Below, piece by piece: positions 1 through 64,000 of a stretch of DNA of 64,000 nucleotides; positions within the stretch are counted from its first letter, which is position 1; each line of letters opens with the position of its first letter. Below the pieces are notes generated by a model. The model was given only the letters and a program-made list of their open reading frames with translations. It did no database searches and was not told the DNA's origin. This DNA is from an uncultured Opitutia bacterium (GTDB lineage Bacteria; Verrucomicrobiota; Verrucomicrobiia; Opitutales; Opitutaceae), in NCBI GenBank assembly GCA_903855985.1, contig CAIOAO010000074.1, forward strand, positions 62,001 through 126,000. The letters run 5' to 3'. Position numbers and translations under genes: made by a program.

Positions 1-662
1 TCATGCGCCGCACCGCCGGTCCGGGCATGTCCATCGTCGGCTGGATCGAGGGCCCGCTGGCCCTCGCCGCCGAGCTGCGCGGCCTGAACACGATCATGCT
101 GGATTTCGGGGATGACCCGCAGTTTGCGCACGACCTGCTGGCCTTCTGCGCGGACGTCGCCCTCGCCTACGCCCCGGCGCAGATCGCCGCGGGCGCCGAC
201 ACCATGGGCATGAGTGATGCCGCCGCCGGCCTCATCGGCCCGGACCTCTACGAGAAATTTCTCTGGCCGCAGCAAAAGCGCGTGCTGGAGACGCTCCGGC
301 GGAACCATCCCGACGTACTGCTGCGGCAGCACATGTGCGGACGCATTGACCGGCTGTACCCCAAGATGGCGCAGCTCCCCATCGACATCTACGAAATCGA
401 TTTCCCCGCCAACCTTGCGCTCGCCCGGGAGCAGCTCGGCTCCACGCGCACGCTCGCCGGCAATGTCTCCACGATCACCGACCTGCTCGAGGGCACACCC
501 GAGCGCGTGTACGAGGCCTGCCGGCGCTGCCATGAGACGTGCGGGAAATATTTCATCGTGGGCGCGGGCTGCGAGATTTCTCCGCTCACCCCGCCGGAGA
601 ACGTGCGCGCGATGGTCGCCTACGCCCGCGACCACAAGCCGGAGGACGCCGGGAAGAAGTAA
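1..662 (+). CDS. URO-D/MtaA-family methyltransferase, 5'-truncated by the window edge
   Basis: The reading frame is open from the left edge and ends at TAA 660-662, so about the C-terminal two thirds of a usual 340-residue TIM-barrel protein is visible; the ATG at 3 is probably internal. It keeps the zinc-thiolate signature of MtaA/MtbA/CmuA-type methyltransferases: HMCGR (bases 330-344) and a later GCEISPLTPPEN whose Cys would be the third ligand. Members of this family move methyl groups between a corrinoid protein and a thiol, folate or substrate. It is convergent with the next gene and belongs to the dense URO-D-family cluster here. Among the nine family members in the window it has the most canonical metal site. 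Its substrate cannot be told. Confidence 0.8.
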   Translation, partial: MRRTAGPGMSIVGWIEGPLALAAELRGLNTIMLDFGDDPQFAHDLLAFCADVALAYAPAQIAAGADTMGMSDAAAGLIGPDLYEKFLWPQQKRVLETLRRNHPDVLLRQHMCGRIDRLYPKMAQLPIDIYEIDFPANLALAREQLGSTRTLAGNVSTITDLLEGTPERVYEACRRCHETCGKYFIVGAGCEISPLTPPENVRAMVAYARDHKPEDAGKK

Positions 663-712
663 GTCCACCGGCTGGGGTCGGGTCCGCCGGTGCGCGCTGG
701 AAGGGCCGCCGT

Positions 713-1990
713 TCATGTGCGGCCTTCCACGAGTTCCTGCGCCATCGCGGCCCACTGCCACAGCCGCTCGGGCTGGCCGGCCACGGTCGAGATGTCCTTC
801 AGGACGAGCTCCACGTGACCGCCGCGCGTGCAGTCCAGCACGTGCTTCAGCTCGCCGCGGGCCTTGCCGAGGTCGAACGCATCCGTGGCAAAGCACGCGG
901 GGTTCGGCTTGTAGCTGAAAACGTAGTCCGACCCGACCGCGGCCGCCGCGCGGTCCACGTGAATGCGGTAGTTCATCGAGATTTTCCGCAGGTTCGGGAT
1001 GCGCCGCAGGATCTCCATCTTCGTGTCGAGCGCCTCGCAGCAGCCGTAGTAAATGAGGCCCCAGCGCGCGAGCCAGGGCAGGTCGTGGCGCAGCGCGAAC
1101 TCCCAGTGCATCTCCGGCGAGACCTCGGTGAAGATCTGGGCGTTCGAGCAGCCCCAGAGGTGCGGCGGGGTCGGGTGCGCGGGATTGAAGCCGGCCCGCG
1201 GCAGCTCGCTCGTGTAGCCGTAGGCGCCGGAGCCGATGCGGCAGTTGTTGTTGTTCGCCGCGAGGAGGTTCAACGCAATGAACTGGTCGAGTTCCTTGAG
1301 GCAGCACTCGACGATGCGCGCGACGGCGGCGTTGATCACCTCGGGCTGCTCGATGAGGTCCGTCAGCGCCTCCTGCACGCCGTACCACATCACCAGGTTG
1401 TCCCAGGGCGTGAACCAGACGTTGTTACACCCCTGCTCGCGCACGGGCATGATGTCGCCAAACGCCTCGTGCATCACGTCGAACCGCGCGGCGGTGTCTG
1501 CCCGGTCCACCGTCACGACCGGATCCTTGATCTTCTTCAGGTCGGCCAGGCACGAGATCTGCGGCTCGAAGTGTTGCGAGTTGATCCCGGCGCCGCCGGT
1601 TACCGCCAGCAGCTCACCCTGCCGCATGATGCCGAAGCTCGTGCTGCGGTAGGCGATCGGGCACGGCACGTAGGTGTTGAAGATCATGTCCCCCGGCAGG
1701 TGCCGCCACTGGTACAGCTGGCGGCGCAGGTCCACCTCCAGGGCGCGCGCCCACGGCGACCGGCAGCGCAGCACCAGCTCGTCGGTGCGGTCGCTGAATT
1801 CGTGCCATGGCACCTCGGTGATCCAGATCATCGGGCGCTCGCTGTGCAGATCGTTCATCCGGCCCCACAGCCGCGCCTTTTCCCGGTGCACGGGCAGCGC
1901 CGCGATCTGCGCGGTGGCCTCCACCAGCGGTCGCAGGACCTCGCGGTCGTGGGCGAGCAGCTGGATCGGCGGAGCGGGCGGGGTGGACAT
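713..1990 (-). CDS. URO-D-family protein, long subfamily (putative corrinoid-linked methyltransferase)
   Basis: A 425-residue protein of the URO-D superfamily, longer than HemE or MtaA (about 340). It lacks the HemE N-terminal arginine/aspartate signature, so haem synthesis is unlikely. It has a GCCE motif near residues 316-319 (context YYGCCEALDTK), which may supply metal-binding thiols in place of the usual H-x-C-G, and an Asn run near the middle. Proteins of this type are often named 'trimethylamine corrinoid protein 2' in databases without biochemical proof. It is the last gene of the - strand operon after the RACo-type activator, starting 12 bp after the preceding URO-D gene. ATG at 1990 is preceded by CCTCCC, with no Shine-Dalgarno sequence. 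The substrate is unknown. Confidence 0.75.
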   Translation of the reverse strand: MSTPPAPPIQLLAHDREVLRPLVEATAQIAALPVHREKARLWGRMNDLHSERPMIWITEVPWHEFSDRTDELVLRCRSPWARALEVDLRRQLYQWRHLPGDMIFNTYVPCPIAYRSTSFGIMRQGELLAVTGGAGINSQHFEPQISCLADLKKIKDPVVTVDRADTAARFDVMHEAFGDIMPVREQGCNNVWFTPWDNLVMWYGVQEALTDLIEQPEVINAAVARIVECCLKELDQFIALNLLAANNNNCRIGSGAYGYTSELPRAGFNPAHPTPPHLWGCSNAQIFTEVSPEMHWEFALRHDLPWLARWGLIYYGCCEALDTKMEILRRIPNLRKISMNYRIHVDRAAAAVGSDYVFSYKPNPACFATDAFDLGKARGELKHVLDCTRGGHVELVLKDISTVAGQPERLWQWAAMAQELVEGRT

Positions 1991-2002
1991 GGGAGGATTG
2001 GG

Positions 2003-3016
2003 TCAGTGCACGAGGGCGGACCAGGAAGTGTAGACTTGGCGGACGTTTTCCGGGCGCGCGGCGGCGCCGAACTCGCACTGCGCAATGCAGCCGCCGTTCC
2101 GCCAGAGGTGCGTGTGGACCGACTTCACGGCCCGGTCGATGTCCGCGGGCGTGCCGTCGCTCAGCAGGTGCTGGCGGTCGATCTCGCCCCAGAACGTGAT
2201 GCGGCCGGCAAAGGGCGCGAGGGCCTCGACCCCCATGCAGAAGAGCTGCGAGTTGACCGCGTCGATCCCGATCTCAACCAGGTCGGGATAGATCGCGGTA
2301 ATGTGCCCGTCCGAATGCATGAACAGCTTCTTGCCGTGGCGGTGGGCGATCTGGGCGTAGTCGCGGTACATCGGCTTGAATAACTCGCGCCAAAGCTTCG
2401 GCGCGATGAGCAGCGCGCGCTGCGAGCCCCAGTCGTCCATGAAGCGCAGGGCGTCCACGTCGGTGCGCGCCCAGACCTCGAGCAACTCGCAATAAAACGC
2501 ATGCTGCTCGCGCATGAAGGCCAGCAGCCCGGGCGACGGGTCCGCCAGGTCGAGGTAGAGGTCCTCCGACCCACGGAGAAACTGCAGCTGCTCAAACGGC
2601 CGCGGGCAGGCCATGGCAAAGGTGAACCGGTCCGTCGCGGCACAGTCGCGGTTCACCGCGTCGCGGTCCACCGTCAGCCACTCGCGCGGCACGTGCAGGC
2701 GCGCGGAGTCGGCGGTCCAGTCGCGCACCAGCGGGTTCTTCACCTCGCCGATGACGCCGCGCTGGATGTTGACGAAGGTGCAGCCCCACTCGTCAGTGAA
2801 CTCGCCAATGACATAGGGCGCGCCACGGGTCGGGGCGGTTTGCCGCTCGTGCCCCGGGATCGCCGTGAAATCGGGCGGGAACTCGCGCTCCAGCGCCGTC
2901 AGCTCGAGCGGAAACCGCTCCGAGGCGATGGGCAGGACCCACAGGTCGCGCGGCGCGCGCGGCGGGCCGGAAAAATCCAGCGTTCGCTGCACAATCTCAC
3001 GGGGAGTGGCGCTCAT
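2003..3016 (-). CDS. URO-D-family protein (putative methyltransferase)
   Basis: A 337-residue URO-D-superfamily protein. I chose ATG 3016 over a TTG two codons upstream. The usual H-x-C-G metal motif is H-S-D-G here (around residue 232), and the C-terminal part has CIAQCEFG (around 308), so the ligand set differs from MtaA. It lies between the RACo-type activator (97 bp upstream) and the long URO-D gene (12 bp downstream), all on the - strand, which supports a role in corrinoid-dependent methyl transfer. The donor cannot be named; glycine betaine, methoxylated aromatics or methyl sugars are all possible. Confidence 0.75.
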   Translation of the reverse strand: MSATPREIVQRTLDFSGPPRAPRDLWVLPIASERFPLELTALEREFPPDFTAIPGHERQTAPTRGAPYVIGEFTDEWGCTFVNIQRGVIGEVKNPLVRDWTADSARLHVPREWLTVDRDAVNRDCAATDRFTFAMACPRPFEQLQFLRGSEDLYLDLADPSPGLLAFMREQHAFYCELLEVWARTDVDALRFMDDWGSQRALLIAPKLWRELFKPMYRDYAQIAHRHGKKLFMHSDGHITAIYPDLVEIGIDAVNSQLFCMGVEALAPFAGRITFWGEIDRQHLLSDGTPADIDRAVKSVHTHLWRNGGCIAQCEFGAAARPENVRQVYTSWSALVH

Positions 3017-3034
3017 GGGCAAAGTCGGAGGTTA

Positions 3035-3104
3035 GAGGGCAGAAGGCAGAGGTTTTAGTAGGGGGGAGATTAGGATGTCGGATACTTCTGCCATCTGCTT
3101 TCTG
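3035..3104. repeat. Imperfect palindrome of GCAGA words
   Basis: The spacer between the URO-D gene and the RACo-type gene carries CAGAAGGCAGA (3040-3050) facing TTCTGCCATCTGCTTTCTG (3086-3104). Each arm is made of near-repeats of a GGCAGAA-like word. It resembles in design, not in sequence, the other word-palindromes at 17516-17626, 19511-19682, 21966-22055 and 24488-24580. Confidence 0.5.
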
Positions 3105-3113
3105 TTTTTGCGG

Positions 3114-4739
3114 TCACGGCAGCATCAGCTCGTCGATGTAGGCGTCCTCGAAGCCGGGCTGCAGGTTGAGCTCGATGGATTCCAGCCGCGTGCAGGCCGA
3201 CTGCATCTCCGCCAGGAGACTGCGGTCGTTGAGCGCGAGGAAGGCGCCGCCGAGCGAAGTGTTGCCCACGACCTGGATCTGCGCGGGGGTGAAGCCGGGC
3301 AGCAGGCCGCAGCCGATGGCGTGCTCGAGGGAAAGGTGGAGCCCAAAGCCGCCGGCGAGATAGAGCGTTTTCACGTCCGCCGCCGCCACACCCAGCAGAC
3401 TGAGCAGTGTATTGATGCCGGCGGCGATGGCGGCCTTCGCCTGCAGCAGCCGTGAGATATCCACCTCGGAGATCCACACCGGGCCCGAGGCGCCGCGGGC
3501 GTGCAGCTGGAGCTTTTGGCCGTACTCATCCGCCTGGACCGCCGCGCCCGCGCGGACCACGAAGTCCGGCGCGAAGCGCCCGTTCTGCTGCAGGAGGCCG
3601 CGCCGCCGGCCTTCCCAGAGAAAATCCACGTAGGCCGAGCCGCAGATGCCGATGGGCCGCGCCTCGCCGCCGATCACCCCAAGTTCCACGGCGTAAGGGT
3701 CGCCCTGCAGACGGATGCGCTCGATCGCGCCCTTGACGCCGCGGGTGCCGTTCGTGAGGCCCGCGCCCTCGAAGGCCGGGCCCGCGGCCGTGGCGCAACC
3801 CACGAGGCGGTCGCCCACCTTGGCGATGATCTCGCCGTTCGTGCCAACATCCACCAGCAGCACCGGGCCCTCGTCGTAGAGCAGCCCGGTCGCGATGACG
3901 CCGGCGGCCAGGTCGGCGCCGACGTAGGCGGCGGGGCCCGGCAGTAGATGGACTTTCGCCCCGGAACCGCCGAACGCGAGGCCCAGCTCGGCCGGCGCGT
4001 AGATCCGGTGCTCGAGGAAGACCGGCTTAAACGGATGCACGCCCAACGGGCCGGGATCCACGCCTGCCAGCAAATGCTGCATGGTGGTGTTGGCCGCGAC
4101 GGTCATCACGCCGACGTCCGCCGCCGCCACGCCAGCCTGCGTGCAGGCCGCCTCGAGCAAGGGCTGGATCGTCTCCACGGCCACAGCCCGCTGCATCTGC
4201 TGCACCGCGGCGGGGCTCTGGTCACACCGCTGGATGCGGGTGAGCACGTCCTCGCCAAAACGGATCTGGGCGTTGAAGGCCGAGGCTTCCCCGACCACCT
4301 TGCCCGTGGCGAGGTCGGCGAGCAGCAGCGCCACCGTGGTCGTGCCCACGTCCACCGCCGCGCCGAAGCGCGCCGTGGGATCGAGCGGATCGCGGGCCCA
4401 CGGGACGTTGATCTTGAACTCCGCGACGATCGACGGCTCGTGCTTCAACATCGAGCGCGCCGGCACCGTGATCTCCGCCGCGCCGTCCGGCCGCAGTTGG
4501 CAGGCGCGCAGTTTATCCCCGGGCGCCGGTGCGACCGCGGCGCCGCTCGTCAGGTGCCGGAGACCCCCCGCGCGCAGCCCGACCTCGCAGCCGCCGCACA
4601 GGCCGCGGCCGCCGCAGCGGGTGTTGAGCGGGTGCCCGTGGCGGGACAACAGCTCGGTCAGTGACCGCCGTTCCTCGCCAGGCGCGAGTTCGATCTCCCG
4701 CTGACCCTCAGGAGTTTCAAGCTGAAGTTTGTGACTCAT
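3114..4739 (-). CDS. RACo-type reductive activator of corrinoid proteins (2Fe-2S + ASKHA, DUF4445)
   Basis: A 541-residue protein with an N-terminal plant-type [2Fe-2S] domain whose cysteines are C42, C48, C51 and C80. It is followed by an actin-like ATPase (ASKHA/DUF4445) domain with phosphate-loop motifs DVGTTT (130-135) and DVGTNGE further on. Family knowledge: RACo proteins use ATP to push an electron onto a corrinoid protein that has slipped to the inactive Co(II) state, restoring Co(I). The gene overlaps the DUF1638 gene by four bases (ATGA, 4736-4739), implying coupled translation, and is divergent from the corrinoid-protein gene 900 bp away. This strongly supports true corrinoid methyl chemistry in the locus. 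The length fits the short RACo class. Confidence 0.9.
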   Translation of the reverse strand: MSHKLQLETPEGQREIELAPGEERRSLTELLSRHGHPLNTRCGGRGLCGGCEVGLRAGGLRHLTSGAAVAPAPGDKLRACQLRPDGAAEITVPARSMLKHEPSIVAEFKINVPWARDPLDPTARFGAAVDVGTTTVALLLADLATGKVVGEASAFNAQIRFGEDVLTRIQRCDQSPAAVQQMQRAVAVETIQPLLEAACTQAGVAAADVGVMTVAANTTMQHLLAGVDPGPLGVHPFKPVFLEHRIYAPAELGLAFGGSGAKVHLLPGPAAYVGADLAAGVIATGLLYDEGPVLLVDVGTNGEIIAKVGDRLVGCATAAGPAFEGAGLTNGTRGVKGAIERIRLQGDPYAVELGVIGGEARPIGICGSAYVDFLWEGRRRGLLQQNGRFAPDFVVRAGAAVQADEYGQKLQLHARGASGPVWISEVDISRLLQAKAAIAAGINTLLSLLGVAAADVKTLYLAGGFGLHLSLEHAIGCGLLPGFTPAQIQVVGNTSLGGAFLALNDRSLLAEMQSACTRLESIELNLQPGFEDAYIDELMLP

Positions 4740-5476
4740 GAAGAGGCGGATTCGGGTTCGGCCCGGATAATGGATTCGTCCGCCGAAAGGCGGATGACGT
4801 GCCGGGGCGGCACGATGAGAAAGCGTTTTTCGTCCCAGTCGCCCCGCAGCAGGGCCTGGAGTAGCTCGGGATTGCCCGGGACCCGGTCATAGCCCCAGTT
4901 GCGGCAGGCCGCGCAGCTCTGCGTGTACGCCTCATCCTTCCGCGTGTCGCCCAGCTCCATGCTCACATAGGTGGCGCGGTTGTAGTGCGCGAGTCCCTCC
5001 CGGTCCTGCTCGATCAGGAACTCGACATCCTCGGGGTCGAACTTCCGGCCAAATTCCTCGCGCAGCCGGGCCTCCCGGTCCGGGCCCGGGATCTTGCCGC
5101 CGCGAATGAAGCCCGGGTTGTACCAATAGGTTCCGGGATTGTCCTTCACGTAGGCGGCGTACCGGTCCTTGTCCCCGAGGAACAGGGTCGTGCAGTCGTG
5201 CGCCCGGGCGAGGATGATCGGGCAGCGCGCATGGCGGATATTCTCCACCCCCCGGCCGCACAGGCCGAAGACCAGCACGATGGCCTCGACGGCGGAGTTG
5301 GACTCCGCGCGCTGCACCGCCCGCTGCAACTCCTGCTGCAGCCGCGCGGGATCCTCGTGCAGCGCCAGCGGGATAAAAACCAAGTCCCGGACGCGGGGGT
5401 TATCGCGTAGAAAATGACGGACTTCCGGCTCAAGCACCTCGCACGAAATGACGGAAATGTTGTATGAATTGGACAT
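4736..5476 (-). CDS. DUF1638 family protein of the corrinoid locus
   Basis: A 246-residue soluble protein recognised as DUF1638 by its spaced motifs: VFGLCGRG, ARAHDCTTLFLG, and an aromatic-rich YWYNPGF stretch. Several conserved cysteines (in CGRG, HDC, and SCAAC near the C-terminus) could bind a metal. The biochemical role of DUF1638 is not known to me. The family recurrently sits beside corrinoid proteins and URO-D-type methyltransferases, as here. It is the promoter-proximal gene of the - strand operon and overlaps the RACo-type gene by ATGA, so the two are probably made together. An accessory or methyl-acceptor role is inference only. Confidence 0.8.
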   Translation of the reverse strand: MSNSYNISVISCEVLEPEVRHFLRDNPRVRDLVFIPLALHEDPARLQQELQRAVQRAESNSAVEAIVLVFGLCGRGVENIRHARCPIILARAHDCTTLFLGDKDRYAAYVKDNPGTYWYNPGFIRGGKIPGPDREARLREEFGRKFDPEDVEFLIEQDREGLAHYNRATYVSMELGDTRKDEAYTQSCAACRNWGYDRVPGNPELLQALLRGDWDEKRFLIVPPRHVIRLSADESIIRAEPESASS

Positions 5477-5647
5477 AGGGGAATGGGGTCCAGCAGGGCG
5501 GCAGCCACCCTTTCATGACTGTAAACCACCCATCGCAGATACTGACAAAGCACGCTGCATGTAGATTATGGCATTTCTTATGTATCGCGCGGGTTCCGGG
5601 CGGTCTTCGCATTTACTTCGGGTGGCGGGACGTCCTATAACGCGGGG
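5477..5647. promoter_or_regulatory. Divergent promoter region of the corrinoid locus
   Basis: This 171-bp spacer separates the DUF1638-RACo operon (-) from the corrinoid-protein operon (+) and must hold both promoters. The stretch 5540-5600 is AT-rich compared with its surroundings. A weak + strand candidate is CTGACA (5542-5547), 16 bp, GATTAT (5564-5569). I see no cobalamin riboswitch (no B12-box-like element) and no clear operator. Confidence 0.35.
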
Positions 5648-6286
5648 ATGCCCCTCCTCACTGAACTGACCGCCGCCGTTGCCGCCGGGAAGCGGACCGA
5701 CACCGTGCGACTTACCCAGGAACTTCTCGCGGCCGGCCTTGCCCCGCAGACCATTGTCGAGACCGGCCTCGTGCCCGGCATGGCCATCGTGGGCGACAAG
5801 TTCAAACGCAACGAGATCTTCGTGCCCGAGATGCTCGTGGCCGCGCGCGCCATGAAGGAAGCGCTGAAGATCCTCGAGCCGCTGCTGGCCCTCGCGGGCA
5901 TCAAGCCGAAGTACACCGCCCTCATCGGCACCGTCCAGGGCGACCTGCACGACATCGGCAAGAACCTCATTTCCATGATGTGGCGCGGCGCAAATTTCGC
6001 CGTCGTCGACCTCGGCACCAACGTAAGCCCGGAGAAGTACCTGGCGGCCGCGGTGGAGCACAAGGCCAACATTGTCGGCCTCTCCGCCCTGCTGACCACC
6101 ACGATGCCGGCGATGAAGGAGACGGTGCGCATCCTCAAGGCCGCCAACCTGCCCGACATGAAGATCATGATCGGCGGCGCGCCGATTACCCAGGCTTTCG
6201 CGGATGAGATCGGTGCCGACGGTTATGCCGCCGACGCCGGCACGGCCGTGGACATCGCCAGGAAACTGGTTGGCGCGGCGGCCTAA
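5648..6286 (+). CDS. Corrinoid (B12-binding) methyl carrier protein, MtaC/MttC-like
   Basis: A 212-residue methyl carrier. Residues 1-85 form the helical cap (B12-binding_2) and 88-212 the Rossmann-like B12-binding domain. The base-off/His-on signature D-x-H-x-x-G is present as D99-L-H101-D-I-G104, followed by GLSALLTTTMP (S146) and GGAP (176-179), all standard for MtaC, MtbC, MttC and methionine-synthase-type domains. It takes a methyl group from a substrate-specific methyltransferase and passes it to a second one. It is the first gene of a + strand operon with five URO-D-family genes, and is the only corrinoid protein in the window, so several URO-D proteins may share it or some may not be methyltransferases for it. 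Confidence 0.93.
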   Translation: MPLLTELTAAVAAGKRTDTVRLTQELLAAGLAPQTIVETGLVPGMAIVGDKFKRNEIFVPEMLVAARAMKEALKILEPLLALAGIKPKYTALIGTVQGDLHDIGKNLISMMWRGANFAVVDLGTNVSPEKYLAAAVEHKANIVGLSALLTTTMPAMKETVRILKAANLPDMKIMIGGAPITQAFADEIGADGYAADAGTAVDIARKLVGAAA

Positions 6287-6321
6287 CCGGCCCCGTGCCC
6301 CGGCCCTTCCGGGGTTCGGCC

Positions 6322-7407
6322 ATGAAAACCATCTCCATGACGGGGTGCGAACGCGTGAACCGCATGTTCGCCCGGCAGGACCAGGATCGCATTCCGCGCT
6401 GTGATTCCTTCTGGCTGGAAACCATCGCCCGCTGGCAGCGCGAGGGGCTCAAGGGCGACTACCACGACGTCATGCTCCGTCTGGGCTCCGATTTTCACTC
6501 GCTCTGCTGGAGCTGGCCGTGCCCGTTCCCCGGCAAACGGGAGATCCTGTCCGCGGACTCTGAGACCGAGACGGTGCGCGATGCCTGGGGCGGCGTGGCC
6601 CGGCACTGGAAGGCCCGCTCCGGCACACCTGAACACATCAGCTTTGGCTGCGACTCGCGCGAGGCCTGGGAAACCATCTACCGCCCGGCCATGCTGGCCG
6701 TCCCGCTGCAACTTGACATCACGGCCGCCCTGCAGGCCCAGCGGGAGGGACGTGCCCTCGGACGCTGGACCCACCTGACGGGCGTCGAGGGCTTCGAGGC
6801 CCTGCGCCGGCTCATTGGCGACGAGACCTGCCTCGTCGCGATGATCGAGGATCCCGAGTGGGTGCGCGACATCGTGAAGGTGCACACCGACATCGTGCTC
6901 CGCTCGTTCGAGGCCCTCCTCGCGGGCGGCGTGAAGCCGGACGGCCTCTGGATCTACGGTGACATGGCGTACAACCACTCGACTATGTGCTCGCCGGCCA
7001 TGTACCGGGACCTCGTCTGGCCGGCCCATAAACGCATGGCGGACTGGGCGCATGCCCGCGGCCAGCGCGTCATCTACCACACCGACGGCCATGTCCGCGA
7101 GGTGCTCGCGCTCTACATCGCCGCCGGGTTCGAATGCCTCCAGCCGATCGAGGCCAAGGCCGGCATGGACGTCCGGGAGTTCGCCCCCCTCTTCGGCGAC
7201 CAGCTGGCCATGTTCGGCAACATCGATGTGATGAAGATGGGCACGAACGACCTCGGCATCATCGAGGAGGAGATCCGCACCAAGTTCGCCGCCGGCATGG
7301 CGACGCGCGGCTATGCCTACCACTCCGACCACTCGGTGCCGCCGCAGGTGAGCTGGGCCACCTACCAGGCCATCATCGGCTTCGTCGAACGCTACGGCAC
7401 CTACTAA
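6322..7407 (+). CDS. URO-D-family protein (putative methyltransferase), HTDG type
   Basis: A 361-residue URO-D-superfamily protein read from ATG 6322; a GTG at 6295 would add nine poorly conserved residues, and ATG 6337 is another option. The MTGCERVNRMF start is typical of this family. Position 253 has H-T-D-G instead of H-x-C-G, and the C-terminal signature is HSDHSVPP (from about 334). This places it with the ninth family member in the sugar operon (57075-58163) and apart from MtaA. It follows the corrinoid gene by 35 bp and is followed by the next gene after 5 bp. The substrate is unknown. Confidence 0.78.
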   Translation: MKTISMTGCERVNRMFARQDQDRIPRCDSFWLETIARWQREGLKGDYHDVMLRLGSDFHSLCWSWPCPFPGKREILSADSETETVRDAWGGVARHWKARSGTPEHISFGCDSREAWETIYRPAMLAVPLQLDITAALQAQREGRALGRWTHLTGVEGFEALRRLIGDETCLVAMIEDPEWVRDIVKVHTDIVLRSFEALLAGGVKPDGLWIYGDMAYNHSTMCSPAMYRDLVWPAHKRMADWAHARGQRVIYHTDGHVREVLALYIAAGFECLQPIEAKAGMDVREFAPLFGDQLAMFGNIDVMKMGTNDLGIIEEEIRTKFAAGMATRGYAYHSDHSVPPQVSWATYQAIIGFVERYGTY

Positions 7408-7412
7408 TTTCC

Positions 7413-8543
7413 ATGAGCGCGACCATCATCGAACCCTTCCGCAAAAAATGGCGTGGCCCGCTTACCGACCGGGCGCGCTTCGTCCGGCAGCTGAACCGCC
7501 AGCCCGTCGACCGCTGCTTCAACATGGAGTTCGGTTACTGGGACGACAACTTCAAGCTCTGGCCGATGTTCCGCGACCACGGCATCATGAACAATGAGGA
7601 CGCCGACCGCTTCCTCAGCTTCGACCGCACCGCGATGGTCGGTTCGCCCTGGATGCACCCGGGTTTTCCGTATGAGGAAATCTCGCGGACGGCCACCACC
7701 CGGATCATGCGCAACGGCGACGGCCTGATCGCCGAGGTACCGCTCGACGGCCACGACACGATTCCCCACTACCTCGAGGCCACCGTCAAAACGCCCGAGG
7801 ACTGGGCCAAGGTGAAGGTCGAGCGCTTCGACCGCCGCCATCCCGACCGCAAGCCCGACCTCGCCGCGATTCTCCGCGACCACCCCGCGGACCGCGACTA
7901 TCCGCTCGGCGTGTGGGCCGGCTCGATGATCGGCAAGATCCGCGACATGCTCACCGTCGAAGGCCTGGCCTACGCGGTATATGACTATCCGGAGATGGTG
8001 GAAGACATGGTCGAGACGTCCTGCCTCCTCCTGGAGGACTTCCTCGATGCCGTCCTGCCGCAGGTGAAATTCGACTACGCCGGCGGCTGGGAGGACATTT
8101 GCTACAAGAGCGGTCCGCTCGTCTCCGTCGATTTCTTCCGCGACATCGTGGTGCCCCGGTACAAGCGCATCAGCACCAAGTTGCGCGCTCACGGCGTGGA
8201 TCTCTGGTGGATTGACTGCGACGGCGATGTCCGGCCGCTGATCCCGCACTTTCTCGCCGGTGGCGTGAACACGATGTTTCCATGGGAAGTCAACGGCTCG
8301 GGCCATCCCGGCGAGTCGCTGGACCGCTGGGGCCCGGAACTGCGCATCATGGGCGGCGTGGACAAGATGGTGCTCGGCCGCAGCCGCAAGGACATCCGCG
8401 CCTGGCTCCAGTCGCTCGCGCCCTACGTCGCGTCGGGCGGCTTCATCCCGTTCTGCGACCACCGCTGTCCGCCCAACGTCAACCCCGACGACTACCTCTA
8501 CTACCTCGACCTGAAGGAAGAGCTCTTCGGCCTGCGCGGTTAG
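7413..8543 (+). CDS. URO-D-family protein (putative methyltransferase), CDGD type
   Basis: A 376-residue URO-D-superfamily protein starting at ATG 7413, five bases after the previous stop. The central metal motif is IDCDGD (Cys about 269) and the C-terminal motif is CDHRCPPNV (from about 348), giving three cysteines that could form a thiolate site. The stretch GGVNTMFPWEV followed by MGGVDK is shared in pattern with the sugar-operon paralogue at 57075-58163 (AGVNFLFPMEV, MGGIDK). It is co-transcribed with the corrinoid protein. Function is inferred from family and context only. Confidence 0.78.
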   Translation: MSATIIEPFRKKWRGPLTDRARFVRQLNRQPVDRCFNMEFGYWDDNFKLWPMFRDHGIMNNEDADRFLSFDRTAMVGSPWMHPGFPYEEISRTATTRIMRNGDGLIAEVPLDGHDTIPHYLEATVKTPEDWAKVKVERFDRRHPDRKPDLAAILRDHPADRDYPLGVWAGSMIGKIRDMLTVEGLAYAVYDYPEMVEDMVETSCLLLEDFLDAVLPQVKFDYAGGWEDICYKSGPLVSVDFFRDIVVPRYKRISTKLRAHGVDLWWIDCDGDVRPLIPHFLAGGVNTMFPWEVNGSGHPGESLDRWGPELRIMGGVDKMVLGRSRKDIRAWLQSLAPYVASGGFIPFCDHRCPPNVNPDDYLYYLDLKEELFGLRG

Positions 8544-8572
8544 CCGCCCATGCTTTGCCCGGCTCGCACCCC

Positions 8573-8606
8573 AAATCGAAAATAGAAATTCGCGATTCGA
8601 AAATAC
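8573..8606 (+). repeat. AAATCGAAAAT-type low-complexity word repeat
   Basis: The 68-bp spacer between two URO-D genes contains an A/T-rich string of GAAAAT-like words (AAATCGAAAA ... TCGAAAATAC) unlike the surrounding GC-rich DNA. Nearly the same string, about 25 of 33 aligned bases by eye, occurs in frame inside the pyruvate carboxylase gene at 25994-26028 on the other strand. Confidence 0.6.
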
Positions 8607-8611
8607 CTAAG

Positions 8612-9871
8612 ATGACTTCCCGGGAAAAAATCCAGCGGGCGCTCGCCCACCAGTCCGGTCCCGTGCCGGTGGATTTCGGCGGCACCGGTCTCACGGGTAT
8701 GCATGTGAGCTGCGTCGCCGCACTGCGCGACCACTACGGGCTGCCCCGCCACCCCGTGAAGGTCTGCGAGCCGTTCCAGATGCTCGGTGAGATCGAGGAT
8801 GATCTGGGCCGCCTGCTCGGCTCCGACTGCGTCGGCGCCAACGGCCGCGGCACCATGTTCGGCTTCGCCAACGAGGGCTGGCACGAGTGGCGCACGCCGT
8901 GGGGCCAGCTCGTGCTCGTCCCGGAGGGCTTCCGGCCGCGCGAGGACGCCAGCGGCGACGTCTATCTTTTTCCCCAGGGCGACACCTCGGTCGCCCCCAG
9001 CGGGCACATGCCGGGCAGCGGCTATTTCTTCGACGCGATTGTGCGCCAGGAGCCGATTGACGAGGATCACCTCAACCCGGCGGACAACTGCGAGGAGTTC
9101 CAACTGCTTAGCCCGGCCGACCTCGCCCACTGGCGCACCGAGTTCGCCCGCGTGCACGGCGAGCAGCGCGCGGTGGTCTCCGGCATCGGCGGCACCGGCT
9201 TTGGCGACATCGCCCTCGTGCCGGCGGCCTTCCTCAAGCACCCGAAGGGTATCCGCGACGTCAGCGAGTGGTATATCTCCCTCATCGAGCGCCGCGACTA
9301 CGTGCACCAGATCTTCACCCACCAGTGCGCGGTGGCGCTTAAGAACCTGGAGACTTACGCCGCCCTTGCCGGCGACACCGTGGACGTGCTGGTGATCTGC
9401 GGCACCGATTTCGGCACGCAAAGCTCCCAGTTTTGCTCGCCGGAGGCATTCGACGACCTCTTCGCTCCGTACTACCGGCAGATCAACAACTGGGTGCACC
9501 GCCACACCAAGTGGAAGACCTTCAAGCACTCCTGCGGCGCGGTCCGCCCACTCATCGACCGCTTCATCGACGTCGGGTTCGACATCCTCAACCCGGTGCA
9601 GTGCTCGGCGAAGGACATGGACCCCGTCCGGCTCAAGGCCGACTTTGGGAGCCGCATCGTGTTTTGGGGCGGCGGCGTGGATACGCAGCGTACCCTACCC
9701 TTCGGCACCCCCGCGGAAGTGCGGACCGAGGTCACGTCACGCCTCCGGGCGTTTTCGCCGGATGGCGGCTTCGTCTTCAACACCATCCACAACATCCAGG
9801 CCCGCACGCCCGTCGCCAACATCGTCGCGATGGTGGATGCCGTCCGCGACTTCAACGGCACCGCCGCCTGA
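8612..9871 (+). CDS. URO-D-family protein (putative methyltransferase), HSCG type
   Basis: A 419-residue URO-D-superfamily protein from ATG 8612 (MTSREKIQRAL). It is longer than MtaA because of an insertion in the first half. H-S-C-G at about 306 matches the first two zinc ligands of MtaA/MtbA. The third Cys of the usual C-terminal GC-E motif appears replaced by NTIHNIQ (a histidine), so the site may be His2-Cys or may use another residue. The gene lies within the corrinoid operon, with four bases between its stop and the next ATG. This is the + strand gene whose first two ligands look most like a classical corrinoid methyltransferase. Confidence 0.8.
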   Translation: MTSREKIQRALAHQSGPVPVDFGGTGLTGMHVSCVAALRDHYGLPRHPVKVCEPFQMLGEIEDDLGRLLGSDCVGANGRGTMFGFANEGWHEWRTPWGQLVLVPEGFRPREDASGDVYLFPQGDTSVAPSGHMPGSGYFFDAIVRQEPIDEDHLNPADNCEEFQLLSPADLAHWRTEFARVHGEQRAVVSGIGGTGFGDIALVPAAFLKHPKGIRDVSEWYISLIERRDYVHQIFTHQCAVALKNLETYAALAGDTVDVLVICGTDFGTQSSQFCSPEAFDDLFAPYYRQINNWVHRHTKWKTFKHSCGAVRPLIDRFIDVGFDILNPVQCSAKDMDPVRLKADFGSRIVFWGGGVDTQRTLPFGTPAEVRTEVTSRLRAFSPDGGFVFNTIHNIQARTPVANIVAMVDAVRDFNGTAA

Positions 9872-9875
9872 GCCC

Positions 9876-10961
9876 ATGAAACCGCACGCCCACCGCTTCA
9901 TTCCGGAAGTCGCCCGCGCCCGCTATGAGGCGTGGTGGCGTTGCGCCCGAGTGGACCGCCCGCCGGTAAGCCTCTGGGTGAAGACGCCGCACCCCCTGCG
10001 CGCGCCGCGCTCCACGCACGCCACGCTGCGCGAGCGCTGGCTCGACGTGGAGTACCAGGTGGATTGCGCCCTGACCGGACTCGAGACCAACCCGATCCTG
10101 GGCGACACCGTCCCTTCCTACCTGCCCAATGTCGGCCCCGACCTCTCCTCCACGCTCTTCGGCGCCGAGCTGGTCTTCGGCGAGAACACGAGCTGGTGCC
10201 AGCACACCGTGCCGGAGACCGCGGACTGGGAGCGCTTCATCGCGACCCCGCCGGATTTCGACAACGTCTACTGGCGGACCATCGATGCGATGATCACGCG
10301 CGCCGCTGAGCGGTTTGAGGGACGCTACTACGTCGCCATGCCCGACCTGCACGGCAGCTTCGACATCCTCGCCGGCGTGCGCGGGCCGGAAAACGTCTGC
10401 CTCGACCTCATGGACGAGCCGGAACTGGTGCGCCGCGCCAGCCTCCATGCGTCCCACGCCTACGTGGAGGCGTACCGCCGGCTGTACCAGCGGCTCACCG
10501 CCCTCGGCCAGCCGAGTACGACCTGGTGTTCCTACCTGCACACGGGGCCCGCCTACATTCCCAGCTGCGACTTCTGGTGCCTCGTCTCCAAAGAAATCGC
10601 CCAGGAATACGTCCGGCCCACCATCGAGCTGGAGATGGCGCCGCTCGAACGCTCCATCTTCCACCTCGACGGCCCGCAGGCCCTGCACCACCTCGACCTG
10701 ATGCTGAGCCTGCCCGGCCTGAACGCCGTGCAATGGGTCTTCGGCTCCGGCCACGGGCCTGCCGCCAAATGGATCGACGTCTACCGGCGCTGCCTCGCCG
10801 CAGGCAAGGCGCTCCAGATCCTGGCGGACGATCCCGCCGACGCGCTGACCGTCCTGCGCGCGCTCGGCCCCGACGGCCTGTGGCTCACGATCTGCACGCC
10901 GTTCGCCAACACCGATGAGGCCACGGATTTCCTCGATACGGTCCACCGGCTCTCCCCATGA
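9876..10961 (+). CDS. URO-D-family protein, divergent (H-L-D-G), probably non-thiolate site
   Basis: A 361-residue protein whose overall pattern fits the URO-D superfamily, with H-L-D-G near 263 and a GPDGLWLTICTPF ending in place of the usual Cys/His metal motif. It lacks the paired Cys ligands, so a zinc-thiolate methyltransferase mechanism is doubtful. It may be a pseudo-enzyme, a partner subunit or an enzyme for a different methyl donor. ATG 9876 follows the previous gene by four bases, and its stop overlaps the next ATG (ATGA, 10958-10961). That overlap suggests coupled translation with the next URO-D protein. Confidence 0.7.
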   Translation: MKPHAHRFIPEVARARYEAWWRCARVDRPPVSLWVKTPHPLRAPRSTHATLRERWLDVEYQVDCALTGLETNPILGDTVPSYLPNVGPDLSSTLFGAELVFGENTSWCQHTVPETADWERFIATPPDFDNVYWRTIDAMITRAAERFEGRYYVAMPDLHGSFDILAGVRGPENVCLDLMDEPELVRRASLHASHAYVEAYRRLYQRLTALGQPSTTWCSYLHTGPAYIPSCDFWCLVSKEIAQEYVRPTIELEMAPLERSIFHLDGPQALHHLDLMLSLPGLNAVQWVFGSGHGPAAKWIDVYRRCLAAGKALQILADDPADALTVLRALGPDGLWLTICTPFANTDEATDFLDTVHRLSP

Positions 10962-12058
10962 ACGCCCGCGAAAATTTCCACGCCATGATGTCCGGCGGGC
11001 GCCCCGAGTGGATTCCGCTCAACCTGCCCGTCACGCCGCCGGTCGCCGACCTCATCGAGGCCCGCACGGGCGTACGCAGCTCGGAACTGGCCTTCGAGAC
11101 GGACTTTGGTTTCGAGTGGGTCGGCTACAACGAGGACCCGCAACGTTGGCGCGCCGCGCTCGCCGACCTGGGCTGCCAGCTCCCCGCCGACGTCGAGCTC
11201 GGGCCGTTCTGCATCGCGCATGTCGCGCCGCCCCCGGGCACCGTGGGTAATGCGTACCACTTCCGGACCATGCTGCATCCGCTGGAAAAGGTCACGGCCG
11301 TCGCCCAGCTGGAAAAACTGCCCTGGCCCGACACCTCCGACCCCGCGCATTACACCGCCGTCCAGCAGCGCATGCGCCAGATCCACACCCGCGGCAAGGT
11401 CGCCTTCGCCGGCCTTGAGTGCACCGCCTTCGAGGCCGCGTGGTACGTCCGCGGCATGGACAACCTCTTCCAGGACCTCGCCGAGGGCAACGGGATCGCC
11501 GACTGGCTGCTCGATTATTTCACCGAGCGCTCCATCAACGTCGGCCGCGCGTTCGCCCGGTCCGGCGTGGACGTGATCGGCCTCGGCGACGACGTCGGCA
11601 TGCAGACCGGCATGCTGCTCTCCGTCGAGATGTGGCGCGAGCACCTCAAGCCCCGCCTCGCCAAGGTCATCACCGCCATCCGCGAGGCGTCCGGCGACCG
11701 TAAGGTGTGGGTGCATTACCACTCCGACGGCAACATCCTGCCCATCGTCCCCGAGCTCATCGAGCTCGGCGTGGACATCCTCAACCCGGTCCAGCCCGAG
11801 TGCATGGATGCCGCCGACCTCACCCGCCGTTTCGGCCACAAGCTGGGCCTCAGCGGGATGGTTGGCACCCAGACGACGATGCCGTTTGGCACGCCCGACG
11901 ATGTCCGCCGCCGGGTGCGCGAGATCGCCGCACTCCACCTGCACCGGGTCCATCCCGCCCGCGTGATGATCGCGCCCACCCATGTACTTGAGCCCGATGT
12001 CCCGTTTGCCAACATCCTCGCTCTCGTCGAGGAAACCAAATCCATCCGCCTGTCCTGA
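10958..12058 (+). CDS. URO-D-family protein (putative methyltransferase), HSDG type
   Basis: A 366-residue URO-D-superfamily protein, translationally coupled to the previous gene by a four-base overlap. The central motif is H-S-D-G (about 255), followed by NPVQPEC (about 275), and the C-terminal motif is APTHVLEPDVP. In related proteins annotated as MtaA/CmuA-like the same positions carry His, Cys and a terminal His or Cys, so a metal site made of His, Asp and Cys is conceivable. It is the last of five URO-D genes in the operon before the DUF6580 membrane protein. Substrate not known. Confidence 0.75.
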   Translation: MNARENFHAMMSGGRPEWIPLNLPVTPPVADLIEARTGVRSSELAFETDFGFEWVGYNEDPQRWRAALADLGCQLPADVELGPFCIAHVAPPPGTVGNAYHFRTMLHPLEKVTAVAQLEKLPWPDTSDPAHYTAVQQRMRQIHTRGKVAFAGLECTAFEAAWYVRGMDNLFQDLAEGNGIADWLLDYFTERSINVGRAFARSGVDVIGLGDDVGMQTGMLLSVEMWREHLKPRLAKVITAIREASGDRKVWVHYHSDGNILPIVPELIELGVDILNPVQPECMDAADLTRRFGHKLGLSGMVGTQTTMPFGTPDDVRRRVREIAALHLHRVHPARVMIAPTHVLEPDVPFANILALVEETKSIRLS

Positions 12059-12128
12059 CCGCCTTTCCCCCGCCATTGACCAACCTCTCCTCGCCTCCAA
12101 CCCTCTGCCCAGCCATAAAATTCCCATC

Positions 12129-12698
12129 ATGAAAAACTCCAACCTCCTCATCGCCCTTGCGCTGATTGTTGCCGCCGCCGCCTACCGCGTGGGCGCGGTG
12201 TTTGTCCCGGACCTGTCCAACCTCTCGCCCATCATGGCCCTCGCCTTCTGCGGCGCCGCCTTCTTTGGGCGCCGCAGCCTCTGGCTCGTGCCCTTCGTGG
12301 CCCTCGTTGCCAGCGACGTGTGGATCGACCGCTACTACGCCAGCCACTACGGCTACACGTGGGAGCTGAGCGGTTCGCTGCTGCGCATCGCCTGCTTCGC
12401 CGCCGCGATCGGGGTCGGCGCCCTCGTCGCCCGCCGCCGCACCGCGCTCAATGTGTTCAGCGGCGTGCTCGGCTGCTCCATCCTGTTCTACCTCGTCAGC
12501 AACTCCGCCTCCTGGCTCGGCGACGCGTATTACGCCAAGACCCTCGGCGGCTGGTGGCAGGCGATGACGGTCGGACACATCGAGTTCCCGCCGACCCTGT
12601 GGTTCTTCCGCAACACGCTGATCGGCGACCTGCTCTTCACCGGCGCGTTTTCCCTCGTGATGAGCCGCGCCACCGTGGCGCAGACCCGCACCGCCTGA
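12129..12698 (+). CDS. DUF6580 family membrane protein (putative transport protein)
   Basis: A 189-residue integral membrane protein with five or six predicted helices and no soluble domain. It matches the DUF6580 family, which databases describe as putative transport proteins. It starts at ATG 12129, 70 bp after the last URO-D gene, and is followed by a strong terminator, so it closes the corrinoid operon. Its place in a B12-dependent locus makes a vitamin or corrinoid-precursor substrate-binding (S-component-like) role attractive, but nothing in the sequence proves it. Export or uptake of the methyl donor is the alternative. Confidence 0.7.
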   Translation: MKNSNLLIALALIVAAAAYRVGAVFVPDLSNLSPIMALAFCGAAFFGRRSLWLVPFVALVASDVWIDRYYASHYGYTWELSGSLLRIACFAAAIGVGALVARRRTALNVFSGVLGCSILFYLVSNSASWLGDAYYAKTLGGWWQAMTVGHIEFPPTLWFFRNTLIGDLLFTGAFSLVMSRATVAQTRTA

Positions 12699-12719
12699 GC
12701 CTGCTTTGGGTTGTGTTCA

Positions 12720-12746
12720 GGGCCGGTCCCCGGACCGGCCCTTTTT
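12720..12746 (+). terminator. Rho-independent terminator of the corrinoid operon
   Basis: A perfect 10-bp GC-rich stem, GGGCCGGTCC (12720-12729) pairing with GGACCGGCCC (12732-12741), is followed directly by TTTTT. It lies 21 bp after the DUF6580 stop. This is the clearest intrinsic terminator in the window. Confidence 0.9.
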
Positions 12747-12876
12747 CGTGCCCGCGAAGAGCGGCCCACGGCCTTGCTCGTGTCGCGGGTGGCGCGCAGG
12801 CGTGTAACGTGGCGCGCCAGCACGCCACCCACAGCATGCCGTCGGCAGGGTGGAAAACCCCACTCCGACGACGCCG

Positions 12877-14562
12877 TCAGAACAGACCTACGACTTTGCC
12901 GGTCGCATCGAGGTCGATCACCTCGGCGGCGGGTGCCTTGGGCAGGCCCGGCATCGTCATGATCTCGCCCGTGAGGCAGACGATGAAGCCGGCGCCGGCG
13001 GAGAGCCGCACCTCGCGGATCTCGACCTCAAAACCCGTCGGCCGGCCCCGCAGGGTCGGATCGGTGGAAAACGAATATTGCGTCTTGGCCATACAGATCG
13101 GGAATTTCCCATAGCCGCCGGCCTGCAGTTCCTCGAACTTCGCCTTCACCCGCGCGCTGGCGGTGATTTCCTTCGCACCGTAAATCTTCTGCGCGATGGT
13201 GCGGGCCTTGTCCCACAGCGGCATGTCGTCCGGGTACAGCAGCGAAAATTTCCGGGCGGTCTTTTCCGCCGCCTCAACCACCGCGTGCGCGAGTGCCTCG
13301 GCGCCGGCGCTGCCGTCCGCCCAATGCGTGGCCGGCACGGCTTTCACGCCAAGCTTGGCGCAGCGTTCCTGGATCACGGCGAATTCCTCATCAGTGTCCG
13401 AGGTGAAGCGGTTGATCGCCACGACCGCGGGCAGACCGTAGCCGGCGATGTTCTCCAGATGTTTCTCGAGGTTGGCGAAACCGCGCCCCACGGCCTCCAC
13501 GTTCGGCTTCTTGAGGTCGGCTTTGTCCACGCCGCCGTGCATCTTCAGCGCGCGGACGGTCGCCACGATGACGACGGCATCGGGCTGCAGGCCGGCGAAG
13601 CGACACTTGATATCGATGAATTTCTGGGCGCCTAGGTCGGCGCCGAAACCCGCCTCGGTGACCGTGTATTCGCCGAGGCTGAGGGCCAGCTTGGTGGCCA
13701 GCACGCTATTGCAGCCGTGCGCAATGTTCGCAAACGGGCCGCCGTGCACGAACGCGGGGTTGTTCTCCAGCGTCTGCACGAGGTTGGGCGCAAGGGCGTC
13801 GCGCAGCAGCACCGCCATGGCGCCGTGCGCCTTCAACTGGGCCGCCGTCACGGGCTTTTTATCGCGCGTGTAGCCGACCACGATCTTGCCGAGACGCTCG
13901 CGCAACTCCGCCAGGTCCTGCGACAGGCAGAAGATTGCCATGACCTCAGACGCGACGGTGATGTCAAAGCCCGACTGGCGGACCGTGCCGTTGGCGACGC
14001 CGCCCAGGCCGACGATGATCTCCCGCAGCGCGCGGTCGTTCATGTCCATCACGCGTTTCCAGACGATGCGGTTCGGGTCGAGCCCCAGCGCGTTGCCGTG
14101 CGTGAGGTGGTTGTCGACCAGCGCGGAGAGGAGGTTGTGGGCGGACGTGATCGCGTGGAAATCACCCGTGAAGTGCAGGTTGATATCCTCCATCGGCATG
14201 ACCTGCGCGTAACCGCCGCCGGCGGCGCCGCCCTTCACGCCAAAGCTGGGCCCGAGCGAGGGCTCGCGCAGGCAGATGATGGCGCGCTTGCCAATGCGGT
14301 TGAGCGCATCGCCGAGCCCCACCGTCGTCGTGGTCTTGCCCTCGCCCGCGGGTGTGGGCGAAATGGCGGTGACCAGCACGAGCCGGCCGCGGGGTTTCGC
14401 CCGCTGCTGCTGGTAATAGTCCAGCCCGACCTTGGCCTTGTATTTCCCGTAGTGTTCGAGCGCTTCGACGGGAATCTTGAGCCGGGCCGCGATCTGGTCG
14501 ATCGGCAGCATTTTCGCCTGTTGGGCAATTTCGATATCGGAGGGAACGATTTTTGCGGCCAT
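12877..14562 (-). CDS. fhs: Formate--tetrahydrofolate ligase
   Basis: A 561-residue enzyme of the usual length (about 555-560). It has the ATP-binding loop [13 protein letters not shown] (about 68-80) and the family signature [18 protein letters not shown], followed by the [12 protein letters not shown] stretch. It interconverts formate + THF + ATP and 10-formyl-THF in the cytoplasm. In this operon it is downstream of a MetF-MetV fusion and a methyl-THF:corrinoid methyltransferase-like gene, so it could run in the ATP-forming direction when methyl groups are oxidised, or assimilate formate. I chose ATG 14562 (MAAKIVPSD) over an upstream non-ATG extension. The bases before the ATG read CACCTCACCTCCC, with no Shine-Dalgarno sequence. 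Confidence 0.96.
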
Positions 14563-14604
14563 GGGAGGTGAGGTGAAAGGGTTGTTGGGAGTCACTGGCC
14601 TGTT

Positions 14605-14715
14605 TCCGGCCAAGGCCGGAGATTGTCATTCTGTGCGCCGCGAAGGATCCAGTGCGATTTCGCGGCGGGATTCGATTCTATCCGAGTGGGTTCTTCGCTG
14701 CGCTTAGAATGACAA
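14605..14715. repeat. GTCATTCTG-type palindromic element and small hairpin
   Basis: The 180-bp spacer between fhs and the pterin methyltransferase gene carries a short perfect hairpin, TCCGGCC-AA-GGCCGGA (14605-14620). A larger imperfect inverted repeat follows, TTGTCATTCTGTGCGCCGCG... (from 14623) facing ...CGCTGCGCTTAGAATGACAA (to 14715); about 23 of 28 positions pair. Elements beginning GTCATTCTGAGCG with GAAGAATCC arms are common dispersed palindromes in many bacterial genomes; this is one of that type, partly decayed. Confidence 0.7.
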
Positions 14716-14742
14716 ATTCGGGGTGAAAAAAGACGGAGGGGG

Positions 14743-15609
14743 TTAGCTGGAGTAGTATTCCTGCACGCGCATGATGACGTCAAAGCCCTCAAGCTTCAAG
14801 CAGTCGGTCAGGCAGAGCATGGCGGGGTGATCGGCCGGTAGCACCTCGTACTTGCGCTTCACCGAGCCAATGACGTGGTCCATGCCAAGCGGGCCGGCGA
14901 GGGTCAGGAACGCGCTCTCGAGCGGCCCCTTCGTCGGCGAACCGTCCGCGCGCTTCGGCGGGAGCATCACGCTGAAATTACTCAGGCCGACCGACATGTG
15001 GACCCCCTTGAGCGCGGGATCGGCATGGATCAGGTTGATCGCACCCATCAGGCAGTGAAGCCGGCCCTCGGAGTCGGCGCCAATCGGCGAGATCGCGGGA
15101 TCAATGATGCAGTGGTTCACCGGGATGCCGTGCTGGCCGGCCTCCGCGACGAGTTCGCGGGCGGTCTGGTACACCTCGGCCGCGGTGTGATTGGGCTGGG
15201 CGATGCCCTTCTCCATGCGCTCGGACGCGAGCAGGATGGGCATGAACGACATGACCTTCGTGAGCTTGAACATCTCCCGGCGCGGCTGGGAAATGGAATT
15301 CAGGATCGGGATGAGCCCGCCGCCGCGCACGCGGTCGTAGGCCTTGAGCCCGGCCTCGGCCATCACCGGGTCCGGCGTGTCGATGGAGAGCGGCTTGGAG
15401 GTGACGCTTTGGACGTCCCGCACCATCTGGGCGAGAAACTCCGCGGAGCGCGGCCCGACATTGACGTCGACGTAACCGGCACCGCCTTGGTCCTGGGACC
15501 GGGCAAGTTCCTGGAGCCCGGCGAGGTCATTGGCCTCGAAAAGCTTGTGGGTCGACGGCACGGAATCGTTGATGGATTCGCCGATGATCGTGAGGTTGGG
15601 AAAGGCCAT
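14743..15609 (-). CDS. Methyltetrahydrofolate:corrinoid methyltransferase-like protein (AcsE/MtgA type)
   Basis: A 288-residue pterin-binding TIM-barrel protein. The opening LTIIGESIND, the DVNVGPR motif (about 48-54), LSIDTPDP and an NSI segment form the pterin and methyl-folate site seen in AcsE, MtgA and the methionine-synthase pterin domain. Expected reaction: methyl transfer between methyl-corrinoid protein and THF. Because the locus has RACo and a methyl carrier but no CODH/ACS, transfer from corrinoid to THF (MtgA-like) fits best. It lies 21 bp downstream of the MetF-MetV gene and 180 bp before fhs in one - strand operon. This gene joins the URO-D/corrinoid cluster to folate metabolism. 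Confidence 0.88.
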   Translation of the reverse strand: MAFPNLTIIGESINDSVPSTHKLFEANDLAGLQELARSQDQGGAGYVDVNVGPRSAEFLAQMVRDVQSVTSKPLSIDTPDPVMAEAGLKAYDRVRGGGLIPILNSISQPRREMFKLTKVMSFMPILLASERMEKGIAQPNHTAAEVYQTARELVAEAGQHGIPVNHCIIDPAISPIGADSEGRLHCLMGAINLIHADPALKGVHMSVGLSNFSVMLPPKRADGSPTKGPLESAFLTLAGPLGMDHVIGSVKRKYEVLPADHPAMLCLTDCLKLEGFDVIMRVQEYYSS

Positions 15610-15630
15610 GGGATTATTTTTTGGGGACGG

Positions 15631-17253
15631 TTAAATGGGTCGGAGCGGCGGCGGAGCCTTCGGGTCCGGGGCCGCGGCCGGCTCCGGCTGGGCGACCTGG
15701 TGATGGTCGCGGCCGAGGAAATTATTGGCCCAGCCCGACGTGCCGCGGAGCGCGGGATTGGCGAAGACGGCGGGACCGTCGAGCATGTGCTCGGATTCGC
15801 CGAAGAATTTCATCCGGTCGTAGGCCCGCGCCCACATGCAGTCCTTGTCGTGGAGCTCGCAACGACCGTCGGCCGATCCGCCGCAGGGGCCGTTGCGCTG
15901 CGTCTTGGAGCAGGAGGCGCGCGGACAGAAATAGCCGGTGTCCGGGAGGGAGCAGTCGCCGCAATCCTGGCAGCCGAACATCACGACCTTCGAGAGGTGC
16001 TCGACGCCGTGCAGGGCGCTGAGGGCCTTGTCGTGCTGGCCCGTCTCGAGCCGCGCGTAGCCCTGCTGGATCGTGGGAAAAAGCTTGTTGCCCGGGGTGA
16101 AGGCCAGACCGTGAACCGCCCGCGTGAAGCGGTAGCCCAGGCCGACCTCGGCGGTCTTGGCGGGTTCCTTGAGGGATTGGAGGTAGGCGGCGTTGACCCG
16201 TGCGCCATTGCCGAGCCCGGTCGCCTCGTCCTTTTCGAAGAGATAAAACTCGTCCGGTTTCGGAAACTGGATCTCACGGGCGAATTCCTTCCAGTCGTTC
16301 GCGCCGTAGCTTTCGGCCAGGTCGATGATCTGCGCGAAGGTGTCCGCCTTGTGCACACCGCCGAGGTAGCCGGCGGCGAAACCCATCCCCTTGAACACCG
16401 CGAGCTGCTTGGCCGCGAGCTCGGTGAAGAACGCCTTCCCCTTGTCCGGGCCGGCGGCGTATTTTTCCACCTGGGCGTAGAGCGCGTCGCTCACCACACA
16501 GCCCGGGATCTTGTTCTGGTTGAACATGCGGGCCACCGTCTTGTTCAGCACGTACACGTTGCCGATGATGGGGGCGGAGAGATTGGCCCAGTCCAGGAAC
16601 AGTTTGATCTCGTGAAATTTCCGCATGTCGTAGCCGAGCTGCGGGATGACCCACTCGGCGCCGCACTGGAGCTTGCGGGCGAGCTTGAAATACTGGGGCA
16701 TCAGCTCGCGCTCCTGCCGTTTGAACGGCGCCACCGCGGCACCGATGAAGAAATTCGTCTTGGCCAGCCGCTCCGTCTTCCCGTTCGGCCGCACAACCTC
16801 CATCCCCTCGTTCATCGTCTTCAACATCGCGACGAGGCTCACCGAATCCAAATCGAAGACCGGCAGCGCCGGCCCCTTGAAGCCCGACGTCGGGTAGTCG
16901 CCCGTCAGCGCCAGGATGTTGTTGAACCCGTCCGCGGCGTAACGCCACGCGGCGGACTCGAGCCCGTTGCGGTTGAGATCCTTGCAGGTGAGATGGATGA
17001 CCAGTTCCTTGCCCCGCGGCTTGAGGAGGTTGGCGAGCCAGTCCGCCGGGATCATCGGGTTGCCGCCGGGATTGTCGGTGATGGACACCCAGCCAATCCG
17101 CGCGTCCGCCGCCAGGCCCTCGCCCAGCTCCACGAGCTTCGGCTTCTGGTCGGGCTCGGGAATCCCGCGCGTCGTCACCAGCTCAGCGCCATAGATGAAA
17201 CGCCCGGAGTTCAGTTGCTCGCGAAACGAGGAATGCGGGGTGGGGTTGGTCAT
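15631..17253 (-). CDS. metF: Methylenetetrahydrofolate reductase with fused MetV-like zinc/Fe-S domain
   Basis: A 540-residue protein. Residues 1 to about 300 form the MetF flavin TIM barrel (YGAELVTTRG near the start, LTGDYP in the middle). The C-terminal part has a Cys-rich segment (about 427-475: CQDCGDC, CPRASC, PCGG, CELHDKDC) typical of MTHFR_C/MetV. In many acetogens MetV is a separate partner that links MetF to an electron donor other than NAD(P)H; here both are one chain. It interconverts methylene-THF and methyl-THF. The start at ATG 17253 gives the conserved N-terminus; the longer frame would add 38 unlikely residues. It is first in the metF-methyltransferase-fhs operon. Confidence 0.92.
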   Translation of the reverse strand: MTNPTPHSSFREQLNSGRFIYGAELVTTRGIPEPDQKPKLVELGEGLAADARIGWVSITDNPGGNPMIPADWLANLLKPRGKELVIHLTCKDLNRNGLESAAWRYAADGFNNILALTGDYPTSGFKGPALPVFDLDSVSLVAMLKTMNEGMEVVRPNGKTERLAKTNFFIGAAVAPFKRQERELMPQYFKLARKLQCGAEWVIPQLGYDMRKFHEIKLFLDWANLSAPIIGNVYVLNKTVARMFNQNKIPGCVVSDALYAQVEKYAAGPDKGKAFFTELAAKQLAVFKGMGFAAGYLGGVHKADTFAQIIDLAESYGANDWKEFAREIQFPKPDEFYLFEKDEATGLGNGARVNAAYLQSLKEPAKTAEVGLGYRFTRAVHGLAFTPGNKLFPTIQQGYARLETGQHDKALSALHGVEHLSKVVMFGCQDCGDCSLPDTGYFCPRASCSKTQRNGPCGGSADGRCELHDKDCMWARAYDRMKFFGESEHMLDGPAVFANPALRGTSGWANNFLGRDHHQVAQPEPAAAPDPKAPPPLRPI

Positions 17254-17372
17254 GAGGGGTGGTCTTCGCCGGGCTAGCGGCCTGATCGGGGAAAAAAGTG
17301 CGGGGCAGCGATCACTCCCAAAAGCTACACGAAGCACCGGTGAATGTCTTGCGGAAACCGCCTGCACTCCGG

Positions 17373-17420
17373 TAATTCACTTTTTCTTACTTCCCCTAGT
17401 AATTACCTATGTGAATTATA
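17373..17420 (-). promoter_or_regulatory. Candidate promoter with overlapping dyad upstream of metF
   Basis: On the - strand an exact TATAAT -10 element occupies 17420-17415; no convincing -35 is seen 17 bp upstream. It overlaps one arm of a perfect inverted repeat, TAATTCAC (17373-17380) and GTGAATTA (17411-17418), with a central GTAATTAC palindrome (17399-17406) in between. The predicted start of transcription would lie inside the dyad, so a regulator bound here could block or gate the methyl-folate operon. This is inferred from pattern only. Confidence 0.45.
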
Positions 17421-17515
17421 AACACGCTACATAGCGAAGGCCCGTTCCTCCCGGCGCGCCGGCTCTAGCGCCAAAGCGCACAAATTTTATCCCATTAAGT
17501 ACATTGGTTGAGCTC

Positions 17516-17626
17516 TCAGCCGTCAGCTTTCAGCGCTCGGCTTGGTCAAAACCGCCGCCATGGCCGTGAAAACACGGCTTCCCCCGGCCTCGCCGCACGA
17601 GTTCGTGGCTGAAAGCTGACCGCTGA
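17516..17626. repeat. Imperfect palindrome of CAGC/TCAGC words
   Basis: TCAGCCGTCAGCTTTCAGC (17516-17534) faces GCTGAAAGCTGACCGCTGA (17608-17626), with 18 of 19 positions pairing. Each arm consists of three near-repeats of a GTCAGC word. It sits just downstream of the GH2 gene stop on its - strand side. Confidence 0.65.
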
Positions 17627-17645
17627 TCGCTGGCAGCTTGAAAAC

Positions 17646-19490
17646 CTACTTCTCAATCGCCGCCGTCCGCTGCTGCGCGGCGCGCACGCGCTTCAGGTCG
17701 TATTTCTTTTTCCGGTCGAAGAAGAAAATGCCGTTCTGCTCCTGGTAGACGTCGGTGAGCTGCGTGTAGCAGTAGCCAAACATCCGGGGGTGATCGAGCA
17801 GCACGCGGCAGAGTTTCTCGAAGCGGGTGTAGAACTCCTCCAGTGACTTCGGCCGGTCCCCGTAACCCCACGAGGCGTCGCCGGGCTTCGCCTTCGGGTT
17901 CCACCAGATGCCGCCGAACTCGCTCACAAAATACGGCTGACCCTGCCACGGGACCGAGCTGTGCACCGGTGACTCGTTGCCCCACGGCTTGTCCTGCATC
18001 AGCGCCGCGTGGCGCGCCGCGAACGTCTTGGGGTTCTGGTCGTAGTCGTGGGAGTCGTAGATGTCGCTTTCCGACAGGCGGTGACAGTACCCCGACACGT
18101 CGAGCACGGGCCGCGTGGCGTCGTACATCTTCGCCGCCTGGAACATGCCGCGCATGATGTCGTCGTGGATCGTGTTGCGCTCGTCGCGCCGGCTCTCGCT
18201 CTCGTTCAGCGGGCACCAGCCGACAATCGACGGGTGGTTGAAATCGCGCTCCAGCGCCTCGAGCCACTGGGTGAGGTACGTCGCCGGGTACTCGTTGCCG
18301 ATGTGGTTGCCGCCGCGGACGTACCCGCCCTTGCCGTCGGCCGTCCACGTGCGCACCGGGGCCCGGCCGGCGAGACCCCAGTCGCTGAACTCACCCCACA
18401 CCAGGTAGCCGAGGCGGTCCGCGTGATAGAGAAAGCGCTCCTCAAACACCTTCTGGTGCAGCCGCGCGCCGTTGAAGCCCGCCGCGAGTGAAAGTTTGAT
18501 GTCATTCACCAGCGCGGCGTCGCTCGGCGCCGTCAGGATGCCGTCCGGGTAATAACCCTGGTCGAGCACCAGCCGCTGGAACACCGGCCGGCCGTTCAGC
18601 TTCACGGCAAAACCATCAATGCTCACGCTGCGCAGGCCGGCATAACTCTTCACCTCATCCACGATCTCGCCGGTGACGGTGTCCACCAACTCCAGCTCCA
18701 GGTCGTAGAGATGCGGGTCCTCCGGGCTCCAGAGGTGCTGCCGGGCGTCGGGAATCACCAGTTCCAGCCGCGGATAAAACCCCGCGCCGCAGATGCACTC
18801 CGTCTCGCTGATAAACCCGCGCTGATCCCGCAGCCGCGCCCGGTAGCTCAGCCCCGCCTGCGCCCCCGCCACGGGTTGCTCGATCAGGAAACGGCCGTGG
18901 GCGAGATCCGGTACGATTTTTGGCCGCTGCAGATGGGCGCGTTGCGCCACCGGCTCAAGCCACACGGTCTGCCAGATGCCGGTCGTGCGCGTGTAGTGGC
19001 AGCCGGAGTTGGCGAACACCCACGACTGCTTGCCGGAGGGGGCGGACTCGCGGGGGTTGTCCCGCGCGCGGATGACGAGCGCGACTTTTTTCCCGGGAGT
19101 CGCCACGGCCGTCAGGTCGCAGCTGAACGGCGTCATACCACCGCGGTGCCGCCCCACCTCCGTGCCGTTGGCCCAGACGAAGGTGTCGTAGTCGCTCGCC
19201 TGGAAATGCAGCAGGATCCGCCTCCCCTTCCACGCCCGCGGGATCGTCACCTCGCGGCGGTACCAGACGGCGTTGAGATAGTCGGTGTTTTCGACCCCTG
19301 AGAGCTTCGACTCCGGGCAGAACGGCACGATGATCGCGTCCTTCAGCGGCCGCGCCAGCAGCCCGCGGTCGAGCCCGCTGTCGCCCTGGTCGATCTCGAA
19401 CTGCCACCGGCCGTTGAGACAGAGCCAGTCGCGCCGCACGAGTTGCGGACGCGGATATTCGGGACGGGGAATGGCGGGGAGCTTGGCCAT
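17646..19490 (-). CDS. Glycoside hydrolase family 2 protein (beta-glucuronidase/beta-galactosidase-like)
   Basis: A 614-residue GH2 enzyme with the order sugar-binding jelly roll (1 to about 190), immunoglobulin-like domain (about 190-290) and TIM barrel (about 300-614). The acid/base glutamate is in WCPLNES (about E430) and the nucleophile in FVSEFGG (about E524), both intact. There is no signal peptide, so it acts in the cytoplasm on imported oligosaccharides or glycosides. Length and motifs suit beta-glucuronidase-like or beta-galactosidase-like GH2 members; the exact sugar cannot be assigned. It is a single gene flanked on both sides by palindromic spacers, and lies upstream (in - strand sense) of the metF operon. 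Confidence 0.9.
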   Translation of the reverse strand: MAKLPAIPRPEYPRPQLVRRDWLCLNGRWQFEIDQGDSGLDRGLLARPLKDAIIVPFCPESKLSGVENTDYLNAVWYRREVTIPRAWKGRRILLHFQASDYDTFVWANGTEVGRHRGGMTPFSCDLTAVATPGKKVALVIRARDNPRESAPSGKQSWVFANSGCHYTRTTGIWQTVWLEPVAQRAHLQRPKIVPDLAHGRFLIEQPVAGAQAGLSYRARLRDQRGFISETECICGAGFYPRLELVIPDARQHLWSPEDPHLYDLELELVDTVTGEIVDEVKSYAGLRSVSIDGFAVKLNGRPVFQRLVLDQGYYPDGILTAPSDAALVNDIKLSLAAGFNGARLHQKVFEERFLYHADRLGYLVWGEFSDWGLAGRAPVRTWTADGKGGYVRGGNHIGNEYPATYLTQWLEALERDFNHPSIVGWCPLNESESRRDERNTIHDDIMRGMFQAAKMYDATRPVLDVSGYCHRLSESDIYDSHDYDQNPKTFAARHAALMQDKPWGNESPVHSSVPWQGQPYFVSEFGGIWWNPKAKPGDASWGYGDRPKSLEEFYTRFEKLCRVLLDHPRMFGYCYTQLTDVYQEQNGIFFFDRKKKYDLKRVRAAQQRTAAIEK

Positions 19491-19510
19491 GGCGGGGGAA
19501 GACGGGATCA

Positions 19511-19682
19511 GTCACCACGAAAAACACGAAAGGCACGAAAGTCGAGCCACCGGATTTTTACCCACGGAACACACGGAAGGTTAAGACCATTCCCGCCAGC
19601 CCCTGATCCAGGCCCGGATTATTCCGTGGATTCCGTGGGCAACCCGGATCGTGCGTCCGGCTTTCGTGTATTTCGTGGTGAC
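19511..19682. repeat. Nested palindrome of CACGAAA and CACGGAA words
   Basis: The outer arms begin GTCACCACGAAAAACACG (19511-19532 in full) and mirror CTTTCGTGTATTTCGTGG (19661-19682 in full); 21 of 22 positions pair. The inner arms are CCCACGGAACACACGGAA (19561-19578) and TTCCGTGGATTCCGTGGG (19622-19639), with 16 of 18 pairing. Each arm is a short tandem of a CACGRAA-type word, and the outer and inner words differ. It fills the spacer between the divergent GH2 and glyS genes. Confidence 0.8.
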
Positions 19683-19747
19683 AAATCCGGGCGGGCTTCG
19701 TGGTTGAAATTGACCACCGCCACCCTCCCCGCCATGTCTGGCAGGCT

Positions 19748-21277
19748 ATGTCCGACACACCCGCTCCCGCCGCCGTCACCATGGATGCCATCGTCGCGCT
19801 CGCGAAGCGCCGCGGCTTCATCTTCCAGTCCTCCGAGATCTACGGCGGGTTCAACGGCTTCTTCGACTACGGTCCGCTCGGCGCCGAGCTGAAGAAGAAC
19901 ATCCGTGACTGCTGGTGGGACGACATGGTCCGCCGCCGCGACGATGTCGTCGGCCTCGAGTCCTCCATTATCATGCACCCGAAGGTCTGGGAGGCGTCCG
20001 GCCACGTCGCCGGCTTCACCGACCCGCTCGTGGACTGCAAAGTTTCGAAACAGCGCTATCGCGCCGACCAGTTGTTCTTCGCCGCCGTCATCGTGGACGG
20101 CAAAACCGCCGGCTACGTCTCCGCCCTCGAGAGCGAAAAAACCGCCGCCGAGCTCCAGGCCGCCGCCGAGCTCTTCAAGCGCAAGAAGGCCCTCCAGGGC
20201 ACGCTCTCGCCCGTCGTCGCCAAGGACATGACCGAGGCCCAGCCGGACGAGATCGCGCTCATTCCCTCCCCCGCCACCGGCGAGCCCGGCAGCCTGACGC
20301 CGCCGCGCTCGTTCAACATGATGTTCCAGACGAACGTCGGCGCGATGACCGATGCGTCGTCCGTCGCCTACCTGCGGCCCGAGACCGCGCAGGGCATGTT
20401 CGTGGACTTCAAGAACGTCGTGGACACCGGCCGCGTGAAGCTGCCCTTCGGCATCGCCCAGATTGGCAAGTCGTTCCGCAACGAGATCACGCCGCGCAAC
20501 TTTATCTTCCGCTCGCGCGAGTTTGAGCAGATGGAGATGGAATATTTCATCCACGAGGACGCCGACTGGGCCAAGTGCCACGAGGAGTGGATCACGTGGT
20601 GCGAAAACTGGCTGAAGAGCATCGGCCTCCCCGCCAGCCACCTCTCGCGCTACACCCACCCGAAGGAGAAGCTCGCGTTCTACTCGCGCGGCACGGTGGA
20701 CATCATGTTCTCCTATCCGTTCGGCGTGCAGGAGCTGTGGGGCATCGCTGCCCGCGGCAACTACGACCTGACCCAGCACGCCAACGCCAGCGGCAAGCCG
20801 CAGGAGATCTTCGACGAGGCCACGAAGAAGAAATTCGTCCCGCACGTCATCGAGCCCGCCGTGGGCGTCGACCGCATCCTGCTCGCCGTCCTCTGCGCCG
20901 GTTACGCCGAGGAGGAGGTCAAGGATGAGAAGGGTGCCGTCGAAAAGCGCACCGTCCTCCGCTTCTCCCCGCGCATCGCGCCGGTGAAGGTCGCCATCCT
21001 CCCGCTGCTCAAGAACAAGCCCGAGCTCGTCGCGATCGCGCAAAAACTCCACGCCAAGCTGAGGCGGAAGTATGCCGTGTTCTACGACGAGGCCGGCGCC
21101 ATCGGCCGCCGCTACCGCCGCCAGGACGAGATCGGCACGCCCTGGTGCGTGACCATCGACTTCGACACGATCGAGAAGCCCGGCGAGACCTTCACGCTCC
21201 GCGAGCGCGACACGATGAGCCAGCGCCGGATCACCGAGGCGGAGCTCTTCGCCCTGCTTGAGGAACACGTTTACTGA
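19748..21277 (+). CDS. glyS: Glycine--tRNA ligase (class II, single-chain dimeric type)
   Basis: A 509-residue class II aminoacyl-tRNA synthetase of the eukaryote/archaeon-like alpha2 type, not the alpha2beta2 GlyQS type. The N-terminus has the GlyRS signature [14 protein letters not shown] and FDYGPLG. Motif 2 is the FRNEITPR region, and the C-terminal anticodon-binding domain (about 410-509) carries [10 protein letters not shown] and [14 protein letters not shown]. It charges tRNA-Gly. ATG 19748 starts it; a GTG 48 bases upstream would add an unrelated leader. DUF4202 follows 11 bp later. Confidence 0.97.
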
Positions 21278-21288
21278 GCTCCCGCGCC

Positions 21289-21873
21289 ATGCCGGCCTAC
21301 GCGCGCGCCCGTGACCTGATTGATGCCGCCCACGCGGCCGATCCGGCCCGCGCGGCCGACGGCCGGCCCGCCGAGCTGGTGTACGCCGAGCGGGTGGAGG
21401 CCTGGGTCGTGCGCCTCATCCCCGCCGCCCCGCCCCTCCTCCGCCTGGCCGCGCGCTGCCAGCACCTCGAGCGCTGGTCCGTGCCGCGCGCGAGTTTTCC
21501 CGAGGGCAAGGTGGCTTACCTCAACTGGCGCAAATCACTTTATGCCAAACAGGCCGCCCGCGCGAAGGAGCTGCTGCTGGCCGCTGGGGTGTCCGCCGCC
21601 GAGGCGGACGAGGCTGCGACCTGGGTCTCCAAGACCGGCCTGAAAACCAACCCCGGCACGCAGGCGCTTGAGGACGCCGCCGTGCTGGTGTTCCTGGAAA
21701 ACGAGATCGGCGCCTTCGCCGCGCAGCACGCGGAATATCCCCGCGAAAAATTCGTCGATATCCTCAAAAAAACCTGGCGCAAACTCAGCCCCGCCGCCCA
21801 AGCCATGGCCCGCAGCCTGGAGCTACCACCGGGGATCGCCGCCCTGGTCCACGACGCGACTGCACAGCCCTGA
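21289..21873 (+). CDS. DUF4202 domain protein
   Basis: A 194-residue soluble alpha-helical protein matching DUF4202: LVYAERVEAWVVRL, LAARCQHLERW and YLNWRKSLYAKQA are in the expected order. The conserved His and Glu in QHLERW suggest an HD-like or metal-binding helical fold, but activity is unknown. It begins 11 bp after glyS and is probably co-transcribed with it. The stop is followed by palindromic repeats. Confidence 0.85.
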   Translation: MPAYARARDLIDAAHAADPARAADGRPAELVYAERVEAWVVRLIPAAPPLLRLAARCQHLERWSVPRASFPEGKVAYLNWRKSLYAKQAARAKELLLAAGVSAAEADEAATWVSKTGLKTNPGTQALEDAAVLVFLENEIGAFAAQHAEYPREKFVDILKKTWRKLSPAAQAMARSLELPPGIAALVHDATAQP

Positions 21874-21886
21874 TTTGCCCGCGGCC

Positions 21887-21922
21887 GTTCGACAGGCTCA
21901 GGCCGCTCTGAGCGTAGCCGAA
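21887..21922. repeat. TTCGACAGGCTCA-type small palindrome
   Basis: GTTCGACAGGCTCA (21887-21900) faces TGAGCGTAGCCGAA (21909-21922) with one gap. This word pair is a widespread dispersed palindrome in bacterial genomes. It may act as a transcript end after the DUF4202 gene, though no T-run follows. Confidence 0.55.
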
Positions 21923-21965
21923 TGGGCGAATTGTGCGAATCAGGGCGAATCCCGATCCCAATCCT

Positions 21966-22055
21966 TTTTACCACGGATTACACGGATACCACGGATGAAT
22001 CAGGCAACAGACATGGCGGGGTTGATCCGGGTCCTCCGTGTAATCCGTGGTAAAA
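21966..22055. repeat. Perfect 21-bp inverted repeat of CACGGAT words
   Basis: The arms at 21966-21986 (TTTTACCACGGATTACACGG...) and 22035-22055 (...CGTGTAATCCGTGGTAAAA) are perfectly complementary over 21 bases. The left arm continues with two more CACGGAT words. Same design as 19511-19682, with a different word. Confidence 0.85.
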
Positions 22056-22131
22056 GAAATGGCCTTAACTCCCTGATCCAGGTCATAAATTTCATGAACT
22101 TCCGCACCTTTCCGTGGTCGTCTAATCCATC

Positions 22132-22785
22132 ATGAAGCCGCTCCGCTTTCTCCCCCTCGCCCTGCTGCTCGTCCTTGCCGGCTGCTCCAGCGCCTACTAC
22201 GGCGCGATGGAGAAATTCGGCGTCGCCAAGCGGGAAATCCTCGTGGACCGCGTGGACGCCTCCCGGAAGGCCGAGACCGCCGCCAAGGAGCAGTTCGCCA
22301 GCGCCCTCGAGCATTTCCTCGCCGTGACCAAGGTGGACGGCGGCGACCTCCTGAAGAAATACAACGACCTGAACCGCGAGCTGAAGCGCAGCGAGGACCG
22401 CGCCAAGGAAGTCCATGACCGCATCGCCGCCGTCGAGGACGTCGCCGAGGTCCTCTTTCGCGAGTGGAAACAGGAGCTGGGGCAATACTCCAGCGCCACG
22501 CTGCGCAACGAAAGCCAGCGCGAGCTCGACGCCACCCGCCGCCGCTACGACACGCTCGTCCGCCTGATGCACCGGGCCGCCGACCGGATGGACCCGGTGC
22601 TCGATACCTTCCGCGACCAGGTGCTCTTCCTGAAACACAACCTGAACGCCCGCGCCCTCGCCTCGCTCGACACGACCAACCGCACCCTCGATGCCGACGT
22701 TTCCCAGCTGATCCGTGACATGGAAGCCTCGATCCACGAAGCCGAAAGCTTCATCAAGAACCTCTCCGCCACGCCGGCGCAGTAA
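22132..22785 (+). CDS. DUF2959 lipoprotein
   Basis: A 217-residue protein with a lipoprotein signal peptide ending in the lipobox LAGC (Cys about 18), so it is anchored in a membrane facing the periplasm. The rest is almost wholly alpha-helical and rich in Lys, Glu and Arg, with coiled-coil character. It matches DUF2959 (KREILVDRVDASR near the start, RAADRMDPVLDTFRDQVLFLKHNLNA later). The role is unknown. It is a single gene preceded by the palindromic spacer. Confidence 0.85.
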   Translation: MKPLRFLPLALLLVLAGCSSAYYGAMEKFGVAKREILVDRVDASRKAETAAKEQFASALEHFLAVTKVDGGDLLKKYNDLNRELKRSEDRAKEVHDRIAAVEDVAEVLFREWKQELGQYSSATLRNESQRELDATRRRYDTLVRLMHRAADRMDPVLDTFRDQVLFLKHNLNARALASLDTTNRTLDADVSQLIRDMEASIHEAESFIKNLSATPAQ

Positions 22786-22998
22786 GTTTTGTCCAGGCGC
22801 GGCCGTCCAACCGGATTTAGCCCGCCCGCCGGGGCGGATGGACAATAATTGCGGAGGCGGTGGCGCTAATACCGTCGGCGCCGCGGCGCATGGGACTTTC
22901 TTTGCCCCGGGTGATGGGGCAGGGTCGCCGGATATATCGGCCGTGATCGTGCCCGCATTTTTTCCGCGAGGTGCCACCAGGACCGGTGTTTTTTATTT

Positions 22999-24420
22999 AT
23001 GCCACATCCGGTCATCATTCAGGGCGGCATGGGCGCCGCGGTCTCCAACTGGGAGCTGGCGCGCGCCGTATCCCGGCAGGGCGCGCTCGGCGTCGTCTCG
23101 GGTACCGCCCTGACGAGCGTGCTGGTGCGGCGGCTGCAGGCGGGGGATCCCTCGGGGGAGGTCCGCCGCGCGCTCGCGGCGTTTCCGCTCCCGGCCGCGG
23201 CCGGGCGGATCCTGACCGCCTATTTTATTCCCGGGGGCAAGGCGGCGAACATCCCGTTCGCCACCCACCTGATGCCGTCGCTGCAACCCGGGCTGGCCCT
23301 GACCGAACTGACGGTGGCGGCCAATTTCGTCGAGGTCTTCCTCGCCAAGTCCGGGCACACCGGCGTCGTCGGTCTCAACCTGCTCGAGAAAATCCAGCTC
23401 CCCACCCTGCCTTCGCTCTACGGCGCGATGCTCGCGGACGTGGACTACGTGCTGATGGGTGCCGGCATCCCGCGCGCCATCCCCGGCTTCCTCGACCAGC
23501 TGGCGGCGGGCGAACCCGCGGAGCAGAAAATTGACGTCGAGGGGGCCTTGCCCGGTGAGGTATTCACGCTCCGCTTTGACCCGGCGGCGTTCTGGGGCGG
23601 TCCGCCGCCGCGGCTGCGCCGGCCGAATTTTTTCGCCATCGTGTCCTCGGCCACGCTCGCCCTCACCCTCGCCCGCAAGTCCAGCGGCCGGGTGGATGGC
23701 TTCATCGTCGAGGGCGAACGGGCCGGCGGCCACAACGCACCGCCGCGCGGCCCGTTGCAGCTGGATGCGCGCGGTGAACCCGTCTACGGCCCGCGTGACA
23801 CGCCCGATCTCGCCAAGATCCGCGAGCTGGGACTCCCCTTCTGGCTCGCCGGCAGCCAGGCCCGGCCGGACAAGCTGGCGGAGGCGCTGCGCCTCGGCGC
23901 CGCGGGCATCCAGGTCGGCACGGCGTTCGCGTTTTGCGATGAGTCCGGCATCGCGCCCGGACTCAAGCGGCGGATGATTCAGGCCAGCCGCGACGGCACG
24001 GCCCAGGTCTTCACCGACCCCGCCGCGTCGCCCACCGGCTTTCCCTTCAAGGTCGCGGAAATCTCCGGCACGCTGTCGGAGGCCGCCACTTACACGGCCC
24101 GGGAAAAAGTCTGCGATCTCGGCTACCTGCGGCAGGCCTATCGCAAACCCGACGGCAGCGTCGGCTTCCGCTGCGCCGGCGAGCCGGTCGAATCCTACCT
24201 GCGCAAGGGCGGAGTCCTCGCCGACACGGTCGGCCGGAAATGCCTGTGCAACGGCCTCATGGCGACCGTGGGCCTGGGCCAGTTGCGGGCGCACGGCGTG
24301 GAGCCGGCGATCGTGACCGCGGGCAACGAGGTGGCCGATCTCGCCCGGCTGGTCCCCGCCGGGGAGAATCATTACCGGGCGGAGGACGTCCTCCGTTATC
24401 TGCGCGGCTCGGCGGCGTGA
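22999..24420 (+). CDS. Nitronate monooxygenase/2-nitropropane dioxygenase family flavoprotein
   Basis: A 473-residue FMN-binding TIM-barrel protein. IIQGGMG at the start and VEGERAGGHNAPP (about 237, the phosphate-binding and catalytic-His region) are family hallmarks, as is the later GAAGIQVGTAFAFC. It is longer than fungal or Pseudomonas nitronate monooxygenases (about 330-380) because of a C-terminal extension with several cysteines (KCLCNGLMAT). That makes it closer to the PfaD-like/NMO-like group of unknown substrate. No partner genes are adjacent, so the physiological reaction is open. Confidence 0.85.
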   Translation: MPHPVIIQGGMGAAVSNWELARAVSRQGALGVVSGTALTSVLVRRLQAGDPSGEVRRALAAFPLPAAAGRILTAYFIPGGKAANIPFATHLMPSLQPGLALTELTVAANFVEVFLAKSGHTGVVGLNLLEKIQLPTLPSLYGAMLADVDYVLMGAGIPRAIPGFLDQLAAGEPAEQKIDVEGALPGEVFTLRFDPAAFWGGPPPRLRRPNFFAIVSSATLALTLARKSSGRVDGFIVEGERAGGHNAPPRGPLQLDARGEPVYGPRDTPDLAKIRELGLPFWLAGSQARPDKLAEALRLGAAGIQVGTAFAFCDESGIAPGLKRRMIQASRDGTAQVFTDPAASPTGFPFKVAEISGTLSEAATYTAREKVCDLGYLRQAYRKPDGSVGFRCAGEPVESYLRKGGVLADTVGRKCLCNGLMATVGLGQLRAHGVEPAIVTAGNEVADLARLVPAGENHYRAEDVLRYLRGSAA

Positions 24421-24487
24421 CGCGCCGGCCGGAGGGTTAACCACGAAAGACCCGAAGCACACGAAATCCGATCCATCCGGATTATTT

Positions 24488-24580
24488 GCCCGCGAATTAC
24501 GCGAATTTACGCGAATATCCGAACCCCCATCCGTTTGGTTTAATCCGAACTATTCGCGCTAATTCGCGTAATTCGCGGGC
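24488..24580. repeat. Imperfect 30-bp palindrome of CGCGAATTA words
   Basis: The left arm (24488-24517, starting GCCCGCGAATTACGCG) and right arm (24551-24580, ending CGCGTAATTCGCGGGC) pair at 28 of 30 positions. Each arm has three tandem GCGAATT words. An additional ACCACGAAAG word string lies at 24440-24468. It separates the NMO-family gene and the O-methyltransferase gene, which converge here. Confidence 0.85.
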
Positions 24581-24596
24581 GAGGATCGGGCTTCGC

Positions 24597-25265
24597 TTAA
24601 TTCACCACCGCCAGCGTGAACCCGTCATAGCCCTTGGCGCCGACGGTCTGGAGTGTGGTGGCGCTCACGCGTTTCTCGGTTGCCAGCATCGCATTGAGCT
24701 GGCGCACGCCCTGTACGCTCGGATCAGAGGTATTCGCGTCCGTCACTGCGCCCTTGCGGATGACGTTGTCCACGATGATCACCGTCCCGCGGCGCGAAAG
24801 CTGCAGCGCCCATGTGAAATATTCCGGGATCCGGACCTTGTCCGCATCGATGAAGATCAGGTCAAACGGCCCACGGCCTTCCGTGACCAGCTGCGGCAGC
24901 GTGTCGAGGGCCCGGCCTTCGCGCACCTCGATCATCCTGGCGAGGCCGGCGTGCTCAAAATTCGCCCGCGCGACCCGGACGTGCTTTGGGTCCACTTCCA
25001 AGGTGACCACCTTGCCGCCCGCCGGCAGCATCCCCCGCGCCAGCCAGATGGTGCTGTAGCCGCCTAGCGTGCCCACCTCAAGAATGGTGCGCGCGCCATG
25101 GATGCGCGCCAGCAGGTGCAGGAATTTTCCCTGGGCCGGCGACACATTGATCGCCGGCAAACCCGCATCCGCACTGGCTTTCAACGCCGCCTCCAGCACC
25201 GGATCCGCGGGCACGAGTGCATCCGTGATATACTGATCCACCGCGATCCATTGTTCGGGATTCAT
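24597..25265 (-). CDS. Class I SAM-dependent O-methyltransferase (CCoAOMT-like)
   Basis: A 222-residue methyltransferase of the O-methyltransferase family 3 type. The SAM motif I is ILEVGTLGGYST (61-72), the acidic residue after strand beta2 is in VTLEVD, and DLIFIDADK (about 133-141) supplies the metal-binding Asp typical of catechol and caffeoyl-CoA enzymes. It methylates a vicinal-diol or catechol-like substrate, or acts as a generic methyltransferase; the substrate is unknown. ATG 25265 is chosen because GAGGAA lies nine bases upstream and the 16-residue extension is not conserved. It is chemically the opposite of the demethylation locus, but no operon links them. Confidence 0.88.
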   Translation of the reverse strand: MNPEQWIAVDQYITDALVPADPVLEAALKASADAGLPAINVSPAQGKFLHLLARIHGARTILEVGTLGGYSTIWLARGMLPAGGKVVTLEVDPKHVRVARANFEHAGLARMIEVREGRALDTLPQLVTEGRGPFDLIFIDADKVRIPEYFTWALQLSRRGTVIIVDNVIRKGAVTDANTSDPSVQGVRQLNAMLATEKRVSATTLQTVGAKGYDGFTLAVVN

Positions 25266-25337
25266 GGGTTCAGGTTCCTCGTGTTCCCTTCTGACGGCAA
25301 ACCCACAATCCACATTTAACCGCGCATGAGTGCAGAT

Positions 25338-25368
25338 GGACGCGAAGGGTTGGTTTTCCTTCGCGTCC
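25338..25368. repeat. Perfect 11-bp hairpin after pyruvate carboxylase
   Basis: GGACGCGAAGG (25338-25348) pairs perfectly with CCTTCGCGTCC (25358-25368) around a nine-base loop, and another CTTCGCG word follows. It lies 22 bp downstream of the pyc stop. No T-run follows on the - strand, so it is either a factor-dependent transcript end or another word palindrome. Confidence 0.6.
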
Positions 25369-25389
25369 CTTCGCGATTAATAAATCGGC

Positions 25390-28300
25390 TCAAACCGGCC
25401 GAAGTTTCACGATCAGGTCCTTCGACTCGACGGTTTCACCGACGGCGGCGTGCAGCTCGGCGACCACGCCATCCGCCGGCGCGTAGATCGTCGTCTGCAT
25501 CTTCATCGCCTCCATCATGAAGAGCTTGTCGCCCTTCGCGACCTTGGCCCCGACGGAAGTGGAGAGAACCACGATCAGGCCGGGGATCGGCGCGGCGACG
25601 GACATCGCGTCGGAAAGGTCGGCCTTCGGGCGCGACTTGGCGGTGGCCGTCACGCCCTTGTCGGCGATGAACACCTCGCGGGTGATGCCGTTCAGCTCGT
25701 AAGTGACCGGGCGGCGGCCGTCCTTGTCGGCCTCGCCGACACTCACGAGCCGGATGATGAGCACCTTGCCCTCCTCGATTTCGACGGAGATTTCCTCGCG
25801 CGGGCGCAGCCCGTAGAAAAACGCCTGGGTGGGCAGCACGCTCACGTCGCCGAAGTCGCGCTGGTGCTTCGCAAAATCCGCGAACACCTGCGGGTACATC
25901 AGGTAAGAGTAGAATTCGTCTTCGGTCGGCTCGTGGCGGAGTTTTTCCGCCAGTGGTTTCTTCAGGGCCGCCAGCTCCGCCGCCGCGGCGGCGGTGATTT
26001 TCGATTTTGGACTTTCGCTTTTCGATTTCTTGCGGGCGTGCCTCTTTTCCGCCGCGACGGCGGCGAGATACTTCGCGTGGGCCTCCTTGAATTTCTTTTC
26101 GCCCAGCACCGCCTTCCACATCCCAACCGGCCAGCCGCCGTCGGGCCAGCCAAGCCCGCCGCTGAGCATGTCGATCACGCTCTCCGGAAACGGCGTGGCC
26201 CCGGGCTCGAGGTTCACGACATCGGCCGGCTTGATGCCGCGCGAGAAGAGGAACAGCGCCATGTCGCCGACAACCTTCGACGACGGCGTGACCTTGATGA
26301 TGTCGCCGAACAGCTGGTTCACCTCGGCGTAGATGCGCGCGATCTCCGGCCAGCGGTGCGCCACACCCATCGAGGCGGCCTGCTCCTTGAGGTTGGTGTA
26401 CTGCCCGCCGGGCATCTCGTGCAGGTAGACCTCGGCGCTGCCGGTCTTCGGCGCGGTGTCGAACGGCCGGTAATATTCCCGGACCTGCTCCCAATAGTCG
26501 GAAAAGGTGTTCAGCGCGTCGAGGTTGAGCCCCGTGTCGCGCGGCGTGTGCTGCAGCGCGGCCACGAGGGAATTGAGGTTGGGCTGCGCCGTGCTGCCGG
26601 ACATGGACGCCGTTGCCAGGTCCACGATATCCACGCCCGCATCGACGGCGCGGAGGATGGACGACGAGGCGACGCCGCTCGTGTCGTGCGTGTGGAAATG
26701 GATCGGCAGGCCGACCTCCTCCTTCAGCGCCTTCACAAGTTTCTGCGCGGCATACGGCCGGCAGAGCCCGGCCATGTCCTTGATCGCCAGCACATGCGCG
26801 CCCATGCGCTCGAGCTCGCGGGCCATCTTCACGTAATACTTCAGCGTAAACTTGTCGCGCTTGGCATCGAGGATGTCGCCCGAGTAGCAGAGCGCGGCCT
26901 CGCACACGGCGTGGGTGTCCTGCACCGCCTCCATCGCCACGCGCAGGTTCGGCAGGTAGTTCAGCGAGTCAAAGATCCGGAAGATATCCATGCCGCCCGC
27001 CGCGGCGTGCTTGACGAAGCCGGCGACGACGGCGTCGGGGTAATTGGTGTAGCCGACGGCGTTCGCGCCGCGGAACAGCATCTGGAAGCAGATGTTCGGC
27101 ACCCGCGCGCGCAGGTGGCACAGCCGCTCCCACGGGTCCTCGTTGAGGAAGCGCATGGCGGTGTCGAACGTCGCCCCGCCCCACATCTCGAGCGAGTAGA
27201 GCTCCGGTGCGCGGCGCGCGAGGAAGCCGGCGCAGGCCAGCATGTCGTAGCCGCGGACGCGCGTCGCCATCAGCGACTGGTGCGCGTCACGGAAGGTCGT
27301 GTCGGTCACGAGCAGCCGCTTCTGCTGCAGCGTCCACGCGGCGAATTTCTTCGGCCCGAGTTCCAGCAACAGCTGGCGGGTGCCCGGCGGCGGGGTGCTG
27401 CGGTCGTCCTGGCCGGGCGCCGGCACGGCGGCGAGCGGCTTGGCGGGGCGGTAACCCTTGGCGTGCGGGTTGCCGTTGACGACGACGTTGCCGAGGAAGT
27501 TGAGCAGCTTCGACGCGCGGTCGCGCTTGGCCTTGAAGGTGAACAGCTCCGGGGAGGTGTCGATCAGCGTGGTGGTCGCCGTGCCCGCGCGGAACAGCGG
27601 GTGCGCAATGACGTTTTCGAGGAACGGGATGTTCGTCTTCACGCCGCGGATGCGGAACTCGCTCAGCACGCGGCGCGCGCGGGCCATCGCGATGTCGTAG
27701 GTCTGGCCGCTGGTGATGCACTTCACGAGCAGCGAGTCGTAAAACGGCGTGATCACCGCGCCCGCGTAGCCCATGCCGCCGTCGAGGCGCACGCCGAAGC
27801 CGCCCGGCGAGCGGTAGGCGATGATGCGGCCGTAGTCGGGGACGAACTTGTTCTCCGGGTCCTCGGTCGTGATCCGGCACTGGATGGCGTAGCCGTTACA
27901 GGGAACGTTCTCCTGCGTGGGCATACCGACCGCCGGCGAATGCAGCGCATGGCCCTGGGCGATGAGGATCTGCGCGCGGACGAGGTCGAGGCCGGTGACG
28001 ACCTCCGTCACCGTGTGTTCCACCTGGATGCGCGGGTTCATCTCGATGAAGAACCACTCGTGACGGTCGAGGTCGTAGAGAAACTCGATCGTGCCGGCGT
28101 TGTCGTAGCGCACCTCGCGCGCCATGCGGGCGGCGGCCGCGCAGAGTTCGGTGATGATGGTCTTCGGCAGGCCGAAGCTCGGGGCGACCTCCACGACCTT
28201 CTGGTGGCGGCGCTGCACGGAGCAGTCGCGCTCGTGGAGGTGGATTACATTGCCGTGCTGGTCGCCGAGAATCTGCACCTCGATGTGCTTGGCGTTGGCG

Positions 28301-28929
28301 ATGTACTTCTCGAGGAAGACGGCCGGGTTGCCGAACGCGCGCTCGGCCTCCGCCTGCGCCTCGTCGAGCAGCGCGGCGAGATCGGCCGCCTTCTGCACCA
28401 CGCGCATGCCGCGGCCGCCGCCGCCGAAGGCCGCCTTGATGATGAGCGGGAAGCCGATCTCCTTCGCGATCTTCAGCGCGGCGGTCCGGTCGGTCACCGG
28501 TTCCTCGGTGCCGGGCAGCACGGGGACGTTGATTTTTTTCGCGAGGGCGCGGGCGGCGGTCTTGTCACCCATCATCTCCAGCAGCTCGGGCCGCGGGCCG
28601 ACCCAGATGATGCCGGCCTTTTCACAGGCGCGGGCGAGCGCGGCGTTTTCGGACAGGAAACCGTAGCCGGGATGGATGGCCTGCACGCCCTTCTCCTTCG
28701 CGGTGCCGACAATGCTCTCGATGTCGAGGTACGCCGCCACCGGGCCCTTGCCGTGGCCGACCTGGTAGGCCTCGTCGGCCTTGTAACGGTGGATGCAGAA
28801 GCGGTCCTCCTCGGCATAAACGGCCACGGTGCGGAGCCCCAGCTCCGTGCCGGCGCGAAAGATGCGGACGGCGATCTCGCCGCGGTTCGCGGCCATGAGC
28901 TTGTGGAGGGGGCGGATTTCGGGGGTCAC
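25390..28929 (-). CDS. pyc: Pyruvate carboxylase
   Basis: A 1179-residue enzyme when read from GTG 28929; ATG 28896 (MAANRGE) would cut the conserved first beta strand, so the GTG is preferred. Domain order is standard: biotin carboxylase (1 to about 460, with ANRGEIAVRIFRA and GGGGRGMRVV), carboxyltransferase (about 540-830, DTTFRDAHQS), PYC/OADA allosteric region, and C-terminal biotinyl domain with MEAMKMQ (biotin Lys about 1143). It makes oxaloacetate from pyruvate. An odd Lys/Ser-rich linker (KKSKSESPKSKI) before the last domains is encoded by an intergenic-type word repeat (25994-26028). The divergent neighbour is pyruvate:ferredoxin oxidoreductase, so the pair governs pyruvate fate. 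Confidence 0.96.
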   Translation of the reverse strand: MTPEIRPLHKLMAANRGEIAVRIFRAGTELGLRTVAVYAEEDRFCIHRYKADEAYQVGHGKGPVAAYLDIESIVGTAKEKGVQAIHPGYGFLSENAALARACEKAGIIWVGPRPELLEMMGDKTAARALAKKINVPVLPGTEEPVTDRTAALKIAKEIGFPLIIKAAFGGGGRGMRVVQKAADLAALLDEAQAEAERAFGNPAVFLEKYIANAKHIEVQILGDQHGNVIHLHERDCSVQRRHQKVVEVAPSFGLPKTIITELCAAAARMAREVRYDNAGTIEFLYDLDRHEWFFIEMNPRIQVEHTVTEVVTGLDLVRAQILIAQGHALHSPAVGMPTQENVPCNGYAIQCRITTEDPENKFVPDYGRIIAYRSPGGFGVRLDGGMGYAGAVITPFYDSLLVKCITSGQTYDIAMARARRVLSEFRIRGVKTNIPFLENVIAHPLFRAGTATTTLIDTSPELFTFKAKRDRASKLLNFLGNVVVNGNPHAKGYRPAKPLAAVPAPGQDDRSTPPPGTRQLLLELGPKKFAAWTLQQKRLLVTDTTFRDAHQSLMATRVRGYDMLACAGFLARRAPELYSLEMWGGATFDTAMRFLNEDPWERLCHLRARVPNICFQMLFRGANAVGYTNYPDAVVAGFVKHAAAGGMDIFRIFDSLNYLPNLRVAMEAVQDTHAVCEAALCYSGDILDAKRDKFTLKYYVKMARELERMGAHVLAIKDMAGLCRPYAAQKLVKALKEEVGLPIHFHTHDTSGVASSSILRAVDAGVDIVDLATASMSGSTAQPNLNSLVAALQHTPRDTGLNLDALNTFSDYWEQVREYYRPFDTAPKTGSAEVYLHEMPGGQYTNLKEQAASMGVAHRWPEIARIYAEVNQLFGDIIKVTPSSKVVGDMALFLFSRGIKPADVVNLEPGATPFPESVIDMLSGGLGWPDGGWPVGMWKAVLGEKKFKEAHAKYLAAVAAEKRHARKKSKSESPKSKITAAAAAELAALKKPLAEKLRHEPTEDEFYSYLMYPQVFADFAKHQRDFGDVSVLPTQAFFYGLRPREEISVEIEEGKVLIIRLVSVGEADKDGRRPVTYELNGITREVFIADKGVTATAKSRPKADLSDAMSVAAPIPGLIVVLSTSVGAKVAKGDKLFMMEAMKMQTTIYAPADGVVAELHAAVGETVESKDLIVKLRPV
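25994..26028 (-). repeat. AAATCGAAAA-type word repeat inside pyc
   Basis: On the coding strand this reads AAATCGAAAAGCGAAAGTCC then AAAATCGAAAATCAC. It is A-rich in a GC-rich gene, in frame, and matches the intergenic string at 8573-8606 at about three quarters of positions. It encodes the Lys/Ser linker of pyruvate carboxylase. Confidence 0.65.
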
Positions 28930-29220
28930 GGGCGGGAAAGGGAAGTCGTTACAACGGAAGAAAATCAACTCTCCTTTTAGATTCGTCGTTGGCGAGCGCC
29001 AAGGAGCAGACCCGGCCGGTTTTCCGTCCAAGGACCCCGCGCCGGGGGCCGGCGGTATCACGCGGCCGGCCGTTATGCCGGAATTGGCCGTTTCACCCCG
29101 GGAATGACTCCCTTCCCGCAAACCGTGATGCGGATACGCCAATATCTGCGCAGTCGGCTGGGGCGGGACATGGAATACTTGGGGAAACCCTCCGGGATTT
29201 GCCCGGACGGACCACTCCCG
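28930..29220. promoter_or_regulatory. Divergent spacer between pyc and the PFOR gene
   Basis: This 291-bp region must contain the promoters of both genes. The pyc-proximal 50 bp are AT-rich. On the - strand TTGGCG, a 15-bp spacer and TCTAAA (near 28985-28970) form a weak promoter candidate. GC-rich self-complementary strings such as GCGGCCGGCCG occur near 29060. Nothing more specific is visible, and short frames across it lack family features. Confidence 0.4.
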
Positions 29221-32844
<3,624 letters not shown>

Positions 32845-32863
32845 CCTTCCGCCACCACGGACC

Positions 32864-33856
32864 ATGAAACTCGCCACCCAATACCTCGGCCTGAAACTCA
32901 AGAATCCCCTCGTCGTCGGGGCCTCGCCTTTCGGCGACAACACCTACATGGCGCTCGAGCTGCAGGACGCCGGCGCCGGCGCCATCATCATGCGCTCCCT
33001 GTTCGAGGAGCAGGTGGATGCCGAGCAGCGGGCCCTCGTCCACCACGTGGAGTCCACCGCCAACAGCAATCCGGAGGGCACCTCTTACTTCCCGCGCTTC
33101 GAGGAGTACCAGCTGGCGCCCGACCAGTACCTGCGCCAGCTCGCGCAGCTCAAGTCGTCGCTCACGATCCCGGTGATCGCCTCGCTCAACGGCTGCCGGC
33201 CCGGTGGCTGGACCAGCTACGCCCGCCGCCTCGAGTCGGCGGGGGCGGATGCCATCGAGCTCAACCTGTACCAGCTCGCCACCGACCCGGAACTGTCGGC
33301 CGACGAGGTGGAGACCGAGCTGCTGGAAACCGTGCGCAACACCCTCGCCTCCGTGCGCGTCCCGGTTTCGGTCAAGATCTCCGCGTTTCACACCGCCCCC
33401 GTGCACTTCGCGAAGGAGCTCGAGGCCACCGGCGTCGCGGGCGTCGTGCTCTTCAACCGGTTTTACCAACCGGACTTCAACATCGAGGAGCTCGAGGTGA
33501 ACCCGCAGTTGAAGCTCTCGGACTCCAGCGAACTCCTCCTGCGGCTGCGCTGGCTGGCGATTCTTTCGCCCCACGTGCGCTGCTCCCTCGCCGCCAGCGG
33601 CGGCGTCCATCAGTCGGAGGACGTGGTGAAGGCCCTCCTCGCCGGGGCCGATGTCGTCCAGGTCGTCTCCGCGCTGCTCAAGCACGGCCCGAAGTACCTC
33701 ACCATCCTCCTCGCCGGCCTGCGCCACTGGATGGACGAGCACGGCTACACGAGCATTGACGAAGTCCGCGGCGCGATGAACCTCCGCCGCTGCCCCAACC
33801 CCGCGGCGTTTGAGCGGGCCAACTACCAGCGGATCCTCCAGAGTTGGCGGATCTAG
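32864..33856 (+). CDS. Dihydroorotate dehydrogenase-like flavoprotein of the PFOR operon
   Basis: A 330-residue DHOD-superfamily TIM-barrel protein (NPLVVGASPFGDN near the start, IPVIASLNG, VSVKISAF with a catalytic-type Lys, and an FMN-phosphate ASGGV motif). It is annotated in many anaerobes as 'dihydroorotate dehydrogenase-like' and recurs beside PFOR. It lacks the C-terminal Fe-S domain of PreA, and no pyrimidine genes are near, so pyrimidine synthesis is doubtful. It sits 19 bp after nifJ and 10 bp before a GltD-like flavoprotein. A PreA/PreT-like electron-transfer pair is a reasonable inference. Confidence 0.88.
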   Translation: MKLATQYLGLKLKNPLVVGASPFGDNTYMALELQDAGAGAIIMRSLFEEQVDAEQRALVHHVESTANSNPEGTSYFPRFEEYQLAPDQYLRQLAQLKSSLTIPVIASLNGCRPGGWTSYARRLESAGADAIELNLYQLATDPELSADEVETELLETVRNTLASVRVPVSVKISAFHTAPVHFAKELEATGVAGVVLFNRFYQPDFNIEELEVNPQLKLSDSSELLLRLRWLAILSPHVRCSLAASGGVHQSEDVVKALLAGADVVQVVSALLKHGPKYLTILLAGLRHWMDEHGYTSIDEVRGAMNLRRCPNPAAFERANYQRILQSWRI

Positions 33857-33866
33857 CCTTCCCGTC

Positions 33867-35303
33867 ATGCCCACCCCCGAACCGCAAAAACCCCTCGCCA
33901 AGTACGCTTGGTCCACGATCGCGCGCGCGGCGCCGCCCAAGCGCACGGCGGACGACCGGCTCTGTGACTTCGGGGAGATTTACGGGGAGTATGACGAGGC
34001 GACCGTGCGCGCGCAGGCGAGCCGCTGCATCCAGTGCCCCAACGCCCTCTGCATGCAGGGCTGCCCCCTCTCCAACCGCATCCCCGAGTGGCTCGCGCTG
34101 GCCGCCCAGGGACTGTTCCTCGAGGCCGCCGAGATTTCCCGCGCGACCAGCAACATGCCCGAGATCTGCTCGCGCGTGTGTCCCCAGGAAAAACTCTGCG
34201 AAGGCGCCTGCATCCTGAACGGCAAGGCGGAGCCGGTCGCAATCGGCTCGGTGGAGCGGTTTATCAACGACTACGCCTTCCGCCACGGCGGGGTGCAGGC
34301 GGTGCCGGTGAAACCGAACGGATTCCGCGTGGCCGTGATCGGCTCGGGTCCGGGTGGCATGTCCTGTGCCGACGAGTTGATCCAACTCGGCTACGGCGTC
34401 ACGATCTTCGAATCGCTGCTGATCCCCGGCGGCCTGCTGGTGAACGGCATTCCTGGATTCAAGCTGGAGAAGGACATCGTCGAGCGGCGCATCGATTTGC
34501 TCGTTAAACGCGGCGTGAAAATCGAGCTGGGCGTGAAGGTCGGCTGGGATGTGTCCCTCGCCCAGCTCCGGCGCGACTACGACGCGGTCTTTGTCGGCGT
34601 CGGCGCCCAAAAACCGAAGACGTTGGATATCCCCGGGGGCGAACTGTCGGGGGTGATCGATGCCCTGCCGTTCCTCGTGGAGAAGAATGTCGATTCACCG
34701 CTGGTCGACCTCCCCAAGGTGGACGTCAAGGGCAAGCGCGTCGCCGTGCTGGGCGGCGGTGACACCGCGATGGACTGCCTGCGCACGGCGCTGCGCTGCG
34801 GCGCGAGCGAGGTGGCCTGCCTTTATCGCCGCGACCTCGCCAACATGCCCGGCAGCCGGAAGGAATATTACAACGCGATGGAAGAGGGAGCCCGCTTTGA
34901 GTTCCTCGCCAACCCGGTCAAGCTCACCGCGGGGCCGTCCGGTGGCGTGGCCGCCGTCGAGTGCGTGCGGATGGCGCTGGGTGAGCCGGACGCTTCCGGC
35001 CGCCGCAAGCCCCGCGCGGTGCCCGGTTCCGAATTCATCGTCCCCGCCGATCTCGTGCTCGTGGCCTATGGCTTTGACGCCGTGCCTTTCCCGGAGGGCA
35101 GCGACTTTTCGTCCATCACCCTCGAGGACTGGGGCGCGTTCCGGGTCGACCGCAACCAGATGACGAGCGAGCCCGGGGTGTTTGCGGGCGGCGACTCCGT
35201 GCGCGGCCCGAGCCTCGTGGTCCACGCGGTGCGCGACGGCCGCAAGGCCGCGCAGGGGATTGACCGTTACCTGGCCGCGCGGCACGAACCCGACCCCAGC
35301 TAG
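33867..35303 (+). CDS. GltD-like Fe-S flavoprotein (NADPH:acceptor oxidoreductase)
   Basis: A 478-residue protein with the glutamate-synthase-beta fold. Two N-terminal cysteine clusters for [4Fe-4S] centres are present (C54, C57, C62, C66 and C101, C105, C111, C115), then an FAD-binding GSGPGGMSC (about 156), an NADP-binding GGGDTAMDC (about 300) and the terminal GGDSVRGPSLVV FAD motif. No glutamate synthase large subunit is near. Placed after PFOR and a DHOD-like protein, it more likely passes electrons between NADPH and a partner, as PreT, SudA or NfnB do. Its stop codon interlocks with that of nuoN in a CTAG shared by both strands. Confidence 0.9.
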   Translation: MPTPEPQKPLAKYAWSTIARAAPPKRTADDRLCDFGEIYGEYDEATVRAQASRCIQCPNALCMQGCPLSNRIPEWLALAAQGLFLEAAEISRATSNMPEICSRVCPQEKLCEGACILNGKAEPVAIGSVERFINDYAFRHGGVQAVPVKPNGFRVAVIGSGPGGMSCADELIQLGYGVTIFESLLIPGGLLVNGIPGFKLEKDIVERRIDLLVKRGVKIELGVKVGWDVSLAQLRRDYDAVFVGVGAQKPKTLDIPGGELSGVIDALPFLVEKNVDSPLVDLPKVDVKGKRVAVLGGGDTAMDCLRTALRCGASEVACLYRRDLANMPGSRKEYYNAMEEGARFEFLANPVKLTAGPSGGVAAVECVRMALGEPDASGRRKPRAVPGSEFIVPADLVLVAYGFDAVPFPEGSDFSSITLEDWGAFRVDRNQMTSEPGVFAGGDSVRGPSLVVHAVRDGRKAAQGIDRYLAARHEPDPS

Positions 35304-36760
35304 GAAAAGAGGCCGAGCAGCGCTGAGGGCCACAAGCCCAGCAGGAGCAGGAGCAGTGCCGCGGCCACCAGCGTCACCGCGGCCGGCACCGGGACCGTAA
35401 TGCGCGTTTCCTGATCGGGGGTCGTCGCCGTCACCAACGCCGCCTTCAACACGCCGAGATAGTAGTACAGCGCGACGGCGCTGAGGAAGATCGCGGCAAA
35501 GGCCAGCACGCCCGCCGGGCTGTGCAATCCGCCAAGGCGGAGAGCCGCGGCAAAGACCAGGAATTTTCCGACAAAACCCGCCAGGGGCGGAATGCCGGCG
35601 AGCGACAGGACGAACACCAACAGGCAGCCGGCGAGCAGCGGCGAACGCCGGTGCAGGCCCGCAAGGTCCGTGATGCCCGGTCCCACCCCCGCCTGGTCGA
35701 GCACCGTCACCACGCCAAACGCCCCGACCGTCGCGAGGCCATAGGTGGCCGCATAATAGAACAGCGGGCCCGGGCCCGCCGCACCCGCGGCCATCACGCC
35801 GAGCAGCAGCGCGCCCGCGTGGGCAATCGCCGAGTAGGCCAGCAGCCGGCGCAGGTTGGATTGCGCGAGGGCGCCAAAATTTCCGAGCAGCAGCGACGCC
35901 GCCGAGATCAGCGCCACCACCGGCAGCCAACCCGGCAGACCCGATCCCGCAGCCACGGCCCCAAGTCCGGGCCAGAGCAGGCGCACCAGGAGGGTAAAGC
36001 CCGCCAGCTTGGAGGCCGACGCCACCAGCGCCGCCGCGACGGGCGGTGCACCCTCGTACACATCCGGCGCCCAAAGATGGAACGGGGCGGCCGCGACCTT
36101 GAATCCGAACGCCGCCAGAATCATCACCAGCGCCACGGCGAGCAGCGGGGAGAGCCCCGGCTGCGCCAGCCCGGCCGCGATGCCTGTGAATTCGATCGAG
36201 CCCGTCAGCCCGTAGAGCAGGCTGAACCCGAACAGGAGAAACGCGGCGGACAGACCCCCGAGCAGGAAGTATTTCAGGCCCGCCTCGGCCGATTCCGGCC
36301 GGGTCCGGTCAAAGCCCGCCAGCACATAGAGCGAAAGACTCGCGAGCTCGAGCGCGAGGAAGGCCAGCAGGAGTTGCTGCGCCACGGCCATCACCAGCAG
36401 ACCCGTCGTCGCCAGCAGCACGAGCGCGACAAATTCCGCCGGATGCCGCAGCCGTCTGGCCCCGTTGGTCAGCGCCAGGGTCAGGCCCGCCAGTACTAAA
36501 ATACCCGCCCGCGACGCGGTGCCCAGCGCGTCGAGCATGAAACTGCCGCCGGCCGCCGGCCCGGCCGCTCCCACCCGCCACACCAGCGTCAAGGCCACGA
36601 GCACGGCCACTCCGCCCAGGGTGGTCGCCGCGCGCCAGCGCGCCCCGGCCGCCCAGTTCCGGGCGCCCGTCAAATCGAACGCGAGCACGGCCAGCGCACC
36701 CGCCACCAGTGCCGCCTCGCCCGCCAGCGCAGACGCGAGAGTTGTGCCGCCGGCGGTCAT
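35300..36760 (-). CDS. nuoN: NADH-quinone oxidoreductase-type complex, subunit N
   Basis: A 486-residue antiporter-like membrane subunit with about 14 helices. The proton-channel Lys/Glu pattern is present (LALELASLSLY; AAFGFKVAAAPFHLWAPDVYEG; LLAYSAIAHAG). It is the last gene of the nuo operon. Its ATG overlaps the stop of the second nuoM (ATGA, 36757-36760), and a GGAGG Shine-Dalgarno sits inside the upstream gene. It pumps protons as part of complex I in the cytoplasmic membrane. Confidence 0.95.
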   Translation of the reverse strand: MTAGGTTLASALAGEAALVAGALAVLAFDLTGARNWAAGARWRAATTLGGVAVLVALTLVWRVGAAGPAAGGSFMLDALGTASRAGILVLAGLTLALTNGARRLRHPAEFVALVLLATTGLLVMAVAQQLLLAFLALELASLSLYVLAGFDRTRPESAEAGLKYFLLGGLSAAFLLFGFSLLYGLTGSIEFTGIAAGLAQPGLSPLLAVALVMILAAFGFKVAAAPFHLWAPDVYEGAPPVAAALVASASKLAGFTLLVRLLWPGLGAVAAGSGLPGWLPVVALISAASLLLGNFGALAQSNLRRLLAYSAIAHAGALLLGVMAAGAAGPGPLFYYAATYGLATVGAFGVVTVLDQAGVGPGITDLAGLHRRSPLLAGCLLVFVLSLAGIPPLAGFVGKFLVFAAALRLGGLHSPAGVLAFAAIFLSAVALYYYLGVLKAALVTATTPDQETRITVPVPAAVTLVAAALLLLLLGLWPSALLGLFS

Positions 36761-38256
36761 GAGCCGCCTCCTTTCAACACCGACTGAAACATCGGCGACT
36801 GCAGGCTCGGGACAATCCAGTCCAGCAGCAGGTCCGGCTTCAGGCCGATGAGCGTCGTGGTGGCGATGAGCAGCAGCGCCCCCGCCCGCTCCGCCAGCGT
36901 GATGGGCGGCAGCGGCGGCAACTCAGGTCCTTCCGTCGTCGCGGTCACCGTGCCAAAGAAAGAAACCTGGATCACCCGCAGCGTGAACGCCGCTGCCACC
37001 AGCACGCCGAGTGCGGCAATCGCCGCCCACAGCGGGGAGGTCTTCCACGTGCCGATGAGGATCGCAAATTCCGCGGGAAAGCCGCTGAAGCCCGGCAGGC
37101 CCATCGAGGCCAGGCCGGCGACGACAAAAACCCCGGCGGCAAACGGCAGCCGGCGGTACAGCGCCATCTTCCGCAGGTCCGCCAGCTTCCGCGTGTGCGT
37201 CCGCTCATAGACCATGCGCCCGACGACGGCAAAGAGCAGGCCGGCGATGATGCCGTGGGAGAACATCTGCAGCACCGCACCGCTGACGGACCGCACGTTC
37301 GCCGCAGCCAGGCCCAGCAGCACGAAGCCCATGTGGCTCACGCTGGAGTAGCCGATGACAAACTTGAAATCGTCCTGCACGAGCGCGATCACGCCGGCAT
37401 AAACAATCCCCGCCACGGCCAGCCACCCGATGACCGGCTGCCAGTAGGCAAACCCCACCGGGAACAGCGGCAGCGCGACGCGGAGGCAGCCATAGGCGCC
37501 CAGCTTCATCACGACGCCGGCCAGCAGCATCGAGGCCGCCGTTGGCGCGGCCACGTGGCCGGTCGGCGCCCAGGTGTGAAACGGAAACATGCCGGCCAGC
37601 ACCGCAAAACCGAGGAAGACCAGGCCGAACATGCCGAGCTGCTGCAGCCGTGAAAAATGAACCGCTGCGGCGGCGAGGTCGCTCACCGCAAAACTCTTCC
37701 CGCCGCCCGCCGCGTAGGCCCAGAGCAGCCCGGCCAGCACCAGCGCGCTGCCCGCGAAGGAATAAAGCACCAGCTTCATCGCCCCGTACTCGCGGTTCGT
37801 CGAACCCCAGCGCGCCACGAGGAAATACTTCGGCACGATCGCAATCTCGTAGAAGACGAAGAACACAAACGCGTCCGCACTGAGGAACACGCCGTACACG
37901 CCGCCGATCAGCGCGAGGAACAGCGCAAAGAATTCGCCGGTCCGCTCGCCGATGTTCCAGGAAAAGAGCACGCCGGCCGTCGCCGCGATGCCGGTCAGGA
38001 CGAGGAGCGTCAGGCTGATGCCGTCCACCGCGAGGTGGTAACGGACGCCCAGGCTGTCCACCCAGGGGCGGTCAACCAGGGTCTGCAGCCCCGCCGCGGG
38101 GACGAAATGGACCGCGGCCACCAGGGTCATGACCAGCGCCGTCACCGCGGTCGCGAGCGCCACGACCCGCGCCAGCGTCGCCGAGCGCGAGCCGGCGAGC
38201 AGCGCGAGCAAGGCGCCGGCGAACGAAACGTAGATGGTGCAGGGCAGCGCGTTCAT
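36757..38256 (-). CDS. nuoM: Complex I subunit M, second copy
   Basis: A 499-residue NuoM-family antiporter-like subunit; the ATG at 38256 (MNALPCTIYVSF) overlaps the stop of the first nuoM. Family marks are FFVFYEIAIVPKYFLVARWG (conserved Glu of helix 5), FPFHTWAPTGHVAAPT and GYSSVSHMGFVLLG. It differs much from the adjacent first NuoM (for instance VPKYFLVARWG against VPVFFLIKLWG), so the two are old paralogues, not a recent copy. A second NuoM in tandem is unusual and defines the so-called 2M complex I type. Confidence 0.93.
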   Translation of the reverse strand: MNALPCTIYVSFAGALLALLAGSRSATLARVVALATAVTALVMTLVAAVHFVPAAGLQTLVDRPWVDSLGVRYHLAVDGISLTLLVLTGIAATAGVLFSWNIGERTGEFFALFLALIGGVYGVFLSADAFVFFVFYEIAIVPKYFLVARWGSTNREYGAMKLVLYSFAGSALVLAGLLWAYAAGGGKSFAVSDLAAAAVHFSRLQQLGMFGLVFLGFAVLAGMFPFHTWAPTGHVAAPTAASMLLAGVVMKLGAYGCLRVALPLFPVGFAYWQPVIGWLAVAGIVYAGVIALVQDDFKFVIGYSSVSHMGFVLLGLAAANVRSVSGAVLQMFSHGIIAGLLFAVVGRMVYERTHTRKLADLRKMALYRRLPFAAGVFVVAGLASMGLPGFSGFPAEFAILIGTWKTSPLWAAIAALGVLVAAAFTLRVIQVSFFGTVTATTEGPELPPLPPITLAERAGALLLIATTTLIGLKPDLLLDWIVPSLQSPMFQSVLKGGGS

Positions 38257-39791
38257 GGGTGGGCGAGCGCGGCGACCCAGTGGGCCACCAGCGGGTTGAA
38301 AAGTCCGGTGAGGAGCTGCGGCAGCACGCCGAGGAGGAGCATCAGCGCCACCAGCGGCACCAGCGGGGCGAGTTCCACGCCGCGCAGGTCCGGCCAGTTC
38401 CCGACGGCGGCCCCGGCGCGCGGGCCGTGGAAGACCCGCTGCCAGAACGTGAGCAGGAAATAGGCGGTGGCGAACAGGCCGAGGCAGGCAATCGCCGCGG
38501 TCCACGGGGCCAGGCCGAAGACGCCGCGGAAGATGAAGAACTCACCCACGAAACCGTTCAGGCCGGGCAGGCCGAGCGAGGAGAACAGCGCGATCCCGCA
38601 CAACCCGGCGAAGACCGGCGCAGCCGCGCGCACGCCGCCGAAATCATCCAGCCCGCTCCGGCCGCCGGCCCGGGACTCGAGCACGCCGACACAGCAGAAC
38701 AGCGCCGCCGCCGACAGGCCGTGGTTGAACATCTGCAGCAGCGCGCCGCCGAGCGCGGCCGAAGCCGCCCCCGCCGCCGGGCCGCCGGGACCGGAGGCCG
38801 CGCTGACCGCGAAGAGCGCCAGCAGGCAGTAACTCACGTGGTTAACCGACGAGTAGGCGACCATCCGCTTGAGGTCGGTCTGCCGCATCGCGGCAAACGC
38901 GCCGAACACCACGCCGGCCAGCGCCAGCACCAGCAGGCATGGCGCCGCGGCATGCAGGGGCGCGGGAAAAATCGGCCAGAGGATCCGCAGGAAGGCGTAA
39001 ACGCCCATCTTCGACATCACGCCGGTCAGGAACATCGAAACCCCGGTCGGCGCCTCGGCGTACGCCGGCGGCAGCCAGGTGTGGAAGGGGTACAGCGGCA
39101 CCTTGACCGCGACGCCGAGCAGCACCCCGACAAAGACCACCTGCGGCCAGAAATTTCCCAGGTGCGCGAGCCGCGCGGTGAGCGTGCCGTCCGCCGCCAG
39201 CGTGGCGAGCTGACCGAAGTCCACCGTACCCGTCGCCGCGAACACCGCGGCAAACCCGAGCAGCAGGAACGCGCTGCCGCCGATCGTGTAGATCACGAAC
39301 TGGTACGCGGCGCGGCCCGCGTTCTCCCCGCCCCAGAGTTTGATCAGGAAAAAGACCGGCACCAGGCTCAGCTCCCAGAACAGGAACCAGTGGAAGAAAT
39401 CGAGCGCGAGGAACACCCCGAGCGCACTGCCCTGCAGCACCAGGAACAGCGCCCCGAACATCCGCGGCGAGCGCGCGTCGCGCCATGAGGCGAGCAGGCC
39501 CGCCGGCGCGATCAGCCCGGTCAGCAGCACCAGCAGCAGGCTCAGGCCATCAAGGCCGAGAAAATAATGGATGTTGAGCGCCTCAATCCACGGCCGCCGC
39601 TCCACGAGCTGGAAGCCGGTCACCGCCGGGTCGAAGCGCAGCAGCACCGCCCAGCCGAGCGCGAGGGTCGAAAGGCTGAACGCGAGGGTCACCGTGCGGG
39701 CCACGGCCGGCCGCGCGTTGCGCAACACTGCGAGCAGGACCGCGCCGGCCCAGGGCATAAACACGAGCAGGGAGAGAAGCGGGAGGTTCAT
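38253..39791 (-). CDS. nuoM: Complex I subunit M, first copy
   Basis: A 512-residue NuoM-family subunit with FHWFLFWELSLVPVFFLIKLWGG, the YPFHTWLPPAYAEAPT loop and AYSSVNHVSYCLLA, all standard for NuoM. It sits between nuoL and the second nuoM, with ATGA overlaps at both ends (39788-39791 and 38253-38256). A GGGAGGTG Shine-Dalgarno precedes its ATG. It is the more canonical of the two NuoM proteins and forms one of the proton-translocating modules of the membrane arm. Confidence 0.95.
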   Translation of the reverse strand: MNLPLLSLLVFMPWAGAVLLAVLRNARPAVARTVTLAFSLSTLALGWAVLLRFDPAVTGFQLVERRPWIEALNIHYFLGLDGLSLLLVLLTGLIAPAGLLASWRDARSPRMFGALFLVLQGSALGVFLALDFFHWFLFWELSLVPVFFLIKLWGGENAGRAAYQFVIYTIGGSAFLLLGFAAVFAATGTVDFGQLATLAADGTLTARLAHLGNFWPQVVFVGVLLGVAVKVPLYPFHTWLPPAYAEAPTGVSMFLTGVMSKMGVYAFLRILWPIFPAPLHAAAPCLLVLALAGVVFGAFAAMRQTDLKRMVAYSSVNHVSYCLLALFAVSAASGPGGPAAGAASAALGGALLQMFNHGLSAAALFCCVGVLESRAGGRSGLDDFGGVRAAAPVFAGLCGIALFSSLGLPGLNGFVGEFFIFRGVFGLAPWTAAIACLGLFATAYFLLTFWQRVFHGPRAGAAVGNWPDLRGVELAPLVPLVALMLLLGVLPQLLTGLFNPLVAHWVAALAHP

Positions 39792-41812
39792 CGGACACCT
39801 CCCAGGAGCAGCACCAAGGCAAAGACCACAAACGCGAGGGCCACCGTGCGCAGGTAGCCGTGTGTCTCGCCGGCCTGGGCCCGCGAGTAGGTCTGACCCA
39901 CGCCGCGCACCGTTGCGCTCGTGCGGTCAAAACCGCGGTTGAGAATATCCTCGTCCGCTTCGCGGTTCAACACGCCGGAAAATTCGCCGGCCCGCGCCAG
40001 CAGGCTGACCAGGCTGTCCCAGACACGCCGGTCGAGCCCGTCCGCCAGCGCCGCCACCCACGTATTCAGGCGCCCGAAGGTCGCCGCGTAAAATTCATCA
40101 AACCCGAGCCGCGCCGCGAGCACCGCGAACAGCCCGGGGGCCGCCTGCGCCAGCGGGTCCACCGAACTCGCATTGACGTTCCGCCGCCGGCCGTAAACCG
40201 CCCAGCCCGCGCCGAGGCCGGTGACCACGAGGCCGATCGAGAGCAGCATCAGGCCGGGGGCCTCCCAGATTGATTCCGGCTCGACCACGATCCCGCCGAG
40301 GTTCGACTGCAACCACGGCCAGGCCGGGGTGCCGATGAAGCCGAGCCCGATGGCACACGCCGCCAGGATCAGCAGCGGGCCGGTCATGACCGCGGAATTC
40401 TCATGGGCCTCAGCCGCAGCGTCGGTGCGCGGCGCGCCGAGGAAAATTCCCGTGATGAGCCGGGTCATGTAGAACGCGGTGAGCACGACCGCCGCAAGCC
40501 CCACGAGGAGCGGGAGCGACGAGACCGGCCAGGCGTGCGCGGCGTGGAGGACCGCCTCCTTGCTCCAGAAGCCGGAGAAAAGGAACGGGACGCCGGCGAG
40601 GGCCATGGTGCCGACCGCGAACGTGGCGAAGGTCGCCTTCATCCGCCGACCCAGCCCGCCGAGCCGGCGCACGTCCTGCTCGTGGTGGGCCGCATGGATC
40701 ACCGAGCCGGCGCCAAGGAACAGCAGGGCCTTGAAGAACGCGTGCATGAGCAGGTGGAAAATCGCCGCCACCCATGAGCCCACGCCGAGGGCGAGCATCA
40801 TGTAGCCGAGCTGGGAGACGGTGGAAAACGCGAGGACGCGCTTGATGTCGTTCTGCGCCACCGCGATCGCCGCGCCCAGCAGCGCCGTGATTGCGCCGAT
40901 GCCCGCCACGACCGTCAGGGCATGCACCGGCACGGACGCGAGCGCCTGGTCCGCCAGCATCAGCGGATAAACGCGCGCCACAAGGAACACACCGGCCGCG
41001 ACCATCGTCGCCGCATGGATCAGCGCGCTGACCGGGGTCGGGCCCTCCATCGCGTCCGGGAGCCAGACATGCAGCGGGAACTGGCCCGACTTGCCGATCG
41101 CGCCACAGAAAATCAGGAGCCCGATCGCCGTGGAGAGGGCAAAGCCGCCCGCGACCGTCGTGCCGGCGAGGGCGGTGAGTGAACCCTGTTCCAACACGCC
41201 GGCGCCGCCGTCATAGCACAGCAGCGAGCCGCGGACGTGGTACAGCCAGAGCAGGCCGAGCAACAGCCCGAGGTCGCCGATCCGTGTCGTGAGAAAAGCC
41301 TTCTTCGCCGCGGCGGCCGCCGCGGGCTTGTGAAACCAGAAGCCGATCAGCAGGTATGAGGCGAGGCCGACGAGTTCCCAGCATACGAACAGGAGCAGGA
41401 GGCTGTTGGCGACGAGCAGGCCGAGCATCGCGGCGGCAAACAGGCTGAGGAAGCAGAAGAAGCGCGTGAAATTCCGGTCCTCCTTCATGTACCCGAGGCT
41501 GAAGATGAAGATCAGCGTCCCGACAAACGTCACCATCACCGCCATGAACGCCGTCAGCGGATCCAGCAGCCAGCCCACCCGCACAACTTCGTTGCCGAGC
41601 GCGAACCAGGTGAAGTTGGCGGAGGCGTGCACCGCGGGCTGTGCGAGTGCAGTGACCAGCGCGCCGCACGACAGGACAAAGGCCCCGATCATCGCGGCGA
41701 TGGCGGCACCGGCGGCGAGCTTGCGGCCCCCGCGTGGCGTGAGCGACCCGATCGCGGCGGCCAGCAGCGGCAGCGCGGGGATCATCCAGAGGTGGGTGGC
41801 GGAGAGTTGCAT
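39788..41812 (-). CDS. nuoL: Complex I subunit L, with long C-terminal lateral-helix region
   Basis: A 674-residue NuoL; many bacterial NuoL proteins are about 610-660. It has the distal antiporter-like core (LLLFVCWELVGLASYLLIGFW, FPLHVWLPDAMEGPTPVSALIHAATMV, FSTVSQLGYMMLALG). The C-terminal segment from DEFYAATFGRL to the last membrane helix spans about 80 residues, which I estimate to be about 20 longer than in ordinary NuoL. This is the region of the lateral helix that braces the antiporter subunits. The extension would suit an extra NuoM in the arm. Confidence 0.95.
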   Translation of the reverse strand: MQLSATHLWMIPALPLLAAAIGSLTPRGGRKLAAGAAIAAMIGAFVLSCGALVTALAQPAVHASANFTWFALGNEVVRVGWLLDPLTAFMAVMVTFVGTLIFIFSLGYMKEDRNFTRFFCFLSLFAAAMLGLLVANSLLLLFVCWELVGLASYLLIGFWFHKPAAAAAAKKAFLTTRIGDLGLLLGLLWLYHVRGSLLCYDGGAGVLEQGSLTALAGTTVAGGFALSTAIGLLIFCGAIGKSGQFPLHVWLPDAMEGPTPVSALIHAATMVAAGVFLVARVYPLMLADQALASVPVHALTVVAGIGAITALLGAAIAVAQNDIKRVLAFSTVSQLGYMMLALGVGSWVAAIFHLLMHAFFKALLFLGAGSVIHAAHHEQDVRRLGGLGRRMKATFATFAVGTMALAGVPFLFSGFWSKEAVLHAAHAWPVSSLPLLVGLAAVVLTAFYMTRLITGIFLGAPRTDAAAEAHENSAVMTGPLLILAACAIGLGFIGTPAWPWLQSNLGGIVVEPESIWEAPGLMLLSIGLVVTGLGAGWAVYGRRRNVNASSVDPLAQAAPGLFAVLAARLGFDEFYAATFGRLNTWVAALADGLDRRVWDSLVSLLARAGEFSGVLNREADEDILNRGFDRTSATVRGVGQTYSRAQAGETHGYLRTVALAFVVFALVLLLGGVR

Positions 41813-41825
41813 CGTCAGCGGTGGC

Positions 41826-42137
41826 TCAGCCCCGGAGCCGGGTGGCCTCCTGGAGCCGGAGATTTTTCTGGTGCCGGTAGAGGGCGATCACCAGGGCGAG
41901 CCCGACGGCAGCCTCGGCGGCGGCGACCGCGATGGCAAAAAGCACGAAGATCACGCCCGTGGCCGGCGCCGCGCCGCTGTGGAACCGCCAGAATGCGATG
42001 AAATTGAGGTTCGCCGCGTTCAGCATCAGCTCGATGCCCAGCAGCACGAGAATCGCGTTGCTGCGCGCGAGCGCGATGACGAGCCCGACGCTGAACAGCG
42101 CGGCCGAAAGCAGCAGGCAGCCTTGGAGCGGGCTCAT
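41826..42137 (-). CDS. nuoK: Complex I subunit K
   Basis: A 103-residue protein with three membrane helices, the usual NuoK length. Conserved glutamates are visible in LLGIELMLNAANLNF and AIAVAAAEAAVGLAL. ATG 42137 overlaps the nuoJ stop (ATGA) and is preceded by a strong AAGGAGGA Shine-Dalgarno. It links the proton path between NuoH and the antiporter-like subunits. Confidence 0.95.
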   Translation of the reverse strand: MSPLQGCLLLSAALFSVGLVIALARSNAILVLLGIELMLNAANLNFIAFWRFHSGAAPATGVIFVLFAIAVAAAEAAVGLALVIALYRHQKNLRLQEATRLRG

Positions 42138-42646
42138 GACTTTTCCTCCTTCTCCGGCCGGTCGGGCGCCGCGAGCACGACCGCCCCGAGCAGCGCCGCG
42201 GTGAGCAGCACGCCGAGCAGCAGCAGGGCGGCCGCATGTGCGCCCATCAGTTCCAGGCCGAGGCCGCGCACCGTGACTTCCGGCGCCGTGACCGGGGCCG
42301 GATCCCACTTCGTGGCAAAAACCGCGGCTCCGATCACGCCACTCACGGCGACGCCGGCGATGACCGCCCAGACTGCCCGCCGGGTTTCCGGCGCATCCAC
42401 CCGGAGCTCGGCGCGCGATTGCCGCGTCAGCAGCACGGCAAAGAGCACCACCATGGACAGCGCGCCGACGTAGACCAGCACCTGAGCGAAGGCGACAAAC
42501 TCGGCCCCCGCCCACAGATAAAATCCCGCCACGCCCAGCCAGCTCACGACCAGCAGGAGCGCGCAGTGGATCAGGTTCGGCCGCAGCGCGGCGGCGAGGG
42601 CGCTGCCGAGGATGATAACCGCGAGGATCAGGAAGGTGAAGGTCAT
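42134..42646 (-). CDS. nuoJ: Complex I subunit J
   Basis: A 170-residue protein with five predicted helices. AFAQVLVYVGALSMVVLFAVLL is the conserved pi-bulge helix 3 region of NuoJ (shown in part). The start at ATG 42646 (MTFTFL) removes a 27-residue non-conserved upstream extension. It overlaps nuoK by four bases. It is part of the membrane arm next to NuoK. Confidence 0.94.
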   Translation of the reverse strand: MTFTFLILAVIILGSALAAALRPNLIHCALLLVVSWLGVAGFYLWAGAEFVAFAQVLVYVGALSMVVLFAVLLTRQSRAELRVDAPETRRAVWAVIAGVAVSGVIGAAVFATKWDPAPVTAPEVTVRGLGLELMGAHAAALLLLGVLLTAALLGAVVLAAPDRPEKEEKS

Positions 42647-42665
42647 GGCGTGTGGCGGGTCGGGT

Positions 42666-43871
42666 TCACGCGAAGCGGTAGGTCCGCGGGGCCGAGCCGG
42701 CACTGAGGGTGCGGCCGAGGACGACAAAGGGGACGGCGACGAGGGCGAGGGCGACCGCCCAGCGGACGAGCTGGAGCGGGCCGGTCCAGCCGGCGGTGAG
42801 CGACCAGCCGGCGGCGTTGGCCAGGTTGAGCAGAGTGAGCGGCACGAGGAACTTCCACGCGAACTTCATCAGCTGGTCGAGGCGCAGGCGCGGCAGCGTC
42901 GCGCGGATCCAGATGAAGCCGAGCAGCAGCACCAGCAGCTTCGCCGTGAACCAGGCATACGACGGAATCCATTCGAGCTGCGCCAAGGGCGCGCCCCAGC
43001 CGCCGAGGAAGAGCGTGACCGCCATGCCGCTGAGCGCACACATGCCGAAATACTCCGCCATGAAGAACAGCGCGTACTTGAAGCCGGAGTATTCCGTGAG
43101 ATGGCCCGCGATCAGTTCGCTCTCCGCCTCAGGCAGGTCAAAGGGTGAGCGGTTCGATTCGGCGAGCGCGGCCACCATGAAGAGGACAAAGCCCGCGGCG
43201 CCCCACGGGGTGAACACGTGCCAGTGGGGTACGAACCCGAGCGACCATCCCCCCTGGGCCGCGACGATCTTCGTCGTCGAAAGCGTGCCGGCCACCAGCA
43301 CGACCGGCACCACCGAGAGCAGCAGCGGCAGTTCGTAGCTGATGAGCTGGGCCAGCGCGCGCATGGCGGCGAGCAGCGAGTATTTGTTGTGGCTCGCCCA
43401 GCCGGCCATGAAGACCGCGAGCTCCGTCGCCGTGCCCGCCGCGAAAAAATACAGCACCGCCGTGTCGAGCTCGACCGCGACGAGATGCCGCCCGAACGGG
43501 AGGACAGCGAAGCCCAGCAGCGAAACCGCGACCAGCACGACCGGGGCGAGGAAATGCAGCACGCGGTCGGCGCCGGCGGGGACCACGTCCTCCTTGGTGA
43601 GCGCCTTGACGCCGTCGGCAAACGGCTGGAGCAGGCCGAACCAGCCCGTGCGGTTGGGACCGGGGCGGTTCTGGATCCGCCCGAGGATCTTGCGCTCGGC
43701 GAGCGTCAGGTAAGCGAAGAGCAGGCCGAAGCCGGCGAGGATCGCGATGATCTCGAGCAGGCTGCCCGCCATCCAGCGCCAGGACTCCGGCAGCCGGCCG
43801 GTCACGGTGTCACGCGCGAGCACCGGCAGGCGCTCGAGGAAGGAATCGGTGGTCAAGGCCGCGGCGATCAT
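42666..43871 (-). CDS. nuoH: Complex I subunit H
   Basis: A 401-residue quinone-site membrane subunit with about eight helices. Characteristic segments are LAERKILGRIQNRPGPNRTG, GLLQPFADGVKALTKED and ESNRSPFDLPEAESELIAG. It is longer than E. coli NuoH (about 325) owing to N-terminal and C-terminal extensions. Its ATG overlaps the nuoI stop (43868-43871). It forms the quinone chamber with NuoB and NuoD. Confidence 0.96.
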   Translation of the reverse strand: MIAAALTTDSFLERLPVLARDTVTGRLPESWRWMAGSLLEIIAILAGFGLLFAYLTLAERKILGRIQNRPGPNRTGWFGLLQPFADGVKALTKEDVVPAGADRVLHFLAPVVLVAVSLLGFAVLPFGRHLVAVELDTAVLYFFAAGTATELAVFMAGWASHNKYSLLAAMRALAQLISYELPLLLSVVPVVLVAGTLSTTKIVAAQGGWSLGFVPHWHVFTPWGAAGFVLFMVAALAESNRSPFDLPEAESELIAGHLTEYSGFKYALFFMAEYFGMCALSGMAVTLFLGGWGAPLAQLEWIPSYAWFTAKLLVLLLGFIWIRATLPRLRLDQLMKFAWKFLVPLTLLNLANAAGWSLTAGWTGPLQLVRWAVALALVAVPFVVLGRTLSAGSAPRTYRFA

Positions 43872-44506
43872 GGGGCGGATTCCGGGGTTTGGTCCCGCTT
43901 GGCCACGGGCGCGGCCGGGGCCTGGGGTGCCGCCGGGGCCTTCGCCTTGGCGAGGGCCGCCACGCGGGCTTTCTCCTCGGCGGCCTGGCGGTCGGCGGCG
44001 AGCCGGGCATCCACCTCGGCCGCCTCGGTGGGATGGATCGTGTGGAAGTAGGTGTTGGGCTTGGTGAGCTGCCCGCGATCCAGCAACAGCGCGGCGTACC
44101 GGTCGGTCGTCGCGACCTCGAATACCTGGTCCATCTTGATCGCGTCAAACGGGCAGACCTCCACGCAGATCTGGCAGCTCATGCAGACCGAGGTGTCGAT
44201 GGCGAAGACCGCGGGGTAGATCTGCGGCTTGCCGGTGGCATCGGGCTTCTTGTCGCGGCTCTTCTCGATGTAGATGCACTGCGGCGGGCATTCCTTCTCG
44301 CAGATCTGGCAGGCCACGCAGCGGAGCGTGCCGAGGGGATCGGTGGCGTTGTCGCAGACGAGGAAGGGAAAATTCCGGTACGCCTCGGGCAGCGCGGGCT
44401 TCACCTCGGGATACTCGAGCGTGGTGTAGCGCGCGGGGTCGTGGAAGCTCCCGACGAAGTTTTTCGCCGTGACGAGGAGACCTTGGAGGATGCCGGAGCC
44501 GAGCAT
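43868..44506 (-). CDS. nuoI: Complex I subunit I (two [4Fe-4S]) with Ala/Pro/Lys tail
   Basis: A 212-residue ferredoxin-like subunit from ATG 44506. The two cluster motifs are CVACQICEKECP (C63, C66, C69, C73) and CMSCQICVEVCP (C108, C111, C114, C118). The last about 50 residues form a charged Ala/Pro/Lys/Glu tail not found in most NuoI. With NuoEFG absent from the operon, NuoI would be the outermost Fe-S subunit and the likely docking point for ferredoxin, as in cyanobacterial NDH-1 and archaeal Fpo complexes. That role is inferred. Confidence 0.95.
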   Translation of the reverse strand: MLGSGILQGLLVTAKNFVGSFHDPARYTTLEYPEVKPALPEAYRNFPFLVCDNATDPLGTLRCVACQICEKECPPQCIYIEKSRDKKPDATGKPQIYPAVFAIDTSVCMSCQICVEVCPFDAIKMDQVFEVATTDRYAALLLDRGQLTKPNTYFHTIHPTEAAEVDARLAADRQAAEEKARVAALAKAKAPAAPQAPAAPVAKRDQTPESAP

Positions 44507-44517
44507 GGTTGGGAGGA

Positions 44518-45684
44518 TCAGCGGTCCACTTCGCCGAGCACGATGTCGATGCTCCCGAGGATGATCACGGCGTCGGCCACCGTATGGCCGAGGCAGAGGT
44601 CCTCGAGGATGGTGAGGTTGATGAAGGAGGGCGCGCGCACATGGTAGCGCCACGGGTTGGGGCCGCCGTCGCTGACCAGATGGAAGCCGATCTCGCCCTT
44701 GGGGCCCTCGATGCGGCCGTAGGCCTCGCCCGCCTTGGGCCGGAAGCCGCGCAGCTTGGCCGCCGGGTTCATGATCGGGCCGGCCGGCAGGCCGGCGAGC
44801 GCCTGCCGCAGGATCGCGAGCGACTCCCGCATCTCGAGGATGCGGATCATGTAGCGATCATAGACATCGCCATGTTCGCCCAGGGGAATGCGGAATTGGA
44901 ACCGGGGATATACGCCGTAGCCGTCCACCTTGCGCAGGTCGTAATTCACCCCCGTGGCGCGCAGCATCGGGCCGGTGACGCCGGCGTTGATCGCAAGCGC
45001 GGCGGACAGGCGGCCCACGCCCTGGGTCCGCGCGAGGAGGATTTCATTGCCCGTGAGCAGGGCCTCGAACTCATCCAGGAAGGGGCCGTAGCCGTCGACC
45101 AGCTGCTGCGCCGCGGCCAGCCAGGCGGCCGAGGGATCCACGCGGCAGCCGCCGAAGCGCTGGTAGTTGCACATCATGCGGGACCCGCTGAGCGACTCAA
45201 AGAGGTCGAGGATCTTCTCGCGCTCGCGGAACGCGTACATGAGCGGCGTGCCGCTGCAGCCGCAGTCCTGCATCAGGAAGCCGGCGAGGCAGGTGTGGTT
45301 CAGCAGGCGCGTGAGCTCGGCGAGGATGACGCGCACGTACTCCGCCCGTTCCGGCACCGCGATCCCGGCCAGCTGCTCGACGGCACGGGCGTAGGCCCAG
45401 TTGTTCGTCATCGAGTTCAGGTAATCGAGCCGGTCAGTGTACGGCATCGAGCCCAGGTAGCTGGTGTTCTCCGCCAGCTTCTCGTGATTGCGGTGCAGGT
45501 AGCCGAAGACGGGCTTGAGCCGCACAATCGTCTCGCCGTCGAGCGTCACAATCATCCGGAACACGCCGTGCGTGGAAGGATGGTGCGGCCCCATCGAAAC
45601 TTCCATCAGGTCGCCGGGCAGGTCGCCAGGGACGGACCGGACGTGGGCGCCGGACGACGGGTTGGCTAAAGGAGTGGCGTTCAT
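44518..45684 (-). CDS. nuoD: Complex I subunit D (49-kDa)
   Basis: A 388-residue subunit, the normal length for NuoD alone (no fusion to NuoC). Conserved marks are [13 protein letters not shown] (quinone-site His), [14 protein letters not shown], and a C-terminal [15 protein letters not shown]. The ATG at 45684 overlaps the nuoC stop (45681-45684). It forms the quinone cavity with NuoB and is a homologue of the large subunit of NiFe hydrogenase; the nickel-binding cysteines of hydrogenase are absent. Confidence 0.96.
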
Positions 45685-46343
45685 GGCGCGGATGGAGCGG
45701 CCGGGGTCGGAGCCGGCGCCGGATAATGCAGCTTCGCCTTGGCCAGCACGTCGCCATGGGGTGTCGGCTCCCACTCGTAGTCGTCAGGTTCGCGGTAGTC
45801 GCGGCGCATCGGGTGGTCCTTGAAGCCGTCCCACATCAGGATGCGGCGCAGGTCGGGGTGGCCTTCAAAGACGATGCCGAAGAGGTCGTACACTTCGCGT
45901 TCCTGGAATTCCGCGCTGCGCCAGACCGGCGTCAGCGAGGGCAGCGTCACGGCGTCGGTGCGGTTGCCGGTGACCAGCCGCAGCACCACGGGTCCGTGGC
46001 CGAGCGCGATCGAATAAAGGTGATACACGACCTCGAGGCGTCCGGGTTCGATCCGCCGGGTCTTTTCCTCGACCACGCGGGGGGCTCCGCCGGCGGGGTC
46101 GGCCACGGTGGTCCGGGCCACATCAACCACTTCCTTCTCCGGCCAGTCGATCCCGGTCACGTTGGTGCACTGGTCCAGTTGCAGCGCGGGATCATCACGC
46201 AGGAACGTGGCGATGGCCCGGGCATGCGTCGCGTCCAGCCGCAGGGCGTGCTGCGCGGAGGGAGACGGATTTGTAACCAGCACCACGTTCGCCGCCGGAA
46301 AAAGGGCGGCGATGCGATCGCGCAGCTGGGTGAGGGTTTCCAT
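45681..46343 (-). CDS. nuoC: Complex I subunit C (30-kDa)
   Basis: A 220-residue NuoC with the signature [20 protein letters not shown] and MRRDY near the C-terminus, and a Pro/Ala-rich tail of about 15 residues. It stabilises NuoD in the peripheral arm. It starts six bases after nuoB ends, and its stop overlaps nuoD. Gene order A-B-C-D with separate C and D is the standard bacterial layout. Confidence 0.95.
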
Positions 46344-46349
46344 AGCGGG

Positions 46350-47003
46350 TCAGGTCTTGGTGGGCCGCACCAGTTCGGGCGGCTTCGGCCACAGGGCGTC
46401 GTTCTGCGCCGGCTCAATGTCGTGAGCGCCGCATTCGGGGATGGGACAGTCGCAATTGCCCTCCGCCTGGAGATGCCGCGGGGCGTCAGGACCGGCGATG
46501 GCCTGATTCCGGATTTTTTCCTGCAGCTGCACCAGCCCGTGGAGCAGGGCCTCGGGCCGCGGCGGGCAGCCGGGAATGTAGATGTCCACCGGGATAAAGC
46601 GGTCGATGCCCTTGAGGACATTGTAACCCTGCTTGAAGGGTCCGCCGGAAATCGCACAGGCGCCCATTGCGATGCAATATTTTGGCTCGGGCATCTGGTT
46701 CCACAGGCGTACGACCTGCGGGGCCATTTTCTTGGTCACGGTGCCCGACACGATCAGCAGGTCGGCCTGGCGCGGGGACGGCCGGAAGACCTCCGACCCA
46801 AAGCGGGCGATGTCGAATTTCGCCATCGAGGCCGCGATCATCTCGATGGCGCAGCAGGCGAGGCCGAAGTTCAGCGGCCAGACCGAGTGGCTGCGGCCCC
46901 AGTTGTAGAGTTCCTCGAGCCCGGTCAGGAGAATGCCGTGGCGCCGGAGCTCGTCGCGCTCCGCGTCAGTGATCCCGGGGTTGGTCGGCGTGGGGTCGCT
47001 CAT
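46350..47003 (-). CDS. nuoB: Complex I subunit B (N2 cluster) with Cys-bearing C-terminal extension
   Basis: A 217-residue NuoB. The N2 cluster ligands are the tandem C50-C51 (GLACCAIE), C115 (MGACAISGG) and C145 (PGCPPRPEA). The usual family length is about 160-190; this protein has an extra C-terminal stretch with CDCPIPECG, three cysteines that are not N2 ligands. N2 hands electrons to quinone. It begins one base after nuoA ends. Confidence 0.96.
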
Positions 47004-47004
47004 G

Positions 47005-47376
47005 TCATTTCCATTCGAGATGACCGCGCCCCCAGGCCCAGATCAAGCCCTCCACCAGCAACAGGAGGAAGAGCAGCATGGTGACGATCGCCGTGACCGG
47101 CAGCGCCGTGAAGGCGGCGGCGAACGGCAGGAGAAACAGCAGCTCGACGTCAAAAATCAGGAAGAGGATAGCGTAGAGGTAGTAATGCGCCTTGAACTGG
47201 ATCCAGGCGTCGCCGGACTCGGCGAGGCCGCACTCATAGGGCGCCTGCTTGGCGGCATTCGGCTTGGCCGGCTGGAAACAGCGAAACCACAGGCGCGCAA
47301 CGGTCAGCAAAACCAGGGGGAACGCCACGGCGACCGCCAGGAAGAGAACAAGAAACGCGTAAGGGTGATCACTCAT
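47005..47376 (-). CDS. nuoA: Complex I subunit A
   Basis: A 123-residue subunit with three membrane helices. The loop between helix 1 and 2 has the family signature [12 protein letters not shown], and helix 2 begins [19 protein letters not shown]. It is the first gene of the 12-gene nuo operon and is preceded by AAGG nine bases before ATG 47376. It sits at the junction of the membrane and peripheral arms. Confidence 0.95.
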
Positions 47377-47640
47377 TAGTGCACCTTAAGTCAAAACAGC
47401 CTCCGGTCTCCGGCCAATCGCCAACACGCGCCATTTCTTGCGAATATCTGCGCGTGGGTTGAAGTCGAGCGGTCATGAAAACCCGGCTGGGCCCGCGGTG
47501 CCGGACCCGGTCCAGCCTACCCGTCCAAGGCCGCCCGGGAGGGCGGTTGGGCGGGCGAATCGGAACAAGGAGGCCAAGAAACGCCCAGTGAACCCCAAAG
47601 AACGCTGCGCGCTATCCGTACCGGGGTGCTAACCTCAGAC

Positions 47641-47874
47641 ATGGCTACCCTCAGTGAACGACTGCCCGAGAACATCCCGGGCCAATACTATGTCGATGCC
47701 AGCTGTATCGACTGCGACCAATGCCGGGCCCTCGCGCCCCAGATTTTTGCCCGCGATGACGGCAAGGGAGTCTCCTTCGTCGTCCGGCAACCCGCGACCA
47801 GCGAGGAGATAGCCCAAGTGGAGGACATTCTTTCCACCTGCGCCACCAGCTCCATTGGCAACGACGGGGCCTGA
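47641..47874 (+). CDS. Small [4Fe-4S] ferredoxin
   Basis: A 77-residue single-cluster ferredoxin. The ligands are C22, C25, C28 (SCIDCDQCR) and a distant C67 (STCATSS), the pattern of monocluster ferredoxins. ATG 47641 is chosen over an upstream TTG that adds five residues. It is translated just ahead of korA (three-base gap), and is divergent from nuoA by 264 bp. It is a likely electron carrier between KorAB and the neighbouring complex I that lacks an NADH module. Confidence 0.9.
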   Translation: MATLSERLPENIPGQYYVDASCIDCDQCRALAPQIFARDDGKGVSFVVRQPATSEEIAQVEDILSTCATSSIGNDGA

Positions 47875-47877
47875 GTC

Positions 47878-49674
47878 ATGAATGACCTGATCATCGGCAT
47901 GGCCGGCTCGGGCGGCGACGGCATCATTTCCGCCGGCGAATCGTTGATCGGCGCCGTCGCCGCGGAGGGTTATTATGGCATGCTCACCAAGAGCTACGGC
48001 CCCCAGATCCGCGGCGGCGAGTCCTCCTGCCGCCTGCGCGTTTCCACCCTCCCGGTGCTCAACCCCGGCGGGTCGCTGGATGTGGCGGTGATCCTGGACT
48101 GGGATGACTTTCTCCGCTTCGGGAGCGAACTGCCGGTAACCGAAGACACGGTCATCATTTTTGACGTCAAATCCGGCGTCGATCGCACCAGTCTGCCCCT
48201 TAATGCCCTCTGGCCGAAGGTGTTGTGCGGTGTCCCGCTGGAGGATATGGCGATCAAGGCCGCCGGCGTCCAACAGGCGAAGAACAGCGTCATCCTCGGG
48301 CTGCTGGCCGGATGGCTCGGGCTTTCCCCCGACAGCCTGCTCGCGGGTCTCCGGAAGAAATTTGCCCGGAAGGGCGATGAGGTCCTGCAGGGTAACGAAC
48401 GCGCGTTTGCGGCGGGGCTCGGCCACGCCCGCGTTAACCCCCTGCGTCGCAACCTCCGCCTGGACCGCCCCGCGGCCCCCCTGAAGCGGCGCGTCATCGC
48501 CGATGGCAACGAACTCTGCGCCAAGGGCGCGATCGCGGCCGGCTGTACGTTTTTTGGCGGGTATCCCATCACTCCGGCGACGGAGATCATGCAGCATCTG
48601 CAAACCGACATCTGGGAGCACGGCGGGGTGGTGCTGCAGGCCGAGGATGAGATCGCCGGTGTCGGCGCCGCCCTCGGCGCCTCGTTCGCTGGCAAAAAGG
48701 CGATGACGGCCACCTCCGGGCCCGGACTTTCCCTGAAAACCGAGATGCTCGGCCTCGCCAGCGTCACCGAACTGCCCCTCGTCTGCGTGGACGTGCAGCG
48801 CGGCGGTCCCTCGACCGGGATGCCGACGAAATGCGAGCAGGCCGACTTGTTTGCGGCGGTCTTTTCCGCCCATGGCGACACCGTCCGCCCCGTGTTAGCC
48901 CCGACCACCGTCGCGGACACCTATGGACTGACGGTGGAAGCCTTCAACCTGGCTGAGCAGTACCAGACTCCGGTGATCCTGCTCTCCGACCAGGACATCG
49001 CGCAGCGCAAGGAAATCATCGATCCCGTGGATCCCTCCCGCCTGAGCCTCGTCAACCGGCTCGAGCCCACCCCCGAGGAGTTGAAGGACTACACCCGCTT
49101 CCGCCTCACCCCCTCCGGCATCAGTCCGCTCAGCCATCCCGGCATGAAGGGTGGAAATTACCTGGCCGCCGGCATCGAGCATGACGAGCACGGTGCCCCG
49201 ACTGCCAACGGCGAAATCCATGGGGAAATGAATCACAAGCGCCTGGTAAAATTTCTGCCGCTGCGCCAGCGCCACGACCTCTTTGTCATGGAAGGCGATC
49301 CGGACTCCCCGCTCGGCATCATCGCGTGGGGCAGCGTCGCCGGCATCGCACAGGAGGCGCTCCGCATCGTGCGCGCCGAGGGCCTGGATGCGCGGTTGAT
49401 GATCCCGAAGCTCCTCTACCCGATCGCAGAGGAGGTCTTCGCGGACTTCTTCGCTCCCCTCACGCGCTGCATCGTCTTCGAGCAGTCCCACCAGGGTCAG
49501 CTGTACCGGCTCATCCGGATGTGGGTCAAAGTCCCGCCCCAGTTCGAATCGTACGCCCGCAGCGGCGCCAACCCCCTCTCCCCTGAGGACTTCGTTTCCC
49601 AGATCCGGAAGCTCTCACGGGCGGGATTGCGGACAGAACACGCGGACCGCGCCGATTTTCTCAACCCCCTATGA
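47878..49674 (+). CDS. korA: 2-oxoacid:ferredoxin oxidoreductase, gamma-alpha fused subunit
   Basis: A 598-residue protein joining a gamma domain (1 to about 190; GMAGSGGDGIISAGE, SYGPQIRGGESS) to an alpha domain (about 200-598; GGYPITPATEIM about 225-236, TSGPGLSLKTEM). This fused form is typical of KorA/OorA-type 2-oxoglutarate oxidoreductases and relatives. It lies three bases after the ferredoxin and overlaps korB by ATGA (49671-49674). It works with KorB to turn a 2-oxoacid + CoA into acyl-CoA, CO2 and reduced ferredoxin. 2-Oxoglutarate is the likeliest substrate, but branched-chain or other 2-oxoacids are not excluded. Confidence 0.94.
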   Translation: MNDLIIGMAGSGGDGIISAGESLIGAVAAEGYYGMLTKSYGPQIRGGESSCRLRVSTLPVLNPGGSLDVAVILDWDDFLRFGSELPVTEDTVIIFDVKSGVDRTSLPLNALWPKVLCGVPLEDMAIKAAGVQQAKNSVILGLLAGWLGLSPDSLLAGLRKKFARKGDEVLQGNERAFAAGLGHARVNPLRRNLRLDRPAAPLKRRVIADGNELCAKGAIAAGCTFFGGYPITPATEIMQHLQTDIWEHGGVVLQAEDEIAGVGAALGASFAGKKAMTATSGPGLSLKTEMLGLASVTELPLVCVDVQRGGPSTGMPTKCEQADLFAAVFSAHGDTVRPVLAPTTVADTYGLTVEAFNLAEQYQTPVILLSDQDIAQRKEIIDPVDPSRLSLVNRLEPTPEELKDYTRFRLTPSGISPLSHPGMKGGNYLAAGIEHDEHGAPTANGEIHGEMNHKRLVKFLPLRQRHDLFVMEGDPDSPLGIIAWGSVAGIAQEALRIVRAEGLDARLMIPKLLYPIAEEVFADFFAPLTRCIVFEQSHQGQLYRLIRMWVKVPPQFESYARSGANPLSPEDFVSQIRKLSRAGLRTEHADRADFLNPL

Positions 49675-50576
49675 TCTCCACGGACGCCACCTGTGCCGGC
49701 ACGGCCGCCACTCCCAAGGACTTCAAGAGTCCGCTGAAACCCATCTGGTGCCCCGGCTGCGGCGACTACGGTGTGCTCAACGCGCTCTATCGCGCCCTCG
49801 CCGCCATCGGCCGGCCGCCCCATGAGATCGCCTTTGTCTCCGGCATCGGCTGCTCGAGCCGGATTCCCGGTTACACCACCGCCTACGGTTTCAACACCGT
49901 GCACGGTCGCGCGCTGCCCATCGCCCAGGGCATCAAACTGGCCAATCCCGAACTGCTCGTGCTCGTGGCCGGCGGTGACGGTGATGGTTTCTCCATTGGC
50001 GGCGGCCATGTGCCGCATGCCATCCGGCGCAATGCCGACCTGACTTACATCGTGATGGACAACCAGGTGTACGGTCTGACCAAGGGCCAGGTTTCCCCCA
50101 CCTCACCCCGCGGCACCCGGGCGCGTTCCTCGGTCTACGGCAGCATGGAAAGCCCGGTTAATCCCCTCCTCTACACGCTCGCCTATGGCGCGGGCTTCGT
50201 TGCCCAGGGCATCCCCGGTGACCTGGACGGACTCGCCGCCATCATCGAGGAGGGCATTCGTTACCCCGGTTTCGCCTTCATCAACGTCCAGTCGCCCTGC
50301 GTCAGTTTCGGCGAACCGGACAACCAGGTGAAGGTGCAGCGGACCCGCATGCGCAAGCTAGCGGCCGAGGGCCATGATCCCAGCAACCGCCTGCGGGCGA
50401 TCGAGCTGGCCCAGGACTACGGCCAGGAACTTTACACCGGGGTGTTTTACCGGAACCCGAATCCGCCGCCGACCCACGGCAGCCAGGTCAAGGCCCTGCA
50501 GGACGAGCGCAAGGCCCTCAAGGCCGGCGCGCCCCCGGCCTTGTCGGAGACGGATAACCACCCCACGTGTTGTTAG
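49671..50576 (+). CDS. korB: 2-oxoacid:ferredoxin oxidoreductase, beta (TPP) subunit
   Basis: A 301-residue TPP-binding subunit. Cluster ligands include C27 and C30 in WCPGCGDYG, with further cysteines in GIGCSSR and QSPCVSFG. The TPP motif is GGDGDGFSIGGGH. Its ATG overlaps korA's stop, so the two subunits are made together. It pairs with KorA in the reversible oxidative decarboxylation of a 2-oxoacid. The last two residues are both cysteine, a small oddity. Confidence 0.94.
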   Translation: MISTDATCAGTAATPKDFKSPLKPIWCPGCGDYGVLNALYRALAAIGRPPHEIAFVSGIGCSSRIPGYTTAYGFNTVHGRALPIAQGIKLANPELLVLVAGGDGDGFSIGGGHVPHAIRRNADLTYIVMDNQVYGLTKGQVSPTSPRGTRARSSVYGSMESPVNPLLYTLAYGAGFVAQGIPGDLDGLAAIIEEGIRYPGFAFINVQSPCVSFGEPDNQVKVQRTRMRKLAAEGHDPSNRLRAIELAQDYGQELYTGVFYRNPNPPPTHGSQVKALQDERKALKAGAPPALSETDNHPTCC

Positions 50577-50579
50577 GTG

Positions 50580-50602
50580 GGCAGGCACGTCCCGTGCCTG
50601 CC
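50580..50602. repeat. Hairpin after korB
   Basis: GGCAGGCACG (50580-50589) pairs perfectly with CGTGCCTGCC (50593-50602) around a three-base loop, two bases after the korB stop codon. No T-run follows. It may mark the transcript end or be another dispersed palindrome (GGCAGGCACG words are common spacer elements). Confidence 0.55.
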
Positions 50603-50691
50603 TGGGTTGGTGCAACGAACCAAGTCTGCGCTGCCGAGGGTTTAATGGTGGCGTGACCACCCACCGCCGCTGCACCGATCGCAGCCGTACC

Positions 50692-51060
50692 CTAGGCCGG
50701 CACCCGGTCGCTCTTCGCCGCGCGTTCACCCTCGCACTGCGGCGAACCGCGCTCGAGGTCGCGGCACACCTGCGGGCGCCGCTCGTAAACCGTGCAAAAA
50801 AACTCCGGGCGGTTGTCCGGCGTGCGCCGCAACTCGAGGGCCGCGCAGTGGCCGCCGGTCATTTTCATGTAGGCGCGTTGGTGGATGAAGTGAGCCACCC
50901 GCCCGGCCGCGTCCTCAAGCCGCGCCCAGTCGTCGCCCGTCACCCGCACATACGTTTCCAGATGGGAAAAGCAGCAGACGCCACAGCGCAGGCAGTTGTT
51001 CGGCGGATTCACGGGGGTAAAACGCCCCCACACTCTGCCCGCCCCCGGTGAAGCGCGCAA
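50692..51060 (-). CDS. YkgJ family cysteine-cluster protein
   Basis: A small protein of about 106-122 residues with the YkgJ/zinc-iron chelating domain: CLRCGVCC near the N-terminus and FCTVYERRPQVCRDLERGSPQC near the end (quoted in part), eight or more cysteines in the family spacing. Such proteins are thought to bind zinc or an Fe-S cluster; the role is unknown. The start is uncertain: TTG 51060, GTG 51033 and GTG 51012 are all in frame, and no ATG exists. It is divergent from the CHASE2 cyclase, with two operator-like palindromes between them. Confidence 0.8.
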   Translation of the reverse strand: MRASPGAGRVWGRFTPVNPPNNCLRCGVCCFSHLETYVRVTGDDWARLEDAAGRVAHFIHQRAYMKMTGGHCAALELRRTPDNRPEFFCTVYERRPQVCRDLERGSPQCEGERAAKSDRVPA

Positions 51061-51094
51061 TCGTTTCGTCCCCCATCAGCCCCCCCCCGCGGGA

Positions 51095-51115
51095 GTGTAA
51101 CCTATTGGGTTACAC
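51095..51115. promoter_or_regulatory. Operator-like palindrome 1 before the cyclase gene
   Basis: GTGTAACC (51095-51102) and GGTTACAC (51108-51115) form perfect eight-base arms around a five-base centre. It resembles binding sites of dimeric helix-turn-helix regulators. A related palindrome lies 65 bp away (51161-51179). Confidence 0.5.
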
Positions 51116-51160
51116 ATTCAGGGAAACCGCCGGGTAAAGATCCTCCTGGCCCCGCTGGAA

Positions 51161-51179
51161 TGTCACCCAATGGGTGACA
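51161..51179. promoter_or_regulatory. Operator-like palindrome 2 before the cyclase gene
   Basis: TGTCACCCAATGGGTGACA is a 19-bp palindrome with perfect nine-base arms and one central base. It matches palindrome 1 in the pattern TGTMACC....GGKKACA. The centre-to-centre distance is about 65 bp, close to six helical turns. The GTG at 51174 lies within it, which argues that the cyclase starts further downstream. Confidence 0.55.
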
Positions 51180-51248
51180 CGGGCCCGGCCGGTTCGCGGG
51201 CGTGGATGCTCGCTTGCGGGTGGCGGCGGGCTGGCTCCTAATCGGCGC

Positions 51249-53297
51249 GTGGCTCCCCTTTCGCGCAACCCGCGGGCGATTCGCTGGCGCTGGCTCCTAC
51301 CGGTGGCGCTGCTGGTCGTGGCGTTTCATTTCTCGGCGTTCTGCCAGGCACTGGACCGGTCTTTCTTCGATGAGTCCAGCCGCCACCCGCTGCGGGCCTC
51401 TCCTCCGCCCGGCCAGTCCGCGCTGGTGCTGGTCGATGAACAAACCCTGTCTGCCCTCAGCCAGCAGGGGCTGCGCTGGCCGTTTCCCCGGGCGATTTTC
51501 GCCCAGCTGATTGTCGCACTGCAGCAGGCGGGCGCGGCCCAGGTCGTGGTGGATTTCACTTTTTTCGAGGAAACCGCCACGGAGCAGGACCAACTCCTGG
51601 CCGCGGTCGCCGCGGCCGCTCCGTCGGTGGTGCTCGCTCGCACTGCGGAGCGTCCGCCGGTTTTTTGGTCCAAGGCTTATCGGTCCGCCCATCCGCAGTT
51701 TTTTGGGAAAACCCGGACAGGTTTGGTGGAATTTAACGCCGACGGGGACGGCGTGGCCCGCATGTATGTCGTGCCGGGTTCTCTGGCCGCCGCCGCCTTC
51801 GACCCGCCCGCGCTCACCCCGGGTGGGCTCATTCGCTGGCACGGCGGGCTGGAGCAGGTTCGCGCGCAGGGCGTGCCGGTCCTCTCCGCCGCACCGTATA
51901 TCGCGGCGGGCAAACCCATCCTCGAACACCTCATCAACGCCGCTCCCGACCTGGATCCCGAGGCCGTAGCCCGGGCCCTCTCCGCCGAGCCGGCCCTGTC
52001 GGGCGAGCTGGCCGCCGCTGTGCGCGGTCACACGGTCTTTATCGGCGCGAACGCCAGCGGCACCTTTGACGTGAAGCCCCTGCCCATCGGCAAGGTTGAG
52101 CCGGGCGTGTTGCTGCACTGGACAGCGTGGACCAATCTCGCCGGCAACGGCTTCATCACCGCTTTGCCGCGCGCGGTCGTGCTCCTCGGAACCTTGCTCG
52201 TCATGGGCGTGATCATCTGGGCCGGCCATCATCGCACCACCCTCGTGGCGCCGATCGCAACCGCGGTCATTTTGAGCGGGGTCGTGCTGTTCGGCGCTTA
52301 CGCCGCAACGTCCGCCGGCTGGTTTTTCCCGCCGGCGACCCCACTCGCGGCGGTCTTGCTCACTTTGCTCGGCGTCGTGGCGGAGAGCTACTGGCTCGAA
52401 CAGGCGCGGAAGCGCGAGATTCAGGCGATGTTCGGCGCGTATGTGGACCCGGGGGTCGTCGCGCAACTGGTGAAGGACCCCGACTCCATCCGGCTTCGCG
52501 GCGAACGGCGCGAGGCCACGGTTTTTTTCTCCGACCTCGCCGGGTTCACCGACCTCTCGGAAAAGCTGCAGGATCAGCCCGAGCAGATGGTCGAGGTCGT
52601 CAACGCGTACCTCGACGAAACCAGTGAGTGCCTGCTCAACCACGGCGCGTATGTGGACAAGTATATCGGCGATGCCGTCATGGCCGTCTTTGGCGTGCCA
52701 TCACCTCTCCCCGACCACGCCCTCGCCGCCTGTCGCGCCGCCCTTGCTGCGCAAAAACTCATCGCCGGCATCAACACCCGCTACGCCTCCGCCCTCGGCG
52801 TGACCCTTGCCGTGCGCATCGGCCTCAACACCGGCGAGCTCATCGTTGGCAACGTCGGCTCCTCGCGCAAAAAAAACTACACCGTGATGGGCGACCCCGT
52901 GAACCTCGCGTCGCGGCTCGAGGGGGCGAACAAGACTTTCGGCACCCACATCCTGATCGGCGACGAGACCGCCCGCCGCGTGTCGGGCGTGCTCGCCACC
53001 CGGCCGCTCGCGCGGCTGCGCGTGAAGGGGAAGCAGGAGGCCATCGAGGTTCACACCCTGCTGGGTGAAGCCGCGGACCTGACTCCAAGGGAGCGCGATT
53101 TTCTGGCCGCCTACCTCGCGGGCTACGAGGCCTACGTGAACCGCCGCTTTGCCGACGCCGCCGCCGCCCTGGCCCGCGCCGACGCGCTGCTGCCTCATGA
53201 CTTGACCACCCGCCGGCTGCGGGAGGACTCTGCGCGGTACTCGCTGACCCCGCCCCCGGCTGACTGGGAACCGATTTTAACCCTCGAATCCAAATGA
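51249..53297 (+). CDS. CHASE2 sensor domain adenylate/guanylate cyclase
   Basis: A 682-residue membrane sensor enzyme from GTG 51249; a GTG at 51174 would add 25 residues but lies inside a palindrome. One N-terminal helix (about 12-31) is followed by an extracytoplasmic CHASE2 domain (about 32-300), three helices (about 306-382) and a class III cyclase domain (about 420-600). The metal-binding aspartates are in FSDLAGFT (about 427) and YIGDAVMAVFG (about 474). GLNTGELIVGNVG and the DPVNLASRLE region complete the site. It makes a cyclic nucleotide in response to an unknown outside signal. It overlaps the SH3-like gene by ATGA. Confidence 0.9.
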   Translation: MAPLSRNPRAIRWRWLLPVALLVVAFHFSAFCQALDRSFFDESSRHPLRASPPPGQSALVLVDEQTLSALSQQGLRWPFPRAIFAQLIVALQQAGAAQVVVDFTFFEETATEQDQLLAAVAAAAPSVVLARTAERPPVFWSKAYRSAHPQFFGKTRTGLVEFNADGDGVARMYVVPGSLAAAAFDPPALTPGGLIRWHGGLEQVRAQGVPVLSAAPYIAAGKPILEHLINAAPDLDPEAVARALSAEPALSGELAAAVRGHTVFIGANASGTFDVKPLPIGKVEPGVLLHWTAWTNLAGNGFITALPRAVVLLGTLLVMGVIIWAGHHRTTLVAPIATAVILSGVVLFGAYAATSAGWFFPPATPLAAVLLTLLGVVAESYWLEQARKREIQAMFGAYVDPGVVAQLVKDPDSIRLRGERREATVFFSDLAGFTDLSEKLQDQPEQMVEVVNAYLDETSECLLNHGAYVDKYIGDAVMAVFGVPSPLPDHALAACRAALAAQKLIAGINTRYASALGVTLAVRIGLNTGELIVGNVGSSRKKNYTVMGDPVNLASRLEGANKTFGTHILIGDETARRVSGVLATRPLARLRVKGKQEAIEVHTLLGEAADLTPRERDFLAAYLAGYEAYVNRRFADAAAALARADALLPHDLTTRRLREDSARYSLTPPPADWEPILTLESK

Positions 53298-53785
53298 AAG
53301 TCCGCCCCGCTCCCTTCCGCTGGCGACTGGTGGTCCTCCTCCTCGCCGCCACCGGCGCCGCCTTTTCCGCCGGCAGCACCGCCTACACCAAGCGCTACGA
53401 AACCAACCTGCTCGCCGAGCCCTCGCCGCTCGCCACCGTCAACGGCAAGGTCCGCTTCGCCAGCAAGCTCAAGGTGAAGGAAGCCCGCGGCGCCTGGCTC
53501 CGCGTCAGCGACGGCGCAACGTCAGGCTGGGTGTTCGCCGGGAATATTTCCGAGGCCAAGCCGGAGGAAAAAGCCGGCACCGACCAGCTCGGCCTGTCCG
53601 CCAGCACCACCACCGCGACCGCCGCCGCGCGTCCGCTCACCCCCGCCGCCAGCGATTACGCCGAGCGCCGCAACCTGGGTGACGCCCGCGGCGACCTCAC
53701 CTGGCTGAACCAGCAGTGCCACGCGGTGACCAGCGCCGACGTGGAAAAATTCCTGCAGGAAAAAAAGAAGGGAGAATTCCAATGA
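53294..53785 (+). CDS. Secreted SH3-like domain protein
   Basis: A 163-residue protein with an N-terminal signal peptide (hydrophobic 11-25) and a bacterial SH3-like fold at about 30-85 (TNLLAEPSPLA, LKVKEARGAWLRVS, TSGWVFAGNI). An Ala/Thr-rich linker and a short helical tail follow. SH3-like domains of this kind often bind cell-wall or protein ligands in the periplasm. It overlaps the cyclase stop and the M48 peptidase start by four bases each, so the three are one translational unit. Confidence 0.82.
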   Translation: MKVRPAPFRWRLVVLLLAATGAAFSAGSTAYTKRYETNLLAEPSPLATVNGKVRFASKLKVKEARGAWLRVSDGATSGWVFAGNISEAKPEEKAGTDQLGLSASTTTATAAARPLTPAASDYAERRNLGDARGDLTWLNQQCHAVTSADVEKFLQEKKKGEFQ

Positions 53786-54567
53786 GAACGCTCCTCCTGT
53801 TCGCTTCCGTCCTGCTCCTCGCGCCCGCCGCCCGGGCGCAGTTTGATTTCGGCAACCTGGGCTCGGCCATGGACAAGGCCAAGAGCATCGGCAAGATGGC
53901 CAAGGGTGCCGCCGGCATCGGCCCGGAGGAGGAAAAGGTGATCGGCGAGTCCGTGGCCCTCGAGATCATCGGCAAATACGGCGGCCTCGTCCGCGACGCC
54001 GCCACGCTCCAGCGCGTCAATCTGGTCGGCCGCGCCGTCGCCCGCTACTCGAGCCGGCCGGAGCTCAACTGGCGTTTCGGTGTGCTCGATTCCGACACGG
54101 TCAACGCTTTCTCCGCGCCCGATGGCTACGTGTTCATCACCCGCGGGCTGTATGAGCTGGCGCCGGGCGACGACCTGCTCGCCGGCATCCTCGGCCATGA
54201 GATCACCCACATCACCGATCGCCATGCGCTGAAGATCGTCGCCCGCGGCGAGTTTCTCACGGGCGCCACCAGCCTCGCCGCACAGACCAGCAGCGATGTC
54301 CGCCAGGTGGACGCGCAGTTGCAGCAGTTCGACCTCGGCGTGGGCAAAATCACGCAGACCCTGTTTGAAACCGGCTTCGACCCGCAGACGGAATACGCCG
54401 CCGATCAGGGCGGCCGCGCCCTCGCGGCCGTGACCGGCTACGCGCCCGGCGGATTGCGCGCGGTGCTGACCGGGCTCGAGCAGCGCGGTGAGGCCCAGCC
54501 GGTCTTTTCCACCCACCCGCCGCTGAAGGACCGCCTGCACCATCTGCCGGACGAACCCGCCCATTGA
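53782..54567 (+). CDS. Secreted M48 family metallopeptidase
   Basis: A 261-residue protein with a cleavable signal peptide (ending near ARAQ, 17-20) and the M48 zinc site: HEITH (139-143) and the third ligand in TEYAADQGG (E204). The conserved PDGYVFITRGLY segment precedes the active site as in BepA/YfgC-type proteases. A Gly/Lys helical stretch near the N-terminus (30-47) is unusual. It probably cleaves misfolded proteins in the periplasm. A GGGAG Shine-Dalgarno precedes ATG 53782. Co-transcribed with the cyclase and SH3-like genes. Confidence 0.9.
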   Translation: MRTLLLFASVLLLAPAARAQFDFGNLGSAMDKAKSIGKMAKGAAGIGPEEEKVIGESVALEIIGKYGGLVRDAATLQRVNLVGRAVARYSSRPELNWRFGVLDSDTVNAFSAPDGYVFITRGLYELAPGDDLLAGILGHEITHITDRHALKIVARGEFLTGATSLAAQTSSDVRQVDAQLQQFDLGVGKITQTLFETGFDPQTEYAADQGGRALAAVTGYAPGGLRAVLTGLEQRGEAQPVFSTHPPLKDRLHHLPDEPAH

Positions 54568-54588
54568 TTGCCGGTCTAACTTCGAACC

Positions 54589-55053
54589 ATGAAAGCCAAG
54601 ATCCTCCTCGGGCTGGTCGTTTTTTTTCTCGCCCTACAGGCGATCCGCCCGGCGAAGAACCTGTCCACCGTCGCACCGTTCACCGGCAAGGATGACATCA
54701 CGGTGCTTTTTCCGACCCCGCCGGAAGTCCGCCAGCTGCTCGCCGCCTCCTGCTATGACTGCCATTCCAACTCGACCCATTATCCGTGGTATGCCGAGGT
54801 GCAGCCGGTCGGCTGGTGGCTGGCCAGCCATGTCAACGAGGCCCGCCGGGAACTGAATTTCGCCGAGTTCGGCCAGTACACCCGCAAACGGCAGATCAAG
54901 AAACTGGAGTCCGTGGTCGACGAGGTCCGCGAAGGCGGCATGCCGCTCAAGTCGTACACCTTCATCCACCGCAACGCCCAGCTGAGCGCCGCGCAGATCG
55001 ACGCACTCTGCCGCTGGGCCGAGGCCACCGGGGACAAAATCCCGGCGCCGTGA
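54589..55053 (+). CDS. Haem-binding domain protein (CxxCH)
   Basis: A 154-residue protein with an N-terminal membrane anchor or signal (6-20) and one haem-attachment motif, C55-Y-D-C58-H59, followed by SNSTHYPWYAEVQPVGWWL. This is the pattern of the haem_bd family of small c-type cytochrome-like proteins in Bacteroidota and Verrucomicrobiota. It probably sits at the outer face of the cytoplasmic membrane. It starts 21 bp after the M48 gene and may belong to that operon. Electron partners are unknown. Confidence 0.88.
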   Translation: MKAKILLGLVVFFLALQAIRPAKNLSTVAPFTGKDDITVLFPTPPEVRQLLAASCYDCHSNSTHYPWYAEVQPVGWWLASHVNEARRELNFAEFGQYTRKRQIKKLESVVDEVREGGMPLKSYTFIHRNAQLSAAQIDALCRWAEATGDKIPAP

Positions 55054-55061
55054 GGCGGCCG

Positions 55062-55080
55062 GTGTAATTTCGCGTTACAC
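55062..55080. promoter_or_regulatory. Operator-like dyad before the Gfo/Idh/MocA gene
   Basis: GTGTAA (55062-55067) and TTACAC (55075-55080) flank a seven-base centre, 30 bp upstream of ATG 55111. The half-site GTGTAA matches that of the palindrome at 51095-51115. A common regulator is possible but not shown. Confidence 0.35.
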
Positions 55081-55110
55081 CACGGCGGGATTTTCCCATC
55101 CTGACCGCCC

Positions 55111-56184
55111 ATGGAAACCACGCCGCTCCGCTATGCCGTCATCGGCCTGGGCAACATTTCGCCCTATCACCTGCGCGACATCGCCGTCCAGCCGGGGATA
55201 ACCGTCGTCGGTTTCGCGGACGCCGCCGACCCCCAGACCTGGAAGATCGCCCCCGAGCATGCCGCGGTGCCGCGCTACCAGGACGTGGAGAAAATGCTGC
55301 GGGAAACCAAGCCGGACCTCGTTTCCATCTGCACCCCGAACAAATTTCACCACGCCTACACGCTGCTGGCGCTGAAGCACGGGGCGCATGTCACCTGCGA
55401 AAAACCCATGGCCATGACGGTGGCGGAGGCCGAGGGCATGGAGGCCGCGCGTGCTGCGGCCGGCAAACACGGCGGCATCAACTTCTCCTACCGCAACGTG
55501 GCGTCCTTCCGCTTCGCCCGCGAACTGCTCGCCGCCGGGGAACTCGGCCGGTTGATGCGCGTGAACGTCACCTACCTCCAGAGTTTCCTCGGCGCGCCCG
55601 CCACGCTGTATTCGTGGCGCAACGACGCCAGCCTCGCGGGCTTCGGCGCGCTGGGCGACCTCGGCGTGCACATGATTGACGGCGTGTATTTCCTCACCGG
55701 GCTCGACTACCGCCGCGTGGTCGGGCTCGCGCAGACGCTCGTGACCGAGAAGTTGGACGCCGCCGGCGTGTCCCGCCCGGTTAACACCGACACCAACGCG
55801 GCGTTCCTCGCCGAGCTGACCGGCGGGGTCGTGGCGACGTTCGAAACCACGCAGGTCGCTCCTGGCTACGGGAATTTCTTCCGCATCGAGATCTCGGGTG
55901 AGAAGGGCACGCTCGCCGTGCTGTCCGACCAGCCCGAGGCGATCTGGCTGCGCTCCGGCGCGTCGCTGACGAAATATGCGACGTGGAAAACCGACCTGCC
56001 GCTGCAGCAGTTGCCCACGGACTTCCTTGGCCGCGGCGCCCCACCCACTCCCGGCGCCATCGTCCACGCCATCCGTGGCGCCAAGGTGGACTTCCCGACC
56101 TTCGCTGACGGCCTCCGCGCCCAACGCGTCCTCGGCGCGCTCCTCGACTCCATGAAGTCCGGGGCGTGGCAGACGCTCGGCTGA
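55111..56184 (+). CDS. Gfo/Idh/MocA family NAD(P)-dependent oxidoreductase
   Basis: A 357-residue enzyme with an N-terminal Rossmann fold (VIGLGNIS, 10-17) and the catalytic EKP motif (CEKPMA, about 97). The C-terminal domain (about 125-357) has GALGDLGVHMID, whose Asp and His are typical active-site residues. Family members oxidise or isomerise sugars, inositols and related alcohols. It is a single gene, with an operator-like dyad just upstream, so the substrate is not hinted at by neighbours; the sugar operon 900 bp downstream is on the opposite strand. Confidence 0.92.
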   Translation: METTPLRYAVIGLGNISPYHLRDIAVQPGITVVGFADAADPQTWKIAPEHAAVPRYQDVEKMLRETKPDLVSICTPNKFHHAYTLLALKHGAHVTCEKPMAMTVAEAEGMEAARAAAGKHGGINFSYRNVASFRFARELLAAGELGRLMRVNVTYLQSFLGAPATLYSWRNDASLAGFGALGDLGVHMIDGVYFLTGLDYRRVVGLAQTLVTEKLDAAGVSRPVNTDTNAAFLAELTGGVVATFETTQVAPGYGNFFRIEISGEKGTLAVLSDQPEAIWLRSGASLTKYATWKTDLPLQQLPTDFLGRGAPPTPGAIVHAIRGAKVDFPTFADGLRAQRVLGALLDSMKSGAWQTLG

Positions 56185-56329
56185 GCTTTTCCCGCCGCCG
56201 TTCCTACGCGGCCGGACAGCTAAGGTTACGGCCTGGTTAGAGATTTTTTCGCTTTTTTGGGGCCGGGCCTTGAAACGGCGGGGTGGTTATCGCGTCTCTC
56301 CCGACATCCCGGCTATCCAGCCTTCAACC

Positions 56330-57031
56330 ATGAAAACCGATCAATCCTTCAAGTTTGTCGCCGCCGTCATCCTGACGGGCGTTTTCCTTGCCTTGTTCGC
56401 CCCTGCCCACGCCGCCGAGCCCAAAGCCAAGCGCACCCGCACACACACCGGCACCTACCAGAGCAGCAACGGCAACAGCGGGACCCTCAATACCACGGTT
56501 ACCCGCGGCAATGGTGAGGCCGTGCGCAACAGCTCCCTGACCAACCAAAACGGGCAGACGACCACCCACACCTCTGACCGCACGTGGGACAAGGCGACGG
56601 GCACGGGCACTGTCTCCTCCTCCACGACCCTCCCGGATGGCGATACGATGGGCCGGCAGGGCACGCTGACCAAAAACGCCGACGGCTCGGTTTCCGGCCA
56701 GGGCACCTTCACGGGTTACTCGGGCAAAACCTCCACTTACACCAACACGACCGTCAAGACCGCCAACGGCGCGACGACCACGGGCACGATTACCGGCCCC
56801 AACGGTCAGGTCTCCACGGTCAACAGTTCGGTGAGCAGGACCGGCCCTGGGGCCACCACGCGCGACACCACGGTCACCGGACCGAACGGCAAGAGCGCCG
56901 AGAAGGAAATCGCCACCCAGGTTAATCCCGACGGCACGGGCACCCGCGTCATCCAGGTCACAAAGCCCGATGGCACCACCGAGACGCGCACCGAGACGTT
57001 CACGATTACTCCAGCGCCGAAAGGTCCCTGA
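56330..57031 (+). CDS. Secreted Thr/Gly-rich repetitive protein of unknown function
   Basis: A 233-residue protein with a clear signal peptide (cleavage near AHAAEP, about 28-32). The mature part is rich in Thr, Gly, Asn and Ser, with repeated short strands such as NGNSGTL, TGPNGQ and TGPNGK, suggesting a beta-solenoid or adhesin-like extended structure. There are no cysteines in the mature part and no recognisable catalytic motif. It is a single gene ending in a good terminator. I recognise no family with certainty. Confidence 0.75.
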   Translation: MKTDQSFKFVAAVILTGVFLALFAPAHAAEPKAKRTRTHTGTYQSSNGNSGTLNTTVTRGNGEAVRNSSLTNQNGQTTTHTSDRTWDKATGTGTVSSSTTLPDGDTMGRQGTLTKNADGSVSGQGTFTGYSGKTSTYTNTTVKTANGATTTGTITGPNGQVSTVNSSVSRTGPGATTRDTTVTGPNGKSAEKEIATQVNPDGTGTRVIQVTKPDGTTETRTETFTITPAPKGP

Positions 57032-57044
57032 GTCGCCTGACACT

Positions 57045-57076
57045 AAAAACACCCGGTTCCGCTGGGTGTTTTTTTT
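57045..57076. terminator. Bidirectional terminator between convergent genes
   Basis: AAAAACACCC (57045-57054) pairs with GGGTGTTTTT (57064-57073), and the T-run continues to 57076; on the other strand the A-run gives the matching U-tract. It serves the secreted protein gene (+) and the URO-D gene of the sugar operon (-), whose stop codon lies at its right edge. Confidence 0.88.
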
Positions 57077-58163
57077 ATCCCACGATCATCTCCCGCAGCC
57101 GCGAGGCATAGTGGTAAAAATTCGGCCACGAGACGTCATCGGGCACATGGTGGTCGAGGTCAGGGATGTAGCGCCCGGCCGCTAGCGCCGGGCGGATGCG
57201 CTCCAACTCGGCGTCAATCGCCGCCGGGCCGAGGGCCAGGGCGCGCTTGTCGATCCCGCCCATCAGCGCCAGCCCGGGAAATTTTTTCCGGTAGACGTTC
57301 ACGTCGGCGCCGGCCGCCACCTCCATCGGAAACAGAAAATTCACCCCGGCCTCCAGCATCGGCGGCACAATCAGGTCCGGCTGGCCGTCGGTGTCCACGG
57401 AGATGACCGGGATGCCGTGCTCGCGGGCGAAGGCGTGGATGCGCCGGTAGCAGGGCGCCATGAATTCCCGCCAGTGCGCCGGCGAAATGAGCGGGCCTTG
57501 TTTGCCGCACATGTCCTCCCAGAGGTGAATCAGGTCCACCCGCACCTCGCGCACCACGTGGCCGAACACCTCCAGGTAGAGTCCGGTCATGTGCTCCATG
57601 ATCTCATGGACCAGGGCGGGCTCGTCGCAGAACGCCACCAGACACTCCTCATCACCCAGCAGCCAGCGCAGCGTGCCGAAGATGCCGCAGTCGGGGAACT
57701 GACCGAGTTGGATCGGGATGCCCGCGGCCGTCCATTGGCGGCAGGTTTCGCGCCATGGCGGGTCGAGCCGGAGCGGGTCGCGGGGATTCAGCCGCTCGTC
57801 GCGGTAGCGCCGCCATTCGGCCAGCGACTTCACCGGCCAATCCAGAAATTCCGACATGCCCTCGATGCCCTTCAGGTTGCGGCGCCGGATGCCCCAGCTG
57901 TCGATCGAGGTGACGGAGTCGGCGTCCTCGCCCACGGTCGCGGTGAAATCCGGCAGCGGGCCCAAGCGCACGGGCACGGCCCGCGGGATTTCGTCCGCGC
58001 CAAAATGGGCGCGCACATCGGCAAAGGACTTGAACTGTTCCGGCAGTCCCTCGCCTTTCCAGCGTTCCCACGTGGAGGGCCAGATCCACCAGTACAACCA
58101 GTAGGGCGTCCGGTCGCGGGGTTGGTCGAGCACGGTGGCCAGGAAGCGTTCGCGCGGGGTCAT
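57075..58163 (-). CDS. URO-D-family protein in a sugar-uptake operon
   Basis: A 362-residue URO-D-superfamily protein from ATG 58163 (MTPRERFLATVL). The central motif is D-T-D-G (about 256) and the C-terminal motif DHHVPDDVSW, so Cys ligands are absent. AGVNFLFPMEV and MGGIDK pair it with the corrinoid-operon members at 7413-8543 and 6322-7407. It is the last gene of an operon with sugar ABC-transporter parts and a beta-propeller glycosidase-like protein. That context points to a sugar-derived substrate, perhaps O-methylated; this is inference, and haem synthesis is unlikely since HemE motifs are missing. Confidence 0.78.
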   Translation of the reverse strand: MTPRERFLATVLDQPRDRTPYWLYWWIWPSTWERWKGEGLPEQFKSFADVRAHFGADEIPRAVPVRLGPLPDFTATVGEDADSVTSIDSWGIRRRNLKGIEGMSEFLDWPVKSLAEWRRYRDERLNPRDPLRLDPPWRETCRQWTAAGIPIQLGQFPDCGIFGTLRWLLGDEECLVAFCDEPALVHEIMEHMTGLYLEVFGHVVREVRVDLIHLWEDMCGKQGPLISPAHWREFMAPCYRRIHAFAREHGIPVISVDTDGQPDLIVPPMLEAGVNFLFPMEVAAGADVNVYRKKFPGLALMGGIDKRALALGPAAIDAELERIRPALAAGRYIPDLDHHVPDDVSWPNFYHYASRLREMIVG

Positions 58164-58191
58164 GGGTGGGATTGTGGCCGTCCGCCGGGTT

Positions 58192-59244
58192 TTACGGGAC
58201 GAGGAGACTGTCACCGCCCGGAAGCACCAGGGGCCGCTCGCAGGCAAAGCCCCAGAGTTCCCAGTTCCCATCGATGTAGTTGTCGTTGGCCGGCCGGGCG
58301 CAGGCTTGGGTGAAAAGGTAGCCGCGGCCGTTGAAGGTGTAGAAGGCCGGCGTCGCGACGTGGTACATGGTCTGCTCGGAATAGATCCCCGGCCATTGCG
58401 TCTGCAGGAGAAGGCCGGGGTCGAGCTGCGTCCAGCCGTGCGCCGGATGTGGGCTGACCGCGAGGACCGGACGCCATTGCCGGCCCAACTCCGGGCCGAC
58501 TTCCATGCTCAAAATGTAGGTGCGGCCGATTTTCCTGACCTGGTGCCATTCGTAATAGGAATTGGGCGCGGAGGCGAAGATGTGCCCGAGTCCACGGGGG
58601 TCGGTGGCGTCCCAGTGGCGCGTCCAGGTCTTGCCGTCGCGCGAGGTGGCATAACGGAGGCCGGCCAGCGTGCGGTCCTGGTCGCGGTACGAATAGTACA
58701 TGTGCCAGTCCCAGCCGCCGGTGGCGGCGTTGCGCTCGCGCAGGACCGCGGCTTGGGAGGCGAAGGTTTCGCGGAAAGGCTCCGCCGGTTCGGGCGGCAG
58801 CACGGGAGTGCGGCCCCAGCGCACGATGTTTTCCGGGGTAAGGGCGGAGTAGCCGTCTTCGCCGGCGGGACAGATCGCGAGGCCGATCTCGTCCTTTTTC
58901 TGGTCCACCGTCCCGGTGTAGTAAATGTAGTACGCGTCCTCCTCCTCAACGTAGAGCACGGTGTCGAGCCGCATGCCGCCGCGGTCCCAGCCCTCCGCGC
59001 CGGGCCGAAAGACGGGATTCGCGGCCTCCTGGTGCCACGTCAGGGGATCCTCCACCGCGGCCCAAGCCTTGCCGATCGCGCAGGTGGCGCGGTTGGACCT
59101 CGGAATACCCGAGTAGAGCATGAGCAGCCGGCCCGGGTCCTTGGGGTTGGGCAGGATGCACGGCTCCTGCACCTGCTGCGACTGCCAGGGCGTGAGGGTG
59201 CGGTCGATGATGATCCGTCCGAGGACCGTTGGCGGTGGTTTCAT
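58192..59244 (-). CDS. Five-bladed beta-propeller glycoside hydrolase-like protein (GH43/GH130/GH32-like)
   Basis: A 350-residue cytoplasmic protein with repeated beta-propeller strands: EPCILPNPKDPGRLLMLYSG, DAYYIYYTGT, WHMYYSYRD and similar Tyr/Trp-rich blades (each quoted in part). The arrangement fits the GH43/GH32/GH130 fold class. There is no signal peptide, so it would act on imported oligosaccharides or phosphorylated sugars. I cannot assign the catalytic acids with confidence, so the exact family is open. It lies between the permease gene (10-bp gap) and the URO-D gene (28-bp gap). Confidence 0.75.
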   Translation of the reverse strand: MKPPPTVLGRIIIDRTLTPWQSQQVQEPCILPNPKDPGRLLMLYSGIPRSNRATCAIGKAWAAVEDPLTWHQEAANPVFRPGAEGWDRGGMRLDTVLYVEEEDAYYIYYTGTVDQKKDEIGLAICPAGEDGYSALTPENIVRWGRTPVLPPEPAEPFRETFASQAAVLRERNAATGGWDWHMYYSYRDQDRTLAGLRYATSRDGKTWTRHWDATDPRGLGHIFASAPNSYYEWHQVRKIGRTYILSMEVGPELGRQWRPVLAVSPHPAHGWTQLDPGLLLQTQWPGIYSEQTMYHVATPAFYTFNGRGYLFTQACARPANDNYIDGNWELWGFACERPLVLPGGDSLLVP

Positions 59245-59254
59245 GAAATAGAAC

Positions 59255-60112
59255 TCAGCCCTTCAGCGCACCGGCGGACACGCCTTTCACGATCTGACGC
59301 TGGAGCAGCAGGTAGAGCAGGAGGATCGGGAGCGTCACCAGCACCAGCCCGGCAAAGAGCATGCCGTAGTCCGAGCGGAACTGGGACGTGATCGAGAGAT
59401 TCGCCAGCCCGAGTGGCAGCGTGCGGGCACCGTTGGTGGCGTCACCGCCGGTCAGCATGAACGCGAAGAAATACTCCTTCCACACCCCGATGAACTGGAA
59501 GATCGCAACCGTCACGAGTCCCGGCCGGGCCAGCGGCAGCAGCACGCGCCAGAACGCCGTGAACTCCCCGCAGCCGTCAATCACCGCCGCCTCGTAGAGT
59601 GACCGGGGCAGCGAGCGGAAAAACCCGGCGAGGATGAAGATGGCAAAGGGCAGGCCGTTGGCGGTGTAGACGAGGATCAGGCCGGTCTTGGAATTGAGCA
59701 GCCCGAGCCCGCGCATTTCGAAGAACAGCGGGATGACCGCGAGTTGCGCGGGAATCATCAACCCCGCCAGGAACAGCCAGAACACCGCCCGCCCCGCAGG
59801 ATGGTAGAACCGGGCCAGTGCGTAGGCCGCCATCGCACCCAGCCCGACGATCAGCACCACCGACGTCGCCGTCACCACCACGCTGTTCGCAAAATAGTCG
59901 CTGAAGCGGGCCGTCTTCCACGCCGCCGTGTAGTTCTCGGTCTGCAGGCTGCCGGGGGCGGGCAGCGCGAACGCGTTTTGAAAAATCGCGCGGTCATCCT
60001 TCAGCGAGGAGTAGGCGATCCAGACCATGGGAAACACCACCCAGGCGGCGTAACCGAGCAGCACGGCGAAGATCAGCTGCGAGGAAAGTTTGCCCGCGGG
60101 TCGCATGGTCAC
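59255..60112 (-). CDS. Sugar ABC transporter permease (MalG type)
   Basis: A 285-residue permease with six helices. The EAA loop that contacts the ATPase reads EAAVIDGCGEFTAFWRVLLP. GTG 60112 overlaps the stop of the upstream fusion gene (GTGA); ATG 60106 is the alternative. It would pair with the permease half of the SBP-permease fusion to form the membrane channel. No ATPase gene is in the operon, so a shared MsmX/MalK-type ATPase elsewhere is likely. Confidence 0.92.
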   Translation of the reverse strand: MTMRPAGKLSSQLIFAVLLGYAAWVVFPMVWIAYSSLKDDRAIFQNAFALPAPGSLQTENYTAAWKTARFSDYFANSVVVTATSVVLIVGLGAMAAYALARFYHPAGRAVFWLFLAGLMIPAQLAVIPLFFEMRGLGLLNSKTGLILVYTANGLPFAIFILAGFFRSLPRSLYEAAVIDGCGEFTAFWRVLLPLARPGLVTVAIFQFIGVWKEYFFAFMLTGGDATNGARTLPLGLANLSITSQFRSDYGMLFAGLVLVTLPILLLYLLLQRQIVKGVSAGALKG

Positions 60113-62436
60113 AGTTCCACAACCTCCCGTTTCAGCGCACGCATCACCGCCGCGCTCGTCGCCAGGACGAGCAGGAACAGCACGACCGCAATCGCCGTCG
60201 CGCGGCCGATGGCGAACTCCTTGAACATCGTCGCCACCAGTAGCGTGCCCAGCGTGTGCGACGTCGTGGACGGCTCCTGCGACGTGAGCAGCCAGATCAT
60301 CTCGAAGGCGTTGAGACCCGCGATGACGAGGAACACCGCGCTGACCACGATGATTTCCCAGATCATCGGCAGCGTGATCATGAAAAACTGCCGCACCCGC
60401 GACGCGCCATCGAGTTCCGCCGCCTCGTACAGCTGCGCGTCGATCCCCTCCATCGCCGCGAGGTAAAGGATGAGGTTAAAGCCGCACGCCATCCACAGGT
60501 AGATCGGGATGAGCGCGCGGTAGAGGTGCGCCTGGGCGAGCCAGGGATAGCCGTCGAAGCCCAGCAGCCAGTCGTTGTCGAGCCCGTGGCCCAGCGCCAC
60601 GAGCGTGGCGTTGATCAGGCCGCCGTGCGGCTCGTACGCGCCAAGCCAGAGCAGCGTCGCCGCCACGCCGCCGAGCAGGTTGGGAAAGAGAAAGACCGCG
60701 CGGAAAAAAGCCGCCCCGCGGACGCCGCGGTGGATCAGGGCCGCGAACAACAGCGCGAGCGGCACCACGACGAGCGCGGGCACCATCATCAGGAAGGCGT
60801 TGTTCGCGAGCGCCGACCAGAACACGTCGCTCTCGAACAGCAGCCACTTGAAATTATACAGCCCGGCCCAGCTGCGCGGGTTGAGCCCGTCCCACCGCGT
60901 GAACGCCCAGGCCACCGCGGCCACCCCCGGGGTCAGCACCAGCGCCGCGTAGAGGAAGAAAGCTGGCCCGACAAAACCCAGCGCTACCCCGGCACGAAGC
61001 GGACCAAACGCCGCCGCGTCTGGCGGCGGGGCGTCGGCGTGCCTTTGGCGGCGCCCCCGCCACCAGCCGCGGCCCAGCCAGACCGCCAGCGCCACCAGCG
61101 CGAGCAACAGCGCCGCTCCGGCCGCCGGGTGCTTGTAATCCACCCAGCCGGGTCGTTCCGCGCGCTGGCGTTCACCTTCCGCGGCCGCTTCCATCCGCGC
61201 GCCAAATTCCCGCGGGGTGATCTCCCCGTTCATCAGCCGCTGCCGGGAATCCGTGAGCGCCTGGCGGATGGCGGGCGGCTGCGCGAGATCGGCGGCGACG
61301 TTGATCGCGGAATGGCTGGCCTCGATCAAAGCGGCGGTGTCGCGCATTTTTTCGGAGAACGCCTCGCGTGGCACGCCGCGCACCGCCACCGGCGAATCCA
61401 CCGTGCGCACCCACGCCTCCGCCCGCGCCCGCGAAGTCAGGTAGCGGAGAAAATCCACCGTCGCGCGCTCGCGCACCCGGTCCCCGGTGGCGAAAACGAA
61501 GAAATAATCCGACCCCACCTGGAGCAGCTTGGGGTCACCCTTCCCGTCCGCGTACACCGGCAGCCTCATCGCCCCGAGCTCGAAACCCTCGGGAAACTTC
61601 CCCTTCATCTCGCTCACCATCCACGAACCCGAAAGGTTCATCGCCGCGCGTCCCTCCAGCAGCTCGCGCTGCGCCGCGGTGTGCGTCAGCCCCTGCCAGC
61701 CGGGGGAAAAATGGGCGGCCAGCTGCTGCCAGGTTCCGACCGCGCGCAGGAAGCGCTCATCCTGGTAGACCCCGGGAGCCGAATTGCGATAGGCGGGCCA
61801 CGCCTCCGCCCCCGCGAGGCTGCACCAGGCGGACCGCAGGAAGGCATCGGTATAGCGCAGGTAAACCCCCGGCACCGCCAGGGGCGCCCGCCCCAGCCGG
61901 CGGATGCGTTCGCAGAGGGCAAAAAATTCGTCCCACGTCGCCGCCTCCTTCAGGTGGTGCTCGCGGAAGAATTTCTTGTCGTAGAACACCGTCCAGCACG
62001 AGTAGCTGAACGGCACGCCGAAGGTGCCGTCCCGCTGCCGCCACGCATCCAGCGCCCCGGGCAGAAAGGCCTCACCCCAGGGGGCGTCGCCCTCCCAGTT
62101 TTTATCCTGCGCGAGGTAGGGCGCCAGGTTGAGGAGCCGGCCGGCGCGGATCAGCTGCGGCCAGAGAATGTCCGGGACCGAGGCTGCATCCGGGGGCGAG
62201 CCGTCGATCAGCCGGATGCGCAGCTGGTCCGCAATGCGCGGGTCGCCGTAAACGCGGATCCGGACATCCGGCCGTTGTTTTTCAAACTGCCGCGCCGTCT
62301 CCTCGTAAAACGCGATGCCGTAGCCGCCGGCGAAAACCGGAATCTCCAGCTCCGTGACCGCCGGGAGCCGGAGGGTGACCGCCAGCAGGCACAGCAATCC
62401 GCACAGGAGGCGGCGGGCCTGGGGAATCCTCGTCAT
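60109..62436 (-). CDS. Fusion of sugar-binding protein and MalF-type ABC permease
   Basis: A 775-residue protein. Residues 1-27 are a signal peptide or anchor; about 28-430 are an extracellular solute-binding protein (family 1, sugar type; FYDKKFFREHHLKEAATWDEF, NLSGSWMVSEMKGKFPEGFE, both quoted in part); about 438-458 are a membrane helix (ALLLALVALAVWLG); and about 480-775 are a MalF-type permease with the EAA loop EAAELDGASRVRQFFMITLP. Binding proteins and permeases are normally separate genes. The fusion tethers the receptor directly to the channel. Its ATG overlaps the stop of threonine ammonia-lyase (62433-62436). Confidence 0.92.
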   Translation of the reverse strand: MTRIPQARRLLCGLLCLLAVTLRLPAVTELEIPVFAGGYGIAFYEETARQFEKQRPDVRIRVYGDPRIADQLRIRLIDGSPPDAASVPDILWPQLIRAGRLLNLAPYLAQDKNWEGDAPWGEAFLPGALDAWRQRDGTFGVPFSYSCWTVFYDKKFFREHHLKEAATWDEFFALCERIRRLGRAPLAVPGVYLRYTDAFLRSAWCSLAGAEAWPAYRNSAPGVYQDERFLRAVGTWQQLAAHFSPGWQGLTHTAAQRELLEGRAAMNLSGSWMVSEMKGKFPEGFELGAMRLPVYADGKGDPKLLQVGSDYFFVFATGDRVRERATVDFLRYLTSRARAEAWVRTVDSPVAVRGVPREAFSEKMRDTAALIEASHSAINVAADLAQPPAIRQALTDSRQRLMNGEITPREFGARMEAAAEGERQRAERPGWVDYKHPAAGAALLLALVALAVWLGRGWWRGRRQRHADAPPPDAAAFGPLRAGVALGFVGPAFFLYAALVLTPGVAAVAWAFTRWDGLNPRSWAGLYNFKWLLFESDVFWSALANNAFLMMVPALVVVPLALLFAALIHRGVRGAAFFRAVFLFPNLLGGVAATLLWLGAYEPHGGLINATLVALGHGLDNDWLLGFDGYPWLAQAHLYRALIPIYLWMACGFNLILYLAAMEGIDAQLYEAAELDGASRVRQFFMITLPMIWEIIVVSAVFLVIAGLNAFEMIWLLTSQEPSTTSHTLGTLLVATMFKEFAIGRATAIAVVLFLLVLATSAAVMRALKREVVEL

Positions 62437-63647
62437 TTCGCCACGACGAGCGGAAAGCCGTTCTTTTTCAAGGCGCGGTGCAGCGCCGCGATGTGCGCGC
62501 GGTCGCGCGTCTCCACCGTGCAGACGGCGTGCACCGCGGACACGTCGGGTCCGCTGAACGCGCGGTCGTGGGCGATATCCTTGATGCTGGCGCCGGCGTC
62601 GGCGATGACTCGGCAGAGCACCGCCAGCCCGCCCGGCCGGTCGCTGATGATCGCGGTGAAACGCGTGAGCCGGCCGTCGTGCACCAGGCCTTTTTCAATC
62701 ACGCGGCTGAGGATGGCGGGGTCGATGTTGCCGCCACCCACCACGAGCACGACCTTCTGGCCGCGCAGCTTGGGCAGCAGGCCGGCCATCATCGCCGCCA
62801 GCGGCGTGGCGGCCGCGCCCTCGACCACGGTTTTCTCGAGCTCGAGCATCCGGAGAATGGCGAGGGAAATGGCGTCCTCGGACACGCTCACCACCTGGTC
62901 CACATGCCGGCGCGCGAGGGCAAAGGCGTTCACGCCCACCGTGAGCGTCGCGAGGCCGTCGGCCAGCGTGGGATGCCGCGAGACCGTGACCGGCTTGCCG
63001 GCGCGCAGGGCCGCGGCGTAGTTGCCGGTGGATTCGCTTTCAACCCCGATGATTTTCACCTTGGGGCGCAGCGATTTCACCGCGAGGGAAAGCCCGGCGA
63101 GCAGCCCGCCGCCACCCACCGGGCAGACAATGGCGTCAACATCGGGGACCTGCTTCAGGATCTCCAGGCCGATGGTGCCCTGGCCCGCGATGATGGCGGG
63201 GGCGTCAAAGCCGTGGATGTAGGTGAGTTCGCGGGTGGCGACGAGATCGTCGGCCAGCGCGCGGGCCGCGGTAAAATCCTGCCCGTGCACGATCACGTTG
63301 GCGCCGAGCCGCTGGCAGGTGGTGATTTTGATCAGCGGCGCGTAATCCGGCATGACCACCGTGACGGGGATGCCGAGCAGCCGGCCGTGGTAGGCGAGGC
63401 CGAGCGCATGGTTGCCGGCGCTGGCGGCAATCACGCCGCGGTGCTGGGCGGCGGGCGGGAGCTGGAGCAGCGCGTTGCGCGCGCCGCGTTCCTTGAACGA
63501 GCCGGTGCGCTGCACATTGTCGAGTTTGCAGGCGATGTTCGCGCCGGTGATCTCGGACAGGGGAATGGAAGGGGGACACGGCGAGACGATGACTCCACCG
63601 GCAATGCGGCGGGCGGCGGCGCGGATGTCGGACAGGGTGACGGGCAT
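62433..63647 (-). CDS. ilvA: Threonine ammonia-lyase with C-terminal ACT domain
   Basis: A 404-residue PLP enzyme. The PLP lysine is K52 in GSFKERGA, the phosphate loop is VGGGGLLAG, and a single ACT domain occupies about 325-404 (TAIISDRPGGLAVL), as in short TdcB/IlvA-like forms of Gram-positive and other bacteria. It converts threonine to 2-oxobutyrate and ammonia. It is oddly the first gene of a sugar-transport operon, its stop overlapping the next ATG. 2-Oxobutyrate could feed the 2-oxoacid:ferredoxin oxidoreductases, but this is speculative. The gene symbol could also be tdcB. Confidence 0.92.
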   Translation of the reverse strand: MPVTLSDIRAAARRIAGGVIVSPCPPSIPLSEITGANIACKLDNVQRTGSFKERGARNALLQLPPAAQHRGVIAASAGNHALGLAYHGRLLGIPVTVVMPDYAPLIKITTCQRLGANVIVHGQDFTAARALADDLVATRELTYIHGFDAPAIIAGQGTIGLEILKQVPDVDAIVCPVGGGGLLAGLSLAVKSLRPKVKIIGVESESTGNYAAALRAGKPVTVSRHPTLADGLATLTVGVNAFALARRHVDQVVSVSEDAISLAILRMLELEKTVVEGAAATPLAAMMAGLLPKLRGQKVVLVVGGGNIDPAILSRVIEKGLVHDGRLTRFTAIISDRPGGLAVLCRVIADAGASIKDIAHDRAFSGPDVSAVHAVCTVETRDRAHIAALHRALKKNGFPLVVAK

Positions 63648-63713
63648 GTCCGCAGGTCTAGCCCGCCGGCCTCGGCGTGGGAACCAGAAAGATGCCGTTC
63701 CACGCGGGCCGCC

Positions 63714-64000
63714 CTATTTGTTCTTAAACTTGCCGGCCTTGGTGTCAGCCTTGAGCTGCCCGCGCATGGCGGCGCGCTCCTCCTCGTCGAGCTGGCCGTC
63801 ATGATTGGTGTCAAAGCGGTCCAGAAAATATTTCCTCATCGCGGCCTTCTCGTTTTCATCCAGCTGGCCGTCACCGTTCCGGTCGAAGCGCTTGAGCATC
63901 GCCGCGCGGAACCGCTGACCGCGCTCCCCGCCGGCCAGGCCGGTGAAATTCTGCTTCAACAGGCCCTCGTGCGCCGCGGCCAGTTCGTTTTCGTCGAGTT
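63714..64000 (-). CDS. EF-hand calcium-binding protein, 5'-truncated by the window edge
   Basis: The frame is open to the right edge and ends at 63714, giving the last 95 residues. Two full EF-hand loops are present (FDRNGDGQLDENE and FDTNHDGQLDEEE) and part of a third (LDENE at the edge). The apparent start at 63959 is an internal TTG, since the frame continues upstream without a stop. Such small, charged, often secreted EF-hand proteins are frequent in Verrucomicrobiota and Planctomycetota. Function is unknown beyond probable Ca2+ binding. Confidence 0.85.
   Translation of the reverse strand, partial: LDENELAAAHEGLLKQNFTGLAGGERGQRFRAAMLKRFDRNGDGQLDENEKAAMRKYFLDRFDTNHDGQLDEEERAAMRGQLKADTKAGKFKNK

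Follow-up and report, generated by a model that had tools for sequence, protein, structure and literature searches.

Results

Two related palindromes between a YkgJ-like gene and a cyclase gene

What is the role of two closely related palindromes that lie between the genes for a YkgJ-like protein and a CHASE2/adenylate cyclase? The window analyzed here is the whole stretch of 64,000 nucleotides from the genome designated G000. A first-pass annotation read the pair as sites of a regulator that controls the divergent genes, on the background that dimeric regulators often loop between paired sites on the same DNA face. Sites A and B (Table 1) are two 19-bp near-palindromes, TGTMACCYAWTRGGTKACA, with a start-to-start distance of 65 bp and 81% identity across 31 nt. 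With up to three mismatches allowed, their joint pattern matches only these two sites in 64 kb and is absent from 100 dinucleotide shuffles, which confirms that the related pair is real. If the cyclase reading frame is taken at its greatest possible length, its start falls within site B. The beginning of this frame also contains GCTGGCTCCTA, an 11-bp direct repeat (51230-51240 and 51289-51299).

Table 1. Features of the window around the palindromes and the rejected half-site.
Feature	Position	Strand	Remarks
Palindrome A	51095..51115 (core 51096-51114)	.	GTGTAACCTATTGGGTTACAC; predicted to be bound by the cognate HTH protein
Palindrome B	51161..51179	.	TGTCACCCAATGGGTGACA; same family as A
YkgJ-like CxxCxxCC protein gene	50692..51060	-	Start codon uncertain; neighbor only; name from the first-pass annotation
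CHASE2/adenylate cyclase gene	51174..53297	+	Start uncertain, 51174 to 51303; neighbor only; name from the first-pass annotation
Claimed third half-site	55062..55080	.	GTGTAATTTCGCGTTACAC; rejected as a member

Both window sites are kept at equivalent places beside the YkgJ gene in G007 and G001, and the cyclase gene does not adjoin YkgJ and the sites in the G001 contig. The counterparts of site B read TGTAACC/GGTTACA in G007 and CGTAACC/GGTTACA in G001. In G010, a single degenerate site, CATAACCTATTAGGTTACT (CATAACC/GGTTACT), is located where site B would be. Stretches of 3.1-3.3 kb from eight other members of the genus (L032-L039) contain no match to the window sites at up to three mismatches. 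A similar half-site had also been claimed before a Gfo/Idh/MocA gene (TGTAATTTCGCGTTACA). Its TGTAA/TTACA arms are spaced 7 bases apart, not 9, it does not match the motif, and its arrangement is absent from the loci of two relatives with the same gene (L030 in G001 and L031 in G010); it was therefore counted as chance.

Dispersed copies show no tie to promoters

The core GTMACCYAWTRGGTKAC is present in 24 copies in G000 (2.94 Mb, 110 contigs), and the reversed-pattern control gave none. No copy lies wholly within a called gene, the window being 93.9% coding, and one copy (L025) extends a few bases into the end of a gene. These calls were made with a simple, home-made hexamer gene caller trained on G000 sequence, and in-gene calls elsewhere are approximate. 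The 19 site-bearing intergenic regions, counted by hand with L010 (contig end), L026 and L027 omitted, comprise 8 divergent, 8 tandem and 3 convergent regions, compared with 7.2, 9.1 and 2.7 expected from the intergenic base pairs of the window; counted per site, the figures are 11, 8 and 4. Judged by eye from translations, the neighbors are functionally mixed (aminomutase, aroA-like, DEAD-box, phosphate dikinase, potassium uptake and others). Orientations near the intergenic expectation and mixed neighbors together indicate that the set is not tied to promoters. Site neighbors were also sampled in five genomes: 38 genes were taken from G000, and 13-20 genes per genome from a portion of the sites in G013, G061, G131 and G211. 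Common to these samples are only the palindromes' own HTH locus described below, a helicase gene with an internal copy in two genomes, a weak DEAD-box match, and UvrA with copies at different places. Neither promoter enrichment nor common targets, the marks of a transcription-factor regulon, were found, with neighbors taken from part of the sites in four of the five genomes. The first-pass annotation had called for a genome-wide scan and had itself named random placement with respect to promoters as evidence against its reading. The 24 copies are placed in just this way, and looping control of the divergent pair is thus left unsupported.

The spacing of close pairs points in the same direction. 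Five close pairs in G000 are spaced by 59, 65, 67, 70 and 77 bp without helical phasing (p about 0.35), and phasing is likewise absent from G001 (n = 4, p about 0.30) and G007 (n = 5, p about 0.12), so that same-face looping was rejected. The low value in G061 (p 0.01, n = 6) results from four identical spacings of 54 bp, which suggests copying or constraint and not phasing. The 35-nt spacers of these four pairs are only weakly alike; a single comparison out of six (19/35) exceeds the 99% shuffle level. The palindrome sites have no T-tract, no terminator call and no Rfam match at gathering thresholds, and a terminator or known RNA was rejected on these grounds. By inspection, no GTAG or CGTC tetranucleotide tag is present at the palindrome ends.

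Within the order, exact palindrome matches come from one family and are patchy there

The exact 19-mer was detected in 25 of 372 genomes of the order. All 25 are among the 77 genomes of the window's family, and none of the 295 genomes of other families within the order contains it. In a set of 252 family genomes, the 17-mer core is present in 97 with up to 73 copies, and reversed controls gave 0 throughout; its presence is patchy, even inside one genus. A placement like that of matS sites in the Ter macrodomain was hinted at by G012, in which copies (up to two mismatches) lie within 1.17-5.23 of 6.1 Mb, but contradicted by G013, in which copies are spread round the whole 5.9-Mb chromosome. Two far-apart G013 loci (L094 at 470-471 kb and L100 at 2.178 Mb) contain palindrome pairs about 345 bp apart with similar flanks, and L102 holds a version in which copies are separated by about 172 bp. 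At G006 contig ends (L274, L275), tandem units of about 200 bp each carry TGTCACGTAWTACGTGACA, and copy numbers in draft genomes are therefore probably underestimated.

A gene for a small, predicted helix-turn-helix protein is flanked by the same palindrome

In G000, one palindrome copy is located just before the start codon and another just after the stop codon of a predicted helix-turn-helix (HTH) gene of 118 aa (C74:250228-250581, outside the window), with genes for a dihydrouridine synthase and a MalY-type aminotransferase on either side; the same layout is found in G061. Homologues (E<=0.001) are present in 130 of the 252 family genomes, with up to 8 per genome, and none was found in the other 122. 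The flanks of the 30 best-scoring HTH loci, three of which have interrupted or partial reading frames, were scanned with at most one mismatch to the conserved arms. A palindrome is located 1-17 bp upstream of the start codon in 25/30 and between -5 and 49 bp from the stop codon in 23/30. In a set of 70 loci that partly overlaps these 30, matching palindromes (at least 15 of 19 positions equal) lie on both sides of the HTH gene in 33, compared with 0/29 control genes of the same loci. These 70 loci come from named genomes, 68 labeled Opitutae or Verrucomicrobia and two Akkermansia/Akkermansiaceae.

The dihydrouridine synthase gene is present in 62 of 127 HTH loci, some of them repeat retrievals of one locus, and in 51 of the 62 it is joined by the MalY gene. 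This common neighbor argues for vertical inheritance of the main HTH lineage and leaves a mobile cassette unsupported for the main clade. A search with the profile found no relatives in viral contigs, and the G000 protein as the query found none in plasmids or phages; a phage or plasmid origin was rejected accordingly.

Four members of the HTH family were scanned. None matched a Pfam or NCBIfam model at cut-off, matches to PHROGs were weak, and no Y1_Tnp match was found. Sub-threshold matches to the YdaS_toxin, HTH_3, Phage_CI_repr and HigA models were observed, and a sequence search of the PDB returned no chain at E<=0.1. In the AlphaFold model (mean pLDDT 82.8, pTM 0.58), helices span residues 6-33, 51-63, 69-77, 81-88 and 97-111, and the C-terminal half has a Cro/CI-like arrangement. 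A fold search returned the XRE repressors CylR2, SinR, HipB and P22 c2 (best E 0.39, none at E<=0.001). No catalytic domain was recognized, and no enzyme domain able to copy DNA. The partner of the palindrome is thus predicted to be a small, approximately 118-aa Cro/CI-like (XRE) HTH protein, in place of the LacI-, GntR- or CRP-type regulator suggested in the first-pass annotation.

Protein and palindrome vary together

Other HTH members are flanked by palindromes of the same architecture and different sequence, here termed dialects, such as TGTCACGTAWTACGTGACA, TTTCACTTAWTARGTGAAA, TTTAACCATATTGGTTAAA, ACTAACCTAATAGGTTAGT and TGTCAACTATTAGTTGACA. Residues and bases were compared across 60 genes selected from 132 HTH records. 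Each gene needed a residue that could be read and one or more palindromes bearing the family signature, in which base 3 is T, the center is AWT and bases 1, 2 and 6 are free; identity was capped at 85%. One of these (L152) was scored with a spurious upstream palindrome, and its base 2 is G either way. Residue 81 is the first residue of the recognition helix. Arg at this position is accompanied by G at base 2 in 39/39 genes, Lys by G in 13/13 and Pro by a base other than G in 8/8. At base 1, T accompanies Arg 81 in 35 of 39 genes and A or G accompanies Lys 81 in 12 of 13. At residue 83, Arg is accompanied by C at base 6 in 54/56 genes and Thr by a base other than C in 4/4. The covariation at residue 81 was reached by 0 of 10,000 permutations, and protein and palindrome distances are correlated (Mantel r 0.68 with n=33 and 0.64 with n=14 after further thinning; 0 of 20,000 permutations); in these tests, as in those of co-occurrence below, kinship was handled only by the removal of close homologues, and some correlation follows from shared descent alone. 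The degenerate site B of G010 is in line with the pattern, as the G010 protein has Pro at residue 81. Judged from sequence, nothing argues more strongly than the residue-base pattern that the HTH protein reads the palindrome. Together with the flanking of the gene and the dialects, this pattern makes the window palindromes very probable binding sites of the HTH protein. The dimeric regulator of the first-pass annotation is therefore retained as a very probable reader of the half-site pairs, and its control of the divergent YkgJ/cyclase pair is not supported.

Gene and dialect travel together

An HTH homologue is present in 60 of the 66 family genomes with at least five core copies, compared with 70 of the 186 other family genomes, and the core motif is found in 78 of the 130 genomes with a homologue. 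Six genomes have at least five copies and no HTH gene, also by profile search: G008 (17), G067 (24), and G023, G219, G220 and G237 (6 each). G008 is 97% complete, and its 17 dispersed copies, mostly TGTCACCTAWTGGGTGACA among those listed, have no detectable partner gene. The gene may be in a gap, may have been lost recently, or the sites may be read by an unrecognized protein. Among seven genomes with a close homologue and no core, five have another dialect beside the gene, and G014 and G218 have no palindrome beside it.

Paralogues are accompanied by dialects of their own. G007 has a second HTH paralogue that is flanked by TTTCACTT-type palindromes, and its 29 matches to a degenerate pattern are all of TTTCAC or TTTAAC type; G000 and G001, which lack this paralogue, have 4 and 3 matches, with 3 each of these types. 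In G006, a paralogue is flanked by TGTCACGTAATACGTGACA, and all 24 degenerate-pattern matches are TGTCACGT. G011, with a paralogue like that of G006, has 17 degenerate-pattern matches of any dialect.

Retention of sites between G000 and G007 was compared for two dialects. For the dialect whose gene is present in both genomes, 16 of 20 G000 loci have a site in G007, with L026 (a match inside a coding gene) excluded and the degenerate L025 and L027 included. Of six G007 sites of the TTTCAC dialect, whose gene is absent from G000, G000 retains one, with L170, the pair that flanks the HTH gene itself, excluded. The difference (Fisher p 0.0097) comes from a small sample picked by available synteny, in which only site-bearing G007 loci were compared and the four misses may be due to loss, to divergence or to gaps in the assemblies. 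At one TTTCAC locus, the G001 relic is a damaged palindrome, and at one G000 locus the palindrome is missing between alignable flanks. For the window dialect, most copies are at the same places in G000, G001 and G007, and no recent copying is seen.

Possible signs of copying and in-frame copies

Across the family, the arrangement of copies may point to copying. Doublets are spaced by 59-77 bp in G000 and 45-54 bp in G061, a 90-bp tandem array is present in G211, and repeats of roughly 200 bp are present in G006. Called genes contain 12 copies in the stretches sampled from G013, G061 and G211, each of the 12 in the sole stop-free frame; among 16 sampled G061 copies, 8 are in called genes. An epimerase-like protein has 36 extra residues at the palindromes (215-250, unmatched between adjacent residues of 3wj7). 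The G211 UvrA has about 60 extra residues at the palindromes compared with a solved homologue, in a gene that has other low-complexity insertions too. Several such in-frame insertions are visible in this gene (L256, C1), for example SSPLRAPSSKLAAPSSPLK and GHRSLDLGHC repeats, and other repeat elements may enter genes in frame in G211 as well. Two further genes were rejected as proof of insertion: fmt of G061 has an insertion of only 2-4 residues at the palindrome, and a RumA-like gene shows no clear extra segment.

Outside the core, the flanks of a copy pair with each other better than with those of other copies in several genomes. The permutations that reached the observed value numbered 3 of 2000 in G006, 5 in G007 and 19 in G061; pairing is weak in G000 (48 of 2000), and G211 gave 0 of 2000 with n=13, two of which are near-identical copies. 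It is absent from G013 (802 of 2000) and not significant in G131 (168 of 2000, n=8). The HTH-flanking set (n=62, 0 of 2000) pools many genomes and was not counted as evidence. A hairpin intermediate could underlie this pairing, as could correction of palindromes by template switching, a process that can likewise produce it. In G131 (L255) and G211 (L262 and L264), some copies extend into palindromes of about 45-47 bp that are perfect or nearly so and whose arms vary from copy to copy.

Discussion

The predicted binding of the palindromes by the HTH protein is well supported by sequence comparison; how the palindromes spread and what binding does are inferred. A homodimer of the approximately 118-aa Cro/CI-like protein would occupy each palindrome. 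The protein would most likely repress its own gene, given the copies that flank it closely at the start and stop codons. The other 22 copies in G000, including the window pair, would form a REPIN-like population that needs the HTH protein to persist. Gene and palindromes would shift jointly into dialects, and new copies would arise by copying, beyond point mutation. Binding at sites A and B would have, at the most, a local effect, by modulating or blocking the promoters of the YkgJ and cyclase genes. The G000 protein is predicted to bind tightly to TGTAACCTATTGGGTTACA and TGTCACCCAATGGGTGACA and more weakly to TTTCACTTAATAAGTGAAA. As a whole, this account, in which a homodimer binds the palindromes and a dispersed REPIN-like population depends on it, appears moderately probable. 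A more specific version is put forward tentatively, as somewhat short of probable: a transposase-free analogue of the REPIN-RAYT system, in which palindrome families, each read by its own small non-enzymatic HTH protein through a simple residue-base code, persist and co-diversify with it in one family of bacteria and are copied by hairpin-dependent activities of the host, with the bound protein as guide or protector.

Several other explanations were weighed against dependence on the HTH protein. An ordinary regulon would make the HTH protein a global transcription factor and the palindromes its operators, those at YkgJ and the cyclase included, possibly with two dimers bound cooperatively. A cognate XRE-type protein does exist together with its palindromes, no G000 copy is wholly within a called gene, a called start codon lies about 50-185 bp away outside the three convergent regions (nearer at the HTH gene's own site), and sites are kept at the same places between species. 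This reading nevertheless seems rather unlikely, as convergent sites occur in 3/19 regions as expected for random intergenic placement, hardly any neighbor genes are common to the five genomes, copies are found in frame within coding genes, spacing in G000 is unphased, and a weak scan of 50950-51350 detected no sigma-70-like promoter. Chromosome-organizing sites of the matS/MatP or Noc kind, at which a protein bridges or marks the nucleoid, would also explain tens of dispersed, specific, orientation-independent sites with a dedicated small DNA-binding protein, and the confined distribution in G012 fits them. The copies all round the G013 chromosome, the 122 of 252 family genomes with no homologue, which is not what a core organizer would show, and copy numbers that range from 0 to 73 within the family make such a role very unlikely.

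Two further proposals place the palindrome in known classes of repeat. If it acted in RNA, hairpins in transcripts would serve as terminators, sequester ribosome-binding sites or protect mRNA. Flank pairing within copies in G006, G007, G061, G000 and G211 and a palindrome that adjoins the HTH start codon would be expected of such elements. But the T-tracts, terminator calls and Rfam matches are lacking, placement is independent of the direction of transcription, and the flank pairing is not shown by G013 and G131 and is also explicable by template-switch correction, so that this function is hardly to be expected. Classical REPs or REPINs spread by a RAYT (Y1 HUH transposase), with the HTH gene as a passenger, would account for the REPIN-like doublets, tandem clusters and intergenic placement, and one Y1_Tnp gene is present in G000. 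By inspection, however, this gene is bounded by a different palindrome, GGGGTCAGCCCCTAAC; G010, G006 and G002 carry the palindrome family with no Y1_Tnp match, G003-G005 have Y1_Tnp matches but 0-1 copies per search, the palindromes track the HTH dialect residue by residue, and no GTAG or CGTC tag is apparent. A RAYT origin was rejected on the first two of these grounds and is regarded as extremely improbable. At the Y1_Tnp (RAYT-like) locus itself (L046, C100:35896-39225), the GGGGTCAGCCCCTAAC-type inverted sequence is located on both sides, at about 880-900 and 1900-1925.

Bacterial genomes commonly contain REPs and REPINs, repeats whose spread is attributed to RAYT transposases. In-frame insertion in coding genes is known from the palindromic elements of Rickettsia, which resemble the present copies but are longer; to our knowledge, they have no cognate DNA-binding protein. 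In the REPIN-RAYT systems of Pseudomonas and E. coli, the RAYT gene is vertically inherited and flanked by the same palindrome, and the partner is a transposase (PMC8049555, PMC3116915). The present system shares with them short palindromes that are dispersed, mostly intergenic and often grouped as doublets or in tandem, a gene with the same palindrome on its flanks, and copies that are commoner where the gene is present (PMC8049555, PMC3116915). It is unlike them in that the gene encodes an approximately 118-aa HTH protein with no Y1/HUH match, the palindromes are perfect, of an odd length of 19 bp and also found in frame inside genes, and some genomes have several paralogues with separate dialects. 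The predicted C-terminal fold, the palindromic site and the likely autoregulation resemble those of XRE autorepressors (SinR, CylR2, HipB, P22 c2), from which the present protein differs by an extra N-terminal helix and a conserved TRRPG..TPMWN segment, and its sites by their location on both sides of the gene and at tens of places elsewhere. REPs tagged with GTAG/CGTC are reported to be highly enriched in Opitutus terrae (PMC3733652). They, too, are palindromic and come from a bacterium in the same group, whereas the present palindromes have no visible tag and no RAYT link; the term 'helix-turn-helix' does not appear in the text of that paper. The literature searched, in which subscription papers are little covered, on REPIN/RAYT, repeats of Opitutaceae or Verrucomicrobia, XRE sites and the motif strings yielded no description of this system.

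The REPIN-like repeat architecture here follows a protein with no recognized catalytic domain. The 60 thinned protein-palindrome pairs would constitute a natural recognition code for a Cro/CI-like fold, in which one residue appears to switch one base, and natural cases exist in which gene and dialect are both missing. With such a code and such natural absences, the persistence of dispersed palindromes in genomes would become directly testable.
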